This document shows positions 1 to 64,000 of a DNA stretch of 64,000 nucleotides, piece by piece. The notes under the pieces are model-generated. The model was not told the DNA's origin. It was given only the letters and a program-made list of their open reading frames with translations, and did not search any database. A program made the translations under genes and the position numbers. Location: positions 91,075-155,074 of the forward strand of contig NZ_JACHTE010000009.1 of NCBI RefSeq assembly GCF_014145395.1, in the 5' to 3' direction. Position 1 is the first letter of the stretch; each line of letters begins with the position of its first letter. The DNA comes from Marilutibacter penaei. Lineage in GTDB: Bacteria; Pseudomonadota; Gammaproteobacteria; Xanthomonadales; Xanthomonadaceae.

Positions 1-1
1 C

Positions 2-145
2 GGCCTGGCGCCGGCCTCCTTCCACATGGACCGGAATGACTGGGAATCCGCCGGACGTGCCGAAATGGCGCTTGTCCAGCACCACCGGCGCGTGCGCGAA
101 TGCACCTACCTGCCCGAGCGCGCGCCGCTGTTCCGGGTGCACTGA
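2..145 (+). CDS. C-terminal fragment of an unidentified protein (truncated by window edge)
   Basis: An open frame enters from the left edge and ends at TGA 143-145, leaving the last 47 residues. The tail is rich in Arg and His and ends in LFRVH. I do not recognise the family. In related genomes the region upstream of dnaE often carries lpxB and rnhB, but this tail does not resemble the end of either. The frame is plausible because it is GC-rich at third positions and is followed by a gap before the next ribosome binding site. Confidence 0.45.
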   Translation, partial: GLAPASFHMDRNDWESAGRAEMALVQHHRRVRECTYLPERAPLFRVH

Positions 146-405
146 GGCGTGCCGCGACGAAGATTCCGTGCGCGGGGCGCCGTCCGTCGGACAGGCGCGG
201 CGGCCCCGTGGCGGAACCGGCCGATGGTCACCCTGCCTTGCTGCACTTGGGCGTAGGCTCGGGGTTCGGGAGGATGTCCATGCATCCCGATGCAAGGGCG
301 GTCCGCCGCAGGCGGCGCCCTTCCCCGACTGCCGGGACGCGGCGCACCGCCGGCCCGCCCGTCCCGCCCTCCCCGCCCACGCCGTGCCGGCCATGGAGGT
401 GCGTC

Positions 406-1038
406 ATGAGAACTTCCCTGCTGAACCCCCTGGAGCCGCCGCTGCCCTTCGGCCCGGACGCGACGCCTCCGTCCGCCAACGACGCGGTGATGTCCTGGCA
501 GCCCGCCCAGGTGGCCGCCTTCGACGCGCTGGTGCACGAAGTCAATCCGGATGCGCCGCGCGTGGACATCCCCCGCCTGCAGGCGCTGGCCGAATGGCTG
601 GTGGCACAACCCCTGCCGGAGGCCCGCGGCCTCATGCAGACCCGGCTCGACCGGATCGAATGGGTGCGTGCGATGCTGGCCGATCCCGATTGGGAGACGC
701 CGGCGGGCGCCCGCGCCCGCGCCGTCCGGATGCTTGCCTACCTCGACGACGACGCCGGCCTCATCCCCCACCGGACGCCGCTGCTGGGGTACCTCGACGA
801 CGTCCTGCTGTTCGATCTCACGTGGCCCGCCTTCGAGGCCGAGACCGAAGAGTACCGGGACTTCTGCGACTATCGCCGCGAGACGCATCCGGAGGGCGAC
901 GCCGCCAGCCAACAGGACGCCTGGTTGCGCGACCGCCTGGCCGAGCTGGCGCAGCTGCAGCACAACGCCCGCGTCCGCGACGCGCACTACATCGACACCC
1001 GCCCCGGCCCCGACGACCGCTTCCGCGTCGTCGCGTGA
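406..1038 (+). CDS. DUF1232-like hypothetical protein
   Basis: A 210-residue protein of unknown function. The ATG at 406 is chosen because GGAGG lies at 395-399; open sequence extends further upstream but has no signal. Residues 111-150 contain a degenerate YkvA/DUF1232 pattern (DDDAGLIPHRTPLLGYLDDV), where family members usually have a hydrophobic helix around a DLIPD-like motif. The rest is acidic and probably helical, with no signal peptide or clear membrane segment. It sits 152 bp upstream of dnaE on the same strand, with a candidate dnaE promoter between them. Assignment to DUF1232 is inference from the motif only. Confidence 0.6.
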   Translation: MRTSLLNPLEPPLPFGPDATPPSANDAVMSWQPAQVAAFDALVHEVNPDAPRVDIPRLQALAEWLVAQPLPEARGLMQTRLDRIEWVRAMLADPDWETPAGARARAVRMLAYLDDDAGLIPHRTPLLGYLDDVLLFDLTWPAFEAETEEYRDFCDYRRETHPEGDAASQQDAWLRDRLAELAQLQHNARVRDAHYIDTRPGPDDRFRVVA

Positions 1039-1107
1039 CCGGCGAGCCTCCCGCGCCGGCCCCATCACGGCCGGACGCGGGACCGGCGGAGGGTGCGTCG
1101 TCAAGCC

Positions 1108-1135
1108 TTGTGCCGCCGCCCCGGGCTGCTAACCT
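1108..1135 (+). promoter_or_regulatory. Candidate dnaE promoter
   Basis: TTGTGC at 1108-1113 and TAACCT at 1130-1135 are separated by 16 bp and lie 55 bp upstream of the dnaE start. Both boxes are only partial matches to the sigma70 consensus. Confidence 0.25.
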
Positions 1136-1190
1136 GCGGTGACCGTTCCATCGCCCGCTCCCTGGGCACGTCACCACCGCCCAGGCAGGC

Positions 1191-4100
1191 ATGTCCGCAT
1201 CCCGATTCGTCCACCTCCACCTGCACAGCGAATACTCGCTGGCCGACTCCACCGTCCGCATCGGCGAGCTGGTCAAGCGCAGCGTCGAGCTGGACCAGCC
1301 GGCGGTGGCGATCACCGACATCAACAATGTCTTTGCCGCGGTGAAGTTCTACCGCAAGGCCGAAGGCGCGGGCATCAAGCCGATCATCGGCGCCGACATC
1401 GGCCTGGCGGACGGCAACGAAGAGGCCTCGCGCCTGACCCTGCTCTGCCGCGACCGCGACGGCTACCTGACCCTGTCGCGCCTGCTCACGCGCGTCTGGA
1501 TGGAGGGCCACCGCCATGACAGCGTGGCAATGCGCCCGGAGTGGCTGCGCGAGGACAACGCCGGGCTGTTCGTGCTGGCCGGGCGCCACAGCCTGGCCGG
1601 ACGCCTGACGGTCGCCAGCAAACACGAGCACGCGGAAGCCTGGCTGGCCGACTGGCAGGGCGTGTTCGGCGAGCGCCTGCACCTGGAGTTGACCCGCGCC
1701 GGCCGCGACGGCGAGGAAGCCTTCAACGCCTTCGCCCTGCACGCCGCGTCCAAGCGCGGGTTGCCGGTGGTCGCCAGCAACGACGTGCGGTTCCTCGACC
1801 GCGATGGCTTCGAAGCGCACGAGGCCCGCGTCTGCATCGCCTCCGGCCGCGTCCTCGACGACCCGCGGCGGCCCCGGGACTACACCGCCGAGCAGTACCT
1901 GAAGTCGACGGACGAGATGCGCGCGCTGTTCCACGACGCGCCCGACGCGATCGACAACGCGGTCGCGCTGGCGATGCGCTGCAACGTCGAGATGAAGCTC
2001 GGCGAGTACGCATTGCCGGCGTTCCCGGTACCGGCCGAACACACCATCGAGTCCTGGCTGCGCAACGAGGCGCGCGAGGGCCTGCGCAAGCGCCTGGAGA
2101 AGGCGCCGCTGGCGGAGGGCAAGACCCGCGAGGACTACGACGAGCGCCTGGAGACCGAGCTGGACGTCATCATCACGATGGGGTTCCCGGGCTACTTCCT
2201 GATCGTTGCGGACTTCATCAACTGGGGCAAACAGCACGACATCCCGGTCGGCCCGGGGCGTGGTTCGGGTGCCGGCTCGCTGGTCGCGTGGGCCCTGGGC
2301 ATCACCGACCTCGACCCCCTGCCCTACGACCTGCTGTTCGAGCGTTTCCTCAACCCCGAACGCGTGTCGATGCCCGACTTCGACATCGACTTCTGCATGG
2401 ACCGCCGCGACGAGGTGATCGACTACGTCGCGCGCAAGTACGGCCGCGACCGGGTCAGCCAGATCATCACCTACGGCACGATGGCGGCGAAGGCGGTGGT
2501 GCGCGACTCCGGCCGCGTGCTCGGCCATCCCTACGGCCTGGTCGACGGCATCGCCAAGCTGATCCCCAACACCCTGGGCATCAGCCTCGACGACGCGATG
2601 GGCGAGACCGAGAAGTCGCGCACCAGCGAGGGTCTCGCGTCGCCCGACCTGATCGAGCGCTACAACAGCGACGAGGAGGTCCGCGACCTCATCGACCTCG
2701 CGCGCAGCCTCGAGGACCTGACCCGCAACGCCGGCAAGCACGCCGGCGGCGTGGTGATCGCGCCCAGTCCGCTCAGTGATTTCTGCCCGCTGTACGCCGA
2801 ACACGACGGCGAGGGCCGCGGCCGCAATCCGGTGACGCAGTTCGACAAGGACGACGTCGAGGCGGTGGGCCTGGTGAAGTTCGACTTCCTGGGCCTGCGC
2901 ACGCTGACGATCATCGACTGGGCGGTCAAGGCGATCAATGCGCGACTGGCGAAGGCCGGCGAACCGCTGCTCGACATCACCGCGCTGCCGCTCGACGACA
3001 CCGCGAGCTACGAACTGTTCGCGCGCGGCGACACCGTGGCGGTGTTCCAGTTCGAATCCCGCGGCATGCGCGAACTGCTCAAGCGCGCGATGCCCGACAC
3101 CTTCGAGGACATCATCGCGCTCGCCGCGCTGTTCCGCCCCGGTCCGCTCGGCTCGGGGATGGACAAGGAGTGGGTGGACCGCAAGCACGGCCGCGCCGAG
3201 GTCAGCTACCCGCACCCGCTGCTGGAGCCGGTGCTCTCGCCCACCTACGGCGTCATCGTCTACCAGGAACAGGTGATGCAGATCGCCCAGGTCCTGGCGG
3301 GCTATTCGCTGGGCGGCGCCGACCTGCTGCGCCGCGCGATGGGCAAGAAGAAGGCCGAGGAAATGGCGAAGGAGCGCGCCAAGTTCGAGGCCGGCTGCGC
3401 CGAACGCGGCATCGACGCGAAGGTCGCCACGCCGATCTTCGACCTGATGGAGAAGTTCGCCGAGTACGGCTTCAACAAGTCGCACTCGGCCGCCTATGCG
3501 CTGGTGGCCTACCAGACCGCCTGGCTGAAGGTGCACCACCCGGCCGAGTTCATGGCCGCGGTGCTGTCGTCCGACATGGACAATACCGACAAGGTGACCG
3601 GCTTCCTCGACGAGTGCCGGGTCATGGGCCTGGAGGTGCTGCCGCCGGACGTCGCCCATTCCGAGTACATGTTCGAAGCCACCGCGCCGGGGACGATCCG
3701 CTACGGGCTCGGCGCGGTGAAGGGCGTCGGCCGCGGCGTCTGCGAGGCGATCGTCGAGGCGCGCCGCGCCGGGCCGTTCGCCGACCTGCTCGACTTCTGC
3801 AAGCGCGTCGACGGCAACCGTCTCAACCGGCGTGCGCTCGAAGCGCTGAACCAGGCGGGGGCCCTGCAGGGCCTGGGCCGCAACCGCGCCAGCCTCGCCC
3901 TGCAGATCCCGGAGGCAATGAAGGCCACCGAGCAGCTCGCCCGCGAGCGCGCGGCGGGCCAGGTCTCGCTGTTCGGCGGCGGCGAGTCGCCGGTGGCCGA
4001 GTTGCACATCGACCTGCCCGAGTCCGACGAGTGGCCGCTCGCCCAGTTGCTGCAGGGTGAACGCGACACGCTCGGCCACTACCTCAGTGGACACCCGTTC

Positions 4101-4712
4101 GACCCCTACCGCGACGAGGTCAAGGCGCTGGTGGGGCACGATCTGGGCGCCCTCGACGCGATCTGGTCGTCCCGTCCGGAGTCTGCCCGCAGCGGCTGGC
4201 GGCCCGAAGTGGAGACCGTCGTCGCCGGCCAGGTGACGGGCCTGCGCAAGAAGGGCGACAGCCAGATGTTCGTGCAACTCGAAGACGGCCGCGGACGCCT
4301 GGAATGCGCCTTCTTCGGCGAGAGCTATACCGAGCACGCCACCCTGTTCACCCGCGATCGCCTGCTCGTCGTCCAGGGCGGGCTGCGCGAGGACAGCTTC
4401 AGCGGGGGCTTCGCCCTGAAGGCCAACCGCTGCTGGGACTACGCCGCGGTCTGCCACCAGCAGGCACAACGGCTGTCGCTGCGGCTGGACCTGCGGGTCG
4501 AGGGCATCCTCGACAGGGTCGATGCCGTGCTCGCTCCGCACCGGCCCGGAAAGACGCCGCTTCGCCTGGACCTGCTGCGCGACGGTGCCGCCGGCATGCT
4601 CGACCTCAACGGCAGCCATGGCGTCCGCGTCGATGCCGACCTCATCGGCCACCTGCGCGCCCTGCCCGGCGTGCGTGCGGTCAAACTGGCGCTGGCAAGG
4701 CCCTGGGGCTGA
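1191..4712 (+). CDS. dnaE: DNA polymerase III subunit alpha
   Basis: Replicative polymerase of the Pol III core; extends DNA in the cytoplasm with DnaQ and HolE. The 1173-residue length is normal for the DnaE1 class. The PHP domain opens the protein, with HLHLH at residues 8-12. The polymerase palm carries PDFDIDF near residues 395-401 (two catalytic Asp) and KFDFLGL near 563 (third Asp). The conserved FNKSHSAAYALVAYQTA motif follows, then the helix-hairpin-helix and an OB-fold around residues 1000-1070 (VVAGQVTGLRKKGDSQMF). The ATG at 1191 is preceded by AGGCAGG and begins at the expected PHP start. In many gammaproteobacteria accA follows directly; here a small secreted protein gene intervenes. 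Confidence 0.97.
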   Translation: MSASRFVHLHLHSEYSLADSTVRIGELVKRSVELDQPAVAITDINNVFAAVKFYRKAEGAGIKPIIGADIGLADGNEEASRLTLLCRDRDGYLTLSRLLTRVWMEGHRHDSVAMRPEWLREDNAGLFVLAGRHSLAGRLTVASKHEHAEAWLADWQGVFGERLHLELTRAGRDGEEAFNAFALHAASKRGLPVVASNDVRFLDRDGFEAHEARVCIASGRVLDDPRRPRDYTAEQYLKSTDEMRALFHDAPDAIDNAVALAMRCNVEMKLGEYALPAFPVPAEHTIESWLRNEAREGLRKRLEKAPLAEGKTREDYDERLETELDVIITMGFPGYFLIVADFINWGKQHDIPVGPGRGSGAGSLVAWALGITDLDPLPYDLLFERFLNPERVSMPDFDIDFCMDRRDEVIDYVARKYGRDRVSQIITYGTMAAKAVVRDSGRVLGHPYGLVDGIAKLIPNTLGISLDDAMGETEKSRTSEGLASPDLIERYNSDEEVRDLIDLARSLEDLTRNAGKHAGGVVIAPSPLSDFCPLYAEHDGEGRGRNPVTQFDKDDVEAVGLVKFDFLGLRTLTIIDWAVKAINARLAKAGEPLLDITALPLDDTASYELFARGDTVAVFQFESRGMRELLKRAMPDTFEDIIALAALFRPGPLGSGMDKEWVDRKHGRAEVSYPHPLLEPVLSPTYGVIVYQEQVMQIAQVLAGYSLGGADLLRRAMGKKKAEEMAKERAKFEAGCAERGIDAKVATPIFDLMEKFAEYGFNKSHSAAYALVAYQTAWLKVHHPAEFMAAVLSSDMDNTDKVTGFLDECRVMGLEVLPPDVAHSEYMFEATAPGTIRYGLGAVKGVGRGVCEAIVEARRAGPFADLLDFCKRVDGNRLNRRALEALNQAGALQGLGRNRASLALQIPEAMKATEQLARERAAGQVSLFGGGESPVAELHIDLPESDEWPLAQLLQGERDTLGHYLSGHPFDPYRDEVKALVGHDLGALDAIWSSRPESARSGWRPEVETVVAGQVTGLRKKGDSQMFVQLEDGRGRLECAFFGESYTEHATLFTRDRLLVVQGGLREDSFSGGFALKANRCWDYAAVCHQQAQRLSLRLDLRVEGILDRVDAVLAPHRPGKTPLRLDLLRDGAAGMLDLNGSHGVRVDADLIGHLRALPGVRAVKLALARPWG

Positions 4713-4922
4713 ACGACGGCGATCCGTCTTACCGCACGCGTGCCCCTGCGCCGAGAAGAGCCCAGGGCCGAGTCGACCCGCAAGCCCCTTTCGATCACTC
4801 CCTTGCAAGCGAGCGGCGTCGTTTGAGCGGCCCTGCCCGGCTGATTTGCACCCGTGGACGTGATCGGGTTCACTATTCTTGCCGGCCGGGGAGCCGGATC
4901 CATGTCACAGGGGGAAAACCGA

Positions 4923-5258
4923 ATGAAGAAGTACCTGCTCGCAGCGCTGCTGCTGGCACTCGCTCCGGCTGCGCCGGTGGGGGCCACGGAGCTCAAGATC
5001 ACCAACAACTCCATGTGGGACATCTATTACGTGTACGTGTCCCGCAGCTCCAACAGCGAATGGGGCAACGACCAGCTGGACGACAAGGTCCTGGATGCGG
5101 GCGAAACCTGGCGCCTGACCAACATCCAGTGCGACACCTACGACGTGAAGCTGGTCGACGAGGACGACGACACCTGCATCATCCCGAAGGTGAAGCTGTG
5201 CTGGAACACCCACTGGGAGCTCGACAACGACGCCTGGTTGGGCTGCGTCGCCGAATGA
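4923..5258 (+). CDS. Small secreted protein with four cysteines
   Basis: A 111-residue protein of unknown function. The N-terminus is a clear Sec signal (MKKYLLAALLLALAPAAPVGA) with probable cleavage after Ala21. The mature part is acidic and predicted beta-rich: an opening strand with a TNNS turn, a YYVYVSRSSNSEWG segment, then cysteines at 70, 85, 93 and 108 that could form two disulfides. The SSNSEWG-D-L-D-VLDAGE pattern recalls small secreted proteins of bacteria with a WG-D-L segment followed by a CxYD strand, but this is a memory-based resemblance. ATG 4923 is chosen over in-frame upstream ATGs because GGGGG precedes it and the signal peptide starts there. It interrupts the usual dnaE-accA neighbourhood. 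A weak TTGCAC/CACTAT pair lies at 4846-4876. Confidence 0.75.
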   Translation: MKKYLLAALLLALAPAAPVGATELKITNNSMWDIYYVYVSRSSNSEWGNDQLDDKVLDAGETWRLTNIQCDTYDVKLVDEDDDTCIIPKVKLCWNTHWELDNDAWLGCVAE

Positions 5259-5381
5259 TCGGCCACGGCGGGGTGCCGGACCGGCGCTCCGCCGCCCTAC
5301 CGGACGGCTCGGTATGGAAGCAGGGGGTCGGCTAGACTGTCCCCTTGCCCCGGCGGCCCCTGGCCCAGAACACCTCGACGC

Positions 5382-6341
5382 ATGAATCCCAACTACCTCG
5401 ATTTCGAGCAGCCCATTGCGGACCTGGAAGCCAAGATCCAGGAACTGCGCCACGCCAGCCATGGACCGGCGGTGGATGTGGATGCCGAGGTGCACGCGCT
5501 CCAGGACAAGCTGCGCCAGCGTACCGCCCAGATCTTCCGCGACCTGTCGCCCTGGCAGATCTCACAGTTGGCGCGGCACCCGGCCCGGCCTTACACGATG
5601 GACTACCTGCGGGTGATCTGCGACGAGTTCGAGGAACTCGCCGGCGACCGGGCGTTCAAGGACGATGCCGCCATCGTCGGTGGCCTTGCGCGCATCGACG
5701 GCCGCAGCGTCGTGGTCATCGGCCACGAGAAGGGCCGCGACACCAAGTCCAAGGTACGCCGCAACTTCGGCATGCCGCGTCCCGAGGGCTACCGCAAGGC
5801 ATTGCGCCTGATGAAGCTCGCCGAGCGCTTCAAGCTGCCGCTGATCACCTTCATCGATACACCCGGCGCCTACCCGGGCATCGGTGCGGAAGAACGCGGG
5901 CAATCCGAGGCGATCGCGCGCAACCTGCTTGAGATGAGCGAACTGCGCACCCCGATCCTGTGCACGGTCATCGGTGAGGGCGGCTCCGGCGGCGCGCTCG
6001 CGATCGGCGTGGGCGACCGCACGCTGATGCTGGAGTACAGCACCTATTCGGTCATCACCCCGGAGGGGTGCGCCTCGATCCTCTGGCGCGATGCCGCCCG
6101 GGCCAAGGATGCGGCGGAACAGCTGGGGCTCACCGCCAAGCGGCTGCACGGACTGGGCCTGATCGACAAGGTGGTCCGGGAGCCGATCGGCGGCGCCCAC
6201 CGCAACCCCCGGCAGATGGCCACGCGCCTCAAGGCGGTGCTGCTCAACGAGCTGGACGCGCTGGAAGCCCTGCCCCAGGACGAGCTGCTGGAGCGTCGCT
6301 ACAAGCGGCTGCGCAGCTATGGGGCATACGAGGCGGCCTGA
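5382..6341 (+). CDS. accA: Acetyl-CoA carboxylase carboxyltransferase subunit alpha
   Basis: With AccD it forms the carboxyltransferase that moves CO2 from biotinylated AccB to acetyl-CoA, giving malonyl-CoA for fatty acid synthesis. The 319-residue length is that of the family. It opens with the typical [19 protein letters not shown] helix and contains the crotonase-like core [31 protein letters not shown] and the oxyanion-hole segment [18 protein letters not shown] 5382 matches the family start. A -10-like TAGACT lies at 5333-5338 without a convincing -35 box. tilS follows after 15 bp, so the two are probably co-transcribed. Confidence 0.97.
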
Positions 6342-6356
6342 TCCGCCACCGGCGCC

Positions 6357-7670
6357 ATGGTCGCCGACCTGATCCTGCCTGCACGCCCCGCGGCCCTTCC
6401 CGGCCACGCCCCGTTGCGCGTCGCGCTCAGCGGCGGCCTGGATTCCACCGTGCTGCTGCATCGCCTGGCGAACGATCCCGCACAGCGGCGCCAGGGCCTC
6501 TCGGCGGTGCATGTCGACCATGGCCTGCACCCGCACGCCGGCGCGTGGGCCGCGCATTGCCAGACCCTGTGCGACCGCCTGGGCATCGTTCTCCGGCACC
6601 TGCGCGTGGAGGTCCCGCGCGATTCCGGCCTGGGCCTGGAAGGCGCCGCCCGCAAGGCCCGCCATGCGGCCTTCGAACACACGCTTGTCGAAGGCGAGGT
6701 GATGGTCCTCGCGCACCACCGGGACGACCAGGCGGAAACCTTCCTGCTGCGTGCCTTGCGGGCATCCGGTCCCGAGGGCCTGGCCGGGATGCCGGCCTGG
6801 CGACGCTGCGGTCGCGGCTGGCTGTGGCGCCCCCTGCTGCAGCACCCCCGCGATGTGCTGCGGGCTTATGCAGAAGCGCACCGGCTGGAATGGATCGAAG
6901 ACCCCTCCAACGAGGACCCATGCATGGACAGGAACTTCCTGCGGCACCGGGTCCTGCCGCTGCTCGCGGAGCGCTGGCCGCATGCCGGCGCCGCCCTTGC
7001 CACCAGCGCGACGCTGGCCGGCGATGCCGCCCACCTGCTGCGGCATGGCGACATCGAAGCCCTCGAGCAGGTCCAGCGGAGCGACCCGTCGCGCCTGGAC
7101 GTCGCGGCGCTCCTGGCTCTCCCCGCGGCCCGGCGTGCACGCGTGCTCCGCCATTGGGTACACGCGCTCGGCTTGCCCGCGCTGCCGGCGCAGGGCATCC
7201 GGCGTGTCGAACGTGACCTGCTGGATGCACGCGCGGATGCCGTCGCCAGCTTCCGATGGGCCGGTGCGCGCATCCGACGCTGGCGCGATTGCCTGCATGC
7301 GGGCCGGGAAACCCCGCCGCTCCCCGCCACCCTGGACCTGCCATGGGACGGCACGCACCCGCTCGCGCTCCCCGGCGGAGGCGTGCTCCGCCTCGAGGGC
7401 GCCCCCCGGCTGCCCGAAGCGCTGCGGGTGCGCGCCCGGCAGGGGGGCGAACGGATCCGGCTGCCCGGGCGCTCGCATGAGCATGCCCTCAAGCATGTCC
7501 TGCAGGGGCTGGAGGTACCGCCCTGGGTGCGCGAACGCCTGCCGCTGCTGCTCGACGCCGGCGGCCGGGTGATCGCCGCCGCCGACTTTGCCTACGATGC
7601 CGGTTTCGATGCATGGCTGCGTGAGCGCGGAGCGCGCCTGCACTGGCAGGACGGAGAAGCGGGCGGCTGA
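6357..7670 (+). CDS. tilS: tRNA(Ile)-lysidine synthase
   Basis: Converts C34 of the CAU anticodon of tRNA-Ile2 to lysidine with ATP and lysine, changing codon reading from AUG to AUA. The N-terminal PP-loop SGGLDS is at residues 25-30, followed by VHVDHGL and [18 protein letters not shown], all typical of the ATPase core. The [11 protein letters not shown] segment and a C-terminal substrate-binding domain ([17 protein letters not shown]) complete the 437-residue protein. It follows accA closely, which is the common arrangement in this group. Confidence 0.95.
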
Positions 7671-7725
7671 CGGCGGCGATCCCTCCACGTTGACCCGTCC
7701 CGGGCATCGCTTCACACTTGCCCGC

Positions 7726-7995
7726 ATGCCACGCAAAGCCGCCCCCGAACCCTCTCCGGTCGCCGATTTCGAACAATCCCTGGATGCGCTCGAGCATCTC
7801 GTGGAGAAGATGGAGCAGGGTGAAATGAGCCTCGAAGACTCGCTGGCGGCCTACGAGCGCGGCGTTGGCCTGTACCGCCGCTGCCAGGCCGCCCTCGAGC
7901 AGGCCGAGTTGCGCGTGCGCCTGCTCAGCGATCCACAGTCCCCCGACGACGCGCCGCCTTTTGCCGCCGACGAGACGACCGGCGGCAATGCCTGA
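7726..7995 (+). CDS. xseB: Exodeoxyribonuclease VII small subunit
   Basis: Small regulatory subunit of exonuclease VII, which degrades single-stranded DNA with XseA. The 89-residue length and the core [20 protein letters not shown] followed by [17 protein letters not shown] are diagnostic. ATG 7726 (MPRKAAPEP) is chosen over earlier in-frame ATGs because the family begins here. Its last 8 bases overlap the start of ispA, indicating translational coupling. xseA is not in the window. Confidence 0.95.
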
Positions 7996-8869
7996 GTCGC
8001 TGTTCGAGGGCTGGCGCGCGCGGGTGGACGCCGCGCTGTCCAGCGCACTGCCCGACCCCGCCACGCCCCCCAGCCGTCTCCACGCCGCGATGCGCCATGC
8101 GGTCCTGCTGGGCGGCAAGCGGATGCGTCCGCTGCTGGTCCATGCCAGCGGCCACCTGTCCGGCGCGGAGGCAGGCACGCTGGATGCCCCCGCGATGGCG
8201 GTGGAGCTCGTGCATGCCTACTCCCTGGTACACGACGACCTGCCCTGCATGGACGACGACGCGCTGCGCCGGGGACAGCCCACCGTGCACGTGGCCTTCG
8301 ACGACGCGACCGCGGTGCTGGCCGGCGATGCCCTCCAGGCGCTCGCGTTCGAGGTCCTCGCCCATGCGCCCGTCGACGCGGCCACCCGCGTCGAGCTGCT
8401 CCGGACGCTGGCCTCGGCCTCCGGCGTTTCCGGGATGTGCGGAGGCCAGGCCCTGGACCTGGACGCGACCGGCAACGGCCACGTGATCTCGCTGGAGGCC
8501 CTGAAACGCCTGCATGCGATGAAAACCGGCGCCCTGATCCGCGCCGCGGTGCGCATGGGGGCGCTGTGCGGCCACGCGGATGTCGCCACGCTCGAAACGC
8601 TGGACCGCTTCGCCCGTGCCCTCGGGTTGGCCTTCCAGGTCCGCGACGACATCCTCGACATCGAAGGCGACAGCCGGACGCTTGGAAAGACCGCCGGCAA
8701 GGACGAGGCCCAGGCCAAGGCCACTTTCCCCGCGCTGATCGGCATGGCCGCTTCACGCTGCCTGCTCAGCGACCTGGCCGCGACCATGGACGATGCGCTC
8801 TCGCCCTTCGGCGAAGCCGGTGCGCCGCTTGCCGCGCTGGGGCGCCTGGCGATCGAACGCGATCGCTGA
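7988..8869 (+). CDS. ispA: Farnesyl diphosphate synthase (polyprenyl synthetase)
   Basis: Condenses DMAPP with two IPP to give farnesyl diphosphate, the precursor of undecaprenyl phosphate and quinones. The first aspartate-rich motif DDLPCMDDD is at residues 83-91 and the second, DDILD, at 220-224; GGKRMRP lies near residue 43. The 293-residue length fits. The start overlaps the end of xseB by 8 bp. dxs commonly follows xseB-ispA in other bacteria but is absent here, the next gene being convergent. Confidence 0.96.
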
Positions 8870-8917
8870 TCGCCCCGCCCCGACAAGGCCATGAACATCC
8901 GCGACACGAACGACAAC

Positions 8918-8935
8918 GCCGGCCCAAGGGCCGGC
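8918..8935. terminator. GC-rich hairpin between convergent genes
   Basis: GCCGGCCC, a two-base AA loop and GGGCCGGC form a perfect 8-bp stem between the ends of ispA (+) and the DUF4870 gene (-). It has no T-run, so it may be a weak or factor-assisted terminator serving both strands. Confidence 0.4.
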
Positions 8936-8963
8936 GCGTCGGGTCACGCACTGCGGGCGATGC

Positions 8964-9416
8964 TTACTTCACCAGTCGCAACGTGAAGGGGTAGCGGTAG
9001 GACTGGCCTTCGTTCGCCTTGATCGCCGCGATGATGGTGAACGCGATCCATGCGATGGCCAGCACCACGCCCAGCGGTGCGGTGAGGATCGCGCCGATAC
9101 CGAAGGTGATGATCGTCAGCAGGAACAGCGCCAGGCCGATCAGGCCCACGGTGATGTTGAAGTTCAGTGCCTCCTTGCCCTGGTCGTCGACGAACGCCAT
9201 CTCGTCCTTCTTGATAAGCCAAACCACCAGCGGGCCAACGATGTTGCCCAACGGGATGATCAGGCCGACCAGCGACGCAAGGTGGGCGAACATGCCCCAC
9301 TGGTTCTGTTCCGAAGTGCCGGGCGGCGGCGCGGACGGCGGCGGCGAGGCGGGCGGCGGTTCCGCGTGCGGCGGCGGGGTGGGTCCGTTGGCGTTCGGGT
9401 CGTGGGTTTCGTTCAT
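8964..9416 (-). CDS. DUF4870 domain membrane protein
   Basis: A 150-residue inner-membrane protein. Residues 10-40 are a Pro-rich cytoplasmic leader, then three hydrophobic segments follow at roughly 43-68, 88-108 and 110-133. The DUF4870 (Tic20-like) signature is seen in [20 protein letters not shown] and the acidic [12 protein letters not shown] loop between the first two helices. Function is unknown for the family. The ORF ends in a short basic tail and TAA. It stands alone, convergent with ispA and same-strand with pmbA downstream of it. Confidence 0.9.
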
Positions 9417-9497
9417 GGTCCTGCTCCCTGGGATCGTGCGGCCACTGTCGACCGATCACCGTCGCCCGTCAACTGCCGGACGGCCCCCTGCCCGGTT

Positions 9498-10862
9498 TCA
9501 TGCCTCGCCCGCCACGGTCATGCCACCGACCAGCATGGAACCCACGCGCACGTGCGAGCGAGGATCGACGTCGGCGCCGACGCCTTCGATCGCCGCGAAC
9601 ATGGCGCGCAGGTTGCCGGCAACGGTGATGCCGTCCACCGGGTGCTGGATCTCGCCGCCCTCCACCCAGAAACCCGCGGCGCCGCGCGAATAGTCGCCGG
9701 TGATGTTGTTCACCCCCTGCCCCATCAGCTCGGTCACCAGCAGTCCGCGCCCCATGCCCTTGAGCAGCGCATCGAGGCCCTCGGCATTGTGGGTCACCTG
9801 GAGGTTGTGCACGCCGCCGGCATTCGCCGTGGTTTCAAGGCCGAGCCGTCGCGCGGAATAGCAACCGAGGATGTAACGCTGCAGGACACCATGCCGCACG
9901 AGGGCGGACTCGCGCGTCGCGACGCCTTCGGCGTCGTAGCTGCCCGAGCGGAAGCCCCGCGCCAGGAAGGGAAGTTCATCGATGCCGAACCACTCCGGGA
10001 ACAGTGCGGTGCCGGCGCTGTCGAGCAGGAAGCTGGCGCGACGGTAAAGGGCGCCGCCCGCCACCGCCCCCAGCAGGTGGCCGACCAGCGATCGCGCCAT
10101 CTCCGCCGAGAACACGACCGGATAGCGGCCGGTGGCGACACGGCGCGGCTCCAACCGGGCGACGGTGCGCTCTGCAGCACGACGGCCGATCGCCTCGGGC
10201 GCCTCGAGGTCTTCGGCGGCGAGGCCGATGCTGTACCAGCCATCGCGCTGCATGCCGTCGCCGCTGCCGGCGATGAACGCGCTGCCCAGACTATGCTGGC
10301 TGCTGCGCTCACGGCCGATGAAGCCGTGCGAGTTCGCGTACACGCCCAGGCTGGTGCCGGTCCCGAGCGAAGTCCCATCGGAATTGCCGATCCGGGGGTC
10401 TGCATCGCGCCCCGCCTGCTCCGCCGCCAGCGCCAGCGCGATGGCCCGGTCCGGATCGTGTTCGACCGACCAGGGGTGCCAGCTGTCGAACTCACGCAGG
10501 TCGCTGGCCATCAGCCCGGCGTCCGCCAGGCCCGACGCCTCGTCATCCTCGGTATGGCGGGCGATGGCACAGGCCTGCTCGACGGTCGCCGCCAGGCTGG
10601 CATCGGCGAAATCCGCGGTGCTGGCACTGCCCTTGCGCTTGCCGAAGTAGACCGTGACGGCCACGCCGCGGTCGCGGGAGGCCTCGACCGTCTCCACCTC
10701 GCCCTGGCGCACGCTGACGCTGAGTCCGGTGTCTTCATTGCAGGACACCTCGGCCTGGCTGGCGCCGGCCGCACGGCAATGCTCGAGCAGCCGCTCGGAC
10801 AGGCCTGCGAGCATGTCGAGGCGGGCCTGGGAGTCGTCGGGATGGGCAGTGATCGGGTTCAA
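9498..10862 (-). CDS. pmbA: Metalloprotease PmbA/TldE
   Basis: Partner of TldD in the heterodimeric protease that processes modified peptides (microcin B17 in E. coli) and destabilises the CcdA antitoxin. Typical segments are [38 protein letters not shown] and the C-terminal [20 protein letters not shown]. TldE subunits lack the zinc motif, as here. The TTG at 10862 is taken as the start because family members begin close to the [18 protein letters not shown] helix. An in-frame ATG at 10961 would add 33 atypical residues; the start is therefore uncertain. Divergent from darP. Confidence 0.93.
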
Positions 10863-11006
10863 GGGGCTGTCCTGGTCCTGGACCGTGGTACTGGAACGTT
10901 CCAGCGCGGGTGGCGCCGGGATGAATGCGAATGCGGAGCCGGCGTGCTTTATCGCCGCCAATCCGCGAAAATCCGGGGCCTACATGGCTTCCTGCGACCC
11001 TTTACC

Positions 11007-11537
11007 ATGCGCGGCATCGACGAAGACTCCGGCGAATTCCGCGGCCCCAGCCGCAGCCAGCAGCGGCGTGAAGCGCTGGACGTGCTGGAACTGGGCCGCA
11101 AGCTCTCCGAACTGACCGACGCGCAGCTCGAGCGCCTGCCGGTCCCGGAGTCGCTGCTGCCGCACATCCGCGAGACCCGCCGCATCACCTCGCACATCGC
11201 GCACAAGCGCCAGCTGGCGTTTCTGGCCAAGCAGATGCGGCGCGAAGAGGACGAAGTGCTGGACGCGATCCGCGACGCATTGGACGAGAGCGGCGACGCG
11301 GCCCGCCGCGAAGTCGCGGCCATGCATCGCGCGGAAGCCTGGCGTGACCGCCTGCTGGACGAAGGCGACACTGCGCTGGGCGCGTTCATCGACGCGCATC
11401 CCACGGCCGATCGCCAACAGCTGCGCCAACTGGTCCGCAACGCGCTGGACGAGCGCAAGCGCAACAAGCCGCCGCGTGCCTACCGTGAACTGTTCCGTGC
11501 GATCCGCGAGCTGGTGGTCGACGCACAGGAGGGTTGA
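11007..11537 (+). CDS. darP: Ribosome-associated protein DarP (YjgA family)
   Basis: A 176-residue, highly charged helical protein of the DUF615/YjgA family; E. coli DarP acts in 50S subunit maturation. Visible family features are [39 protein letters not shown] and the C-terminal [18 protein letters not shown] 11007 matches the family start. It lies between pmbA and tldD on the opposite strand, divergent from pmbA, an arrangement also seen for yjgA and pmbA in E. coli. The promoters of darP and pmbA must share the short space near 10863-11006. Confidence 0.93.
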
Positions 11538-11572
11538 GCACGGGCCGTTGGGATGCAGGGCAGGCGCCGCGA

Positions 11573-13015
11573 TCACGCCTGCGTGCCGCCCACCGTCAGG
11601 CCTTCGATCAACAGCGAGGGCTGGCCCACGCCAACCGGGACGCTCTGGCCGTCCTTGCCGCACACGCCCACGCCTTCGTCGAGGGCCAGGTCATGGCCGA
11701 CCATGCGGACTTTCTGCATGGTTTCCGGCCCATTGCCGATCAGTGTCGCGCCCTTGACTGGCGCGGTGACCTTGCCGTCCTCGATCAGGTAGGCCTCGGT
11801 CGCGCTGAACACGTACTTGCCGCTGGTGATGTCAACCTGGCCGCCACCGAAGTTGACCGCGTACAGCCCCTTCTTCACCGAGCGGATCATTTCTTCCGGA
11901 TCATGCTGGCCAGCGAGCATGTAGGTGTTGGTCATGCGCGGCATCGGCAGGTGCGCGAAGGATTCGCGGCGGCCGTTGCCGGTCGGGGCCATGCCCATCA
12001 GGCGGGCATTGAGGGTGTCCTGCATGTAGCCAACGAGGACGCCGTCCTCGATCAGCGTGGTGCACGAGGTCGGCGTGCCTTCGTCGTCGACATTGAGCGA
12101 ACCGCGCCGTCCCGGCAGGGTGCCGTCGTCGACGATGGTGACGCCGGGCGACGCCACGCGCTGGCCCATGCGTCCGGCGTAGGTGCTGGTGCCCTTGCGG
12201 TTGAAGTCGCCCTCCAGACCGTGGCCGACCGCCTCGTGGAGCAGCACGCCGGGCCAGCCCGGCCCCAGCACCACCGGCATCACCCCGGCCGGCGCATCGA
12301 CGGCATCGAGGTTGACGAGGGCCTGGCGCAGGGCTTCGCGGGCGAGCCGCTCGGGCAGGTCGCCGTCCAGTAGTTCGGCATAGGCATAGCGCCCACCACC
12401 GCCGGCATAGCCGCTCTCGCGGCGGTCGCCCTGCTCGACGATGACCTGCACGTTGAGCCGCACCAGCGGCCTGACGTCGGCGGCGAGCACGCCGTCGCTG
12501 CGTGCGACCAGCACGGTGTCGACGCCGCCGGACAGGCTTACCATCACCTGCTTCACGCGCGGGTCCGCCGCGCGCAGCAGCCGGTCGACGCGTCGCAGCG
12601 CTTCGACCTTGGCCTCGGTCGCGTAGCCGTCGATGGGATCCTCGGCCGGATACAGGCTGCGGCCGCTGCCGCGCACCAGCGCCTGCGGACCGACCTGGCG
12701 GCCGTCGCGGGCGATGGCCCGGGCCGAGCCGGCGGCATCGAGCAGGGCCGTGGCGTTGATCTCGTCCGAGTACGCAAAGCCGGTCTTCTCGCCGCTGATG
12801 GCACGTACGCCGACGCCCTGTTCGATCGAATGCGCACCGTCGCGGACGATGCCGTCCTCGACCGTCCAGCTCTCGCGCCGGCTGTGCTGGAAATACAGGT
12901 CGCCGAAATCGATGCCCGGCCCCAACAGGGTGCCGAAGGCGCGCTCCAGCTGGCCGGCATCGAGGCCGGCAGGGAGCAGCAGGCGGGTTTCGGCAACGTG
13001 CAGGGGAAGGCTCAT
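11573..13015 (-). CDS. tldD: Metalloprotease TldD
   Basis: Catalytic zinc subunit of the TldD/PmbA peptidase. The metal motif [11 protein letters not shown] starts at His260 (HExxxH, His260-Glu261-His265), and a distal cysteine lies in [13 protein letters not shown]. The N-terminal domain shows [18 protein letters not shown] and [15 protein letters not shown]. The 480-residue length is that of E. coli TldD. It converges with darP, the two ends being 35 bp apart. Both partners of the protease are encoded within 3.5 kb. Confidence 0.96.
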
Positions 13016-13126
13016 GAACGGTTCCAGTAAAGCGGCAGGCGGCCTGCCCCGAGCGTAACGGCCGGCGCCGGGTTTGGCATCCCGCAGGGGGCGGTCATCC
13101 CGATATGGTGCCGCGCTCCGTCCCGA

Positions 13127-16100
13127 TCAACCCGAGGGTACGGGGGCGTCCGAGGCGCGGCGCACTTCGCGCGTCACGACCTCCACATGGGGTGATTTCC
13201 ACGGGCCGGTGACGTGGTAGGTCTTCGCGGTGATGTCGCCGAGCGGCTTTTCCAGCACCGCATTGGCGGCGGCACCGATGGCGGCACCGACCGGGCCGCC
13301 CGCGATCGCACCCACCGCGGTCAACAGGTTGCCCGCCTTGGGCCGCACCTCGATCGTCTGGTCGAAGGTCTCCGCACGCAGGTCCGCGCTGCCGCGCAGA
13401 TCGATGTCGGCGGCCGGTCCGTCGATCCGCAGCGCATCGCTGTGGGCCCGGCCAGCGGCGAACACGATCCCGCCGTCGACACGGTTGTAGGCGAAGCCTT
13501 TCGAGAACAGGTCGCCGAAATCGAGCATCAGCCGTCGCGGCAACTGGGCCACGCTGAGCAGCCCCAGCACCCGACCGGCGCCGGGCTCGACTTCCAGCAA
13601 CGCACCATCCTGCGCATCGACCGCGAGGCGTCCTTCGAGTGCCTTCGCGCTGAAGTCCGCGGGGCTGCCGGGCCAGCTCGCGTCCAGGCGCAGCGTGCCT
13701 TCGCCGCCCTCGGTGCGCCCCCCCAGTCCCAGCCCTTCGAAAAGCGCGCCGAAGTCCGCGCTGCGCACGCTGGCGCTCATGCGCGTGCGCGCGTATTGGC
13801 CCTGGCCGCGCCAGAGTCCATCGACGTCGATCGCATGCAAGGGGGCCTCCGTGGTTAGGGTTTCGATACGCATCCCATCCCCCTCCGGCCGCGACCGGAA
13901 GCTTGCGCGGCCGAGGTCGGCCTGCTTGATGCGCAGTGCGTCGACCTCGAAGTCGAGTGCTGGAACCGCCGCGGGGTCGAAGGTCTGTGCGGCGACAACG
14001 CCTGCCGTGGTCCCGCCCGCGGCGGCAGGCGTCGCGTCGCTCCCCGCCGCCGAGGCCGCTGGCGGCACGGCACCCTTCGGCTGGGGCATCCAGTACACGC
14101 GCTCGAAATGCCCGGAAATAGGCGCCCGCTCGCCGCGCGGGACCGCGAGGCGTCCGTTCAGGGCATCGCCGGTGGCCACCACGTTCCATTGCCCGTCCCC
14201 GCCGGCCGACACCTGCACGCGGGTGTCGGGAAAGCGGCCGCCGAGCAGGTGCAACTGGCCTGCGGTGACGTCGACCCCCGCAAGCGACAGCGCACCGTCG
14301 CCTCCTCCACGACTGAACGCGATCCAGTCGATCGCATCCAGGCGTTCGGCATGCCCGGACACCCGCAGCCCTTGCGCGGGGGGCGCCTCGTCCACGCGCC
14401 CGGCACCCAGTACCACGCGCACGCCACTGCGCCCCCCGGTACTGCGGGCCCTGAGGGCGAGCCGGTCGCCGAAGCCCACGCTCACGTCCCCGGTGCCCCA
14501 GGGCAGGGAGGTGTCGACCTGCACCGGCAGCGCCTCGCCTGCCGGCTTGCGCATCGGCTCGGGCAGCTCGAACGCGGTCCCGACCAGCGCGGAGTCGAGC
14601 GTCAGGCGAACGCCACTCCCGGCACCTTGCCCCTGCGGCACGTCCACGCCGATCCGCCACGGCGAGCGGCCGTGCACGTGGGGAGCCAGCCAGGCAAGGT
14701 CCGGCGCGCGCGCGAGCAGGTCGCGCGCGTCCAGGGTGGCTTCCAGCCGGCCCTCGAACGCGTGCCCGGCGTCCTGTACGTGGCCTTCGCCCGCCCGGAG
14801 CGAAAGAGTCCCCGGCTGCCCTTCATGCACCACCGACAACCCGTCGGTCTGGAATCCATTGCGATCGAACCGGCCACGACCGCTCACGTGTTCGAAACGC
14901 AGGTTCCAGCGCGAATCGCCCAGCACCGCCCCAGCGAGATCGACGCGGCCGCCCAGCTGCATCGGCTGGCCGGCCACCAGCGGCAGGCGCAGGCCGAAGT
15001 CGACCCGCGCGTCGCCACGCGCGGACAGGTGGTCGAGCGTGTCCCCGGCGTGCGTGCGCAGCGGACTGGCGCGCAGCACGTCGAGCAATGCACCGGCATC
15101 GCCCCGTGCGTCGGCATCGACCGCCAGGCGCCCCCCTTGATAGTGATCGATGCCGGCCTCGACGCGGGCCACGCGCAGGCCTTCCAGCTCGCCACTGCCG
15201 GTGGCGCTGAAGCCATCCCCGGCGAACCGCACGTCGGCCTCGAAGCCCTCCAGGGCCGGCCAGCCCGGCTGGAAGGCGACGACGCCCTCCTCGATCCGCG
15301 CGCGGGCCTCGAACAGGCCGTCTTGCGCGAGGAAGGGCCAATCGTCCAGGTCACCACTGAGGACCGCACGCCCGTCACGTACCGTGCCGTCCACGAGTGC
15401 GTTGTCCAGCCATTCGACTGCCGGGGCCGGCATCCGGTGCCGCACCCAGAATCCCTTCGCCACGGTCACGCGCGCGGTATCGATGCGGGCCGCCACGTCG
15501 ATCCGCGGGCGACTGCCATCGCCCTGCCACACCAGCCCCCCTCGCAGGTCGGTCCCGAAGCTGCCGCCGTCCACGCGCAGCCCCGGCGTGGCCAGCTCCC
15601 AGCCCGTGGGGCCCCGCCAACCGGCGAGCGCGCCCTGCAAGCGCACGCGATGCTCGACACCGAAGCCGCTGGGCCAGTCGAACAGCACCGGCGCGTGGTC
15701 ATCCGGCACGAAGGCGAAACCGCTGGCATCACCCCGCAGGTGGCCTCCCAGCCCGGACAGTGCGGGCGCATCGCCGACCACCTCGAATCCGAAGCCCTCC
15801 ACGTCCGCTGCGAAGCGCATGGCGCCGCCGGCTTCACCGGCAAGCTCGACGTCGCGCAGGGTCATGCGCGGCCGTGCGCTGCGCAACCACTCACGCAGCG
15901 GGACCGGCACCCGGGGGCTGAGCGCAAGCACCGGCACCAGCGGTGCCAGGTCGATACGCTCCGCGGCCAGTCCATAACGGCGGCCACCGGCCACCTGCAG
16001 GCCATCGAAGGAATGACGTGCGCCTCCGGTATCCAGCGCCAGGCGCGGTGCGTCGAAACGCCAGCCGCCCTCGACAAGCTGCCATCGCACCAGGGCATCG

Positions 16101-16972
16101 GCCTGGTCGATGGTGACGGGCGTCCCCGCGTGCCCGGCCACCTCGACGAGCGAGACCGCGGCCAGGTCGCAGCGTGCGGTCACCTCCACGATCCGGCTGC
16201 CGGACAGCCGCGCCCAGGCTTCGGCACGGCCATGCCCGCTGGCGACGGCCACGCCGAAGGCCCGCAACAGCGGGCTCCATTCCGCCAGGTCCACCTCGTC
16301 CGCCCCGACGTAGGCGCGTCCTCCGCCGCCACGGCGCTCCAGCGACAGCGTGGCATTGACCGGCTTCGCACTGTCCTGCGGCCAGGCGCGCACGGCCGCA
16401 CGCACGGTGTCATGGTCGACCTGCAGGCGCAGCTGGATGCGCGGCACCTCGGCGTCGATGCCCAGTCCCGGCGCGAGCAGACGCAACCGCCCATCGATGA
16501 CCTGCAACTCGCCGAGCGACTCGAGCATGCCGAACACTTCCTCGGCGGATCGCTGTTGCCCCGGCAGGCCGCGCACGTGCCAACGGCCCTGGGCGTCGCG
16601 CTCCAGGCGCAGGCTCAGGCCGCGCAACCGCAACTCGGAGAGCGCCTGTCCCGGCAGCAGGCCGGCGTACACCGAGACGAGCATCTCCGCATCCCCGACC
16701 TCGAGCGCCTCGCCCGGTTCGCCGATGCGCAGGTTCTCGAGTTCCAGCAGCGGCCCGCGGCGCGTCCATGCCGTCCGCATACCATCGAAGGCGACCGGCC
16801 GGCCGGCCTTACCGGAGAGCCAGGCGGCGACCCGTTCCGGGTGACGCTCCACCAGCGGCAGCACCTGGCTCACCGCGCCCAGTAACACTGCGACGAGCAC
16901 CAGCACCACCGCCACGCCGTAGACCAGGCCACGGCGCGCCAGTCTCATGCGTCGGCGCAGGGGGGTGGGCAT
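13127..16972 (-). CDS. yhdP: YhdP family AsmA-like envelope protein
   Basis: A 1281-residue protein anchored by one N-terminal membrane segment at about residues 17-40, with the rest in the periplasm. YhdP belongs with TamB and YdbH to bridge-like proteins that move phospholipids from inner to outer membrane. The start PLRRRMRLARRGLVYG, the long repetitive beta-rich body and the C-terminal AsmA-like part (PKAGNLLTAVGAIAGGPVGAAI) match the TIGR02099/DUF3971 family. It is transcribed behind rng, whose stop codon ends 31 bp upstream of this start. Interior open frames on the other strand are compositional shadows. Confidence 0.92.
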   Translation of the reverse strand: MPTPLRRRMRLARRGLVYGVAVVLVLVAVLLGAVSQVLPLVERHPERVAAWLSGKAGRPVAFDGMRTAWTRRGPLLELENLRIGEPGEALEVGDAEMLVSVYAGLLPGQALSELRLRGLSLRLERDAQGRWHVRGLPGQQRSAEEVFGMLESLGELQVIDGRLRLLAPGLGIDAEVPRIQLRLQVDHDTVRAAVRAWPQDSAKPVNATLSLERRGGGGRAYVGADEVDLAEWSPLLRAFGVAVASGHGRAEAWARLSGSRIVEVTARCDLAAVSLVEVAGHAGTPVTIDQADALVRWQLVEGGWRFDAPRLALDTGGARHSFDGLQVAGGRRYGLAAERIDLAPLVPVLALSPRVPVPLREWLRSARPRMTLRDVELAGEAGGAMRFAADVEGFGFEVVGDAPALSGLGGHLRGDASGFAFVPDDHAPVLFDWPSGFGVEHRVRLQGALAGWRGPTGWELATPGLRVDGGSFGTDLRGGLVWQGDGSRPRIDVAARIDTARVTVAKGFWVRHRMPAPAVEWLDNALVDGTVRDGRAVLSGDLDDWPFLAQDGLFEARARIEEGVVAFQPGWPALEGFEADVRFAGDGFSATGSGELEGLRVARVEAGIDHYQGGRLAVDADARGDAGALLDVLRASPLRTHAGDTLDHLSARGDARVDFGLRLPLVAGQPMQLGGRVDLAGAVLGDSRWNLRFEHVSGRGRFDRNGFQTDGLSVVHEGQPGTLSLRAGEGHVQDAGHAFEGRLEATLDARDLLARAPDLAWLAPHVHGRSPWRIGVDVPQGQGAGSGVRLTLDSALVGTAFELPEPMRKPAGEALPVQVDTSLPWGTGDVSVGFGDRLALRARSTGGRSGVRVVLGAGRVDEAPPAQGLRVSGHAERLDAIDWIAFSRGGGDGALSLAGVDVTAGQLHLLGGRFPDTRVQVSAGGDGQWNVVATGDALNGRLAVPRGERAPISGHFERVYWMPQPKGAVPPAASAAGSDATPAAAGGTTAGVVAAQTFDPAAVPALDFEVDALRIKQADLGRASFRSRPEGDGMRIETLTTEAPLHAIDVDGLWRGQGQYARTRMSASVRSADFGALFEGLGLGGRTEGGEGTLRLDASWPGSPADFSAKALEGRLAVDAQDGALLEVEPGAGRVLGLLSVAQLPRRLMLDFGDLFSKGFAYNRVDGGIVFAAGRAHSDALRIDGPAADIDLRGSADLRAETFDQTIEVRPKAGNLLTAVGAIAGGPVGAAIGAAANAVLEKPLGDITAKTYHVTGPWKSPHVEVVTREVRRASDAPVPSG

Positions 16973-17002
16973 GTTCAGCGCGTTCCGGCGACGCGCCGTG
17001 CC

Positions 17003-18490
17003 TCAGAGCAGCACCACATCAAACTGCTCCTGCGAGTACTGCTCGTCCGGCTGGAAGCGGATGCTCTTGCCGAGGAATTCCTCCAGTTCCGCCACCGCGG
17101 TGGACTCCTCGTCGGTGATCCGCACCACGACCTGGGGCGAGGCGATCACCAGCAGCCGCTGCGCGTCGAACTGGCGCACCTGCCGGACGATCTCGCGGAA
17201 GATCTCGTACGTGACGGTCTCCGGCGTCTTCAGCGTGCCGCGGCCACTGCATTCATGGCAGGGCTCGCTGAGCTGGCGCTCCAGGCTCTCGGTGGTGCGC
17301 TTGCGCGTCATTTCGACCAGCCCCAGCGGCGAGAACTCGTACACCGTCGACTTGGCGTGGTCGCGTGCCATCGACTTCTCCAGCTGGCGCAGGACCTGGC
17401 GCCGGTGCTCCGGGTCGGTCATGTCGATGAAATCGATGATGATGATACCGCCCAGGTTGCGCAGCCGCAGTTGCCGCGCCACCGACTGCGCCGCCTCGAG
17501 GTTGGTGCGGTAGACCGTCTCCTCGAGGTTGCGCTGGCCGAGGAAGGAACCGGTGTTGACGTCGATCGTGGTCATCGCCTCGGTCTGGTCGATCACCAGG
17601 TAGCCCCCGGACTTCAGCGGCACCTGCTTGTCCAGCGCGCGCTGGATCTCGTCTTCGACGCCGTACAGGTCGAAGATCGGCCGCGCGCCACTGTAATGTT
17701 CGATCTTCTCGTCCAGCCCGGGCATGAACTGCGCGGCGAAGGTCCGCAGCTTCTCGCAGGTCTCGCGCGAGTCGACCTTTACCCGCTCCACGTCCTTGCG
17801 CATCAGGTCGCGGACCGCGCGCATCGGCAGGCTCAGGTCCTCGTACACGCGCTGGCCGACGCCCGCCGCGACGACGCGCTCCTCGATCAGCGCCCACGCG
17901 CGTCCCAGGTAGGCGATGTCCTCGGCCAGCGCCTCGGTGGGCTGGCCCTCGGCATTGGTCCGGACGATGTAGCCATGCCCCGCTTCGGCCACCGCGCGCT
18001 CGGCGATCACGCCCTTCAGGCGCGCACGCTCGGCTTCGTCCTCGATACGCGCCGAGACCCCGACCACGCGGGTACGCGGCAGCAGCACCAGGTAGCGCGA
18101 CGGTATGCTCAGTTGCGTGGTGAGGCGCGCGCCCTTGCTGCCGATCGGGTCCTTGACCACCTGCACGATGATGTCCTGGCCCTCGCGCAGCAGTTCGGTG
18201 ATCGGACGCGTCGGCGCCGGCGGCAGCGGCGCCTCGTCCCCCTCGCCGTTGCTGACCGGCGGCGGCCGCGCGATGTCGGCCGCATGCAGGAACGCCGCAC
18301 GCTCCAGGCCGATCTCGACGAAGGCGGCCTGCATGCCCGGCATCACCCGCTGCACCTTGCCCTTGTAGATGTTGCCGACCACGCCGCGCGCCCAGCCGCG
18401 CTCGATGTGCAGCTCCTGCAGCATGCCGTTCTCGACGACGGCGACGCGGGTCTCGCGCGGGGTGACGTTGACCAGGATCTCCTCGCTCAT
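17003..18490 (-). CDS. rng: Ribonuclease G
   Basis: Endoribonuclease of the RNase E/G family; matures the 16S rRNA 5' end and decays some mRNAs. The 495-residue protein has the S1 domain at about 38-125 ([20 protein letters not shown]), the DNase I-like catalytic segments [17 protein letters not shown] type and [11 protein letters not shown], and the zinc-link CHECSGRGT near the end. It lacks the long RNase E scaffold tail, so rng rather than rne. The start overlaps the maf stop by 4 bases (ATGA), so the two are translationally coupled. Confidence 0.96.
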
Positions 18491-19074
18491 GCGACGGCCT
18501 CCACCGGTGCCAGCAGGCCGGCCCGTCGCAGCAGCCGGTCGGTTTCGCGCAGGGGCAGCCCCATCACGCCGGAGAAACTGCCGTCCAGCCGGCCGACGAA
18601 GACCTCGGCCGCGCCCTGGATGCCGTAGCCGCCGGCCTTGCCGAACGCCTCGCCGGTGGCGACGTAGGCGGCGATGCGCGCCTCGTCCAGCGCGTCGAAA
18701 CTGACCTGCGACACCGACACCGCCTCGAACTCGCGCGCGTCGGAGACGAGCCAGACGGCGGACACCACGCGGTGCGTTCGACCGGACAGGCGGCGCAGCA
18801 TCGCCGCCGCGTCGTCGCCGTCGCGGGGCTTGCCGAACACCTCGTCGTCGAGGATCACCTCGGTGTCCGAACCCAGCACCCACGCGCCCGGTTCGCCGGC
18901 CACGTGTCCAAGGCCCGCGCGCGCCTTCTCGTGCGCGACGCGGCTCACGTAGGCATCCGCGGCCTCGCCCGGCAGGCGGTGCTCCGGGATGTCCAGGTCG
19001 ATCGGGTCGAAGTCGATGCCCAGGCGGGCGAGCAGGTCTCGGCGGCGGGGCGACTTCGAGGCGAGGTAGAGCAT
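18487..19074 (-). CDS. maf: Maf nucleotide pyrophosphatase (YhdE-type)
   Basis: Hydrolyses nucleoside triphosphates such as dTTP and UTP to monophosphates as a house-cleaning enzyme. The 195-residue protein opens with [18 protein letters not shown], contains the catalytic [16 protein letters not shown] and ends with the GGYGIQG and GLPLRET motifs. Start ATG 19074 gives the family N-terminus; longer in-frame sequence upstream is not conserved in character. First gene of a maf-rng-yhdP transcription unit. Confidence 0.95.
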
Positions 19075-19304
19075 CGGGACTCCGAGGAAAAAGACGTGCC
19101 ACCGCCCCGCGACGCGCACCCGGGTGGTGCCGGGACCTCGCGCCTGCCTTGCGCAGGGGCAGGCGTCGGCATCCCGCAAAGCATAACCCGCGCTGACTGA
19201 GCGGCAGCCGACGGCGGCCACCCGCGACCCCGCGGCGGCTCACCGCCCGTTCACCGCTGGCAGGTTCAATGAACAGGGCATCCCCTGCCCTGATGGAGCC
19301 GTCC

Positions 19305-20027
19305 ATGAAGCGATCCACCCCGCTGCTGTTCGCCACCCTGCTTGCCCTTGGAGCCCTGCCCATGAGCCCGCGTGCCCAGACCCTGCCCCACGCCGTTGCC
19401 CCGGACGGAACCCTGCTTTCGGTGTCCGCCACCGGCGAAGCCCGCCGCAATCCCGACATCGCCACCCTGTCCACCGGCGTGGTCACCCGGGCCGCCGGCG
19501 CGGACGCTGCCATGCAGGCGAACGCCACGCAGATGGAAGCCGTGATGGCGGCCCTGCGGGGCGCGGGCATCGCCGCGCGCGACATCCGGACCAGTGGCGT
19601 CAACCTCTACCCGCAGTACCGCCACGAGGGCGACACGCCGACCATCACTGGCTACCAGGCGAGCAACACCGTCGACGTGACCGTCCGCGACATCGGCTCG
19701 CTCGGCGAGGTGATCGGAACGCTGGTCGATGCCGGCGCCAACCAGGTCCACGGTCCGTCGTTCGACGTCGACGACAAGACGGGGGCGCTGGACGAGGCGC
19801 GCCGCGATGCCGTCGAACAGGCACGCGCACGCGCCGCGGTGTATGCCGACGCGCTGGGCCTGCGGGTACGCCGCATCGTCAGCCTCGGCGAAGGCGGCGG
19901 CCGCATGCCCGGGCCGGTCCCGATGATGGCGATGGCCCGCGCCGAGAAGGCCGCGAGCCCGCCGATTTCACCTGGCGAAAGCACCCTCTCCGTCACCCTC
20001 GACGTGGTCTTCGAACTCGGACGCTGA
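19305..20027 (+). CDS. SIMPL domain (DUF541) periplasmic protein
   Basis: A 240-residue secreted protein with a signal peptide at about 1-25. The SIMPL/DUF541 pattern is clear: VSATGEARRNPDIATLSTGV, DIRTSGVNLYPQY, TGYQASNTVDVTVRDI and a C-terminal beta strand. E. coli YggE is the studied relative, linked to oxidative-stress tolerance. ATG 19305 is favoured because TGGAG lies 6-8 bases upstream; in-frame ATGs at 19269 and 19293 are alternatives. A 50-residue peptide gene follows after 2 bp. Confidence 0.9.
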   Translation: MKRSTPLLFATLLALGALPMSPRAQTLPHAVAPDGTLLSVSATGEARRNPDIATLSTGVVTRAAGADAAMQANATQMEAVMAALRGAGIAARDIRTSGVNLYPQYRHEGDTPTITGYQASNTVDVTVRDIGSLGEVIGTLVDAGANQVHGPSFDVDDKTGALDEARRDAVEQARARAAVYADALGLRVRRIVSLGEGGGRMPGPVPMMAMARAEKAASPPISPGESTLSVTLDVVFELGR

Positions 20028-20029
20028 AC

Positions 20030-20182
20030 ATGGCCAAGCCCACCCGCGAGCCCGACCCCCGTCCCGGCCGGTCCCCGGGCTACCCGGAGAAGCAACCGCG
20101 CGACAAGCGCGACAGCCGCACGCCGCCGGCCCCGGAGCCGGCCGAGGACGTGGGCGAACCCCCGGCGAAGAAAGGGGGCTGA
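20030..20182 (+). CDS. Small charged disordered protein (50 aa)
   Basis: ATG 20030 lies 2 bp after the SIMPL stop and the frame runs to TGA 20180-20182. The product is 50 residues, extremely rich in Pro, Arg, Lys, Asp and Glu (KPTREPDPRPGRSPG, then EKQPRDKRDSR), with no hydrophobic segment, so it should be cytosolic and unstructured. I recall similar short proteins in Lysobacter-type genomes but know no function. The tight coupling to the SIMPL gene and the following hairpin support a real reading frame. Confidence 0.55.
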   Translation: MAKPTREPDPRPGRSPGYPEKQPRDKRDSRTPPAPEPAEDVGEPPAKKGG

Positions 20183-20185
20183 AAC

Positions 20186-20209
20186 GCGGGGCGGCCAACC
20201 CCGCCCCGC
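20186..20209 (+). terminator. GC hairpin after the SIMPL operon
   Basis: GCGGGGCG at 20186-20193 pairs with CGCCCCGC at 20202-20209 around an 8-base loop, directly behind the 50-aa gene. No T-run follows, so termination strength is uncertain. Confidence 0.35.
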
Positions 20210-20256
20210 CCACCGGGCCGTTAAGTCGGGCACCCCAGGAAGAACGGAGGTGCCCG

Positions 20257-20919
20257 ATGTCCCCGATCCCGACCGACCGCTTCGGCCGCGACCCGGCCGA
20301 TCGCCCGGATTTCCATCGCGTCATCGCCCAGGCCGGCGTTCTGGTCCTGCACGCGGCCGCACTGATGCTGTTGCTGACGCCGGCACGGATCCAGTTGCCG
20401 GAAGCGCCCACCCAGGACCTTGTCGTGGTGGTGCCACCGCCGATCCTGCGGCCGCCGGCGCCTCCTGTCGAGGTATCGGTGACGCCACCCCGCCGCACGC
20501 CCCCATCCCGCCCGCTCGACCCGCCGCGGGTCGCACCCGTGGACACCGCGCCGGTCTTCGACACGCCACTCCCCCTCGACCTGCCCGCCCTCGATGCGAC
20601 GGACCCCTTGGATGCGCCGGCCGCGGTGCCGGACCTGTCGCCGATGGCCGGGGCGACGCTTGCCTACGCCAGTGCTCCGCCGCCGCCCTATCCGGGCGCC
20701 GCGCTCCGTGCCGGGCGTTCGGGCCGCGTGCTGCTGGAGGTGACGGTCGGCGCCGACGGCCACCCCGTCGATGTCCGCGTGGTCGAAAGCAGCGGCCACC
20801 GCGACCTGGATCGTGCGGCGACGCGGCAGGTCCTGCGCCACTGGCGCTTCCGGCCTGCGATGCGCGACGGACACGCGGTCACCGCGATCGGCCGGGTACC
20901 GGTGGACTTCAGGCTCTGA
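20257..20919 (+). CDS. TonB-family energy transducer
   Basis: A 220-residue TonB-like protein. A single membrane segment lies at about 23-40 (VIAQAGVLVLHAAALMLLL), followed by a Pro-rich periplasmic linker to about residue 125 and the TonB C-terminal fold (AGRSGRVLLEVTVGADGHPV, then VLRHWRFRPAMRDG). Such proteins transmit proton-motive-force energy to outer-membrane receptors. GGAGGTGCCCG precedes the ATG. No exbB/exbD or receptor gene is adjacent, so its partners are elsewhere. It converges with rlmH. Confidence 0.9.
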   Translation: MSPIPTDRFGRDPADRPDFHRVIAQAGVLVLHAAALMLLLTPARIQLPEAPTQDLVVVVPPPILRPPAPPVEVSVTPPRRTPPSRPLDPPRVAPVDTAPVFDTPLPLDLPALDATDPLDAPAAVPDLSPMAGATLAYASAPPPPYPGAALRAGRSGRVLLEVTVGADGHPVDVRVVESSGHRDLDRAATRQVLRHWRFRPAMRDGHAVTAIGRVPVDFRL

Positions 20920-20946
20920 TCGCCCGCCACGCCACCGCGCCCGGCG

Positions 20947-21417
20947 TCAGGCGCGGTGGTACGGGTGGTTGGCCAGCATCGCCGCGGCCCGGTACAACTG
21001 CTCGGCCACCACCAGCCGCACCAGCATGTGCGGCAGGGTGGCCGGGCCGAGCGACCAGGACTCATCGGCCCGCTCCAGCACCTCCGGCGCATGGCCCTCG
21101 GGACCACCGATCATGAAAGCGAGGTCGCGCCCCTGCCCACGCCAGTGTTCGAGCCGTTGCGACAGCTGCTCCGAACTCCATGGACGGCCGCGGCCGTCGA
21201 GGGTGACGACAAGGGCCCCCTTGGGCAACGCCGCCAGCACCCGCCCGCCCTCGTCGTGCATCGCACGCGCGGTGTCGCGGTTCCTGCCGCGCAATCCGGG
21301 CGCCACTTCCACCAGTTCGAACGGCAGCCAGTGCGAGAGGCGCTTGCGGTAGTCCTCGAAGCCTTCCGCCACCCACGCCGGCGCGCGTTCCCCGACCGCG
21401 ATCAATCGTGCCTTCAT
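20947..21417 (-). CDS. rlmH: 23S rRNA (pseudouridine1915-N3)-methyltransferase
   Basis: SPOUT methyltransferase that methylates pseudouridine 1915 in helix 69 of 23S rRNA on 70S ribosomes. The 156-residue length is exact for the family. The SAM knot shows MIGGPEGH at about residues 102-109 and the C-terminal HMLVRLVVAEQLYRA helix; the catalytic tail ends in NHPYHR. Start ATG 21417 gives the family MKARLIAVGER-type N-terminus. In many gammaproteobacteria rsfS lies immediately upstream; here GH43 and PhoX genes of the opposite strand separate them by 3.6 kb. Confidence 0.96.
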   Translation of the reverse strand: MKARLIAVGERAPAWVAEGFEDYRKRLSHWLPFELVEVAPGLRGRNRDTARAMHDEGGRVLAALPKGALVVTLDGRGRPWSSEQLSQRLEHWRGQGRDLAFMIGGPEGHAPEVLERADESWSLGPATLPHMLVRLVVAEQLYRAAAMLANHPYHRA

Positions 21418-21548
21418 GCCGCCATGGTAGCGGCCATCGCCGGCGCCCGAGGTATGCCATCCGCGCAGGGCTGACATGCCATGCATCGCCGGTGCTAGGG
21501 TCCGGCACGGGCGGACGTCCGCCGCGACGACGGGAAAGGGGGATGGGC

Positions 21549-23279
21549 ATGTCCACGCGCGCCACGCCGGCCCGGCTGCTGGTCCTGCTGCTGGCTTTGG
21601 CGTGGAAGGCGGCCAGTGCCGGCGAGCCTCCTGTCGCCCGCTTCGATGCGTTCCGGTACGAGGGCCATGATCCCGCCGATGAGGCGTTCACGCCCGGACC
21701 CGGGCAATACCGCAACCCGATACTGCAGGGCTTCTACCCGGATCCAAGCGTCGTGCGCGTCGGCGCGGATTACTATCTCGTCACCTCCACCTTCGGCTGG
21801 TTCCCGGGCATCCCGGTCTTCCACAGCCGCGACCTGGTGCGCTGGAACCAGCTTGGCAACGCGATCGACCGCCCGGACCAGCTCGATTTCGGCAGGGAGA
21901 GCCTGGTCAACGGCGTGTTCGCTCCGGCCATCGAACACCACGATGGCCGGTTCTACATCGTCAATACCTGCTTCCCGTCCTGCGGCGGCAACTACGTGCT
22001 GACCGCGACGGATCCCGCGGGCCCCTGGTCCGACCCGACGTGGCTGCCCGACCTTGGCGGGGGTATCGATCCCTCGCTGTTCTTCGACGACGACGGACGC
22101 GCCTGGATCGTCAACAACGACCTGCCCGAGGGCGGGCGGGAACGCTATCCGGGCCATCGCGCGATCTGGCTGCAGGCATTCGACGCCGACACCCTGCGCA
22201 CCTTCGGGCCACGCCGGGTGCTGCTGGACGCGGGGATCCGTCCCGGTGAGAAGCCCACCTACGTCGAGGGACCCCACCTGTTCAAGCACGCGGGCTGGTA
22301 CTACCTCACCGCCGCCGAAGGCGGCACCGGCGAAATGCACCAACAGGTCGTCCTGCGCAGCAGGACGGTGACCGGCCCCTACGAAGCCTGGGACGCGAAC
22401 CCGGTGCTGACCCAGCGCGACCTGCCGCGCGATCGCCCGATGCCGGTCACTTCGGCGGGCCACGCCGATTTCGTCCGGACGCCCGACGGCGACTGGTGGG
22501 CCGTGTTCCTCGGCAACCGGCCCTACCCGCCGGCCTCCGCGCACCATGTGAACACGGGGCGCGAAACCTACCTCCTGCCGGTCGAATGGCACGACGGCTG
22601 GCCGCGCATCCTCGCCGCGGGGCTGGCCATTCCGCGGATCCTGGATGCGCCCGGGCTTTCCGCCGGCAAGGCCGCATGGCCCACGTCGGGACGCTTTGCC
22701 ATCGAGGACGACTTCGACGGGGAGACGCTGCCGCCCTACTGGATGTCATTGCGCACCCCGCGACAGACGTGGCACCGGCTCCACGACGGCGCCCTGCACG
22801 TCCAGGCATTGGAGATCGGACTCGGCCAACGCGATACGCCGGCGTTCCTCGCGCGACGACAGCAGCACCAGTACGCCATGGCCACGACCACGCTGCGTTT
22901 CGTCCCGCTCCGCGACGGCGACATCGCCGGCCTGGCGGCGTTCCAGAACGAGGAGTACTGGTACCTGCTGGCGCTGGCCCGGGAGGGCGGCGAGGACCGC
23001 ATCGTGCTCGACCGTCGCGATGGCCGCAATGCCGGCGAGCCTGCCACCGGGGTTCGCCTGGCGTCGGCGGCCCACCCCCCAGGGGCCGCCGGTGCGCCGC
23101 TGCGGCTGCGCATCCGTGCGCGCGGCGGCCGGCTCGACTTCGAGTACGCCCACGGCGACGGCGACTGGCACACCCTGCTCGCCGATGCCGATGGGACCCT
23201 GCTCAGTACCGCGACCGCCGGCGGTTTCACTGGCGTGGTGTTCGGCGTGCATGCCGGGCGACGCCCCGCCGGCGACTGA
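21549..23279 (+). CDS. Secreted glycoside hydrolase family 43 (beta-xylosidase/arabinofuranosidase type)
   Basis: A 576-residue secreted enzyme with a signal peptide at about 1-24. The five-bladed GH43 catalytic domain is visible: general base Asp65 in FYPDPSVVRVGADYYLV, the pKa-modulating Asp174 in GGGIDPSLFFDDDG, and general acid Glu240 in TYVEGPHLFKHAGWYYL. A C-terminal concanavalin-like domain (DDFDGETLPPYWMSLRTPR onward) is the XynB-type accessory module. The likely substrates are xylo-oligosaccharides or arabinosyl side chains of plant polymers; the exact specificity cannot be read. ATG 21549 has AAAGGGGG at the right distance. Divergent from rlmH; no transporter or regulator for sugars lies next to it. 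Confidence 0.88.
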   Translation: MSTRATPARLLVLLLALAWKAASAGEPPVARFDAFRYEGHDPADEAFTPGPGQYRNPILQGFYPDPSVVRVGADYYLVTSTFGWFPGIPVFHSRDLVRWNQLGNAIDRPDQLDFGRESLVNGVFAPAIEHHDGRFYIVNTCFPSCGGNYVLTATDPAGPWSDPTWLPDLGGGIDPSLFFDDDGRAWIVNNDLPEGGRERYPGHRAIWLQAFDADTLRTFGPRRVLLDAGIRPGEKPTYVEGPHLFKHAGWYYLTAAEGGTGEMHQQVVLRSRTVTGPYEAWDANPVLTQRDLPRDRPMPVTSAGHADFVRTPDGDWWAVFLGNRPYPPASAHHVNTGRETYLLPVEWHDGWPRILAAGLAIPRILDAPGLSAGKAAWPTSGRFAIEDDFDGETLPPYWMSLRTPRQTWHRLHDGALHVQALEIGLGQRDTPAFLARRQQHQYAMATTTLRFVPLRDGDIAGLAAFQNEEYWYLLALAREGGEDRIVLDRRDGRNAGEPATGVRLASAAHPPGAAGAPLRLRIRARGGRLDFEYAHGDGDWHTLLADADGTLLSTATAGGFTGVVFGVHAGRRPAGD

Positions 23280-23316
23280 AGCCGCCGTCACGGTACGGAC
23301 GACTGCAACGCGCCGG

Positions 23317-23330
23317 TAACCGCGCGGTTA
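23317..23330. promoter_or_regulatory. Perfect 14-bp palindrome upstream of the PhoX gene
   Basis: TAACCGCGCGGTTA is its own reverse complement and sits in flanks that are also nearly symmetric (CCGG before, TCCGG after). It lies between the GH43 stop and the PhoX start, about 50 bp before the start codon, a reasonable place for an operator. The cognate regulator is unknown. Confidence 0.35.
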
Positions 23331-23379
23331 TCCGGGGACCAGAACATCGGGCACTCCCCCAGCCCGCAGGAGTCCCCCG

Positions 23380-24948
23380 ATGCAAGCGCTCGACACCTCC
23401 CGCCGCCAGGTCCTGAAAGGCAGCGCCGCCGCGATGGCGGTGGGCGCCATCGGAAGCCTTGGCGCCCTCCATGCCCGACAGGCGGAGGCCCACGGCCGGC
23501 ACCACGGTCCGCGCGACCCGGTGCAGATGGCGCCCGTCCCGAGTCCGTATGGCCGACTGGCCCCCGTGGCCGACCTGAGTACCGGCCTTCCGCTGCTGCA
23601 GTTGCCACGCGGCTTCAGCTACCGCAGCTACGGCTGGAGCGGCGACCTGATGGCCAACGGCCAGCCCTGCCCGGATCGCCATGACGGCATGGCGGTCGTC
23701 CGCGCCTATCCCACCGGCTGCCCCTGGCGACCGGGGCGGAGTCGCGGGCGCTGGCCCCGCCCGACGCCCGAACTCGTACTGGTGCGCAACCACGAGCGCG
23801 GCGCGACGGCGCCGATCCAGGCGCCCGGCATGTACGACACGGGCGACGTCGGCGGCGGCCAGCGCGCCGGGGGCGGCACCACCAACCTGGTCTGGCGCGA
23901 AGGCGAGTGGGTCGACATGGAGCCGAGCCTCGGCGGCACCCTGGTCAACTGCGCCGGTGGCCCGACCCCATGGGGCACCTGGCTGACCTGCGAGGAGATC
24001 AAGACCGACCTGGCTTCGAGCGAGGGCAAGAAACACGGCTACGTGTTCGAAGTCCATCCGGAGGCCAGCCGCACCACCGGCCGGCCACTGGTCGGCCTCG
24101 GCCGCTTCAGCCACGAGGCAGTCGCCGTCGATCCGCGCACCGGCATCGTCTACCTGACCGAGGACGACCGCAACAAGGCGGGCCTCTACCGTTTCATCCC
24201 CCACCAGCGCTTCGGTCGCCCCGGATCGCTGGAGAACGGCGGCCGGCTGCAGGCGGCGCGCGTGCGACGCCAGCCGAACGCGGACCTGATCGTCGCGGAG
24301 ATCGGCGACCGCTACCGGCTGGAATGGGTCGACATCCCCGATCCCGACCTCGACACCGTCGCCGCGCCGACGGGCTTCCCGGACATCGGCGATGGCGAAA
24401 CGCTCAGCGGCCCGTTCGCCCAGGCCTGGGCCGAGGGTGGCCTGCGCATGAGCCGCGGCGAGGGCATCTGGTACGCCCATGGCAAGATGTTCATCGTCGA
24501 CACCGCTACCGGCGTGGACGGGCAGGGCCGGCCGGGTCGCGGCAAGGGGGCTGTCTGGGTCCTCGACCTGTACAGCCAGCAGCTGACGGCCTTGTACGTC
24601 AGCGGCAACCAGTTGGCCGGCAACAACGCCGACAACATCACCGTAAGTCCGCGCGGGGGCGTGGTGCTGTGCGAGGACGGCGGCGAGAGCCCGGACGCAT
24701 ACGGACCGGGCGCGCGCCTGCTCGGCCTGACCCGTCGCGGCGAGGCCTTCTACCTGTGCAAGAACAACGTGGAACTCAGCGATACGCAGATCGCCGGCGC
24801 CGGCAAGGTGATCCCGGAAGGCGATTACCGCGGCAGCGAGTTCTGCGGAGCGTGTTGGGACCCGATCGGACGCACCCTGTTCGTCAACATCCAGACCCCG
24901 GGCATCACCTTCGCCATCCAGGGACCCTGGTGGTGGGGCGGTCTCTGA
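23380..24948 (+). CDS. PhoX-family (DUF839) Tat-exported phosphatase
   Basis: A 522-residue protein with a twin-arginine signal, SRRQVLKGS at residues 7-15 followed by a hydrophobic Ala-rich stretch. The DUF839/PhoX family of beta-propeller alkaline phosphatases uses a Ca-Fe centre. Family motifs seen are VRNHERG, GGPTPWGTWLTCEE, GRFSHEAVAVDPRTGIVYLTEDD and CEDGGESPDAYG. It acts in the periplasm or outside the cell, releasing phosphate from organic esters. A palindrome lies just upstream. I see no obvious Pho box. It converges with rsfS. Confidence 0.88.
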   Translation: MQALDTSRRQVLKGSAAAMAVGAIGSLGALHARQAEAHGRHHGPRDPVQMAPVPSPYGRLAPVADLSTGLPLLQLPRGFSYRSYGWSGDLMANGQPCPDRHDGMAVVRAYPTGCPWRPGRSRGRWPRPTPELVLVRNHERGATAPIQAPGMYDTGDVGGGQRAGGGTTNLVWREGEWVDMEPSLGGTLVNCAGGPTPWGTWLTCEEIKTDLASSEGKKHGYVFEVHPEASRTTGRPLVGLGRFSHEAVAVDPRTGIVYLTEDDRNKAGLYRFIPHQRFGRPGSLENGGRLQAARVRRQPNADLIVAEIGDRYRLEWVDIPDPDLDTVAAPTGFPDIGDGETLSGPFAQAWAEGGLRMSRGEGIWYAHGKMFIVDTATGVDGQGRPGRGKGAVWVLDLYSQQLTALYVSGNQLAGNNADNITVSPRGGVVLCEDGGESPDAYGPGARLLGLTRRGEAFYLCKNNVELSDTQIAGAGKVIPEGDYRGSEFCGACWDPIGRTLFVNIQTPGITFAIQGPWWWGGL

Positions 24949-24963
24949 AGCCCCCCGGGGCGG

Positions 24964-25024
24964 CGGGGTATACGCCCCGTCGACCCGTCGATACGGATCG
25001 GCGCCCCTGGGGCGCCGTATCCGT
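24964..25024. terminator. Bidirectional hairpin pair between PhoX gene and rsfS
   Basis: The larger hairpin at 24993-25024 has ACGGAT pairing with ATCCGT, then GGCGCCCC pairing with GGGGCGCC around a single T, separated by a small bulge. A smaller one, CGGGG(N6)CCCCG, lies at 24964-24979. Both sit between convergent genes, so they can stop transcription from either side; no T-run is present. Confidence 0.55.
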
Positions 25025-25045
25025 CCATGTCCCCGGCAGCGAAGG

Positions 25046-25468
25046 CTAGTCGTCGTGCGTTGCGTCCGGCTCATCCGCGGCATCACCGGGCGGCTGGTCG
25101 CCGACCGTCCACAGCCGCTCGAGGGCATAGAACTCGCGTACGCGTGGCAGCATGACGTGGACGATGACGTCGCCGAGGTCCACCAGCACCCATTCCGCTT
25201 CGCGCTCACCCTCGACGCCCAGCGGCATCACGCCAAGCGCCTTGGCGAACTTCACCACCTCGTCCGCGATGGACTTGACGTGGCGCGTGGAGGTGCCCGA
25301 TACCACCACCATGTAATCCGTGACGCTGCTCTTGCCGCGCACGTCGATCTCGACACTTTCCTTGCCCTTCAGTTCATCGATGCCGGATCTGACGGCATCG
25401 AGCAGATGCTCGACGGCGGGCGGCGGATCGGGAAGGCGGGTCTTGATGACGGTGGTGGGGTTGCTCAA
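25046..25468 (-). CDS. rsfS: Ribosomal silencing factor
   Basis: Binds ribosomal protein L14 and blocks subunit joining in starvation. The DUF143/Iojap core is plain: LKGKESVEIDVRGKSSVTDYM, VVSGTSTRHVKSIADEV, GEREAEWVLVDLGDVIVHVM and PRVREFYALERLW. The start is placed at TTG 25468, giving 140 residues, because the usual N-terminus begins just before VIKTRLP; no ATG fits close by, and the ATG at 25540 would add an unrelated leader. Last gene of the leuS operon; an 81-bp gap separates it from nadD. Confidence 0.93.
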   Translation of the reverse strand: MSNPTTVIKTRLPDPPPAVEHLLDAVRSGIDELKGKESVEIDVRGKSSVTDYMVVVSGTSTRHVKSIADEVVKFAKALGVMPLGVEGEREAEWVLVDLGDVIVHVMLPRVREFYALERLWTVGDQPPGDAADEPDATHDD

Positions 25469-25549
25469 GGGCGCGACCTGGGCGTACGTGGAGGGATGCG
25501 TGATTATACCCGTGGATCGAGCCGGATCCGGGCCCGCCACGCCCCCGGT

Positions 25550-26197
25550 TCAGGCGGCCGCACCGTACAGGCCACGCTCGAGGATGTAGCGGGCGACGGC
25601 CGGCGGCACGCGCGCCTGCCACGGACGCCCGGCCGCGATATCCGCCCGGATGGCACTGGCGGATTCAGGGTGCGGCGGCTGGTTGAGGCGCAGCACGCGG
25701 CCCGCCGGCGCGTTCAGCAGATCTTCTGGACTCGCGGTCCATCGACCGTGCAGGGCCGCCGACAGTTCCGGCGGGAGCATCGCGTCCAAGGGACTGCCGG
25801 GCCGGTCGGCCACGACGAAATGCACGCTCTCCAGCAATGCCCGCCACTCGTGCCAGTTCGCCAGGCCGACAAAACTGTCGGCACCCACCAGCAGCGCCAA
25901 GGGATGCGCGGCCCCCAGTACCTGGCGCAGCGCCGCGACCGTATCGATGCTGTAGCTGGGACCGTCGCGGTCGAGCTCCCGACGGTCGACCGACAGGCCC
26001 GGCTCGCCGGCAATCCCCAGCGCCAGCATGTGCGCACGATGTTCGGCGCTGGCCCCCGGCGCCGCCCGGTGCGGCGGATCGGCCGCCGGCATCAGGCTCA
26101 CCCCGGTGTCGAGCGCATCCCGTGCGATCCGGGCCATGGCCAGGTGGCCGTTGTGGAACGGGTCGAAGGTGCCGCCGTAGACGAGCCGCAGTGCCAC
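25550..26197 (-). CDS. nadD: Nicotinate-nucleotide adenylyltransferase
   Basis: Adenylates nicotinate mononucleotide to deamido-NAD in NAD synthesis. The nucleotidyltransferase signature GGTFDPFHNGHLAMA is at residues 8-22 with the T/HxGH site at 15-18, and the second motif SASAIRADI replaces the usual ISSTxIR. The start is GTG 26197, the only one giving the family N-terminus; it lies 5 bp past the holA stop. Length 215 residues is normal. Confidence 0.94.
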   Translation of the reverse strand: MALRLVYGGTFDPFHNGHLAMARIARDALDTGVSLMPAADPPHRAAPGASAEHRAHMLALGIAGEPGLSVDRRELDRDGPSYSIDTVAALRQVLGAAHPLALLVGADSFVGLANWHEWRALLESVHFVVADRPGSPLDAMLPPELSAALHGRWTASPEDLLNAPAGRVLRLNQPPHPESASAIRADIAAGRPWQARVPPAVARYILERGLYGAAA

Positions 26198-26202
26198 CCG
26201 GA

Positions 26203-27255
26203 TCAGGTCGCGGCCGTAGCGAGCAGGCGCACCGCCTTCGGATCGGCTATCGCCAGCAACAGGCGCTCCAGGCCCAACCACGGATCCCCTGCCTCGCGCC
26301 CCTTGACCATGCGGTCGACCCGGCCCGCGACGCCGATGAAGGCTTCCCAGCGGGCGGGGGGATGACGCTGCAGGGCGCGGCGATACACCGACTGCTTGGC
26401 ATCCCAGATCCGTTGCGCCTTGAACTCGGCGCCGAGATTGCCGCCCCGTCCCTGGACCCGCGCGAGCGCCGCCGCTCGCTGCAGCTCCATCACCAGCATG
26501 CCCATCAGGGCCGGCACCGCGTTGCCCTCGGCGCGCAGGCCGGCCAGCATCCGCGACACCTGTGCGGGCTCGCCGTTCAGGGCGGCGTCCGTCAGGCGGA
26601 ACACGTCGAAGCGGGCGGCATCGGCCACCAGCGTTTCCATCCGCGCCGCATCCAGCGGCGGGGCGCCGTCCCCAGCCAGCAGGGCCAGCTTCTCGATCTC
26701 CTGGGCCGCCGCCAGGAGGTTGCCCTCCACGCGGTCCACCAGCAACTGCACGGCGTCGCGATCCGCCACCAGGCGATGCTTGCGGAGCCGGCGCTCGACC
26801 CACTCGGACAGCTCGTGGGGTTTGATGGGCCAGGCCACTGCCACTTCGCCAACCCGGGCGATGGCCTCGCTCCACTTGCCGGCATGGCGCTTGCTCCATT
26901 CGTTGCAGGTCACCAGCAGCACCACGTCCGGGGGGGGCTGTCCACAGAACCTCTGCAGCAGTTCGGATCCCGACTTGATCGGCTTTCCCGAAGGCAGCCG
27001 GACTTCCAGCAGGCGCCGGCTGGCGAACAGGCCCGGCGCGGCGAAGGACGCTTCAAGCGCGTCCCAGTCCGCGTCGGACTGCTTGCCTTCGATCTCGAAC
27101 ACCTCGCGCTCACCGATGCCCTGCGCACGCGCCGCCGTCCTCACCGCGTCCGCGGCTTCGAGCACCCGCAGGGTCTCGGCGCCCGCGATCAGGTACGCAG
27201 GCTTGAGCGGCCCATCTTCAACGCGTGCAGCCAGCTGCTCCGGCTTCAGCTCCAT
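26203..27255 (-). CDS. holA: DNA polymerase III subunit delta
   Basis: Wrench subunit of the clamp loader that opens the beta ring. The 350-residue protein shows the delta-family N-terminus LKPAYLIAGAETLRVLEAAD, a degenerate AAA+ core (PDVVLLVTCNEWSKRHAGKWSEA) and the C-terminal collar helices. It starts at ATG 27255, 3 bp after lptE, and continues into nadD, the standard order leuS-lptE-holA-nadD. Confidence 0.94.
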   Translation of the reverse strand: MELKPEQLAARVEDGPLKPAYLIAGAETLRVLEAADAVRTAARAQGIGEREVFEIEGKQSDADWDALEASFAAPGLFASRRLLEVRLPSGKPIKSGSELLQRFCGQPPPDVVLLVTCNEWSKRHAGKWSEAIARVGEVAVAWPIKPHELSEWVERRLRKHRLVADRDAVQLLVDRVEGNLLAAAQEIEKLALLAGDGAPPLDAARMETLVADAARFDVFRLTDAALNGEPAQVSRMLAGLRAEGNAVPALMGMLVMELQRAAALARVQGRGGNLGAEFKAQRIWDAKQSVYRRALQRHPPARWEAFIGVAGRVDRMVKGREAGDPWLGLERLLLAIADPKAVRLLATAAT

Positions 27256-27258
27256 CGA

Positions 27259-27861
27259 TCACTGGTCATCCACGTCTTCGACGAAGACCGGCTCGCTGTC
27301 CGCGTCCGCGGGTACCCCGTCTGTGGCAGGCGTCGCCCCGGCGGGCGGCGCCTCGAGGGCCAGGGCGGCCTGGCGGCGGGTCACCGCATCCAACCGGCGA
27401 AGGATGGAGCTGGTCATCTCGCGCCGCAGCTCCTTGACCAGGATCTCGCGCTCGCCCTCGGTGCCGATCGAGTTGGTCGGCACCGAGATGTAATCGCGCG
27501 ACAGTTCGATCGCCTGCCGGGGCACCATCACCGTGCCGTCCGCGGCGCGCATCTCGAAGATCGTCGCGTAGCGGAGGCTGTATTCCTGCGCGCGCCCCTG
27601 GGCATCGACGCTGATCGGCGTGTCGCCCCAGCGCTCCGCCACCAGGTCCAGCACCGCGACATCCGTGGCAGCCGCGGGCGCGATCGCCACGCCGGCCCGC
27701 GCGATCGACTGGGAGAGGTTCTCCGCCAACGGGCTGTAGCGGTCCGCCGAGACCACCTTGACCGCGCCAAGGTCCGGCGGCAGTTCCAGGGCATTGCGCA
27801 GGTGGAAGCCACAGCCCGGGAGGGCCAGCACGAGGAGGACGGCGAACAGGCGTGTGCGCAT
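27259..27861 (-). CDS. lptE: LPS-assembly lipoprotein LptE
   Basis: Outer-membrane lipoprotein that plugs the LptD barrel during lipopolysaccharide insertion. The lipobox LPGC places the acylated cysteine at residue 17. GFHLRNALELPPDLGAVKV and RQAIELSRDYISV are typical of the family. The C-terminal 35 residues are a low-complexity Ala/Pro/Asp tail that exceeds the E. coli length. It is 71 bp behind leuS and 3 bp before holA. Confidence 0.93.
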   Translation of the reverse strand: MRTRLFAVLLVLALPGCGFHLRNALELPPDLGAVKVVSADRYSPLAENLSQSIARAGVAIAPAAATDVAVLDLVAERWGDTPISVDAQGRAQEYSLRYATIFEMRAADGTVMVPRQAIELSRDYISVPTNSIGTEGEREILVKELRREMTSSILRRLDAVTRRQAALALEAPPAGATPATDGVPADADSEPVFVEDVDDQ

Positions 27862-27932
27862 GGGCGAAGTCTGGACGAGGCGGTGGACGGCGGCAAGCCG
27901 CGGGGTTCAGCGGAGGTTGGCGACCCCCGCCG

Positions 27933-30959
<3,027 letters not shown>

Positions 30960-30979
30960 TCACCGGGGAACCTGACACG

Positions 30980-32296
30980 ATGAGACTGCCTGCCCTGCTG
31001 GCCCTGTTACCGGCGGCCCTCGCGGCGCCTGCCCTCGCGGCTGTCCCCCCTGCCGATCCAGTCGCCCTGCATTGCGGCAAGCTGTTCGACGCCCGCGGCG
31101 GCACGCTGCTGGGTCCGCATACGGTGGTCGTACGCGATGGCCGTATCGAGCGAGTCGCCGGGGGCCACGAGGACGTACCCGGGCTCGCGTCCGTGGATCT
31201 GCGCGGGCATACCTGCAGCCCGGGCTGGACCGACCTGCACGTCCACCTGGGCAGCGAATCCAGCCCCCAGAGCTATTCGGAAGGCTTCCGTCTCGATGAC
31301 GTGGACTACGCCTTCCGCGCGGTCGGCTATGCCCGCAAGACCCTGATGGCAGGCTTCACCAGCGTGCGCGACCTCGGCGGCGACGTCGCCCCCCACCTTC
31401 GCGACGCGATCAACCAGGGGCGGGTGGACGGTCCGCGCATCTGGGCTGCCGGCAAGTCGATCGCGACCACCGGCGGCCACGGGGACCCGTCGAACGGATT
31501 CAACGACGCACTGTCGCATCTCATCGGGCCGCCCGGACCGACGGAGGGCGTCATCAACTCCATCGACGATGCCCGGCAGGCCGTGCGCCAGCGCTACAAG
31601 GATGGCAGCGACCTCATCAAGATCACCGCCACCGGCGGCGTGTTGTCCTACGCCGCCTCGGGCGACGCCCCGCAGTTCACCGTCGACGAAGTGCGCGCGG
31701 TGGTGGAAACCGCGAAGGACTATGGCTACCGCGTCGCCGCGCACGCCCACGGTGAGGAAGGCATGTACCGCGCCGTCGAAGGCGGCGTGACCACGATCGA
31801 ACATGGCACCTACATGAGCGACCGGGTCATGTCGCTGATGAAGCAACGCGGCACCTGGTACGTGCCGACCATCGCGGCCGGACGCTTCGTCGCCGACAAG
31901 GCCAAGGTCGACGGGTACTTCCCCGAGATCGTCCGGCCCAAGGCGGCGCGGATCGGCGCACTGATCCAGGAGACGGCGGCACGCGCCTACGACAACGGCG
32001 TGAAGATCGCCTTCGGCACCGACAGTGGGGTCGGGCCGCACGGCGAGAATGCCCGCGAGTTCGTCTACATGGTCGAAGCCGGTATCCCCGCCTCCGTCGC
32101 CCTGCAGTCGGCCACGGTCCGCGCCGCCGAGGTTCTGGGCATCGCGGACCAGGGCGTGTTGGCCGCCGGCACGCGCGCCGACGTGATCGCCATGCCCGGC
32201 GACCCCCTGGAGGACATCAATGCGGTGCTGCAGGTGGATTTCGTGATGAAGGATGGCCGCATCCACCGGCGCCCCGGCGACGGCGTGGAGGGCTGA
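30980..32296 (+). CDS. Secreted metal-dependent amidohydrolase (M38-like)
   Basis: A 438-residue amidohydrolase with a signal peptide at about 1-21. Metal ligands are HVH (His87, His89), the likely carboxylated Lys214 in DLIKITATGG, histidines in AAHAHGEEG and IEHGTYM, and Asp in FGTDSGVGPHG. The pattern matches imidazolonepropionase-like/Xaa-Pro dipeptidase amidohydrolases common in Xanthomonadaceae; a periplasmic peptidase or hydrolase of cyclic amides is likely. ATG 30980 follows GGGGA; an in-frame ATG at 30950 is possible. A SemiSWEET gene follows 4 bp later. Confidence 0.88.
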   Translation: MRLPALLALLPAALAAPALAAVPPADPVALHCGKLFDARGGTLLGPHTVVVRDGRIERVAGGHEDVPGLASVDLRGHTCSPGWTDLHVHLGSESSPQSYSEGFRLDDVDYAFRAVGYARKTLMAGFTSVRDLGGDVAPHLRDAINQGRVDGPRIWAAGKSIATTGGHGDPSNGFNDALSHLIGPPGPTEGVINSIDDARQAVRQRYKDGSDLIKITATGGVLSYAASGDAPQFTVDEVRAVVETAKDYGYRVAAHAHGEEGMYRAVEGGVTTIEHGTYMSDRVMSLMKQRGTWYVPTIAAGRFVADKAKVDGYFPEIVRPKAARIGALIQETAARAYDNGVKIAFGTDSGVGPHGENAREFVYMVEAGIPASVALQSATVRAAEVLGIADQGVLAAGTRADVIAMPGDPLEDINAVLQVDFVMKDGRIHRRPGDGVEG

Positions 32297-32300
32297 CCGG

Positions 32301-32558
32301 ATGGCCGTCCACGGCGAGTGGTTCGGCTACGCGGCGGCGACCCTGACCACGGTCGCCTTCGTCCCGCAGGCCATCAAGACGATCCGCAGCCGTGACACCT
32401 CGGGGCTGTCGCTGGGCATGTACGTGGTGTTCACCGTCGGCATCGGCTTCTGGCTGGCGTATGGCCTCCACCTGCAGTCATGGCCGATGATCCTCTGCAA
32501 CACGATCACCCTCGGCCTGGCCGGCACGATCCTGGCGCTGAAGCTCCGCTACGGCTGA
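32301..32558 (+). CDS. SemiSWEET sugar transporter (PQ-loop)
   Basis: An 85-residue protein with three membrane helices (about 6-26, 38-58, 62-82), the half-size SWEET architecture that works as a dimer. The PQ motif is at residues 22-23 in TTVAFVPQAIKTIRSRDTSG, and the second helix reads SLGMYVVFTVGIGFWLAYG. Studied members exchange sucrose or glucose down a gradient. Its start is 4 bp from the amidohydrolase stop, so they share a transcript. The last 10 bases overlap the end of the convergent membrane protein gene. Confidence 0.9.
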   Translation: MAVHGEWFGYAAATLTTVAFVPQAIKTIRSRDTSGLSLGMYVVFTVGIGFWLAYGLHLQSWPMILCNTITLGLAGTILALKLRYG

Positions 32559-33133
32559 ACGCCGGCGCGCCGGGCGACGCCCACCCAGGCCAGCCCCCAG
32601 ACCAGGCATGCCAGGCTTTGTGCCAGCCCTACCGGGAGCCACCCCGCCCCCCACAACAGCAGCAGCGGCATCAGCACGCAGGCCAGCAGCAGGGCTGGCC
32701 GCCACGGACCGCGTGTCCGCGCACCGAGCGCCACGAGCAAGGCGGCGGGCGCGAAGGCGATCCACCACAGCGACCAGGCCACTGCATGCAGGCGGTGCCC
32801 CGGTCCGGGCGCACCGGAAGCATCGAGCGGGAACACACCAAGCGCCGCGTACGCCAGCGCGGACAGCAGGCCCAGCGTGATGCCGATCCGCGCCGTCCAG
32901 CCCTCGCCCACCATCCTTCCGCGCACCCCCCAGAGCGCGACGGCCAACACCAGGCCCGGCACCAAAAAGCCGAACAGGTTGAAGCCGGCGGCATGGGGCA
33001 TCCCCTCCGCGCCGAGCCACGCCACGGGGTGGCGAAGGCCATCGTGCCCGCCAGAGGCCAGGCCAGCCCCCAGGCGGGCCATCACACCGCACGCCAGCGC
33101 GGCGAGCGCGAACAGGAAAGGACGGTTCCGCAT
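32549..33133 (-). CDS. DUF998-like membrane protein
   Basis: A 194-residue integral membrane protein with about six hydrophobic segments and a short cytoplasmic C-terminus. The layout of ALAACGVMARL, a loop with GFNLFGFLVPGL, and PLDASGAPGPGHRLHAVAW after the fourth segment resembles DUF998 proteins. ATG 33133 is favoured as the hydrophobic N-terminus begins there. No substrate can be suggested. Confidence 0.75.
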   Translation of the reverse strand: MRNRPFLFALAALACGVMARLGAGLASGGHDGLRHPVAWLGAEGMPHAAGFNLFGFLVPGLVLAVALWGVRGRMVGEGWTARIGITLGLLSALAYAALGVFPLDASGAPGPGHRLHAVAWSLWWIAFAPAALLVALGARTRGPWRPALLLACVLMPLLLLWGAGWLPVGLAQSLACLVWGLAWVGVARRAGVQP

Positions 33134-33197
33134 GGCGTGCTCCAGCTCCGGGCGAACATTGAACCGCGTCGCTGCCGCGGATGCGAGCTGGCATCGC

Positions 33198-33225
33198 TTG
33201 GAAACGCCGTATCCGCCACCATAGT
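33198..33225 (+). promoter_or_regulatory. Candidate promoter of the thioredoxin-TPR gene
   Basis: TTGGAA at 33198-33203 and CATAGT at 33220-33225 are 16 bp apart, 27 bp upstream of the start codon. Both match sigma70 boxes in four of six positions. Confidence 0.35.
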
Positions 33226-33252
33226 CGTCTGCATCGTCCACGGGAGTCCCCC

Positions 33253-34137
33253 ATGACCGCCGCCAGCCCCCACGCCTTCGACGCCACCGCCGCGAACTTC
33301 GAGACCGAGGTCCTGCAGAAGTCGCTGCAGACCCCCGTCCTCATCGACTTCTGGGCCGAATGGTGCGGTCCGTGCAAGACGCTCGGCCCGGTGCTCGAGA
33401 AGCTCGCGTCGGACTACAACGGTGCGTTCCTGCTGGCGAAGGTCGACGTCGACAAGGAGCAGGAACTGGGCGCGGCGTTCCAGGTCCGTTCGATCCCGAG
33501 CCTGTTCCTGGTCAAGGGGGGCCAGGTCGTCGACGCCGTGCCCGGCGCACTCACCGAAGGCCAGATGCGTGAGTTCCTGGCGCACCATGGCATCCAGCCG
33601 GCGACCGCGCTGGAAGGCATCCCGGATGCCGGGGGCGAGGCTCCGGCGGAGGCCATGCCGCCCGTGGACCCGCATGCCGAGGTGATGCGACTGCGGGGTG
33701 AAGTCGCCGCCCAGCCCGACAACGCGGAACTCAAGCTCGACCTTGCACTCGCGCTGCTGAAGACCGGGGCCACCGCCGAAGCCTCGACCCTGCTCGACGG
33801 CCTGCCGGCCAACCTCGCCACCGACGACCGCACCATCAAGGCGCGCGCACGGCTCGACTTCGCCGCCCTGTTGAAGGACGCACCGCCAGCCGACGTGCTG
33901 ATGCAGGCCATCGACGCGGAACCGGGCGACCTGCGCGCCCGCCACCTGCTGGGCACGCACCATCTGGTCGCCGGCGACTCGGAGGCCGCACTCGAGCAGT
34001 TCATCGAGATGTTGCGCCGGGACCGCGACTTCGACGACGGCCTGCCGCGCAAGGCACTGATCGATGCGTTCCGCGTCGTGGAGGACAGCGCGCTGGTCGG
34101 CCGCTACCGCAGGAAGATGTCCTCGCTGCTGTTCTGA
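33253..34137 (+). CDS. ybbN: Thioredoxin-TPR co-chaperone (CnoX/YbbN family)
   Basis: A 294-residue cytoplasmic protein: thioredoxin fold at about 5-110 with the active site WCGPC at 37-41, then TPR-like helices (PDNAELKLDLALALLKTGATAEA and the C-terminal GDLRARHLLGTHHL region). E. coli CnoX protects substrates from overoxidation and hands them to GroEL or DnaK. Unlike E. coli YbbN, which has SXXC, this one keeps both cysteines. GGGAG precedes the ATG. A DUF4442 gene follows on the same strand. Confidence 0.92.
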   Translation: MTAASPHAFDATAANFETEVLQKSLQTPVLIDFWAEWCGPCKTLGPVLEKLASDYNGAFLLAKVDVDKEQELGAAFQVRSIPSLFLVKGGQVVDAVPGALTEGQMREFLAHHGIQPATALEGIPDAGGEAPAEAMPPVDPHAEVMRLRGEVAAQPDNAELKLDLALALLKTGATAEASTLLDGLPANLATDDRTIKARARLDFAALLKDAPPADVLMQAIDAEPGDLRARHLLGTHHLVAGDSEAALEQFIEMLRRDRDFDDGLPRKALIDAFRVVEDSALVGRYRRKMSSLLF

Positions 34138-34167
34138 TCCAGCCGGGGCGCCTCCCCGCCTTGACTG

Positions 34168-34179
34168 TACGCATGCGTA
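34168..34179. promoter_or_regulatory. 12-bp perfect palindrome
   Basis: TACGCATGCGTA lies 25 bp before the DUF4442 start, in the short gap behind the thioredoxin-TPR gene. TTGACT at 34161-34166 precedes it. It could be an operator, but 12-bp palindromes arise by chance. Confidence 0.2.
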
Positions 34180-34204
34180 TGGCAAGCTGGCCCCCCCCTG
34201 CCGC

Positions 34205-34690
34205 ATGCCACGTCCGATGAAGGCCCGCACTCTCCGCCACATCCTCAACTGGTGGCCGCCGTTCCTGTTCAGTGGCATCCACGTCACCCGCATCGACGAG
34301 GACTATCGCCACGCGCGGGTGGAGATGCGGCTGCGCCCCTGGAACCGCAATTACGTCGGCACCTTGTTCGGGGGCAACCTGTTCGCGATGACCGACCCGT
34401 TCTGGATGCTGCTGGCGATGCAGGCCCTGGGCAAGGACTACATCGTCTGGGACAAGGCCGGCGGCATCGAGTTCGTCAAACCGGGACGCAGCACGGTGCA
34501 TGCGTGCTTCGACCTGGACGACACCCTGCTGGACGAGCTTCGTGAAGCCGCCGCCGACGGCGGGAAGGTCCTGCGGTGGTTCGAGACCGACGTCCTCGAC
34601 CGCGACGGCGAAGTGGTCGCCCGCGTGCGCAAGCAGCTCTACGTGCGACGGAAACCCCGTGCGCGTCCGCAGCCCGCGACCCGCCCCTGA
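34205..34690 (+). CDS. DUF4442 hotdog-fold (thioesterase-like) protein
   Basis: A 161-residue protein with the hotdog-fold pattern of DUF4442: NWWPPFLFSGIHVTRIDEDY, then RPWNRNYVGTLFGGNLFAMTDPF, and a basic C-terminus. The family is related to acyl-CoA thioesterases, but activity is not established here. ATG 34205 is used; ATG 34217 would be equally acceptable, since neither has a strong ribosome binding site. It is probably cytoplasmic. Confidence 0.85.
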   Translation: MPRPMKARTLRHILNWWPPFLFSGIHVTRIDEDYRHARVEMRLRPWNRNYVGTLFGGNLFAMTDPFWMLLAMQALGKDYIVWDKAGGIEFVKPGRSTVHACFDLDDTLLDELREAAADGGKVLRWFETDVLDRDGEVVARVRKQLYVRRKPRARPQPATRP

Positions 34691-34868
34691 CACCGGCCGT
34701 TCCGGGGCGCCGCCTGGCGCGCCGGCCCACTGCAGCGTCGCCGCACAGACATGACCACCATCGCAGTTTGACGTTTGACACCCGTATCGCTGAACAGGGC
34801 AACGTCCCGGTGACGCCCGATGCGCCGCGTTGACGGTATGCTCAAGGGCTCGCAACAGGGGGCGGGAC

Positions 34869-36860
34869 ATGACGTCGAAGCCATCCAGCACCACCGACAA
34901 CGAGATCAGCTCGGTGCCCTACCCGGAAATCGACGGGTACGAGCTGGTGCGCGTGCTCAACCACGGCTCCGCGTCAACCGTCTACCTGGGCGAGCAGGCT
35001 TCCCTGTCGCGCGAGGTCGCGATCAAGGTGATGCTGCCGCAGGCCCTGAGCGATGAGATCAGCCGCCGCCGCTTCGAGAACGAAGTGCGCACCATCGCCC
35101 GCCTGGAACACCCGCACATCGTCAGCATCCACGAGGTCGGCCGCACCCTGGGCGGATTGCCCTATTACGCCATGCCGTACCTGCCGCGCGGCCATCTCGG
35201 GCAGCGGAGTTTCCGCAAGCAGGTCGCGGTCGGCGACGAAACCCGCGTGCTCGATATCGTCCGCGCGCTGATGTCGGCACTGGAGTACGCGCATGCGAGC
35301 GGGGTGGTGCACCGCGACGTCAAGGCCGAGAACGTCCTCTTCGACGAGACCGACAGGCCGCTGCTCGCCGACTTCGGCATCGCGCTCAGGCGCGGCTATG
35401 GCCCCCGGGTGACGGCCACCGGCATGGCGGTTGGCAGCACCGCGTACATGGCCCCGGAGCAGGCCCGTGGCGAGGAAGTCGATGGCCGCGCCGACCTCTA
35501 CAGCCTGGGCGTGCTGATCTGGGAGATGCTGACCGGGGAGTTGCCGTACCAGGCCAGCGACGCGCTCTCCATGGCCGTGATGCACGCCAAGGATCCGATC
35601 CCCAAGCTGCCTTTGCGGCTCCGCCACTGGCAGCGTTTCATGAACCGGGCCCTTGCCAAGGCACCGTCGGCACGTTTCCAAGACATCGCCCAGATGCGCG
35701 AGGCGATCGAACGCCTGAACCAGCGTGGCGGCCTGCCGGGATCCGCGGGGCTGCAGGCCGCCGGCGCCTGGCTGGGCCGGCACCGCACCGCCCTGCTCAC
35801 GGGCCTGGGTGGCCTCGCCGCGCTGTTGCTGGTGGTGGCCTTCCTTCGCGATGACGACGAAGGCTTCTTCACCGTTGCACCGGAAGCCCAAGCGCCGGCA
35901 CCCGTCGCCGACCCCACCGAATCGATGCTGCGGCCGCTTCCGGAGGCTCCGTTGCAGGTGGCGCTGGAGAACGCGCGCCGGCAACTGGACGCGCGCAACC
36001 TGACCGCACCGGAAGGCGACAATGCACAAGCCAGCCTGCTGGCTGCGTGGCGCCTTGAGCCGGACAACGAGAACGTGCTCGCGCTGCGGAAGGAACTGGA
36101 TGCGGCCCTGTCGAGCGAACTGCTGACCCATCTGCGCGCGGGACGCTTCGATCGCGCGCTGGATTACCAGCGGAGCCTGGACACGCTGGCCGCCGAAACC
36201 GGCATGCCCGGAACGGCATCGCGCGAACGCGCATCCGACGTCGTGGCAACGCTGCAGTCGCATGTCGATACCGCCGTGGCCCGCAACGACCGCGCCACGG
36301 CCCGCCGCGTCGCCGCGCTGGCCCCGGACTTCGGCATTGCCAGCGCGACGGCGAACCAGCTGGCAGCCGCGGCGGAGAGCGCGACGGTCGCCGATGCCGC
36401 CACGCCACGGGCGGCGCCTCCTCGGCTTTCGCACGAGCCGGTCAGCGTCAGCGAGTACAGCCGCTTCGCCCAGGCCACCGGACGCGAACCCAGCCTGTGC
36501 CGCGAACGCGCCTCGCTGCTTCGCGTGCTCAATCCCCGCGACTACCGCGACCCCGGCTTCAGCCAGCCCGGCAACGCGCCGGTGGTGTGCGTGTCCGTCA
36601 ACGATGCCCAGGCCTATGCGATGTGGCTGGGCCAACAGGACGGGCACCGCTACCGCCTCCCCACCGCCAGCGAGTCCGCAAACCGGGCCGCGGCCCTCCC
36701 CGGCGACCGCGCGCTCTCGCTGTGGCAGCGCGATTGCGGCACGGACTGCAACCAGCGCGAGGTGCGCGGGGGCTCCTGGCGCAGCGAAGAGGCGACCCGG
36801 CTGCTGCCGTCCAATCGCGGTTACGACGACGTCGGTTTCCGGTTGATCCGCGAAGACTGA
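34869..36860 (+). CDS. Transmembrane Ser/Thr protein kinase with SUMF1-like C-terminal domain
   Basis: A 663-residue receptor-like kinase. The N-terminal kinase domain (about 24-285) has the ATP-site Lys53 (AIK), catalytic HRDVKAEN with Asp150, DFG with Asp168 and the APEQARGEEV segment. Its glycine loop is degenerate (LNHGSASTVYLG instead of GxGxxG). One membrane helix at about 306-326 is followed by an Ala-rich helical linker and, at 523-660, a formylglycine-generating-enzyme-like fold (VSVSEYSRFAQATG, RLPTASESANRA, REVRGGSWR, DVGFRLIRED). Such modules in kinases are usually sensory rather than enzymatic. ATG 34869 follows AGGGGG; an in-frame TTG lies at 34830. No phosphatase gene is adjacent; a DUF502 gene follows 28 bp downstream. 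Confidence 0.88.
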   Translation: MTSKPSSTTDNEISSVPYPEIDGYELVRVLNHGSASTVYLGEQASLSREVAIKVMLPQALSDEISRRRFENEVRTIARLEHPHIVSIHEVGRTLGGLPYYAMPYLPRGHLGQRSFRKQVAVGDETRVLDIVRALMSALEYAHASGVVHRDVKAENVLFDETDRPLLADFGIALRRGYGPRVTATGMAVGSTAYMAPEQARGEEVDGRADLYSLGVLIWEMLTGELPYQASDALSMAVMHAKDPIPKLPLRLRHWQRFMNRALAKAPSARFQDIAQMREAIERLNQRGGLPGSAGLQAAGAWLGRHRTALLTGLGGLAALLLVVAFLRDDDEGFFTVAPEAQAPAPVADPTESMLRPLPEAPLQVALENARRQLDARNLTAPEGDNAQASLLAAWRLEPDNENVLALRKELDAALSSELLTHLRAGRFDRALDYQRSLDTLAAETGMPGTASRERASDVVATLQSHVDTAVARNDRATARRVAALAPDFGIASATANQLAAAAESATVADAATPRAAPPRLSHEPVSVSEYSRFAQATGREPSLCRERASLLRVLNPRDYRDPGFSQPGNAPVVCVSVNDAQAYAMWLGQQDGHRYRLPTASESANRAAALPGDRALSLWQRDCGTDCNQREVRGGSWRSEEATRLLPSNRGYDDVGFRLIRED

Positions 36861-36888
36861 AACCCGCGCCCCGCCGTACAATCCGCGG

Positions 36889-37545
36889 ATGCGCACCGCC
36901 TCCCTGCAACGGCTGTTCCTGACCGGACTGCTGACCCTCCTGCCGCTGTGGCTGACCTGGGTCGTGCTCCGCTTCGTGTTCGTCCTGCTCTCGGACGTCA
37001 GCCGGCCCTTCGTCGAACCCATCCTCGAACAGGCCGCGGCCAGTGCGCCGCGCACGCTCGGCTGGCTGGACGACCCGTGGGTCACCACCGCGCTCGCCAT
37101 CCTCGCCACCATCGGCGTCATCCTGCTGTCGGGCCTGATGGCACGGCGGGTGGTCGGCCAGCGCCTGCTGCGCTGGCTGGAGTCCCTCATCCAGCGCGTG
37201 CCGTTCGCCAGCACGGTGTATGGCAGCGCGCGCAAGTTGCTGGACATCCTCCAGACGAAGCCCGATGGGACCCAACGCGTGGTGCTGGTGGACTTCCCGC
37301 ACACGGAAATGAAGTCGATCGGCTTCGTCACCCGGACCCTGAAGGAGCACGGCACCGGCCGCGAGCTCGCCGCCGTCTACGTGCCGACGACGCCCAACCC
37401 GACCTCCGGCTACCTGGAGATCGTACCGGTCGAGAAGATCACGCCGACCGACTGGAGCGTCGACCAGGCCATGAGCTTCATCATCTCCGGCGGCGCGGTG
37501 TCGCCCGAGTCGATCCCTTTCAGCGTGCCACGCAAGGTGCCCTGA
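36889..37545 (+). CDS. DUF502 membrane protein
   Basis: A 218-residue inner-membrane protein with two helices (about 7-33 and 62-84) and a conserved cytoplasmic part: RVPFASTVYGSARKLLDIL, VVLVDFPHTEMKSIGFVT and VYVPTTPNPTSGYLEIVP. This is the DUF502 family, known in bacteria and plants (LCV-like) without a settled function. It starts 28 bp after the kinase gene, so it may share its transcript. Confidence 0.92.
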   Translation: MRTASLQRLFLTGLLTLLPLWLTWVVLRFVFVLLSDVSRPFVEPILEQAAASAPRTLGWLDDPWVTTALAILATIGVILLSGLMARRVVGQRLLRWLESLIQRVPFASTVYGSARKLLDILQTKPDGTQRVVLVDFPHTEMKSIGFVTRTLKEHGTGRELAAVYVPTTPNPTSGYLEIVPVEKITPTDWSVDQAMSFIISGGAVSPESIPFSVPRKVP

Positions 37546-37674
37546 CTCCGCGCCAGGGCATGACGTTAGGCCCATGCCGGCACCGGGGCATGCGACGATG
37601 CTGGGGCATTCATCCGCCCATGCACGGACGCGGGGTACCACCATCGACTCGAACCGTTCTGCTGGGAGCCCGTC

Positions 37675-39519
37675 ATGACCCCGTCGCATCCTGCCTGCTC
37701 GCCCCTTGCCGCGGCACTCGCCTCCGCGATCCTCCTCACCGGGCTCACGTTCGCCACGCCGGCCACCGCCTCACATCCGACTGCCCTGCCGACCAGTGCC
37801 TCGATGGCGTCGGACAGCGCCAAGGCTGCGCGGCTCGACGCGCTTTACGAGCAGTACTGGGAGGAGATGCTGGAAATGAACCCCCTGGCCGCCACCTACC
37901 AGGGCGATCCGCGCTACAACGACCGCCTGCCGAACTTCCTGTCGGAGGACTACCGCGAGAAGTCGCGCGCCTTCACTGCGCGCTGGCTCGAAACCGTCGA
38001 AGGCATCGGGGCCGAAGGCCTGGAAGGCCAGGACCTGCTGAGCTACCAGATCTTCGTCCATGACGCCCGTCAGGAACTCGAAGGCGAGCAGTTCCCGGGA
38101 TGGCAGCAGCCGATCAACCAGTTCTACAACCTCGCCTCCACCGTGGTGCAGCTCGGCTCGGGCACCGGTGCGCAGCCCTTCAAGACGGTCGAGGACTACG
38201 ACAACTGGGTGAAGCGCGCGTCGCAGGTTCCGGTCGTGTTCGACCAGGCGATCGCCAACATGAAGGTCGGCGTTCAGAACGGGGTCGTCCAGCCGCGTGC
38301 GCTGATGGAGAAGGTGGTCCCGCAGCTCGACGCCCTGATCAAGGACGACCCGACCCAGACCCTGTTCTGGGGCCCCATCAAGAACATGCCCGAGTCCTTC
38401 TCCGAGGCCGACCGCGCGCGCCTCACCGCCGACTACACCGCCTTGATCAACGACGCACTGATGCCGGCCTACAGCGAGCTGCGGGCGTACATCGTCGACG
38501 ACTACATGCCGCATGCGCGCGCCACGCCGGGCATGGACGGATTGCCGAACGGCGATGCCTGGTATGCCTACCGCGTGCGCGGCTCCACCACCACCGAGCT
38601 CAGCCCCGCGCAGATCCACCAGATCGGCCTCGACGAGGTCGCGCGCATCCACGGCGAGATCCGCGGGATCATGGCCGAGGTCGGCTTCGAGGGTTCGCTG
38701 CAGGACTTCTTCGCCTTCATGCAGGACGACCCGCGCTTCAGCTTCGAGTCCGAGGAGGCGCTGCTGACCTATTACCGTGGCCTCGAGGACAAGGTCGACG
38801 CGCACGTACCCAAGCTGTTCTCGCTGACGCCGAAGGCACCGTTCGAGATCCGCCCGGTCGAGCCGTTCCGCGCGCAATCCGCCGCCGGCGGCTCCTACAT
38901 GAGCCCGAGCGAGGACGGCACGCGCCCCGGCATCTTCTACGTGAACACCTATGACCTGCCGACCCGCAAGACCTGGGACGCCGAGGACCTGTACCTGCAC
39001 GAGGCCATCCCGGGCCATCACTTCCAGCTGGCCCTGCAGCAGGAGCTGACCGGCCTGCCGAAGTTCCGCCGCTTCGGCGGGCAGACGGCCTTCACCGAGG
39101 GCTGGGGGCTGTACGCCGAGTCGCTGGGCAAGGACCTGGGCCTTTACACCGATCCCTACAACTACTTCGGCTACCTGCAGAACGAGCTGTGGCGCGCGAT
39201 CCGCCTGGTGGTCGACACCGGCCTGCACAGCAAGGGGTGGACCCGCGAGCAGGTGATCGCCTACATGCTGGAGAACTCGGCGGAGAGCGAGACCCAGTCG
39301 ACCGCGGAGGCCGAGCGCTACATGGCGATCCCGGGCCAGGCGCTGGCGTACAAGATCGGCGAGCTCAAGATCATGGAGCTGCGCAAGCGCGCCGAGGACG
39401 CGCTGGGCAGCGACTTCGACATCCGCGAGTTCCATGCCGAGGTCCTGAAGGACGGCTCGGTCCCGCTGGACATCCTCGAGGGCAAGATCGACCGCTGGAT
39501 CGCCGGGCAGAAAGCCTGA
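37675..39519 (+). CDS. DUF885 zinc peptidase
   Basis: A 614-residue secreted protein with a signal peptide at about 1-33. The metal motif HEAIPGHHFQ starts at His442 (HExxxH-type, with Glu443 as base), and a distal ligand motif EGWGLYAESLG lies about 35 residues on, typical of DUF885 gluzincins. The body is almost fully helical. Members are common in Xanthomonadaceae periplasm; substrates are unknown. A strong hairpin follows the stop. It converges with the DEAD-box helicase. Confidence 0.9.
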   Translation: MTPSHPACSPLAAALASAILLTGLTFATPATASHPTALPTSASMASDSAKAARLDALYEQYWEEMLEMNPLAATYQGDPRYNDRLPNFLSEDYREKSRAFTARWLETVEGIGAEGLEGQDLLSYQIFVHDARQELEGEQFPGWQQPINQFYNLASTVVQLGSGTGAQPFKTVEDYDNWVKRASQVPVVFDQAIANMKVGVQNGVVQPRALMEKVVPQLDALIKDDPTQTLFWGPIKNMPESFSEADRARLTADYTALINDALMPAYSELRAYIVDDYMPHARATPGMDGLPNGDAWYAYRVRGSTTTELSPAQIHQIGLDEVARIHGEIRGIMAEVGFEGSLQDFFAFMQDDPRFSFESEEALLTYYRGLEDKVDAHVPKLFSLTPKAPFEIRPVEPFRAQSAAGGSYMSPSEDGTRPGIFYVNTYDLPTRKTWDAEDLYLHEAIPGHHFQLALQQELTGLPKFRRFGGQTAFTEGWGLYAESLGKDLGLYTDPYNYFGYLQNELWRAIRLVVDTGLHSKGWTREQVIAYMLENSAESETQSTAEAERYMAIPGQALAYKIGELKIMELRKRAEDALGSDFDIREFHAEVLKDGSVPLDILEGKIDRWIAGQKA

Positions 39520-39545
39520 TCAGACCTCCAGGCGGCACACCGCGA

Positions 39546-39568
39546 AAGGGCCGGCAATGCCGGCCCTT
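39546..39568. terminator. Bidirectional terminator hairpin
   Basis: AAGGGCCGGC, loop AAT and GCCGGCCCTT form a perfect 10-bp stem ending in AA/TT, between the convergent DUF885 and helicase genes. The A and T ends give a short uracil run on each strand. Confidence 0.7.
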
Positions 39569-39580
39569 CTGCTTCGTCGA

Positions 39581-40903
39581 TCAGCCATCCGACCTGCCGC
39601 GGTTACGGCTGCCGCCGCCTCCGCGCCGATTGCCGCCGTTGCGCTTCTTCGGACCCGCATGGGCGTGGCTCGCCGCCGGCTTGCCGTGCGGACGATGTCC
39701 CGGCCGCGGCCCGCCGCCCCCCCGCTTCGAACGGGGATTCGGCAGCGGCACGTCCAGACGCAGGGGCCGACTGGGGGCGTAGCCCGCCACCTCGACCAGC
39801 TCCACGTCGTTCTTGAGCACGCGCTGGATCTGCCGCAGCAGCCCGCCTTCCTCGTGCGAGACCAGCGAAAGCGCCTCGCCGCTCGCCCCATTGCGTCCCG
39901 TCCGGCCGATGCGGTGCACGTAGTCTTCGGCGACCATCGGCAGCTCATAGTTGATGACCAGCGGCAGGTTGGGGATGTCCAGGCCGCGCGCTGCGACATC
40001 GGTTGCCACCAGCACCCGGGCCTTCCCGGCCTTGAACGCATTGAGCGCCTTTTGCCGCTGCGCCTGGCTCTTGTTGCCATGGATGGCGACAGCGTGGATG
40101 CCCGACTTGTCGATCTGCTCGGCAAGGCGGTTGCAGCCGTGCTTGGTCCGGCCGAACACGATGACCTGGTCGGTGTGCCGCGACGCGAGGATATCGATCA
40201 ACAGGTCGCGCTTGCGCTCCGCATCCACCGGATGCGCGCGGTGGGCGATGGTATCGGCGATGGTGTTGTTCGCCGCGATCTGCACCTGCCTCGGGTCGCG
40301 CATGAACTCCAGCGCGAGCGCCTTCAGCTGGGCTTCGAAGGTGGCGGAGAACAGCAGCGTCTGGCGCTGGCGGGGCAGCTTGGCGAGGATGCGCTTGATC
40401 GCCGGCAGGAAGCCCATGTCCAGCATGCGGTCGGCTTCGTCCATGACCAGCACGTCGACGCCGTCGAGGCGGGCGTTGCCCTGTTCGAGGTGGTCGATCA
40501 GGCGGCCCGGGGTCGCGATCAGCACGTCGACGCCGCGCTTGAGCGCGTCGACCTGCGGGCCCATGCCCACACCGCCGAAGATCGTGCAGCTGGCCACGCG
40601 CATGTGCCGACCGTAGCCGCGCAGGTTGTCGTGCACCTGGACCGCCAGTTCGCGGGTCGGCACCAGCACCAGCACCTTGGGCGAACGGGTGCCGCGCTGC
40701 GGTGCATGCCCGGCGAGGCGGTGCAGCAGGGGGAGGCAGAACGCCGCGGTCTTGCCGGTACCGGTCTGGGCACCGCCCAGGAGGTCGTGGCCGGCCATGA
40801 CGAGCGGAATCGCTTCGGCCTGGATGGGGGTGGGCGTGGCATAGCCGTGTTCGGCAAGCGCACGCAACAACGCGGGCGCGAGCCCGAGGGATTCAAAGGA
40901 CAT
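39581..40903 (-). CDS. rhlE: DEAD-box ATP-dependent RNA helicase (RhlE-like)
   Basis: A 440-residue helicase. The Q motif is FESLGL...PTPIQ, motif I AQTGTGKT at 45-52, DEAD as VLVMDEADRMLDMGF, SAT motif LLFSATF, and motif VI HRIGRTGRNG. The C-terminal 60 residues are a basic, Gly/Arg/Pro-rich RNA-binding tail like that of RhlE. ATG 40903 is preceded by GGAG; an ATG 12 bases upstream is possible. The 5' leader carries a small CCTGCC/GGCAGG hairpin at 40925-40940, consistent with leader-based control seen for some cold-induced helicases, though that is inference. The 266-bp region to the next gene otherwise shows nothing. Confidence 0.93.
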   Translation of the reverse strand: MSFESLGLAPALLRALAEHGYATPTPIQAEAIPLVMAGHDLLGGAQTGTGKTAAFCLPLLHRLAGHAPQRGTRSPKVLVLVPTRELAVQVHDNLRGYGRHMRVASCTIFGGVGMGPQVDALKRGVDVLIATPGRLIDHLEQGNARLDGVDVLVMDEADRMLDMGFLPAIKRILAKLPRQRQTLLFSATFEAQLKALALEFMRDPRQVQIAANNTIADTIAHRAHPVDAERKRDLLIDILASRHTDQVIVFGRTKHGCNRLAEQIDKSGIHAVAIHGNKSQAQRQKALNAFKAGKARVLVATDVAARGLDIPNLPLVINYELPMVAEDYVHRIGRTGRNGASGEALSLVSHEEGGLLRQIQRVLKNDVELVEVAGYAPSRPLRLDVPLPNPRSKRGGGGPRPGHRPHGKPAASHAHAGPKKRNGGNRRGGGGSRNRGRSDG

Positions 40904-41169
40904 CAATGGCTCCAATGGTGGGGCCCTGCCTCTCGGCAGGCGTAAACCCGGAGCTTTCCCTGTAGCCGCGCTGCGAGTGGGGGCGGACCGGGAGTCCCGG
41001 CCAGCGTCTGCGCGCCGGAAGATGTGCGGACCAGGCCTGCAGGCCGGTCACGGACCGGGCTGCGGCATGCATCGGGGAAACATGCCCTTGCGGGCGGCGT
41101 CCGGGCGCCGGACCGCGCGCACTTTACGCGAATGCCCGGCGCGGCGCCAGCCGGTCGCGCCCGCCCGGT

Positions 41170-42075
41170 TCAGCTATCGCGCTGGGTCGCGGTGCAGGCC
41201 CTGACCTGGTCCAGGACCGCGATCGCGTGGCCGAGCGCACGACGTTCCTCGGCATCCAGCCCGGGATGCCAGATATCCATGATGAGCACCGTGCGCGGGT
41301 GCTCTCCACGGTTCCACGCGCTGTGCAGGAAGGAGTCGTCGAACACGAGGAAGTCCCCGGCCTGCCAGGTCCGCGTCTCGCCATCCACGACGATGCCACA
41401 GCCCGGGGGCAGGTCCACCGGCAGGTGCGCGGTCAGCTTGATGTTCGACAATCCGTGGTGCGGCGGGAGTTCCGTGCCCGGCAACAGCCGGGACACGAAC
41501 GCCTCCGGCGCATGCGGCGGGTAGTGCGCCAACGGGGCCTCGGCAAGGAACGCGGCGGTCACCGGCAGACGGGCCTTCAGCGCGTCGTCCCACAGGCCCC
41601 GGCGCACCAGGTGGCGCGCGGACCACTGCAGGCTGTCGGCAAGTCCGCGCCACCGTCCGTCCCGCTCCGCCGCCTTCTCCACGTACGGCACGAATCCCGG
41701 CGCCTCGGCCAGGAGACCCAGCAATTCATCGCGCACGGCGGCAATACCGCCCTGCAGCGGCGCCAGCTCCGGCAGTTCCCCGGTGTCGAACCAGGCCTGT
41801 GGCGCCAGTGGCGGGTAATACAGGAAGTTCGGCCGCTGGCCCGGTGCCCGGAACGCGGCCCGCCGACGGCCGAAGTACACGTCCAGCCACGCCCGGAACG
41901 CCGGATGGGTCGATACCGCCCGGAGATGCATGTACAGGGCTTCCGCCATCGCGGCGGGGAAGCCCGGGCTGCGCGGCCCACCCGCAGCCAGCAGCGTCTC
42001 GACGGATCTTGCGACGCTCGCCGTATCGGGTGCGCTGGCGAGGGCGTCGAGGAACTGCTGCTCATGCGGTGTCAT
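41170..42075 (-). CDS. Aspartyl/asparaginyl beta-hydroxylase family dioxygenase
   Basis: A 301-residue protein with a C-terminal Asp_Arg_Hydrox double-stranded beta-helix. ELPPHHGLSNIKLTAHLPVD, GETRTWQAGDFLVFDDSF, LHSAWN and RTVLIMDIWHP give the iron histidines and the Arg that binds 2-oxoglutarate. The N-terminal 130 residues form a helical region (EALYMHLRAVSTHPAFRAWLD). Members hydroxylate Asp/Asn in proteins, or small molecules; LpxO-type lipid A hydroxylases share the fold but have membrane segments, absent here. Divergent from the first M13 peptidase. The open frame upstream of ATG 42075 is not part of the gene. Confidence 0.88.
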   Translation of the reverse strand: MTPHEQQFLDALASAPDTASVARSVETLLAAGGPRSPGFPAAMAEALYMHLRAVSTHPAFRAWLDVYFGRRRAAFRAPGQRPNFLYYPPLAPQAWFDTGELPELAPLQGGIAAVRDELLGLLAEAPGFVPYVEKAAERDGRWRGLADSLQWSARHLVRRGLWDDALKARLPVTAAFLAEAPLAHYPPHAPEAFVSRLLPGTELPPHHGLSNIKLTAHLPVDLPPGCGIVVDGETRTWQAGDFLVFDDSFLHSAWNRGEHPRTVLIMDIWHPGLDAEERRALGHAIAVLDQVRACTATQRDS

Positions 42076-42267
42076 GCGCCCTATTGTGGCGCGACCTGCG
42101 CGGCCGGCACACCCCGCGGCAGGCATGACCTTCTGCACCCTCACGCGACCTCCAACGGGTCTATGGTGGGCTGGCCGCCCTGTGGGCGCACCGCGCGCCA
42201 TCGGAACGCCAGCCGCGCCGCCGCCGGGCAACGCGGACTTTTTCAGTAGATACGGAGCCAAGCGACC

Positions 42268-44367
42268 GTGAACAAACCCCAGATCCTCCTCCTTTCCCTT
42301 GCCATCGCAGCCGGCCTCGCCGCATGCGCGAAGCAGGACGACGCGCCCGCGTCGGCGAGCGCCCCCGCGGACGCGGCGGCCCCCGGTGGCATCCACCTGG
42401 ACGAGTCCGCCCTGCCCCCGATGAACCGCTTCGTCTCCGCGGACCTGGATCCGTCGAAGGATGCCTGCACGGACTTCGGTGGCTACGTCAATGGCAAGTG
42501 GCTGGCAGCCAACGAGATCCCGGGCGACCGCACCTCGTGGGGCGCGTTCGAGATGCTGGCGGAGCGCTCGCTCGCGGTGCAGCGCCAGATCGCGGAGCAG
42601 GCCGCCGCGGACAGTGCCGCCACCGGCGTGGAGAAGATCGTCGGCGACTTCTGGGCAACGGGCATGGACGCGGACACGATCAACGCGCAGGGGATCGAAC
42701 CGCTGAAGGGCACCCTGGCCGAGATCGACGCGCTCGACAGCCAGGACAAGATCGCCGATTACCTGCGCAGCAGTGCCGCCAAGGGCCAGTTCATCGTGTT
42801 CGGCTTCGGCCCCGAGGCTGATTTCAAGAACTCGGAAATGAACATCGCCTACGCGATGCAGGGCGGGCTCGGCCTGCCGGACAAGGGCTATTACGAAGAT
42901 GCCGACAAGGCCGACAAGCTGGAGGCCTACGAGCAGCACGTCGCCAAGGTGCTCGAACTCGGCGGCGCCACCGTCGAGGATGCCGCTGCCCAGGCCGCGG
43001 ACGTGGTGGCATTCGAGAAGCGGCTCGCGCGCGTCTCCAAGTCGAGCGAGGAAATGTCGCGCGACGTGTCGATCTACTACAACCCGGTGTCGCCGGCCGA
43101 GGCCGATGCGCTCGCGCCGAACTTCCCCTGGACCCGCTTCTTCGAGTCGCAGGGCCTGGAAGCGCCGGAGATGTTCTCGCTGGCGATGCCGGACTTCCAC
43201 AAGGAAGTCAGCGCGATGCTGGCCGACGTACCGGCGGACCAGTGGCGTAGCTACCTGCGCTTCCACACCATCGACAGCGCGTCGCCCTACCTCTCGGATG
43301 CCTTCGTCGAAGAGAACTTCAATTTCTACAACAAGACCCTGCGCGGCCAGAAGGAACTGAAGGAGCGCGGCAAGCGTGTGCTGGGCACCCTCGAGGGTTC
43401 GGCCGGCGAAGCGCTCGGACAGCTGTACGTGGACGTCGCGTTCTCGCCCGAGTCCAAGACCCGGATGGAGACCCTGGTCAAGAACCTGAGCGACGCCCTC
43501 AAGGTCCGCATCGAGAACCTTGAGTGGATGACCGACGAGACCAAGTCCAAGGCGATGGAGAAGTGGGCGGCGTTCACGCCCAAGATCGGCTACCCGGACA
43601 AGTGGCGCGACTGGAGCGGCCTGCAGACCAACCGCGAGAGCTATATCCACAACGTGCTCGAAGCCATCGAGTTCAACTACAAGTGGGAGTTGTCGAAGAT
43701 CGGCAAGCCGGTCGACAAGACCGAGTGGGGGATGAGCCCGCAGACCGTCAACGCCTACTACAACCCGCTGGCGAACGAGATCGTGTTCCCCGCCGCGATC
43801 CTGCAGCCGCCGTTCTTCGACCCTGATGCCGACGCGCCGCTCAACTATGGCGGCATCGGCGCCGTGATCGGCCACGAAATGACCCATGGCTACGATGACC
43901 AGGGCAGCCGTTTCGGGGCCGACGGCAACTTCGACAACTGGTGGAGCGAAGCGGACGCCAAGGGCTTTTCCGGCTTGACGGACAAGCTCGTCAACCAGTT
44001 CAACGGCTACAAGGCGAACGACGACGAACACGTCAACGGCACGCTGACGCTGGGCGAGAACATCGCCGACCTCGGTGGCCTGGCCACCGCCTACGACGCG
44101 ATGAAGGCGGCGACGGCGGGCACCGAGGACCCGATGATCGACGGCATGACCCGCGACCAGCGCTTCTTCGCCAACTGGGCCACCGTGTGGCGCCGCAACT
44201 TCACGCCGGAAGAGCTGAAGGTGCGCCTGACCACCGACCCGCACGCGCCGGCGAACTTCCGCGCGATCGGCGCGCCGTCGAACCTGCCGGCCTTCGCCGC
44301 CGCGTTCGAGTGCACGCCGGGCCAGCCGATGGTGCGGCAGGGCGACGACCAGGTCATCATCTGGTAA
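42268..44367 (+). CDS. M13 family (neprilysin-like) lipoprotein metallopeptidase
   Basis: A 699-residue lipoprotein with lipobox LAAC and Cys20 as the acylated residue. The zinc site is GHEMTH (His536, Glu537, His540), and GENIADLGG supplies Glu597. NAYYNPLANEIVFPAAILQPPFF is the substrate-binding NAY motif. The C-terminus ends in QVIIW, so the final Cys of the usual CxVW is replaced, while the preceding conserved Cys remains. It probably degrades peptides at the periplasmic face. The start is GTG 42268. A strong terminator and a second M13 gene follow. Confidence 0.95.
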   Translation: MNKPQILLLSLAIAAGLAACAKQDDAPASASAPADAAAPGGIHLDESALPPMNRFVSADLDPSKDACTDFGGYVNGKWLAANEIPGDRTSWGAFEMLAERSLAVQRQIAEQAAADSAATGVEKIVGDFWATGMDADTINAQGIEPLKGTLAEIDALDSQDKIADYLRSSAAKGQFIVFGFGPEADFKNSEMNIAYAMQGGLGLPDKGYYEDADKADKLEAYEQHVAKVLELGGATVEDAAAQAADVVAFEKRLARVSKSSEEMSRDVSIYYNPVSPAEADALAPNFPWTRFFESQGLEAPEMFSLAMPDFHKEVSAMLADVPADQWRSYLRFHTIDSASPYLSDAFVEENFNFYNKTLRGQKELKERGKRVLGTLEGSAGEALGQLYVDVAFSPESKTRMETLVKNLSDALKVRIENLEWMTDETKSKAMEKWAAFTPKIGYPDKWRDWSGLQTNRESYIHNVLEAIEFNYKWELSKIGKPVDKTEWGMSPQTVNAYYNPLANEIVFPAAILQPPFFDPDADAPLNYGGIGAVIGHEMTHGYDDQGSRFGADGNFDNWWSEADAKGFSGLTDKLVNQFNGYKANDDEHVNGTLTLGENIADLGGLATAYDAMKAATAGTEDPMIDGMTRDQRFFANWATVWRRNFTPEELKVRLTTDPHAPANFRAIGAPSNLPAFAAAFECTPGQPMVRQGDDQVIIW

Positions 44368-44394
44368 GTCTCCAGCGGCCTCCAACCGCACCCG

Positions 44395-44420
44395 GGGCCC
44401 GGCTTGTCCGGGCCCTTTTT
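44395..44420 (+). terminator. Intrinsic terminator
   Basis: GGGCCCGG (44395-44402), loop CTTGT, CCGGGCCC (44408-44415), then TTTTT. A textbook terminator for the first M13 gene, so the second M13 gene needs its own promoter. Confidence 0.92.
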
Positions 44421-44541
44421 GTTACGTCCCCGGCCCGTCGGCACCTGTCCCATGCAGGTGGGTCGCGGTTTGACATGGCCTGCACGTGGGCGGCCCGGAC
44501 CCGTTGCTACACTCGCGGCCATCCCCCGGAAGGCCTCCTCC

Positions 44542-46548
44542 ATGCGCTCCAGAAAGCCGACGCCCCGCCCCACCGCCCTGGTCCTGTCCCTGCTCGCGGT
44601 GCTGGCCCTGCCACCCGCGTACGCCCGTGCACCCGTGGCCTGCGCCGATTTCCATGGGAACACCAACGCGGCATGGCTCGAAACGCACCCCCTCGCCCCG
44701 GGCACCGCCCAGGTGTCGGCGCTGGGCGAGTTGCAGGCGCGTGCGCGCCAGCAGCAGATCGACCTGCTGGAGGCCGCGCGGAACGCGCCGGGCGACGACG
44801 TGCAGAAGCTGCTCGGCGACTTCTGGGCGAGCGGCCTCGATGAAGCCGCGGTCGAGCGCGACGGCGCCAATGCGATCGCGCCGTTGCTCGAGCGGATCGG
44901 TGCGATCCGTCGCGACCGGGACGTCGCCCCCGCCATCGCCGCGCTCCACCAGGTCGGGATCCCTGTCGCCTTCAACTTCAGCGCGGACGTCGACCTGGCC
45001 GACCTCACGCGCCACGTCGGTTACTTCAGCCAGGGCGGCCTGGGCCTGCCGGATCCCGCCTATTACACCCGTTCCGATGCCGACACCCAGGCCCTGCTCG
45101 GACGCTATCGCGCCTACGTCGAGCAGATCCTCGCGTTGACCGGCACCCCCGCGGATGCGCTGTCGGAGCAGTCCGCACTGGTCGTCGACCTCGAAACGCG
45201 CATTGCCCGCGCGTCCCGCTCCCCGGCCGACCTGCGCGACCCGCGCAGCCGCTACGCTCTGGTGCCGGTCGACGGATTCGGCAAGCAGTACAAGAAGCTC
45301 CAGCTGGAGGATTTCCTCGAGGCCCAGGGCGTGCAGGCCCAACAGGTGTCGATGGCGGACCAGGCCCTCTTCCAGACCCTCGAGACGCTCGTCGACGACC
45401 TGCCGGTCGCTCAATGGCGCGCCTACCTGCAGTGGCGCGTGGGTGATGCCATGGCACCCTACCTCGCCCGGCCATTCCGCGACGCCAGCTTCGAGTTCCG
45501 GGGGCGCGTGCTGGAAGGGCTGACCGCGCCGCCCTCCCGGGAGCAGCAGGTGCTCGACGCGATCAACCTCGCGGCCGGCCCCATGCTCGGCCACCAGTAC
45601 ACGCTGCGCTACCTGGACGACGCGACCGCGGCGCGCGCCAAGGCCGTCGCATCGCAGGTGAGGGCTGTGCTGGGTGAAGCCCTTGACGCCGACACGCGCA
45701 TGGGCGCGGACGCCAAGGCGGTGGCCCGCTCAAAACTGGCCGGCCTGCAGATCGAGATCGGCCGCCCCCAGCGCGACCTGGACTACAGCCTGCAACCGAT
45801 GGGCCGCGGCAGCTTCGGCGGCAACATGCTGATCGCATCCACCTGGCGCCATGCCTCGGAGATGAGGCGCATCGGCCAGGCCAATGCCGGTCGCCGCTGG
45901 AGCGTACTGCCCCAGACCCCTGCCCTCGCCTACGACATCAGCCAGAACCGCCTGGTGGTCACCGCGGCGATGCTGCAGTCCCCGGTGCTCGCCCCGGGCG
46001 ACAGTGAAGCGTCCGCGTACGGCGCCTATGGCGCGCTGGTCGGGCACGAGCTCACCCACGCCTTCGATGCGCGCGGCCGCTACGTGGATGACCGGCTGGA
46101 ACTGCGCGACTGGTGGAGTGCAGCGGATGTCACGGCATGGAACGGCATGGCCGAGCGGATCGCACGCCAGTACAGTGCCCTCGCATGGCCGGGCCTGGAG
46201 GGCATCCAGGTCAACGGCATGCAGACGCGCGATGAGAACGTGGCCGACGTCGCGGGCGTGGAACTGGCGTGGCGGGCGTTCGGCAAGGCCCAGCCCGATG
46301 CCGCCAAGGCCGAAAAACAGGCGTTCTTCGAAGCCTGGGCCCGGCTCTGGGCGGAAAATGCCGCGCCGGCGGAAGCGACGCGCCGGGCCTCGATCGGGGT
46401 CCATGCACCCGGCCAGTGGCGCGCCAACCAGCCCCTCGCCAACCTCGACGATTTCGGTGGCCTGTATGGATGCCGGGTCGGCGCGGTGATGCGCAACAAG
46501 CCCGAAGACCGCATCAGCGTCTGGCCGGGCCTGACACCCTCGGAATAG
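44542..46548 (+). CDS. Divergent M13 family metallopeptidase
   Basis: A 668-residue secreted protein with a signal peptide at about 1-33 and no lipobox. The zinc motif GHELTH is intact (His502, Glu503, His506) and DENVADVAG supplies Glu565 in place of the GENxADxGG form. The NAYY substrate motif is replaced by LAYDISQNRLVV, and the usual C-terminal CxVW is lost, the end reading ISVWPGLTPSE. It aligns with the upstream M13 gene through most of its length (LGDFWASGLD, SQGGLGLPDPAYY), suggesting an old duplication with changed specificity. ATG 44542 is the start of the signal peptide. Confidence 0.9.
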   Translation: MRSRKPTPRPTALVLSLLAVLALPPAYARAPVACADFHGNTNAAWLETHPLAPGTAQVSALGELQARARQQQIDLLEAARNAPGDDVQKLLGDFWASGLDEAAVERDGANAIAPLLERIGAIRRDRDVAPAIAALHQVGIPVAFNFSADVDLADLTRHVGYFSQGGLGLPDPAYYTRSDADTQALLGRYRAYVEQILALTGTPADALSEQSALVVDLETRIARASRSPADLRDPRSRYALVPVDGFGKQYKKLQLEDFLEAQGVQAQQVSMADQALFQTLETLVDDLPVAQWRAYLQWRVGDAMAPYLARPFRDASFEFRGRVLEGLTAPPSREQQVLDAINLAAGPMLGHQYTLRYLDDATAARAKAVASQVRAVLGEALDADTRMGADAKAVARSKLAGLQIEIGRPQRDLDYSLQPMGRGSFGGNMLIASTWRHASEMRRIGQANAGRRWSVLPQTPALAYDISQNRLVVTAAMLQSPVLAPGDSEASAYGAYGALVGHELTHAFDARGRYVDDRLELRDWWSAADVTAWNGMAERIARQYSALAWPGLEGIQVNGMQTRDENVADVAGVELAWRAFGKAQPDAAKAEKQAFFEAWARLWAENAAPAEATRRASIGVHAPGQWRANQPLANLDDFGGLYGCRVGAVMRNKPEDRISVWPGLTPSE

Positions 46549-46596
46549 CGGTCAAGCTCCGGCGGGTACACGGACGCCCTCGCGGGCACGCCATCC

Positions 46597-46694
46597 GGTA
46601 CCGGCGTGGCCCGGTGCCCTTCGCGGCGAAATCAAGGAGGAGGCCGCAGGCCGGGGGACATTCGTCGCGAAGGGCACCGGGTCGCGCCGGTGCC
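46597..46694 (+). repeat. Long intergenic inverted repeat (33-bp arms)
   Basis: Arm 46597-46629 and arm 46662-46694 are inverted, with 29 of 33 positions exactly complementary and a 32-base loop. The four mismatches are all G-T or T-G when read as + strand RNA, so the RNA stem is continuous. On the other strand they become C-A mismatches. It occupies the gap between the second M13 gene and the convergent rhomboid gene. It can end + strand transcripts or protect their 3' end. Confidence 0.75.
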
Positions 46695-46728
46695 ACCCGA
46701 ACGCATCGAAGGCGAGTGGACTCGAAGG

Positions 46729-47388
46729 CTAACGAACGATCCTCGGCCCCGGCGGCTTGCGGCCACCTCCAAACGGAGGCTGGCCGCGCCAGTAGCGGAT
46801 CATCAGCCAGCCGAACAGCATGCCCCCCAGGTGCGCGAAGTGTGCGACGCCCGGCTGCTGGCCGCTGATACCCAGCAACAGTTCGATCACGCCATAGACG
46901 ATCACAAGGGTGCGCGCCTTCATCGGGATCGGCGGGATCAGCAGCATCACGCGCTGGTTCGGGAACAGCATGCCGTAGGCGAGCAGCAGGCCGAACACGC
47001 CCCCCGATGCGCCCACGGTCGGATACGGCGGCGAACCGTTCGACATCGCCCAGATACCCACGCCGATCTGGCACACCGCCGCGCCCACGATGCAGACGAG
47101 GTAGTAGTTCAGGAAGCGACGATTGCCCCAGACGTGCTCCAGCGGCGCGCCGAACATCAGCAACGCGAGCATGTTGAAGAACAGGTGCGCGAGGCTCCCG
47201 TGCATGAAACCGTAGGTCAACACCTGCCAGGGCATGAAGCCGCCCATGCCACCGTAGGCACCATCACTGCCCGGCGGCCACAGCATGAAACTGCCGAACA
47301 TCCGGTCGCCAAGCAGCATCTCGAGCAGGAACACCGCGCCGTTGGCGATCAACAGCGCCTTGGTGACGGGGGGAAGATTGGAAAACAT
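46729..47388 (-). CDS. Rhomboid family intramembrane serine protease
   Basis: A 219-residue protein with six predicted membrane helices. The catalytic dyad is Ser128 (GASGG) and His186 (AHLGG), and the family HxxxN helper motif is His68/Asn72 in LAHLFFNM. The L1-loop WR motif region is also present in HVWGNRRF. It cleaves within or near transmembrane segments of substrates in the inner membrane. AAAGGAG sits 5 bp before ATG 47388. The C-terminus is a short basic tail. Confidence 0.95.
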   Translation of the reverse strand: MFSNLPPVTKALLIANGAVFLLEMLLGDRMFGSFMLWPPGSDGAYGGMGGFMPWQVLTYGFMHGSLAHLFFNMLALLMFGAPLEHVWGNRRFLNYYLVCIVGAAVCQIGVGIWAMSNGSPPYPTVGASGGVFGLLLAYGMLFPNQRVMLLIPPIPMKARTLVIVYGVIELLLGISGQQPGVAHFAHLGGMLFGWLMIRYWRGQPPFGGGRKPPGPRIVR

Positions 47389-47456
47389 CGCGGCTCCTTT
47401 CAGGAGCGCACATGGTACCGGCTGTCGCGTGCAGGCGCCCTGCACGCCATGTCCCG

Positions 47457-47783
47457 TCAGCCCCAGAGCTGTTCGTCGAGACTGGCCGCCGGCCGCAGTC
47501 CACGCACCCGCCCGCCCTCGACGCGCACGCCCTCCGCACGCAGCCGCTGGCACTGTTCGTCGAAGCCCTGGGACCCGGCTGGCAGCGCGATCCGTCCGTC
47601 CGATCGCACGATGCGATGCCAGGGCAGGGCCGGGTCCGCACTCCGGCCCAGCACCCGTGCCACCAGCCTCGCCCTGCCAGGCAGGCCGGCGCGGCGCGCC
47701 ACTTCGCCATAGCCGGCCACTTCGCCCCGCGGGATCGCCCGGATCGCGTCCAGGATGCGCTTCACGTCCGCCTCGCCGCCCAT
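47457..47783 (-). CDS. Alkyltransferase-like protein (ATL)
   Basis: A 108-residue protein with the O6-alkylguanine DNA alkyltransferase DNA-binding fold: VAGYGEVARRAGLPGRARLVARVL contains the HTH and arginine finger. The active-site PCHR motif is PWHR (Trp55), the hallmark of ATL proteins, which bind O6-alkylguanine and pass it to nucleotide excision repair rather than transferring the alkyl group. It is 68 bp upstream of the rhomboid gene on the same strand. Confidence 0.93.
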   Translation of the reverse strand: MGGEADVKRILDAIRAIPRGEVAGYGEVARRAGLPGRARLVARVLGRSADPALPWHRIVRSDGRIALPAGSQGFDEQCQRLRAEGVRVEGGRVRGLRPAASLDEQLWG

Positions 47784-47827
47784 CGCGCTAGCATAGCGAC
47801 TGGACGCACGCCCCGACCGGACACTCC

Positions 47828-48238
47828 ATGCGCAATTTCGACGCGATCCTCCGCCACCTCAAGGCCACGGGCTACCGGTTGACCGAGCACGACGTCGACG
47901 TGGTCTGCATCGAGCTTTCGCTCGCCCAGGGGCAGCGCCACCAGGCGATCTTCCTGTCCGAGCTGGACGATGACGATGGACGTCCCTACCTGCGGGTCAG
48001 CACCGCGGTCGCGCCGATCACCGGCGTCGACATGCGAAAAGCGCTGGACTTCAACTGGCACAGCCGCGTCGGCTACCTGGCGGTGGGCGACATGGAAGGC
48101 GTCCCCCACCTCCAGTTCTGCGAGAACCGGCCATACGACGGCCTGGAGCCGGCCGAAGTGGACCGTCTGGTCCTCGAGATCGGCGGCATCGGCGACCGCA
48201 TGGAGCGCATGCTTTCGGCAGGCGGCGACCTGTACTGA
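47828..48238 (+). CDS. Hypothetical protein, possibly YbjN/chaperone-like fold
   Basis: A 136-residue soluble protein of unknown function. Alternating beta and helix segments (AILRHLKATGYRLTEHDVD, HQAIFLSELDDDDGRPYLRVST, RKALDFNWHSRVGYLAVGDME) and the acidic surface resemble the YbjN or type III chaperone-like fold, but this is a guess from pattern. It is divergent from the ATL gene, with 44 bp between starts, and convergent with pit. Confidence 0.75.
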   Translation: MRNFDAILRHLKATGYRLTEHDVDVVCIELSLAQGQRHQAIFLSELDDDDGRPYLRVSTAVAPITGVDMRKALDFNWHSRVGYLAVGDMEGVPHLQFCENRPYDGLEPAEVDRLVLEIGGIGDRMERMLSAGGDLY

Positions 48239-48319
48239 GCCCGGAGCCACCCGCCGGCACGGGAGGCGATGCCTATGGCTGCCTGCGAGGGCAGGCCCCT
48301 TCCGCCGCGACGCGCGTCC

Positions 48320-49447
48320 TCAGGCCCAGCCCATCATCCGCATCAGCTCGAACAGCAGATAGGCGATCCCTCCGGCCGCCGGGATCGTCAGGATCCACGC
48401 CCAGATCATCTTCTCGACCACGGTCCACTTGATCGCGTTGAGCCGCTTGGCCGTGCCCACGCCCATGATCGCCGAGGAGATGTTGTGGGTGGTCGACACC
48501 GGGATGCCCAGCGAGGACGCCGCCAGGATCACCGAGGCCGCACTGGTCTCGGCCGCGAAGCCGTGGATCGGGTGCAGCTTGACCAGCTTGTGGCCCAGCG
48601 TCTTGATGATCCGCCAGCCACCGGCCGCGGTGCCGGCCGCCATCACTACCGCGCAGGTGATCTTGATCCACAGGTCGATGTCCTGGGTCGCCATTGCGTT
48701 GTCGGACGGATGCAGGAACCCCAGCCAGGCCGGCAGGTTGTCCAGCGTGCCCACGGACTGCGCACTGAACAGCGTCAGGGCGATGATGCCCATGGTCTTC
48801 TGCGCATCGTTCATGCCGTGCGCGAAGCCCATGCCCGCGGCGCTGACCAGCTGCGCCTTGCCGAAGAAGCTGTTGACCCAGCGCGGCCGCGCCAGGCGCG
48901 CCAGCCAGCCGCCGCTGCGGGCCATCATCGAGATGATGAAGAACAGCACGCCCATGACCAGGAAGCCCGCGGCGAAGCCCAGCACCGGTGACGACACCAT
49001 CGGCACGATGACCTTCCACAGCACGCCGGCGCTCTTGTAGATGGGGTCGGCCGGCTCGGACCAGATGATCGCGTCGAAGTTGTTGGACGCCGCCGCCAGC
49101 GCCGCGCCGCACAGGCCGCCGATCAGCGCATGGGACGACGACGACGGCAGGCCCAGCCACCAGGTGATCAGGTTCCAGACGATGCCGCCCAGCAGGGCGC
49201 ACAGGATCAGCTGCGACCCGACCTCGACCACGCCGACATCGATCAGGCCCGACGCGATGGTCTTGGCCACCGCGGTGCCCGCCAGCGCGCCGATCAGGTT
49301 CATGCCCGCGGCGAGGCCCACCGCCTGCATCGGCGACAGGACCTTGGTCGCGACCACGGTGGCGATCGAGTTCGCCGTGTCGTGGAAGCCGTTGATGTAC
49401 TCGAAGATGAGCGCCGCCAGCACGACGACGATGACGAGCGTGAGCAT
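48320..49447 (-). CDS. pit: Inorganic phosphate transporter, PiT family
   Basis: A 375-residue transporter with ten or more helices. The duplicated PiT signature appears as GFHDTANSIATVVATKVLSPMQ near the N-terminus and GFAHGMNDAQKTMGII in the second half, and SSSSHALIGGL and VSTTHNISSAIMG mark the substrate loops. It is a low-affinity, proton or metal-phosphate symporter. It lies 12 bp behind the DUF47 gene, the common pairing in bacteria. Confidence 0.96.
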   Translation of the reverse strand: MLTLVIVVVLAALIFEYINGFHDTANSIATVVATKVLSPMQAVGLAAGMNLIGALAGTAVAKTIASGLIDVGVVEVGSQLILCALLGGIVWNLITWWLGLPSSSSHALIGGLCGAALAAASNNFDAIIWSEPADPIYKSAGVLWKVIVPMVSSPVLGFAAGFLVMGVLFFIISMMARSGGWLARLARPRWVNSFFGKAQLVSAAGMGFAHGMNDAQKTMGIIALTLFSAQSVGTLDNLPAWLGFLHPSDNAMATQDIDLWIKITCAVVMAAGTAAGGWRIIKTLGHKLVKLHPIHGFAAETSAASVILAASSLGIPVSTTHNISSAIMGVGTAKRLNAIKWTVVEKMIWAWILTIPAAGGIAYLLFELMRMMGWA

Positions 49448-49459
49448 CGTCGAGCCCCC

Positions 49460-50086
49460 TTACGAATTCTTCAGGACGATCTGGTAGGCGACCACGCCCG
49501 CCTCGCGGCAGCGGTCGATCGCCTTCTCGAGGATCTCGAAGAACTCCTTCAGCAGGAACATCTGCAGGTGGTCGAGCTTGCCGGAGTAGATGTCCCGGTA
49601 CAGCTCCAGCATCAGCCGGTCGGCGTCGTTCTCCAGCGCGCGCAACTCGTCGCTCAGGGCCTTCATAGGCTCGAGCTTGAGGTTGCGCAGCTGGCGGACC
49701 ATCTTGACCACCACCGAGGCGGCCTGCTCCAGCATCGCCGCGCGCGGCGCGAAGTCGATGTGCTCCAGGTGCTGGGTGGCCAGCGCGTAGCGGTCCGCGA
49801 ACTTCTCGATCTGCTTGGGGATCTTGTGCAGGGCCGAGGCCAGCGACTCGATGTCCTCGCGCTCGATCGGGGTGATGAAGCTGTCGACCAGCTCCTGGCT
49901 GAGCTTCAGCGACACCTCGCGCTCGCGTTGCCGGGCCAGCTTGAAGGCATCAAGGGCGGGCTGGCGGTCGGCTTCGCGCAGCATTGCATGCAGGGCCTTG
50001 GCGCTGTCGTAGGCGGCGTCCGCGGCCTCCTCCAGCAGGGTGTAGAACTGGTTGCCTTGGCCGAAGATGGTTTGCAGGGAGAACAT
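49460..50086 (-). CDS. DUF47 (PhoU-like) phosphate transport accessory protein
   Basis: A 208-residue, all-helical protein of the TIGR00153/DUF47 family, related to PhoU. QTIFGQGNQFYTLLEEAADA, REREVSLKLSQELVDSFITPIERED and LHKIPKQIEKFADRY are characteristic. Such proteins are encoded beside Pit transporters and are thought to modulate them. ATG 50086 gives the family start. It is the first gene of the DUF47-pit operon; the 284-bp spacer to the divergent CorC-like gene shows nothing firm. Confidence 0.94.
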   Translation of the reverse strand: MFSLQTIFGQGNQFYTLLEEAADAAYDSAKALHAMLREADRQPALDAFKLARQREREVSLKLSQELVDSFITPIEREDIESLASALHKIPKQIEKFADRYALATQHLEHIDFAPRAAMLEQAASVVVKMVRQLRNLKLEPMKALSDELRALENDADRLMLELYRDIYSGKLDHLQMFLLKEFFEILEKAIDRCREAGVVAYQIVLKNS

Positions 50087-50370
50087 TGCGCGCTGAGCCT
50101 CGTCTGGGGTGGACCGGGTCCGCCGGGGTGCGGGCGGCATTATGACGGTTTCGAGACAGCCGCGCAGTCGGGGGCCCTTGCGGGCCGGCCCGCCCGTCCC
50201 CACGTGGTGTCGGCAGGCGGCCTGCTACCATCGGGCCGCAGTCCCGACCCCCGGGACGCTCCCCTTCCCTGAAACCGCTGACCGATGGACGACGACCCGG
50301 ACCCTTCCAGTCCTGAACGGCCCTGCCGCCGACCCCGCCCCCACGCCCTCCCAGCACCGGAGGCGCCGCC

Positions 50371-51705
50371 GTGCTGGAACTGACGATCGTCCTCGCCCTG
50401 ATCGCGTTGAACGGCTTCTTCGCGATGTCGGAGATGGCCCTGGTCACCTCGCGCAAGCTGCGCCTGAAGCAGATGGCGGACCAGCCCGGACGTACCCGGC
50501 GGGGCGCCGAGGTCGCGCTGGCGCTGGCCGAACACCCCGACAACCTGCTCTCCACGGTCCAGGTCGGCATCACCCTGATCGGCGTGCTCACCGGCCTGCT
50601 CGGCGGCGAGGCCATCGGCGTGATGATCGCCGACGCGCTGCGTGGGGTTTGGCCGGGCGCTGCGGAATATGCGCGCACCATCGGCATCGGCACCGCGGTC
50701 GGCCTGATCACCGCCAGCCAGGTGATCTTCGGCGAACTGATTCCCAAGCGGCTTGCGCTGACCAATCCGGAGGCCATCGCCAGCATCGTCGCGATCCCGC
50801 TCGACCTGCTGTCCCGGTTCGCCCGTCCCGTGGTCGCGACGCTCGGCTCGATCAACCGGGGCGTGCTCCGGCTGCTGGGCATCCGCGACGACGCCCGCAG
50901 CGCGATCAGCGAGGAGGAAATCCGCCTGCTGGTCAGCGAAAGCCACGAACAGGGCGTCATCGACGCCGACGAGCGCAAGATGGTCTACCGGGTCCTCAAC
51001 CTGGGCGACCGTACCGCCGAGAGCCTCATGACGCCGCGCACGCGGGTCACCTGGCTGGATACCGAGCTCTCCTTCGACGAGAACATGGCCGTGATGCGCG
51101 AGACCCCGTTCTCCCGCTATCCGGTCTACAAGGGCGACGACAACGAAGTGGTGGGCATCCTGGAAGCCAAGTCGCTGCTGGACGGGTTGGGCGTGCCGGG
51201 CGCGCCGCGGATCTTCGACCGGCTGCGCGACGCGCTGTTCGTGTCCGAGTCCACCCATGCGTTCAAGCTGCTGGAGATCTTCCGGGAAGAGCAGCAGTCG
51301 ATCGCGCTGGTGGTCGACGAGTACGGTGACGTGACCGGCCTGATCACCGTCAACGACCTGCTCGGCGCGGTGATCGGCCGCGTCCAGACCGCGGAGTCCG
51401 ACGACGAGGCGGCACCGGTGGTGCAACGCGCCGACGGCTCCTGGCTGCTGGACGGCAGCCTGCCGCTGGAGGACCTGCGCGACCTGATCGACGGCGGCCG
51501 CCTGCCGGTCGAGGACGAGCCCGACTTCCACACCGCGGCGGGCATGGTCATCAACCATTTCGGCCGGATCCCGCACGTGGGCGAGCACCTGGACTGGGAG
51601 CAGTGGCGGATCGAGGTGGTGGACCTGGACGGACCGCGCATCGACAAACTGCTCCTGCAGGCGCTGCCGGACCCGGACAGCGGCAGCGATGAGCTCACCG
51701 CCTGA
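50371..51705 (+). CDS. CNNM/CorC-like membrane protein with CBS domains
   Basis: A 444-residue protein with an N-terminal DUF21 membrane domain (three to four helices in residues 1-150), a CBS pair at about 215-335 (TAESLMTPRTRVTWLDTEL; FREEQQSIALVVDEYGDVTGLITVNDL) and a C-terminal CorC_HlyC domain (WLLDGSLPLEDLRDL). Relatives act in magnesium or cobalt export. The start is GTG 50371 with CGGAGG upstream. The stop overlaps exoD by 17 bp. Confidence 0.94.
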   Translation: MLELTIVLALIALNGFFAMSEMALVTSRKLRLKQMADQPGRTRRGAEVALALAEHPDNLLSTVQVGITLIGVLTGLLGGEAIGVMIADALRGVWPGAAEYARTIGIGTAVGLITASQVIFGELIPKRLALTNPEAIASIVAIPLDLLSRFARPVVATLGSINRGVLRLLGIRDDARSAISEEEIRLLVSESHEQGVIDADERKMVYRVLNLGDRTAESLMTPRTRVTWLDTELSFDENMAVMRETPFSRYPVYKGDDNEVVGILEAKSLLDGLGVPGAPRIFDRLRDALFVSESTHAFKLLEIFREEQQSIALVVDEYGDVTGLITVNDLLGAVIGRVQTAESDDEAAPVVQRADGSWLLDGSLPLEDLRDLIDGGRLPVEDEPDFHTAAGMVINHFGRIPHVGEHLDWEQWRIEVVDLDGPRIDKLLLQALPDPDSGSDELTA

Positions 51706-52336
51706 TCCACCGCCCCGCCGACCCGTCGAGGAAGCGGGCACGCGCGCGCTCCTCGATGCGTTCGCGATGGGCGACCCGGACGACACCTTGCGGCTGGGCG
51801 ACGTGTTCGCCGGCCTGGGCAAGCGCTCGTTCGGGATGCTGCTGTTCATCGCCACCCTGCCGTCCTTCATCCCGATACCGGGGATGGGCGGTGCCATCAG
51901 CGGCCCTCTGGTCATCCTGATCGGGGCGCAGCTGCTGGTCGGCTTGCGCACGCCCTGGCTGCCGGCCTTCGTCGCGCGGCGAGGCCCCAGCCGGGCCCTG
52001 ATGGTGCGGTTCCGCAACCTGCTGTCGCCCTGGCTGGGGCGACTCGAGCGCGTGGTCAGGCCGCGCGCCGCCGGGGTACTCGACCACCGCCTCGCCAGCG
52101 CGTTCACGGGCCTGTTGCTGGTGCTGCTCGGCGTCCTGCTCTCGCTGCCGATCCCCTTCACCAATTTCCTGTTCGGCGCGCTGATGCTGCTGTTCGCGTT
52201 CGCCCTCCTCGAACGCGATGGCCGGCTCATGCTGGTCGCATGGGCCGCGGCGCTACTGGCCATGGGGGCGGTCGGCGGCCTGTCCGGGGGAATCGCGGCG
52301 CTGGTCGCCGAGACCCTGGCGCGCTTCCGGAGCTAG
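51689..52336 (+). CDS. exoD: ExoD family membrane protein
   Basis: A 215-residue membrane protein with ExoD signatures: DTLRLGDVFAGLGKRSFGMLLF, SFIPIPGMGGAISGPLV and LSLPIPFTNFL. ExoD was named for exopolysaccharide production in Rhizobium; its biochemical role is unclear. It begins inside the end of the CorC-like gene, so they are co-translated. Its last 4 bases overlap the end of the convergent GGDEF-EAL gene. Confidence 0.92.
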   Translation: MSSPPDPPPRRPVEEAGTRALLDAFAMGDPDDTLRLGDVFAGLGKRSFGMLLFIATLPSFIPIPGMGGAISGPLVILIGAQLLVGLRTPWLPAFVARRGPSRALMVRFRNLLSPWLGRLERVVRPRAAGVLDHRLASAFTGLLLVLLGVLLSLPIPFTNFLFGALMLLFAFALLERDGRLMLVAWAAALLAMGAVGGLSGGIAALVAETLARFRS

Positions 52337-54483
52337 CGCCCCTCTTCCTTCAGAAGGGCCAGGAACTCCGGGCCGGGCATCGGTGAGCCCAGCCAGTAGC
52401 CCTGGGCCTGGTCGCAGCCACGCTCCCTCAACAAGGCGTACTGGCCGGCCTTCTCCACGCCTTCCGCGATCACCGTGATGCCCAGCGAATGGGCCATCGC
52501 GATGATGGCGCTGGTCAGGGCGAGGTCGTCGGGGTCGCGGAGGATGTCCGCGATGAAGCTGCGATCGATCTTGACCCCGTCCACCGGCACCCGGCGCAGG
52601 TGGCTCAGGCCCGAGAAGCCTGTGCCGAAGTCGTCCAGCAACACCTTGACGCCGGTTTCGCGCAGGCGCGCCAGTTCCTCGCCCACGTGGGCTTCGTCGC
52701 CGATGACCGCGGTTTCGGTGAGTTCAAGGTGCAGCCGCCCGGCCTCCAGGCCGGTCTCCTTCAGGCAGGAAGCGACCACCTCGGCGAGCGCCCCGCCCCC
52801 GCGCAACTGCCGGGGAGACACATTGACCGCCACGGTCAGGGGCTCGCGGCCGGGCAGCATCTGCTGCCACCGCACCGCCTCCGAGCACGCGGCGTGCAGC
52901 ACCCGCGGGCCCAGCGACTCGATCAGCCCGCTCTGCTCCGCCACGTCGATGAACACCGAAGGCGCCACCTGGCCGTGCTTGGGGTGGTTCCAGCGCAACA
53001 ACGCCTCGGCGCCGACCATGGTGCGGTCGGACAGGCGGTAGACCGGCTGGTAGACCAGGCTGAGCTCGCCCCGCTCCCAGGCACCCCGCAGCTCGTGCTC
53101 GAGGTTGACGCGACGCTCCACCGCCAGGTCCATCGCACGGCTGTAGAAACGGAAGCAGTTCTTCCCGGCAACCTTGGCCTGGTACATCGCGATGTCGCCG
53201 TTCTTCATCAGCGACGCCGCCGTGGAGGCATCATCCGGGAACAGCGTGATGCCGATCGACGTCCCGAGGAACACCTGGCGATCCTGCACGATCAGGGGCT
53301 GTCCGAGTTCGACGACCAGCCGCTCGGCGAGCTGGGTCGCGATCTCGCGCACCCCAGGTCCGTCGTCGCGCGGCAGCGCGCGTACGAGGATCACGAACTC
53401 GTCGCCACCGAAACGCGCGAGCAGGGCGTCGTCCCCGGCCTCGCGCGCGATCACGTCGCGGATGCGCGCGGAACACTGCACCAGCACGTCATCGCCGGCA
53501 TCGTGGCCCAGGGTGTCGTTGACGCGCTTGAAATCATCGATGTCAGCGAACAGCAGGGCCAGTTGCTGGCCCTCGCCGCGCATCTGCAGCAGCTGCTCGT
53601 CGAGCGCCTCCCGGAACGCCAGGCGGTTGGACAGCCCCGTCAACGCATCGGTGTAGGCCATCCGGCGGATGTCGCGATCGTGCCGGGCCACGCTTTCGCT
53701 CATGCGGCTGAACGCACGCAACAGTTCGCCGACCTCGTCGCGCCTCCGGCTGGTCGGGAGGTCCAGGTCGAAGCGACCGGCTTCGATCTGCCGGGCGGAG
53801 TCGGCGAGGTGGCGGATGGGACGCACCAGCCAGCGCTGCACCAGCCAGAGCATGCCGATCCCCATCAGCAGCAGGCAGCCCGCCACCAGGCCCACCCCGA
53901 CCACCTGCCGATGCCCGAGCACCGCCAGGCGCTCGCGCATGTCCTGCACGGCACGTTCCTGGAAGCCCTGCGAGACCTCGAGGTCGAAGCCCATCCGCAC
54001 GCCCCCGAGGCGCTCGTCGCCGATCATGATCGGTGTCGAGACATCCATCAGGCTGTCGTCGAAGAGCGTGAGGAGTCCATCCGACATGATCACGTCGTTC
54101 GCGAAGCCATCGTCCATCCGCTTGCCGTAGCTGGAGATCGCTTCGCTGCCATCGTGGATGATCACCCCGTCCTCGTCGTACACCAGCACGTACCGGGCAT
54201 CGGGTTGCCGCAGCGCCGACGCGGTCAGCTCGCCCATCGCATCGAGGTCGAAGTAATAGAGCGGGTTGGTCAGCGATTCGGCGAGCTGGTTGACCATGCC
54301 TTCGCCACGCCGGTTCAGGCTGTTGTCGATCACCCCCGCCATCGCGTCCCGGGTGATCTCCACCACTTCGCCCTGCATCTGCTCCTGCCGCTTGAGCATC
54401 AACGCCATCGTCAGCAGCAGCACCACGAGCGCCAGCGTCATCAGCAGCAGGAACTTGGTGCGCAGGCCACTGCGAAGCTTCAT
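52333..54483 (-). CDS. GGDEF-EAL c-di-GMP turnover protein with periplasmic sensor
   Basis: A 716-residue inner-membrane protein. Helices lie at about 9-30 and 193-215 with a 160-residue periplasmic domain between, then HAMP (216-268), GGDEF (RFGGDEF, GGDEF at 359-363) and EAL (GAEALLRW, EAL at 493-495). The phosphodiesterase residues remain: ELTET, LDDFGTGFSG, KIDRSF, AEGVE and QGYWLG. Both domains look competent, so it may make or degrade c-di-GMP. Its start overlaps by 4 bases the stop of the PhnD-like gene, implying paired function: the binding protein could feed a signal to the periplasmic domain. Confidence 0.94.
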   Translation of the reverse strand: MKLRSGLRTKFLLLMTLALVVLLLTMALMLKRQEQMQGEVVEITRDAMAGVIDNSLNRRGEGMVNQLAESLTNPLYYFDLDAMGELTASALRQPDARYVLVYDEDGVIIHDGSEAISSYGKRMDDGFANDVIMSDGLLTLFDDSLMDVSTPIMIGDERLGGVRMGFDLEVSQGFQERAVQDMRERLAVLGHRQVVGVGLVAGCLLLMGIGMLWLVQRWLVRPIRHLADSARQIEAGRFDLDLPTSRRRDEVGELLRAFSRMSESVARHDRDIRRMAYTDALTGLSNRLAFREALDEQLLQMRGEGQQLALLFADIDDFKRVNDTLGHDAGDDVLVQCSARIRDVIAREAGDDALLARFGGDEFVILVRALPRDDGPGVREIATQLAERLVVELGQPLIVQDRQVFLGTSIGITLFPDDASTAASLMKNGDIAMYQAKVAGKNCFRFYSRAMDLAVERRVNLEHELRGAWERGELSLVYQPVYRLSDRTMVGAEALLRWNHPKHGQVAPSVFIDVAEQSGLIESLGPRVLHAACSEAVRWQQMLPGREPLTVAVNVSPRQLRGGGALAEVVASCLKETGLEAGRLHLELTETAVIGDEAHVGEELARLRETGVKVLLDDFGTGFSGLSHLRRVPVDGVKIDRSFIADILRDPDDLALTSAIIAMAHSLGITVIAEGVEKAGQYALLRERGCDQAQGYWLGSPMPGPEFLALLKEEGR

Positions 54484-55454
54484 TCGACCTCCGCCTTGAC
54501 CCGCAGCACGCCCTGCCCGACCTTGTCCAGCGCGTGCAGGGATGTTTCGTCCACGGGCAGGAAGCGCGTGGTGCCGAAGAACTCGTCCAGCGCGGGGCCC
54601 GCATCCGGGTCGTTGCCGGCTTCGATCAGCACCGCCTCCAGTCGCTCGCGCACGCGGGGGTCCAGGCCCGGCCGCACGAGCTCCAGGGCGCGCGGGAACT
54701 CGGGGGTCTCGGCGATGATGGCCATGTCGGGCTTGAAGGCCAGCGGCATCCGCCTCGGATTGTCCCAGTCGAGGTTGCTCATCACGCCGACGTCGACGAG
54801 GCCCTTGTGGACCCAGGTGGCGATGTTGAGTTCGGAGCGCGCGAACAGGTAGCCGACCGTGTCGCCGGCGGGCCGGTCCATCGGCGAGAGCAGCACGTCC
54901 AGCTGCACCCCCTGCGCCAGCAGCATCGAAGCCGGTACGAAGTACGCGCTCGTGGAAGACGGGCGCTGGAACGCGACACTGTGGCCCAGGATGCCGGCAA
55001 GATCGGTGATGCCGCTGTCTTTCCGGGCGAAGAACACGGTGTGGTAATGGCTGACCCCGTTACGCTCGGTCAGCAGCAGGGGCACGGCCCCCGCCCGCTC
55101 CCGCATGAGCAGCGCCGTCCCCGTGGTTTCGGTGATCCAGTCGACCCGCCCCCTGCGCAGGTAACTGGCCATCTGCTGGGAGTCCTTGGCCATCAGGATG
55201 CGGCCTTCGCGGATGCCGACGTCCGCCAGGCGCGGGACCACGTAGTCGAGCAGCGGCTTGAGCTGCTCGTAATGGGACTTCGGGTCATCGCTGATGCGGC
55301 CGAGGACCAGCACGTGCGCGTCGTCGCCGGGCGGCGGATTGGCCCCCTGCGCACACGCATCCCCGGCGATCGCCAGGCCGAACACGAGCGTGGATATGAC
55401 GAAACGGCGCAGGCACGCGATCAAGGGATGGGGTCGCTCCGGGGTTCCCGCCAT
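54480..55454 (-). CDS. PhnD-like periplasmic substrate-binding protein
   Basis: A 324-residue secreted protein with a signal peptide at about 8-32. The binding fold of the phosphate/phosphite/phosphonate family (PF12974) is recognisable in LLDYVVPRLADVGIREGRI, GRVDWITETTGTALLMRERAG, YHTVFFARKDSGITDLAGI and GHSVAFQRPSSTSAYFVPAS. There is no permease or ATPase gene beside it. It is instead coupled to the GGDEF-EAL gene by an ATGA overlap. ATG 55454 is preferred because the signal peptide follows it. The ligand is unknown. Confidence 0.9.
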   Translation of the reverse strand: MAGTPERPHPLIACLRRFVISTLVFGLAIAGDACAQGANPPPGDDAHVLVLGRISDDPKSHYEQLKPLLDYVVPRLADVGIREGRILMAKDSQQMASYLRRGRVDWITETTGTALLMRERAGAVPLLLTERNGVSHYHTVFFARKDSGITDLAGILGHSVAFQRPSSTSAYFVPASMLLAQGVQLDVLLSPMDRPAGDTVGYLFARSELNIATWVHKGLVDVGVMSNLDWDNPRRMPLAFKPDMAIIAETPEFPRALELVRPGLDPRVRERLEAVLIEAGNDPDAGPALDEFFGTTRFLPVDETSLHALDKVGQGVLRVKAEVE

Positions 55455-55502
55455 CCAGACTAATCTAAAGCCCGCAGGCCGGCCATCGGTCCGCATCCGC
55501 GG

Positions 55503-56312
55503 TCATTCGGCCCCGCGACCGCCACGGCCGCCGCGTTCGGCGGCGATCGAGGCGATGCGCTGCATGTCGGCCAGCACGCCGCGCAGCAGGCGCACCTCGC
55601 GGGTGTCCAGGTCGGCCTTCAGGAACAGCCGGCGGAACTTGCGCAACGCCGACTCCGGGGTACGCCCCTTGTGGAAGTCGATGGCGTCGAGGGTGTCGCC
55701 GAGCTGTCCGAAGAAGCCCTCCAGCTCCGCGTGGGACGCCGGCGACCCGGTGCCCGGCGGCGCGGGCGCAGGCGCGGGGACGGCCTCGCCCCCGCTGGCG
55801 AGCACGGCCAACCGCAGCTCGTAAGCCAGCACCTGCACGGCCGCGGCGAGGTTGAGGGAGCTGTACTCCGGGTTGGCCGGGATGTGGACGGCCGCGTGGC
55901 ACAGTTGCAGCTCCTCGTTGTCCAGCCCGGTACGCTCGCGCCCGAAGACCAGCGCCACCTCGCCTCCTTGCGCGGCGCTCTCCAGTGCACGCGTGGCCGC
56001 GCTTCGCGGCGAAAGCTCCTCCAGTGCGATCCGGCGGCTCCTGGCGGTGCAGCCCAGCACCAGCCGGCAGTCGGCCACGGCCTCGGCCAGGGTGTCGTGG
56101 AACGTCGCACCCGCGAGCAGGTCGTCCGCCCCCGCGGCCAGCGCCTCCGAGTCGCGGTCCGGCCGTTTCTCCGGCGCGACCAGGACCAGCCGGGCCAGGC
56201 CCATGGTCTTCATGGCGCGCGCGGCCGAGCCGATGTTGCCGGGGTGCTGCGTACCCACCAGCACGATGCGCAGGCGGTTGGCGGTCGATTCAGTCTGGGA
56301 ATGGGTGGTCAT
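55503..56312 (-). CDS. trmJ: tRNA (cytidine/uridine-2'-O-)-methyltransferase TrmJ
   Basis: SPOUT enzyme that 2'-O-methylates position 32 of tRNAs. The 269-residue protein opens its catalytic domain with [24 protein letters not shown] and has the SAM-knot motifs [17 protein letters not shown] and [21 protein letters not shown]. The C-terminal extension ([22 protein letters not shown]) is the TrmJ-specific dimerisation and tRNA-binding part. ATG 56312 lies 112 bp from the divergent suhB start. The signal TAAACT near 56326 may belong to either promoter. Confidence 0.94.
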
Positions 56313-56424
56313 CGTCGCCAATGGTAAACTCCGCGCCCCGGCCTGTGCGCCGGCATGTTCTTTCACCTTCCGCCATCCGCGCCGGCCCCAGGGGACCGGT
56401 CCGTGTCCGCCCGAGGCCGCCCGC

Positions 56425-57255
56425 ATGCAGAAACCCGCCGTCACCCTCATGGTCAAGGCCGCCCGCGCCGCCGGCAACGTGCTGCTGCGGCACATGCACC
56501 GCCTGGATGCCCTGAACGTGGTCGAGAAGGACCGCCAGGACTATGCCAGCGAAGTCGACGAGGAGGCCGAGAAGGTGGTGATCCGCGAGCTCAGGCGCGC
56601 GCACCCGGACTACGGTTTCCTGGGCGAGGAAAGCGGCGCCGCCGCAGGCACGGGCCGCGACCAGCGCTTCACCTGGGTGATCGACCCGCTCGACGGGACC
56701 AGCAACTACCTGCGCGGCTTCCCTCACTTCTGTGTTTCGATCGGCCTGGTCGAGAACGGCGAGCCGATCCATGGCGTCATCTTCGACCCCCTGCGCAACG
56801 ATCTGTTCACCGCCAGCAAGGGCAGCGGGGCGCAGCTCAACGGCAAGCGCATCCGCGTGGCCGACCGCAAGGACCTGACCGGCACCGTCGTCGTCACCGG
56901 CTTCCCGCCGCGCGAGCGCAGCCGCGCCAGCGCCCAGCTGAAGACCCTCGACAACCTGCTGCTCGACGCGGAGGACATCCGCCGTACCGGCTCCGCCGCG
57001 CTCGACCTGGCCTACGTGGCCAGCGGCCGTGCCGACGCCTACTTCGAGGCAGGGGTGAAGCCCTGGGACATCGCCGCGGGCGTGCTGATGGTGCGCGAGG
57101 CCGGCGGCAAGGTCTGCGACTTCCAGGGTCGCTCGACGGGTCCGATGGACGTGCGTGGGGTCGATCCGCGTCCGCTGGTGGCCGCCAACCTCAAGGTCTG
57201 CGAACTCCTGCAGAAGCGCATCGTCGAGACCGGCTACGCGGCGGCCTTCAAGTAA
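56425..57255 (+). CDS. suhB: Inositol-1-monophosphatase family protein SuhB
   Basis: Magnesium-dependent phosphatase that in E. coli also works in rRNA transcription antitermination complexes. The metal sites are GEES at 67-70 and DPLDGTSN at 87-94, with the C-terminal Asp in [10 protein letters not shown]. Length 276 is typical. ATG 56425 matches the family start [17 protein letters not shown]. It is divergent from trmJ, the pairing commonly seen in gammaproteobacteria, and ends in a strong terminator. Confidence 0.96.
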
Positions 57256-57293
57256 CCGCGCGCCCCGGCGCCGGCGCCGGCGTACCCGCCACG

Positions 57294-57333
57294 ACGAAAA
57301 AGGCCGCGCTCTTCCGGGCGCGGCCTTTTTCGT
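57294..57333. terminator. Strong bidirectional intrinsic terminator
   Basis: ACGAAAAAGGCCGCGC pairs perfectly over 16 bp with GCGCGGCCTTTTTCGT around an 8-base loop. A-run on one side and T-run on the other serve suhB (+) and secF (-), which converge here. Confidence 0.95.
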
Positions 57334-57348
57334 GCCTGATGCCGTGGA

Positions 57349-58308
57349 TCAGGGGCGTCGGGCGAGTGCCTCCTCGTCGCGCGCCTTCGGCATCAGGTCC
57401 TGCTTGGTGACCTTCAGCGGCCCGATCGTCAGCAGCGTGCTGGCGACGAAGATCGACGAGAGCGTGCCGATCACCGCACCGATCAGCATCGACTCGGCAA
57501 GGCCCCGCAGCGACCCACCGCCGTACAGGTACAGCGCCAGCATGGTCAGGATCGCCACGAACGAGGTGATCACCGTACGCGACAGGGTCTGGTTGATCGC
57601 CGCGTTGATGATCGAGATCGGGTCGCCGCGCATCGAACGGAAATTCTCGCGGATGCGGTCGAAGACGACGATCGTGTCATTGATGGAGAAACCCATGACC
57701 GACAGGATGCCCGCCAGTACCGTCAGGTCGAACTCGTGCCCGGTCAGCGCGAACCAGCCGGTGACCACCACCACGTCGTGCAGGGTGGTCAGCGTGGCGG
57801 CAACGGCGAACTTCTTCTCGAACCGGAACGAGATGTAGATCATGAAGCCGACGACGACGAAGATCAGCGCCCAGATGCCGTTGACGGCGATTTCCTTGCC
57901 GACCTGGGGCCCGACGTAATCGCTCTTCAGCACCGTACCCGGGTTGCCTTCGAAGGCCAGCGCCTGCTGGATCTCGCGGGCGGTGTTCTGGTCCGCGCCG
58001 CCCTCGGACCCGTCGGTCTTCGGCTGGACGCGGATCAGCAGGTCGTTGCCGTTGCCGAACGTCTGCACCTGCGCGTTGCCGTAACCGGCGCTGGACATGC
58101 GTGCGCGGACGTCGTCCACGTCGACGGGTTGTTCGAAGCGGATCTCGGTGACCGTGCCTCCGGTGAAATCCAGCGCGAAGTTGAAGCCCTTGACGGCCAT
58201 CGCGCCGACGGATGCGACCAGCAGCAGGGCCGCGATCGCCAGCGAGACCCAGCGCAGGCGCATGAAATCGATGCGGCTGTCATAGGGGAACAGGTTGAAA
58301 GGTTTCAT
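57349..58308 (-). CDS. secF: Protein translocase subunit SecF
   Basis: RND-type partner of SecD that uses proton-motive force to pull proteins through SecYEG. Six helices with the first periplasmic domain after helix 1. Signatures are FALDFTGGTVTEIRF, RFEKKFAVAATLTTLHDVV, GFSINDTIVVFDRIRENF and TLSRTVITSFVAIL. The 319-residue length is normal. Last gene of yajC-secD-secF. Confidence 0.96.
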   Translation of the reverse strand: MKPFNLFPYDSRIDFMRLRWVSLAIAALLLVASVGAMAVKGFNFALDFTGGTVTEIRFEQPVDVDDVRARMSSAGYGNAQVQTFGNGNDLLIRVQPKTDGSEGGADQNTAREIQQALAFEGNPGTVLKSDYVGPQVGKEIAVNGIWALIFVVVGFMIYISFRFEKKFAVAATLTTLHDVVVVTGWFALTGHEFDLTVLAGILSVMGFSINDTIVVFDRIRENFRSMRGDPISIINAAINQTLSRTVITSFVAILTMLALYLYGGGSLRGLAESMLIGAVIGTLSSIFVASTLLTIGPLKVTKQDLMPKARDEEALARRP

Positions 58309-58330
58309 GGCGTTCTATCCGTTCCGCGGG

Positions 58331-60196
58331 TCAGATGGCGATGGACTTGAGCTTGCGACGCCCGCCGTAGATCAGCGTGGCGACCGCGCGCGAAGCCGAG
58401 ACCGCGGTGTACATGGACGTGGCGATGCCGACGATCAGGGCAACGGCGAAGCCCTTGACCGGACCGGTGCCGAAGGCGAACAGCGCCAGTCCGGCGAGCA
58501 CGGCGGTGATGTTGGCGTCGGCGATCGTCCCGACGGCGCGGTCGTAGCCGGCGGCGATCGCCGCCTTGGCGGGCATGCCCGCCCGCAGTTCCTCTCGTAT
58601 TCGTTCGTTGATGAGGACGTTCGCGTCGACGGAGAAACCCACGGTCAATGCGATACCGGCCATGCCAGGCAGGGTCATCGTGGCACCGAACAGCGACATC
58701 ACCGCGACCAGCATCAGCAGGTTCAGCAGCAGTGCGATGCAGGTGATCACGCCGAACATGCGGTAGTAGAAGAGGAAGAACAGCAGGATGAAGCCGAAGG
58801 AGTACGTGATCGCCGTCATGCCGCGCTCGACGTTCTCGCGCCCGAGGCTGGGGCCCACGATGCGCTCTTCGATGAAGTCCATCGGCGCGGCGAGCGAGCC
58901 GGAACGCAGCAGCAGGGCCAGGTCCGCCGCTTCCTTCGGGCTGTCGAGGCCGGTGGTCTGGAACTCCTTGCCGAACACGCCCTGGATCGTGGCGACCGAG
59001 ATGATCTCTTCGTCGATCCGCGTGCTGCGGACCTCCTCGCCGTCCACCACGCGGACCTCGGGCACACGTTCGATGTACACCACGGCCATCGGCTTGCCGA
59101 CGTTCTCGCTGGTGAAGTCGAACATGCGCTGGCCGCCGGCACCGTTCAGGCGCACGTTGACCGACGGGGTGCCCGACTGCGGGTCGCGGCCCGAGGACGC
59201 GGTCACCATCTGGTCGCCCGAGGCGATCACGCGCTTGCTGAGGATGTAAGGAATCGGCTCGCCATCGATGCCCACGTCCTTGCTGTAGTAGAGCTTGCCT
59301 TCCGGCGGCACGATGCCGGTGTCGCGGGCGCTATAGGCATCGGCGTCAAGCACGGCGCGCCACTCGAGGGTGGCGGTAGCGCCCAGCACCCGCTTCGCCT
59401 GAGCCGTGTCCTGCACGCCCGGCAACTGGACCACGATGCGGTCATCGCCCTGGCGCTGGATGATCGGCTCGGCCACGCCCAGTGCGTTGACGCGGTTGCG
59501 CAGCGTGCCGATGTTCTGGTCGATCGCGTCTACGGCGAGGCGCCGCAGCTCGTCGTCGCTCATGCGGACGGTAACGCGGCTGCCATCGGTGCTGACCTGC
59601 AGCGTCGGCTGGGAAATGATGATCGCGTCGCGCGCCGCATCCGCCGCCGCCTCGTCGGGCAGCTGGGCCACGACGGTATTGCCCGGACGGCGCTCCACCG
59701 ACTGGTAGCGGATCCGCTTGTCGCGCAGCAGCACGCGGACGTCCTCGGCAGTCGCCTCCAGCCGCTTCTCGAGCGCCGCGGCCTGGTCGACCTGCATGGT
59801 GAAGTGGACGCCACCCTGCAGGTCGAGGCCGAGCAGCATCGCCTTGCCGCCCAGTTCCTCAAGCCACTCCGGCACCGTGGACGCGAGGTTCAGCGCAACG
59901 ATGTAGTCACTGCCCAGCTCGGGACGCAGCGCGTCGGCGGCCTTGACCTGGGCGTCCGGGTCGGAGAGCCGGACCAGCAGGTTGTCGCCCTCGACCGCCA
60001 CGGAGCGGGGTTGGATGCCGGCCTCCTCCAGCTCACCCTCCACCCGCCCCTTCAGGCCTTCGTCGACGGTCGCGCCACGGTTGGCGCTGACCTGGACGGA
60101 GGGGTCCTGCGGGAAGATGTTGGGCAGGGCATAGAGGGTGCTGAACACGAGGATCAGCAGCAGGACGACATATTTCCAGCGGGCGTAGGTGAGCAT
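58331..60196 (-). CDS. secD: Protein translocase subunit SecD
   Basis: A 621-residue inner-membrane protein with a single N-terminal helix, a large periplasmic P1 domain and five C-terminal helices. LGLDLQGGVHFTMQVD, DDRIVVQLPGVQD and the proton-path segment GFSVDANVLINERIREELR identify it. It works with SecF, encoded 22 bp downstream, and YajC, encoded 56 bp upstream. Confidence 0.96.
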   Translation of the reverse strand: MLTYARWKYVVLLLILVFSTLYALPNIFPQDPSVQVSANRGATVDEGLKGRVEGELEEAGIQPRSVAVEGDNLLVRLSDPDAQVKAADALRPELGSDYIVALNLASTVPEWLEELGGKAMLLGLDLQGGVHFTMQVDQAAALEKRLEATAEDVRVLLRDKRIRYQSVERRPGNTVVAQLPDEAAADAARDAIIISQPTLQVSTDGSRVTVRMSDDELRRLAVDAIDQNIGTLRNRVNALGVAEPIIQRQGDDRIVVQLPGVQDTAQAKRVLGATATLEWRAVLDADAYSARDTGIVPPEGKLYYSKDVGIDGEPIPYILSKRVIASGDQMVTASSGRDPQSGTPSVNVRLNGAGGQRMFDFTSENVGKPMAVVYIERVPEVRVVDGEEVRSTRIDEEIISVATIQGVFGKEFQTTGLDSPKEAADLALLLRSGSLAAPMDFIEERIVGPSLGRENVERGMTAITYSFGFILLFFLFYYRMFGVITCIALLLNLLMLVAVMSLFGATMTLPGMAGIALTVGFSVDANVLINERIREELRAGMPAKAAIAAGYDRAVGTIADANITAVLAGLALFAFGTGPVKGFAVALIVGIATSMYTAVSASRAVATLIYGGRRKLKSIAI

Positions 60197-60252
60197 CGAA
60201 AGCTTCCTGCGGCAGCTCCCCGGCCGCCGTGACTAGCGTGTGTGGCGGCGGA

Positions 60253-60594
60253 TCAGGCCGACTTCAAGGTGCCCTTGGGCAGGACATTGGCGATGGCGCC
60301 CTTCTGCACGCGGACCTGGACGGTGTCGGCGATCTGGACCGTGATGAAGCTCTCGCCCACCTCGGTGATGGTGCCGGCGATGCCGCCGTTGGTGACGACC
60401 TCGTCGCCCTTGCCGAGCTTCTCGATCATGGCCCGATGCTCCTTCTGCCGCTTCATCTGCGGGCGGATCATCAGGAAGTACATGATGGCGATCAGGGCGA
60501 TCGGGAAGAGCAGCTGCATGCCCATGCCGGGGGCGGCCGGCGCGGCGGCCACGGTGGCGTGGGCGGGGGCGATCAGGAGGTCGAGCAGGTTCAT
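60253..60594 (-). CDS. yajC: Preprotein translocase subunit YajC
   Basis: A 113-residue protein with one membrane helix (about 26-48, LLFPIALIAIMYFLMIRPQ) and a small cytoplasmic beta domain (GDEVVTNGGIAGTITEV). It copurifies with SecDF. First gene of the Sec cluster. In many related genomes tgt is only tens of bases upstream; here 610 bp of repeats lie between. Confidence 0.95.
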   Translation of the reverse strand: MNLLDLLIAPAHATVAAAPAAPGMGMQLLFPIALIAIMYFLMIRPQMKRQKEHRAMIEKLGKGDEVVTNGGIAGTITEVGESFITVQIADTVQVRVQKGAIANVLPKGTLKSA

Positions 60595-60741
60595 CGGGAT
60601 GTCCTGGGGCGAAATAACGGGGGATTATGCCATCTTTCCGGGGGCGGCCCCGGGGGCTGGACGGTTGGAGTGCGGCTCGGCGCTGGAGTTCCCCCCCTCC
60701 CCCGACAGGACCTGATCAGTGGGCGCATCTCGGCCCGGCGC

Positions 60742-60845
60742 CGGGGCTACGGGGGCTTGGCTCTACCCTCGGTCGGGGCTTTCCTGCCCCGACTCGGGCG
60801 CGCGCCATCCATGGCGCGCTCGGACGCCAAGCCCCCGCATCCCCG
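60742..60845 (+). repeat. Structured palindromic repeat unit, copy A
   Basis: Outer arms 60742-60761 and 60826-60845 are inverted with 17 of 20 matches and enclose two hairpins. Hairpin 1 is GTCGGGGC (60772-60779), loop TTTCCT, GCCCCGAC (60786-60793), with flanking CCC/GGG. Hairpin 2 is GCGCGCCAT (60800-60808), loop CC, ATGGCGCGC (60811-60819). The fold would be a three-way junction. The core 60766-60819 recurs inverted in copy B with compensated changes. It resembles REP-type extragenic palindromes in general, but the three-stem layout is unusual to me. Confidence 0.75.
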
Positions 60846-60947
60846 TCACCTCGGCGATGTCACTGGAGCTTGATTCGCTGGTTGGCGCAACACGGCCATC
60901 TCGCCGGAGAGCGCTTTCCAGACCGATACGGTGTCAGAGGAAGCGGA

Positions 60948-61043
60948 CCGGCCGGGGTCCCGCGGCAGAGCCGGCCATGGATGGCCGGCGCCCGAGTCAG
61001 GGCAGGAAAGCCCTGACCGAGGGAAGAGCGGGATACCGGCCGG
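60948..61043 (-). repeat. Structured palindromic repeat unit, copy B (inverted)
   Basis: The core 60970-61023 is the reverse complement of copy A's core with six differences in 54 positions. Hairpin 2 is GCCGGCCAT/ATGGCCGGC (60970-60978 and 60981-60989). Hairpin 1 is GTCAGGGC/GCCCTGAC (60996-61003 and 61010-61017) with the same 6-base loop. The six differences form three compensated pairs. Outer arms 60948-60963 and 61028-61043 match at 14 of 16 positions, with a sequence unlike A's outer arms but in the same place. Confidence 0.75.
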
Positions 61044-61099
61044 GCCGATTCCGGTCCGATCGGGCTGCGGGGATTCCTCAGCCCGGGGCCCCGGCGCCG

Positions 61100-61173
61100 G
61101 GCCGACGTAGCACCGGCAGGGCCGCGCAGATTCTCCGCCCCACGGCCCTGATACAAGGCCGACGTAGCACCGG
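61100..61173 (+). repeat. Direct 17-mer pair flanking a hairpin
   Basis: GGCCGACGTAGCACCGG occurs at 61100-61116 and 61157-61173. Between them CAGGGCCG (61117-61124) pairs with CGGCCCTG (61143-61150). The GTAGCACCGG part is reminiscent of the GTAG-headed palindromes of Stenotrophomonas, an inference from memory. It lies just downstream of the tgt stop, on the side of tgt mRNA 3' ends. Confidence 0.6.
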
Positions 61174-61204
61174 AAATTGCCCCTCGGCGGAGAGTGCGGC
61201 TGGA

Positions 61205-63375
<2,171 letters not shown>

Positions 63376-63413
63376 GGACGGGCGGCACGTCGACGGCCGT
63401 CCATTGTAGGGTT

Positions 63414-63845
63414 TCAGCGCTCGAACCGGGTCGAAAGGACGATCGACGACGTCGTGCGCTCCACGCCCTCGAGGGCGCCGATGCGGTCGGTCAATTCATC
63501 CATCTCGACCACCGTCGGCACCATGCCCATCGCGACCAGGTCGAAGGGCCCGCTGACCGAGTGCAGGGATCGCACCTCCGGCATCGCGCGCAGGGCCTCG
63601 ACCACGGCCTGCATCTGCTTCGGCAACACGGTGATCATGATGTGCGCGCGGATGTGGCCGTGCTCCACCTGGTCATGAACCCGGACGGTATAGCCTGCGA
63701 TGATGCCGTTGCGCTCCAGGCGCTCGATCCGGCTCTGCACGGTGGTGCGCGACAGCCTCAGCCGCCGTGCGATGTCGGCCACTGAAGCGCGCGCGTCTTC
63801 GCGCAGGAGCGAAAGCAGTTGCTGGTCCGAGGCAGTGATCTTCAC
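63414..63845 (-). CDS. Lrp/AsnC family transcriptional regulator
   Basis: A 143-residue regulator: N-terminal HTH ([37 protein letters not shown]) and a C-terminal RAM effector domain ([32 protein letters not shown]). The start is GTG 63845. Such proteins bind amino acids and form octamers that wrap DNA. It is divergent from the gene at the window's right edge; the shared 118-bp AT-rich spacer has an array of GACGA boxes, so it probably controls both itself and that neighbour. Confidence 0.94.
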
Positions 63846-63860
63846 TTCGAGATCCCTTTG

Positions 63861-63918
63861 TCGTCATTTAGACGAAAACATGTTCAATTTCGTCTGAAGT
63901 TACACTATCTATCGACGA
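63861..63918. promoter_or_regulatory. GACGA box array in the Lrp divergent promoter region
   Basis: Four boxes alternate in orientation: TCGTC 63861-63865, GACGA 63871-63875, TCGTC 63890-63894, GACGA 63914-63918. The central pair extends to AGACGAAA (63870-63877) and TTTCGTCT (63888-63895), a perfect 8-bp inverted repeat. The spacer is AT-rich, unlike the rest of the window. These are likely sites of the adjacent Lrp-type protein. Confidence 0.6.
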
Positions 63919-63963
63919 AATTATCCACATAATGAGGCATTCGCGTCCAGGAAAGGAGGAAAC

Positions 63964-64000
63964 ATGAGCATCATCGACACCCTTGCCCCGCTCCGAGCCC
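63964..64000 (+). CDS. N-terminus of an unidentified gene (truncated by window edge)
   Basis: ATG 63964 follows GAAAGGAGGA, an excellent ribosome binding site, and gives MSIIDTLAPLRA before the window ends. Too short to identify. Its position divergent from an Lrp-type gene suggests an amino acid metabolism or transport gene under that regulator. A CATAAT -10-like box lies at 63928-63933. Confidence 0.6.
   Translation, partial: MSIIDTLAPLRA

What the first reader, a model, noticed from the sequence alone, without database searches (positions are those of the whole stretch)
60742..61043. Mirrored pair of three-stem repeat units with compensated base changes
Two units of about 100 bases lie inverted 102 bp apart between tgt and yajC. 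Their 54-base cores differ at six positions, and these six fall into three pairs that preserve base pairing in hairpin 1 (one pair) and hairpin 2 (two pairs). The outer arms of A and B have different sequences, yet each unit's arms pair with each other at the same place (17/20 and 14/16). Selection for a three-way-junction fold, in RNA or in extruded DNA, explains this better than chance. Possible roles: REP-like mobile element moved by a RAYT transposase, mRNA 3'-end stabiliser, or a structured RNA. The mirrored arrangement also allows the cores to pair with one another.
Basis: seen in the sequence. Interest (0 to 1): 0.78.

Follow-up and report, generated by a model that had tools for sequence, protein, structure and literature searches.

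The report
Scattered paired CsrA-site-like RNA repeats
The mirrored pair is two copies of a repeat scattered through many bacterial genomes, one strand of which seems to be kept able to fold into an RNA with two loops like those bound by the regulator CsrA, so the finding is real and ties a repeat family to a possible regulatory RNA.

Summary
Units A (60742-60846) and B (60945-61056) fold as three-way junctions; their six core differences form three compensated pairs. They belong to a dispersed family: model R1 finds 22 units in this genome, sister model R2 46, and up to 125 in relatives.

Stem mismatches are strand-biased (112 C-A, 21 G-T), as expected if the complementary strand folds as RNA with G-U pairs. 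There both hairpin loops read GGA, mostly CA(N)GGANG, like CsrA/RsmA sites. Some relatives pass Rfam TwoAYGGAY (Csr/Rsm clan); A and B do not.

Units lie between genes, often as inverted doublets. RAYT-type transposases show no association (14 of 19 carriers, 29 of 41 non-carriers).

Best reading: a REPIN-like element whose selected product is a two-site, CsrA-type RNA hairpin. Transcription, CsrA binding and mode of spread are inferred.

The parts
60742..60846 (+). Unit A: three-way-junction unit, read on + in the orientation of models R1 and R2 (loops TCC); the probable RNA strand is -, which is the sense strand of tgt and yajC
   Evidence: fold z -7.56; R1 match 88.3 bits; complementary strand folds better, -90.2 against -82.3 kcal/mol with 12-nt flanks
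60766..60821 (+). Core of unit A: hairpin 1, joint, hairpin 2
60779..60786 (-). Hairpin 1 loop of A, CAGGAAAG on the - strand (GGA loop)
60806..60813 (-). Hairpin 2 loop of A, CAUGGAUG on the - strand (fits CANGGANG)
60847..60944 (.). Spacer between the two units; no promoter- or terminator-like site found
60945..61056 (-). Unit B: mirrored unit, read on - in the orientation of R1; probable RNA strand is +, antisense to tgt and yajC
   Evidence: fold z -6.90; R1 match 75.9 bits
60968..61023 (-). Core of unit B; six differences to A, all in three compensated pairs
60976..60983 (+). Hairpin 2 loop of B, CAUGGAUG on the + strand
61003..61010 (+). Hairpin 1 loop of B, CAGGAAAG on the + strand
60730..61105 (.). 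Possible outer limits of the doublet: 24-nt inverted repeats 60730-60753 and 61082-61105, 92% complementary; a suggestion only, no empty-site junction was found

Best explanation
A and B are two copies of a dispersed, REPIN-like intergenic element. What selection keeps is the fold of one strand as RNA: an outer stem whose sequence is free but must pair, a conserved junction, and two hairpins whose loops present GGA. The likely partner is the CsrA/RsmA dimer, which binds GGA in hairpin loops; a transcript that runs through a unit in the right direction would carry a two-site CsrA ligand. In the usual head-to-head doublet the transcript of either strand carries one unit in the GGA orientation; here A is sense with tgt-yajC and B antisense. 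SHOWN here: fold, compensation, copy number, strand asymmetry, GGA loops, doublets, patchy presence, units absent from the same gap in congeners. INFERRED: that the strand is transcribed, that CsrA/RsmA binds it, and the effect (titration of CsrA, or control of the carrier mRNA's stability or processing). How copies spread is unknown.
For: Covariation over 18 units: 17 of 30 pairs changed on both sides, 89.5% of cells paired against 75.4% shuffled and 34-44% slid. 114 units found by a pattern that ignores the outer stem: arms pair 13.67 of 16, swapped 5.58, highest of 500 swaps 6.20. Strand asymmetry of stem mismatches: 67 C-A to 3 G-T in 70 R2 units, 112 to 21 in the 114 units; outer stem more stable on the GGA strand in 77 of 98 R1-family units, 20 the other way, 1 tie. 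Hairpin 2 loop, left free by the pattern: 91 of 114 CA(N)GGANG, 14 more with GGA. Nine TwoAYGGAY hits coincide with listed R1 or R2 units, each on the GGA strand. CsrA consensus RUACARGGAUGU with GGA in hairpin loops: PMC7652899 (passage); TwoAYGGAY proposed as CsrA-binding: PMC4333381 (passages). All 19 carrier genomes have csrA; the 4 of 60 without it carry no units.
Against: No expression or binding data. No own promoter seen. GGA strand only weakly prefers the sense of codirectional neighbours, 45 to 29 (p 0.08). The whole R1 alignment has no asymmetry (114 G-T, 93 C-A); only its outer stem leans (30 to 57, my sum of the rows). Outer stems of G009 (2 to 6) and G018 (0 to 2) go the other way and G005 R2 units are 21 to 12 with 9 ties. 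Hairpin 1 of A and B lacks the N of ANGGA. csrA is in 56 of 60 genomes, so its co-occurrence says little. One-strand folding would also fit a single-strand DNA substrate. In RsmU, RsmA still bound in vitro after all four GGA motifs were changed (PMC7694677, passages), so GGA loops alone do not decide binding.
Confidence: 0.52

Rival explanations
1. Single-strand DNA element: the folded GGA strand is the substrate of an unknown strand-specific nuclease or recombinase (HUH-type or attC-like), and any RNA is incidental.
For: Dispersed, patchy, often in inverted doublets 45-250 bp apart; strand asymmetry also fits one DNA strand; near-identical copies in G015.
Against: No candidate enzyme found; loops match an RNA-binding protein's site; attC-like arrays after cassettes were not seen in the loci read, though no integron search was made.
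Confidence: 0.17
2. REP/REPIN moved by a RAYT; fold kept for the transposase.
For: Inverted doublets in intergenic space, 22 of 28 neighbours in one order, as REPINs are described (PMC3116915, passages). One Y1_Tnp gene in the own genome; 8 of 9 distant carriers have one.
Against: 5 of 19 carriers have no Y1_Tnp match, and it is as common in non-carriers; no convincing unit beside the transposase loci scanned; units of about 90-120 nt with two hairpins, where REPs are given as 14-40 nt (PMC12306157, passages).
Confidence: 0.1
3. mRNA 3'-end element: a stable hairpin downstream of genes that blocks exonucleases or helps termination, with no CsrA role.
For: 49 of 138 units lie between convergent genes and 9 between divergent ones; folds are very stable.
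Against: Does not explain conserved loops and junctions; units occur sense and antisense (45 to 29); no terminator-like site in the window stretch, and in L077 an ordinary hairpin with a T run lies between gene and unit. Avoidance of promoters alone would give the same gene context.
Confidence: 0.13
4. Non-functional palindromes whose compensated changes come from template switching during replication.
For: That mechanism makes paired changes without selection (recalled, no call).
Against: It predicts no G-U preference on one strand, but 112 to 21 is seen, and it does not keep loops and junctions constant.
Confidence: 0.05

Closest known systems
TwoAYGGAY RNA (Rfam RF01731, clan CL00106 with the Csr/Rsm RNAs)
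   Same: Two hairpins with GGA loops enclosed by an outer stem of poorly conserved sequence; some relatives of the family pass its cut-off, on the GGA strand.
   Different: A and B do not match it and none of 18 named loci with pattern units did; here units are dispersed in dozens of copies and paired head to head; the TwoAYGGAY papers were seen only as passages and table rows.
RsmU, RsmW, CsrB/RsmXYZ (CsrA/RsmA-sequestering RNAs)
   Same: GGA motifs in hairpin loops; RsmU comes from a 3' untranslated region in Xanthomonas (PMC7694677, passages). The best clan matches of A and B are to RsmW, each on the GGA strand, but far below cut-off (16.8 and 12.2 bits against 52).
   Different: Those are described there as individual sRNA families; this is a dispersed repeat without a promoter of its own and with no binding data.
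REPINs and REPs, including SMAG of Stenotrophomonas
   Same: Intergenic, multi-copy, palindromic, often inverted pairs with a short spacer (PMC3116915, PMC2613905, passages).
   Different: About 90-120 nt with a three-way junction instead of one short hairpin; outer stem free in sequence; one-strand mismatch asymmetry; no association with Y1 transposases. SMAG consensus is GTAGTGCCGGCCGCTGGCCGGCA, unlike this core by eye.

Membership tests
TwoAYGGAY RNA (RF01731) | Score at or above Rfam's gathering cut-off for the window units | tested here: not met
   A and B: no RF01731 match listed up to E 10, one lower same-clan match was left out by the tool. Two G005 units and units in G041 pass.
TwoAYGGAY RNA (RF01731) | Two hairpins with AYGGAY loops inside an outer stem | tested here: inconclusive
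   Hairpin 2 of A and B has AUGGAU; hairpin 1 has AGGAAA, which is not AYGGAY. R2-type units mostly have both.
CsrA/RsmA-binding RNA | GGA in hairpin loops, A(N)GGA | tested here: met
   A and B: CAUGGAUG and CAGGAAAG in loops; 105 of 114 outside units have GGA in hairpin 2.
CsrA/RsmA-binding RNA | Expression and protein binding | not testable with these tools
   No RNA-seq or binding assay available.
REP/REPIN with RAYT | Inverted doublets in intergenic DNA | tested here: met
   22 of 28 neighbouring pairs under 450 bp in one order; 1 of 138 units inside a predicted ORF, 5 at contig or locus edges.
REP/REPIN with RAYT | Association with a RAYT gene | tested here: not met
   14 of 19 carriers against 29 of 41 non-carriers have Y1_Tnp.
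REP/REPIN with RAYT | GTAG or CGTC tag at the hairpin foot | not tested
   No systematic search for the tags was made.

The most novel reading that the evidence does not exclude
A repeat of Gammaproteobacteria that seeds genomes with dozens to over a hundred two-site CsrA/RsmA ligands in untranslated regions, so that free CsrA is set by many mRNA tails at once and each new copy puts its neighbouring transcript under CsrA: a distributed, transposable sponge.
Probability: 0.25. Interest if true: 0.86.

Novelty: new variant of a known kind. Interest (0 to 1): 0.62.

Why it matters
Dispersed bacterial palindromes are usually treated as DNA parasites or passive mRNA-end hairpins. Here the mismatch pattern says that one strand is kept as a folded molecule, most simply RNA, and the conserved loops name a testable partner, CsrA/RsmA. 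If true, a repeat family becomes part of a global regulatory circuit, and the few TwoAYGGAY matches in Rfam become the visible edge of a much larger family. The comparison of G-U with C-A mismatches is also a cheap general test of whether a palindromic repeat acts through one strand.

Tried and rejected
RAYT association: tested, not found. Mobile carriers: no match of the 302 bp in plasmids or phages and none of the exact core pattern in viral contigs. Core inserted into ready-made hairpins, as a reason for free but paired outer arms: not favoured for the own genus, because the outermost stem is again conserved there. Own promoter or terminator: none seen in aligned flanks or by consensus scan of the window stretch. 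Exact ends and target duplication: the tgt-yajC gap lacks units in congeners but gave no alignable junction; near-identical G015 copies share long flanks that look mosaic, without clean ends. Rfam on the window: only sub-threshold matches. Papers: the ten searches listed no paper that I recognised as describing this repeat family; only open-licence full texts are held, supplements were not searched, and listings were cut. First version of the 114-unit count kept 34 of 131 matches because of a faulty text pattern; replaced. Gene contexts rest on a home-made codon score, not a gene finder. The core identity of 89% is largely imposed by the search pattern, and hairpin 1 loops there are partly imposed too.

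Full report
OBSERVATION. The finding is accurate. The two cores differ at six positions that make three compensated pairs, one in hairpin 1 and two in hairpin 2. Each unit folds as a three-way junction far better than its shuffles, and the pair appears as a long interrupted inverted repeat. Folded as 571 nt of the - strand, the region prefers long-range pairing of its two halves, so for this homologous pair both local and long-range folds are open.

A DISPERSED FAMILY. A DNA search with the 302 bp matched 9 of 60 genomes, the own one included. Covariance model R1, from A, B and 16 other units, rests on strong covariation: 17 of 30 pairs changed on both sides, 89.5% of cells paired against 75.4% in shuffles and 34-44% with partners slid; one weaker measure, further pair types, was reached by 27 of 500 shuffles. 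R1 found units in 16 of 60 genomes at E up to 0.01: 22 in the own genome, 21 in G011, 11 in G015. Model R2, for a sister type that partners many R1 units in the own genus, found at E up to 0.1: 46 in the own genome, 89 in G005, 125 in G023, 19 in G003, 9 in G029, and none in the other 4 of the 9 genomes given. The two lists partly overlap, so they should not be added. Within the genus G001, G002, G004 and G006 have none by either model.

ANATOMY. Outer stem, hairpin 1, a short conserved joint, hairpin 2, back to the outer stem. In own-genus R2 units the outermost stem and the pairs next to the junction are conserved while the middle of the stem varies and still pairs; loops and junction bases hardly vary. 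Some own-genome units carry a further hairpin cluster at the tip of hairpin 1 or 2.

INDEPENDENT TEST. A 30-base core pattern that ignores the outer stem was scanned through species genomes. Of 131 matches 12 lacked the expected GGTC and 5 had cut arms. In the 114 left, the outer arms pair at 13.67 of 16 register positions, against 5.58 (highest of 500: 6.20) when arms are swapped between copies, and are 34% alike between copies. In a draw of 369 genomes of the class 10 had the exact pattern, one with 47 copies; the reversed control pattern matched none. Viral contigs had none.

WHICH STRAND. C-A on one strand is G-U on the other, so the folded strand is the complement, where the loops read GGA. 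Outer-stem energy agrees in 77 of 98 R1-family units, 20 against and 1 tie, and the whole fold in 90 of 98. Against: the whole R1 alignment shows no asymmetry (114 G-T, 93 C-A) and only its outer stem leans (30 to 57, my sum of rows); outer stems of G009 (2 to 6) and G018 (0 to 2) go the other way; G005 R2 units are 21 to 12 with 9 ties. One-strand folding fits RNA best but would also fit a single-strand DNA substrate.

WHAT THE LOOPS SUGGEST. In hairpin 2, which the pattern left free, 91 of 114 loops fit CA(N)GGANG, 14 more have GGA and 9 do not. The CsrA selection consensus is RUACARGGAUGU with GGA in hairpin loops (PMC7652899, passage); A(N)GGA is called the primary site in PMC4066749 (passage). 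In A and B hairpin 2 is CAUGGAUG and hairpin 1 CAGGAAAG. Two G005 units pass Rfam TwoAYGGAY. Over 60 relatives 14 genomes have a match and 4 pass the cut-off, the own genome having none; nine of the listed hits coincide with listed R1 or R2 units, each on the GGA strand. PMC4333381 (passages) proposed that family as CsrA-binding. A and B do not reach it, nor did anything in 18 named loci with pattern units. So 'works like a CsrA ligand' is the claim; 'is TwoAYGGAY' is not met for A and B. All 19 carriers of the 60 have csrA and the 4 genomes without it carry no units, but 56 of 60 have it, so this says little.

CONTEXT. Of 138 units examined, 49 lie between convergent genes, 45 between codirectional genes with the GGA strand sense, 29 antisense, 9 between divergent genes, 1 inside a predicted ORF, 5 at an edge; 45 to 29 has p 0.08. 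Among neighbours under 450 bp, 22 of 28 have the order of A and B; in the outside sample the five closest pairs, 154-280 bp, do too. In own-genus loci 8 to 10 of 15 such doublets join two unit types, so mutual pairing of equal cores is not the rule. No promoter or terminator was found. The tgt-yajC gap is 613 bp here, 129-144 bp in G001, G002, G003, G004 and G006, and 262 bp with one R2 unit in G005; of 30 yajC loci only those of G000 and G005 held units, and in 3 of the 30 tgt was not adjacent. In G051, of another family, a doublet lies just upstream of yajC (tgt not checked there).

MOVER. Y1_Tnp is in 14 of 19 carriers and 29 of 41 non-carriers (Fisher p 1.0) and in 8 of 9 distant carriers. 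No mover was identified.

VERDICT. I call it a new variant of known kinds (dispersed palindromic repeats; two-site GGA RNAs). Expression, binding and mobility remain to be shown.

Noticed in passing
L073, L075, L077, L080, L083 (own genome); also L336 and L392 (named-genome loci): The tip of hairpin 1 or hairpin 2 of R2-type units is replaced by a further cluster of hairpins of about 90-100 nt; a similar insert beginning TTGCTCG sits in hairpin 2 of L336 (Stenotrophomonas geniculata) and L392. The loop may be an insertion target.
   Followed up: no
G005 units such as L264:546-659 and L263:549-662, with flanks: A subset of units sits inside a further long inverted repeat of the type GTCATCCCGAGC...GAGGGATCTGC, which lengthens the outer stem greatly.
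   Followed up: no
window 61100-61116 and 61158-61174: Two direct copies of GGCCGACGTAGCACCGG just downstream of tgt, beside unit B.
   Followed up: no
tgt-yajC gap in L160 and L162: In other genera the same gap holds different short palindromic repeats that look like ordinary REPs (GTAGGAGCGGCTTC, GTAGAGCCGAGCTTGC), so it may be a general landing place.
   Followed up: no
G015 loci L113-L121: Near-identical copies share long flanks with the ends GGGAGCGCCTGCCTC / GAGGCAGGCGCTCCC, a mosaic repeat around the unit.
   Followed up: partly
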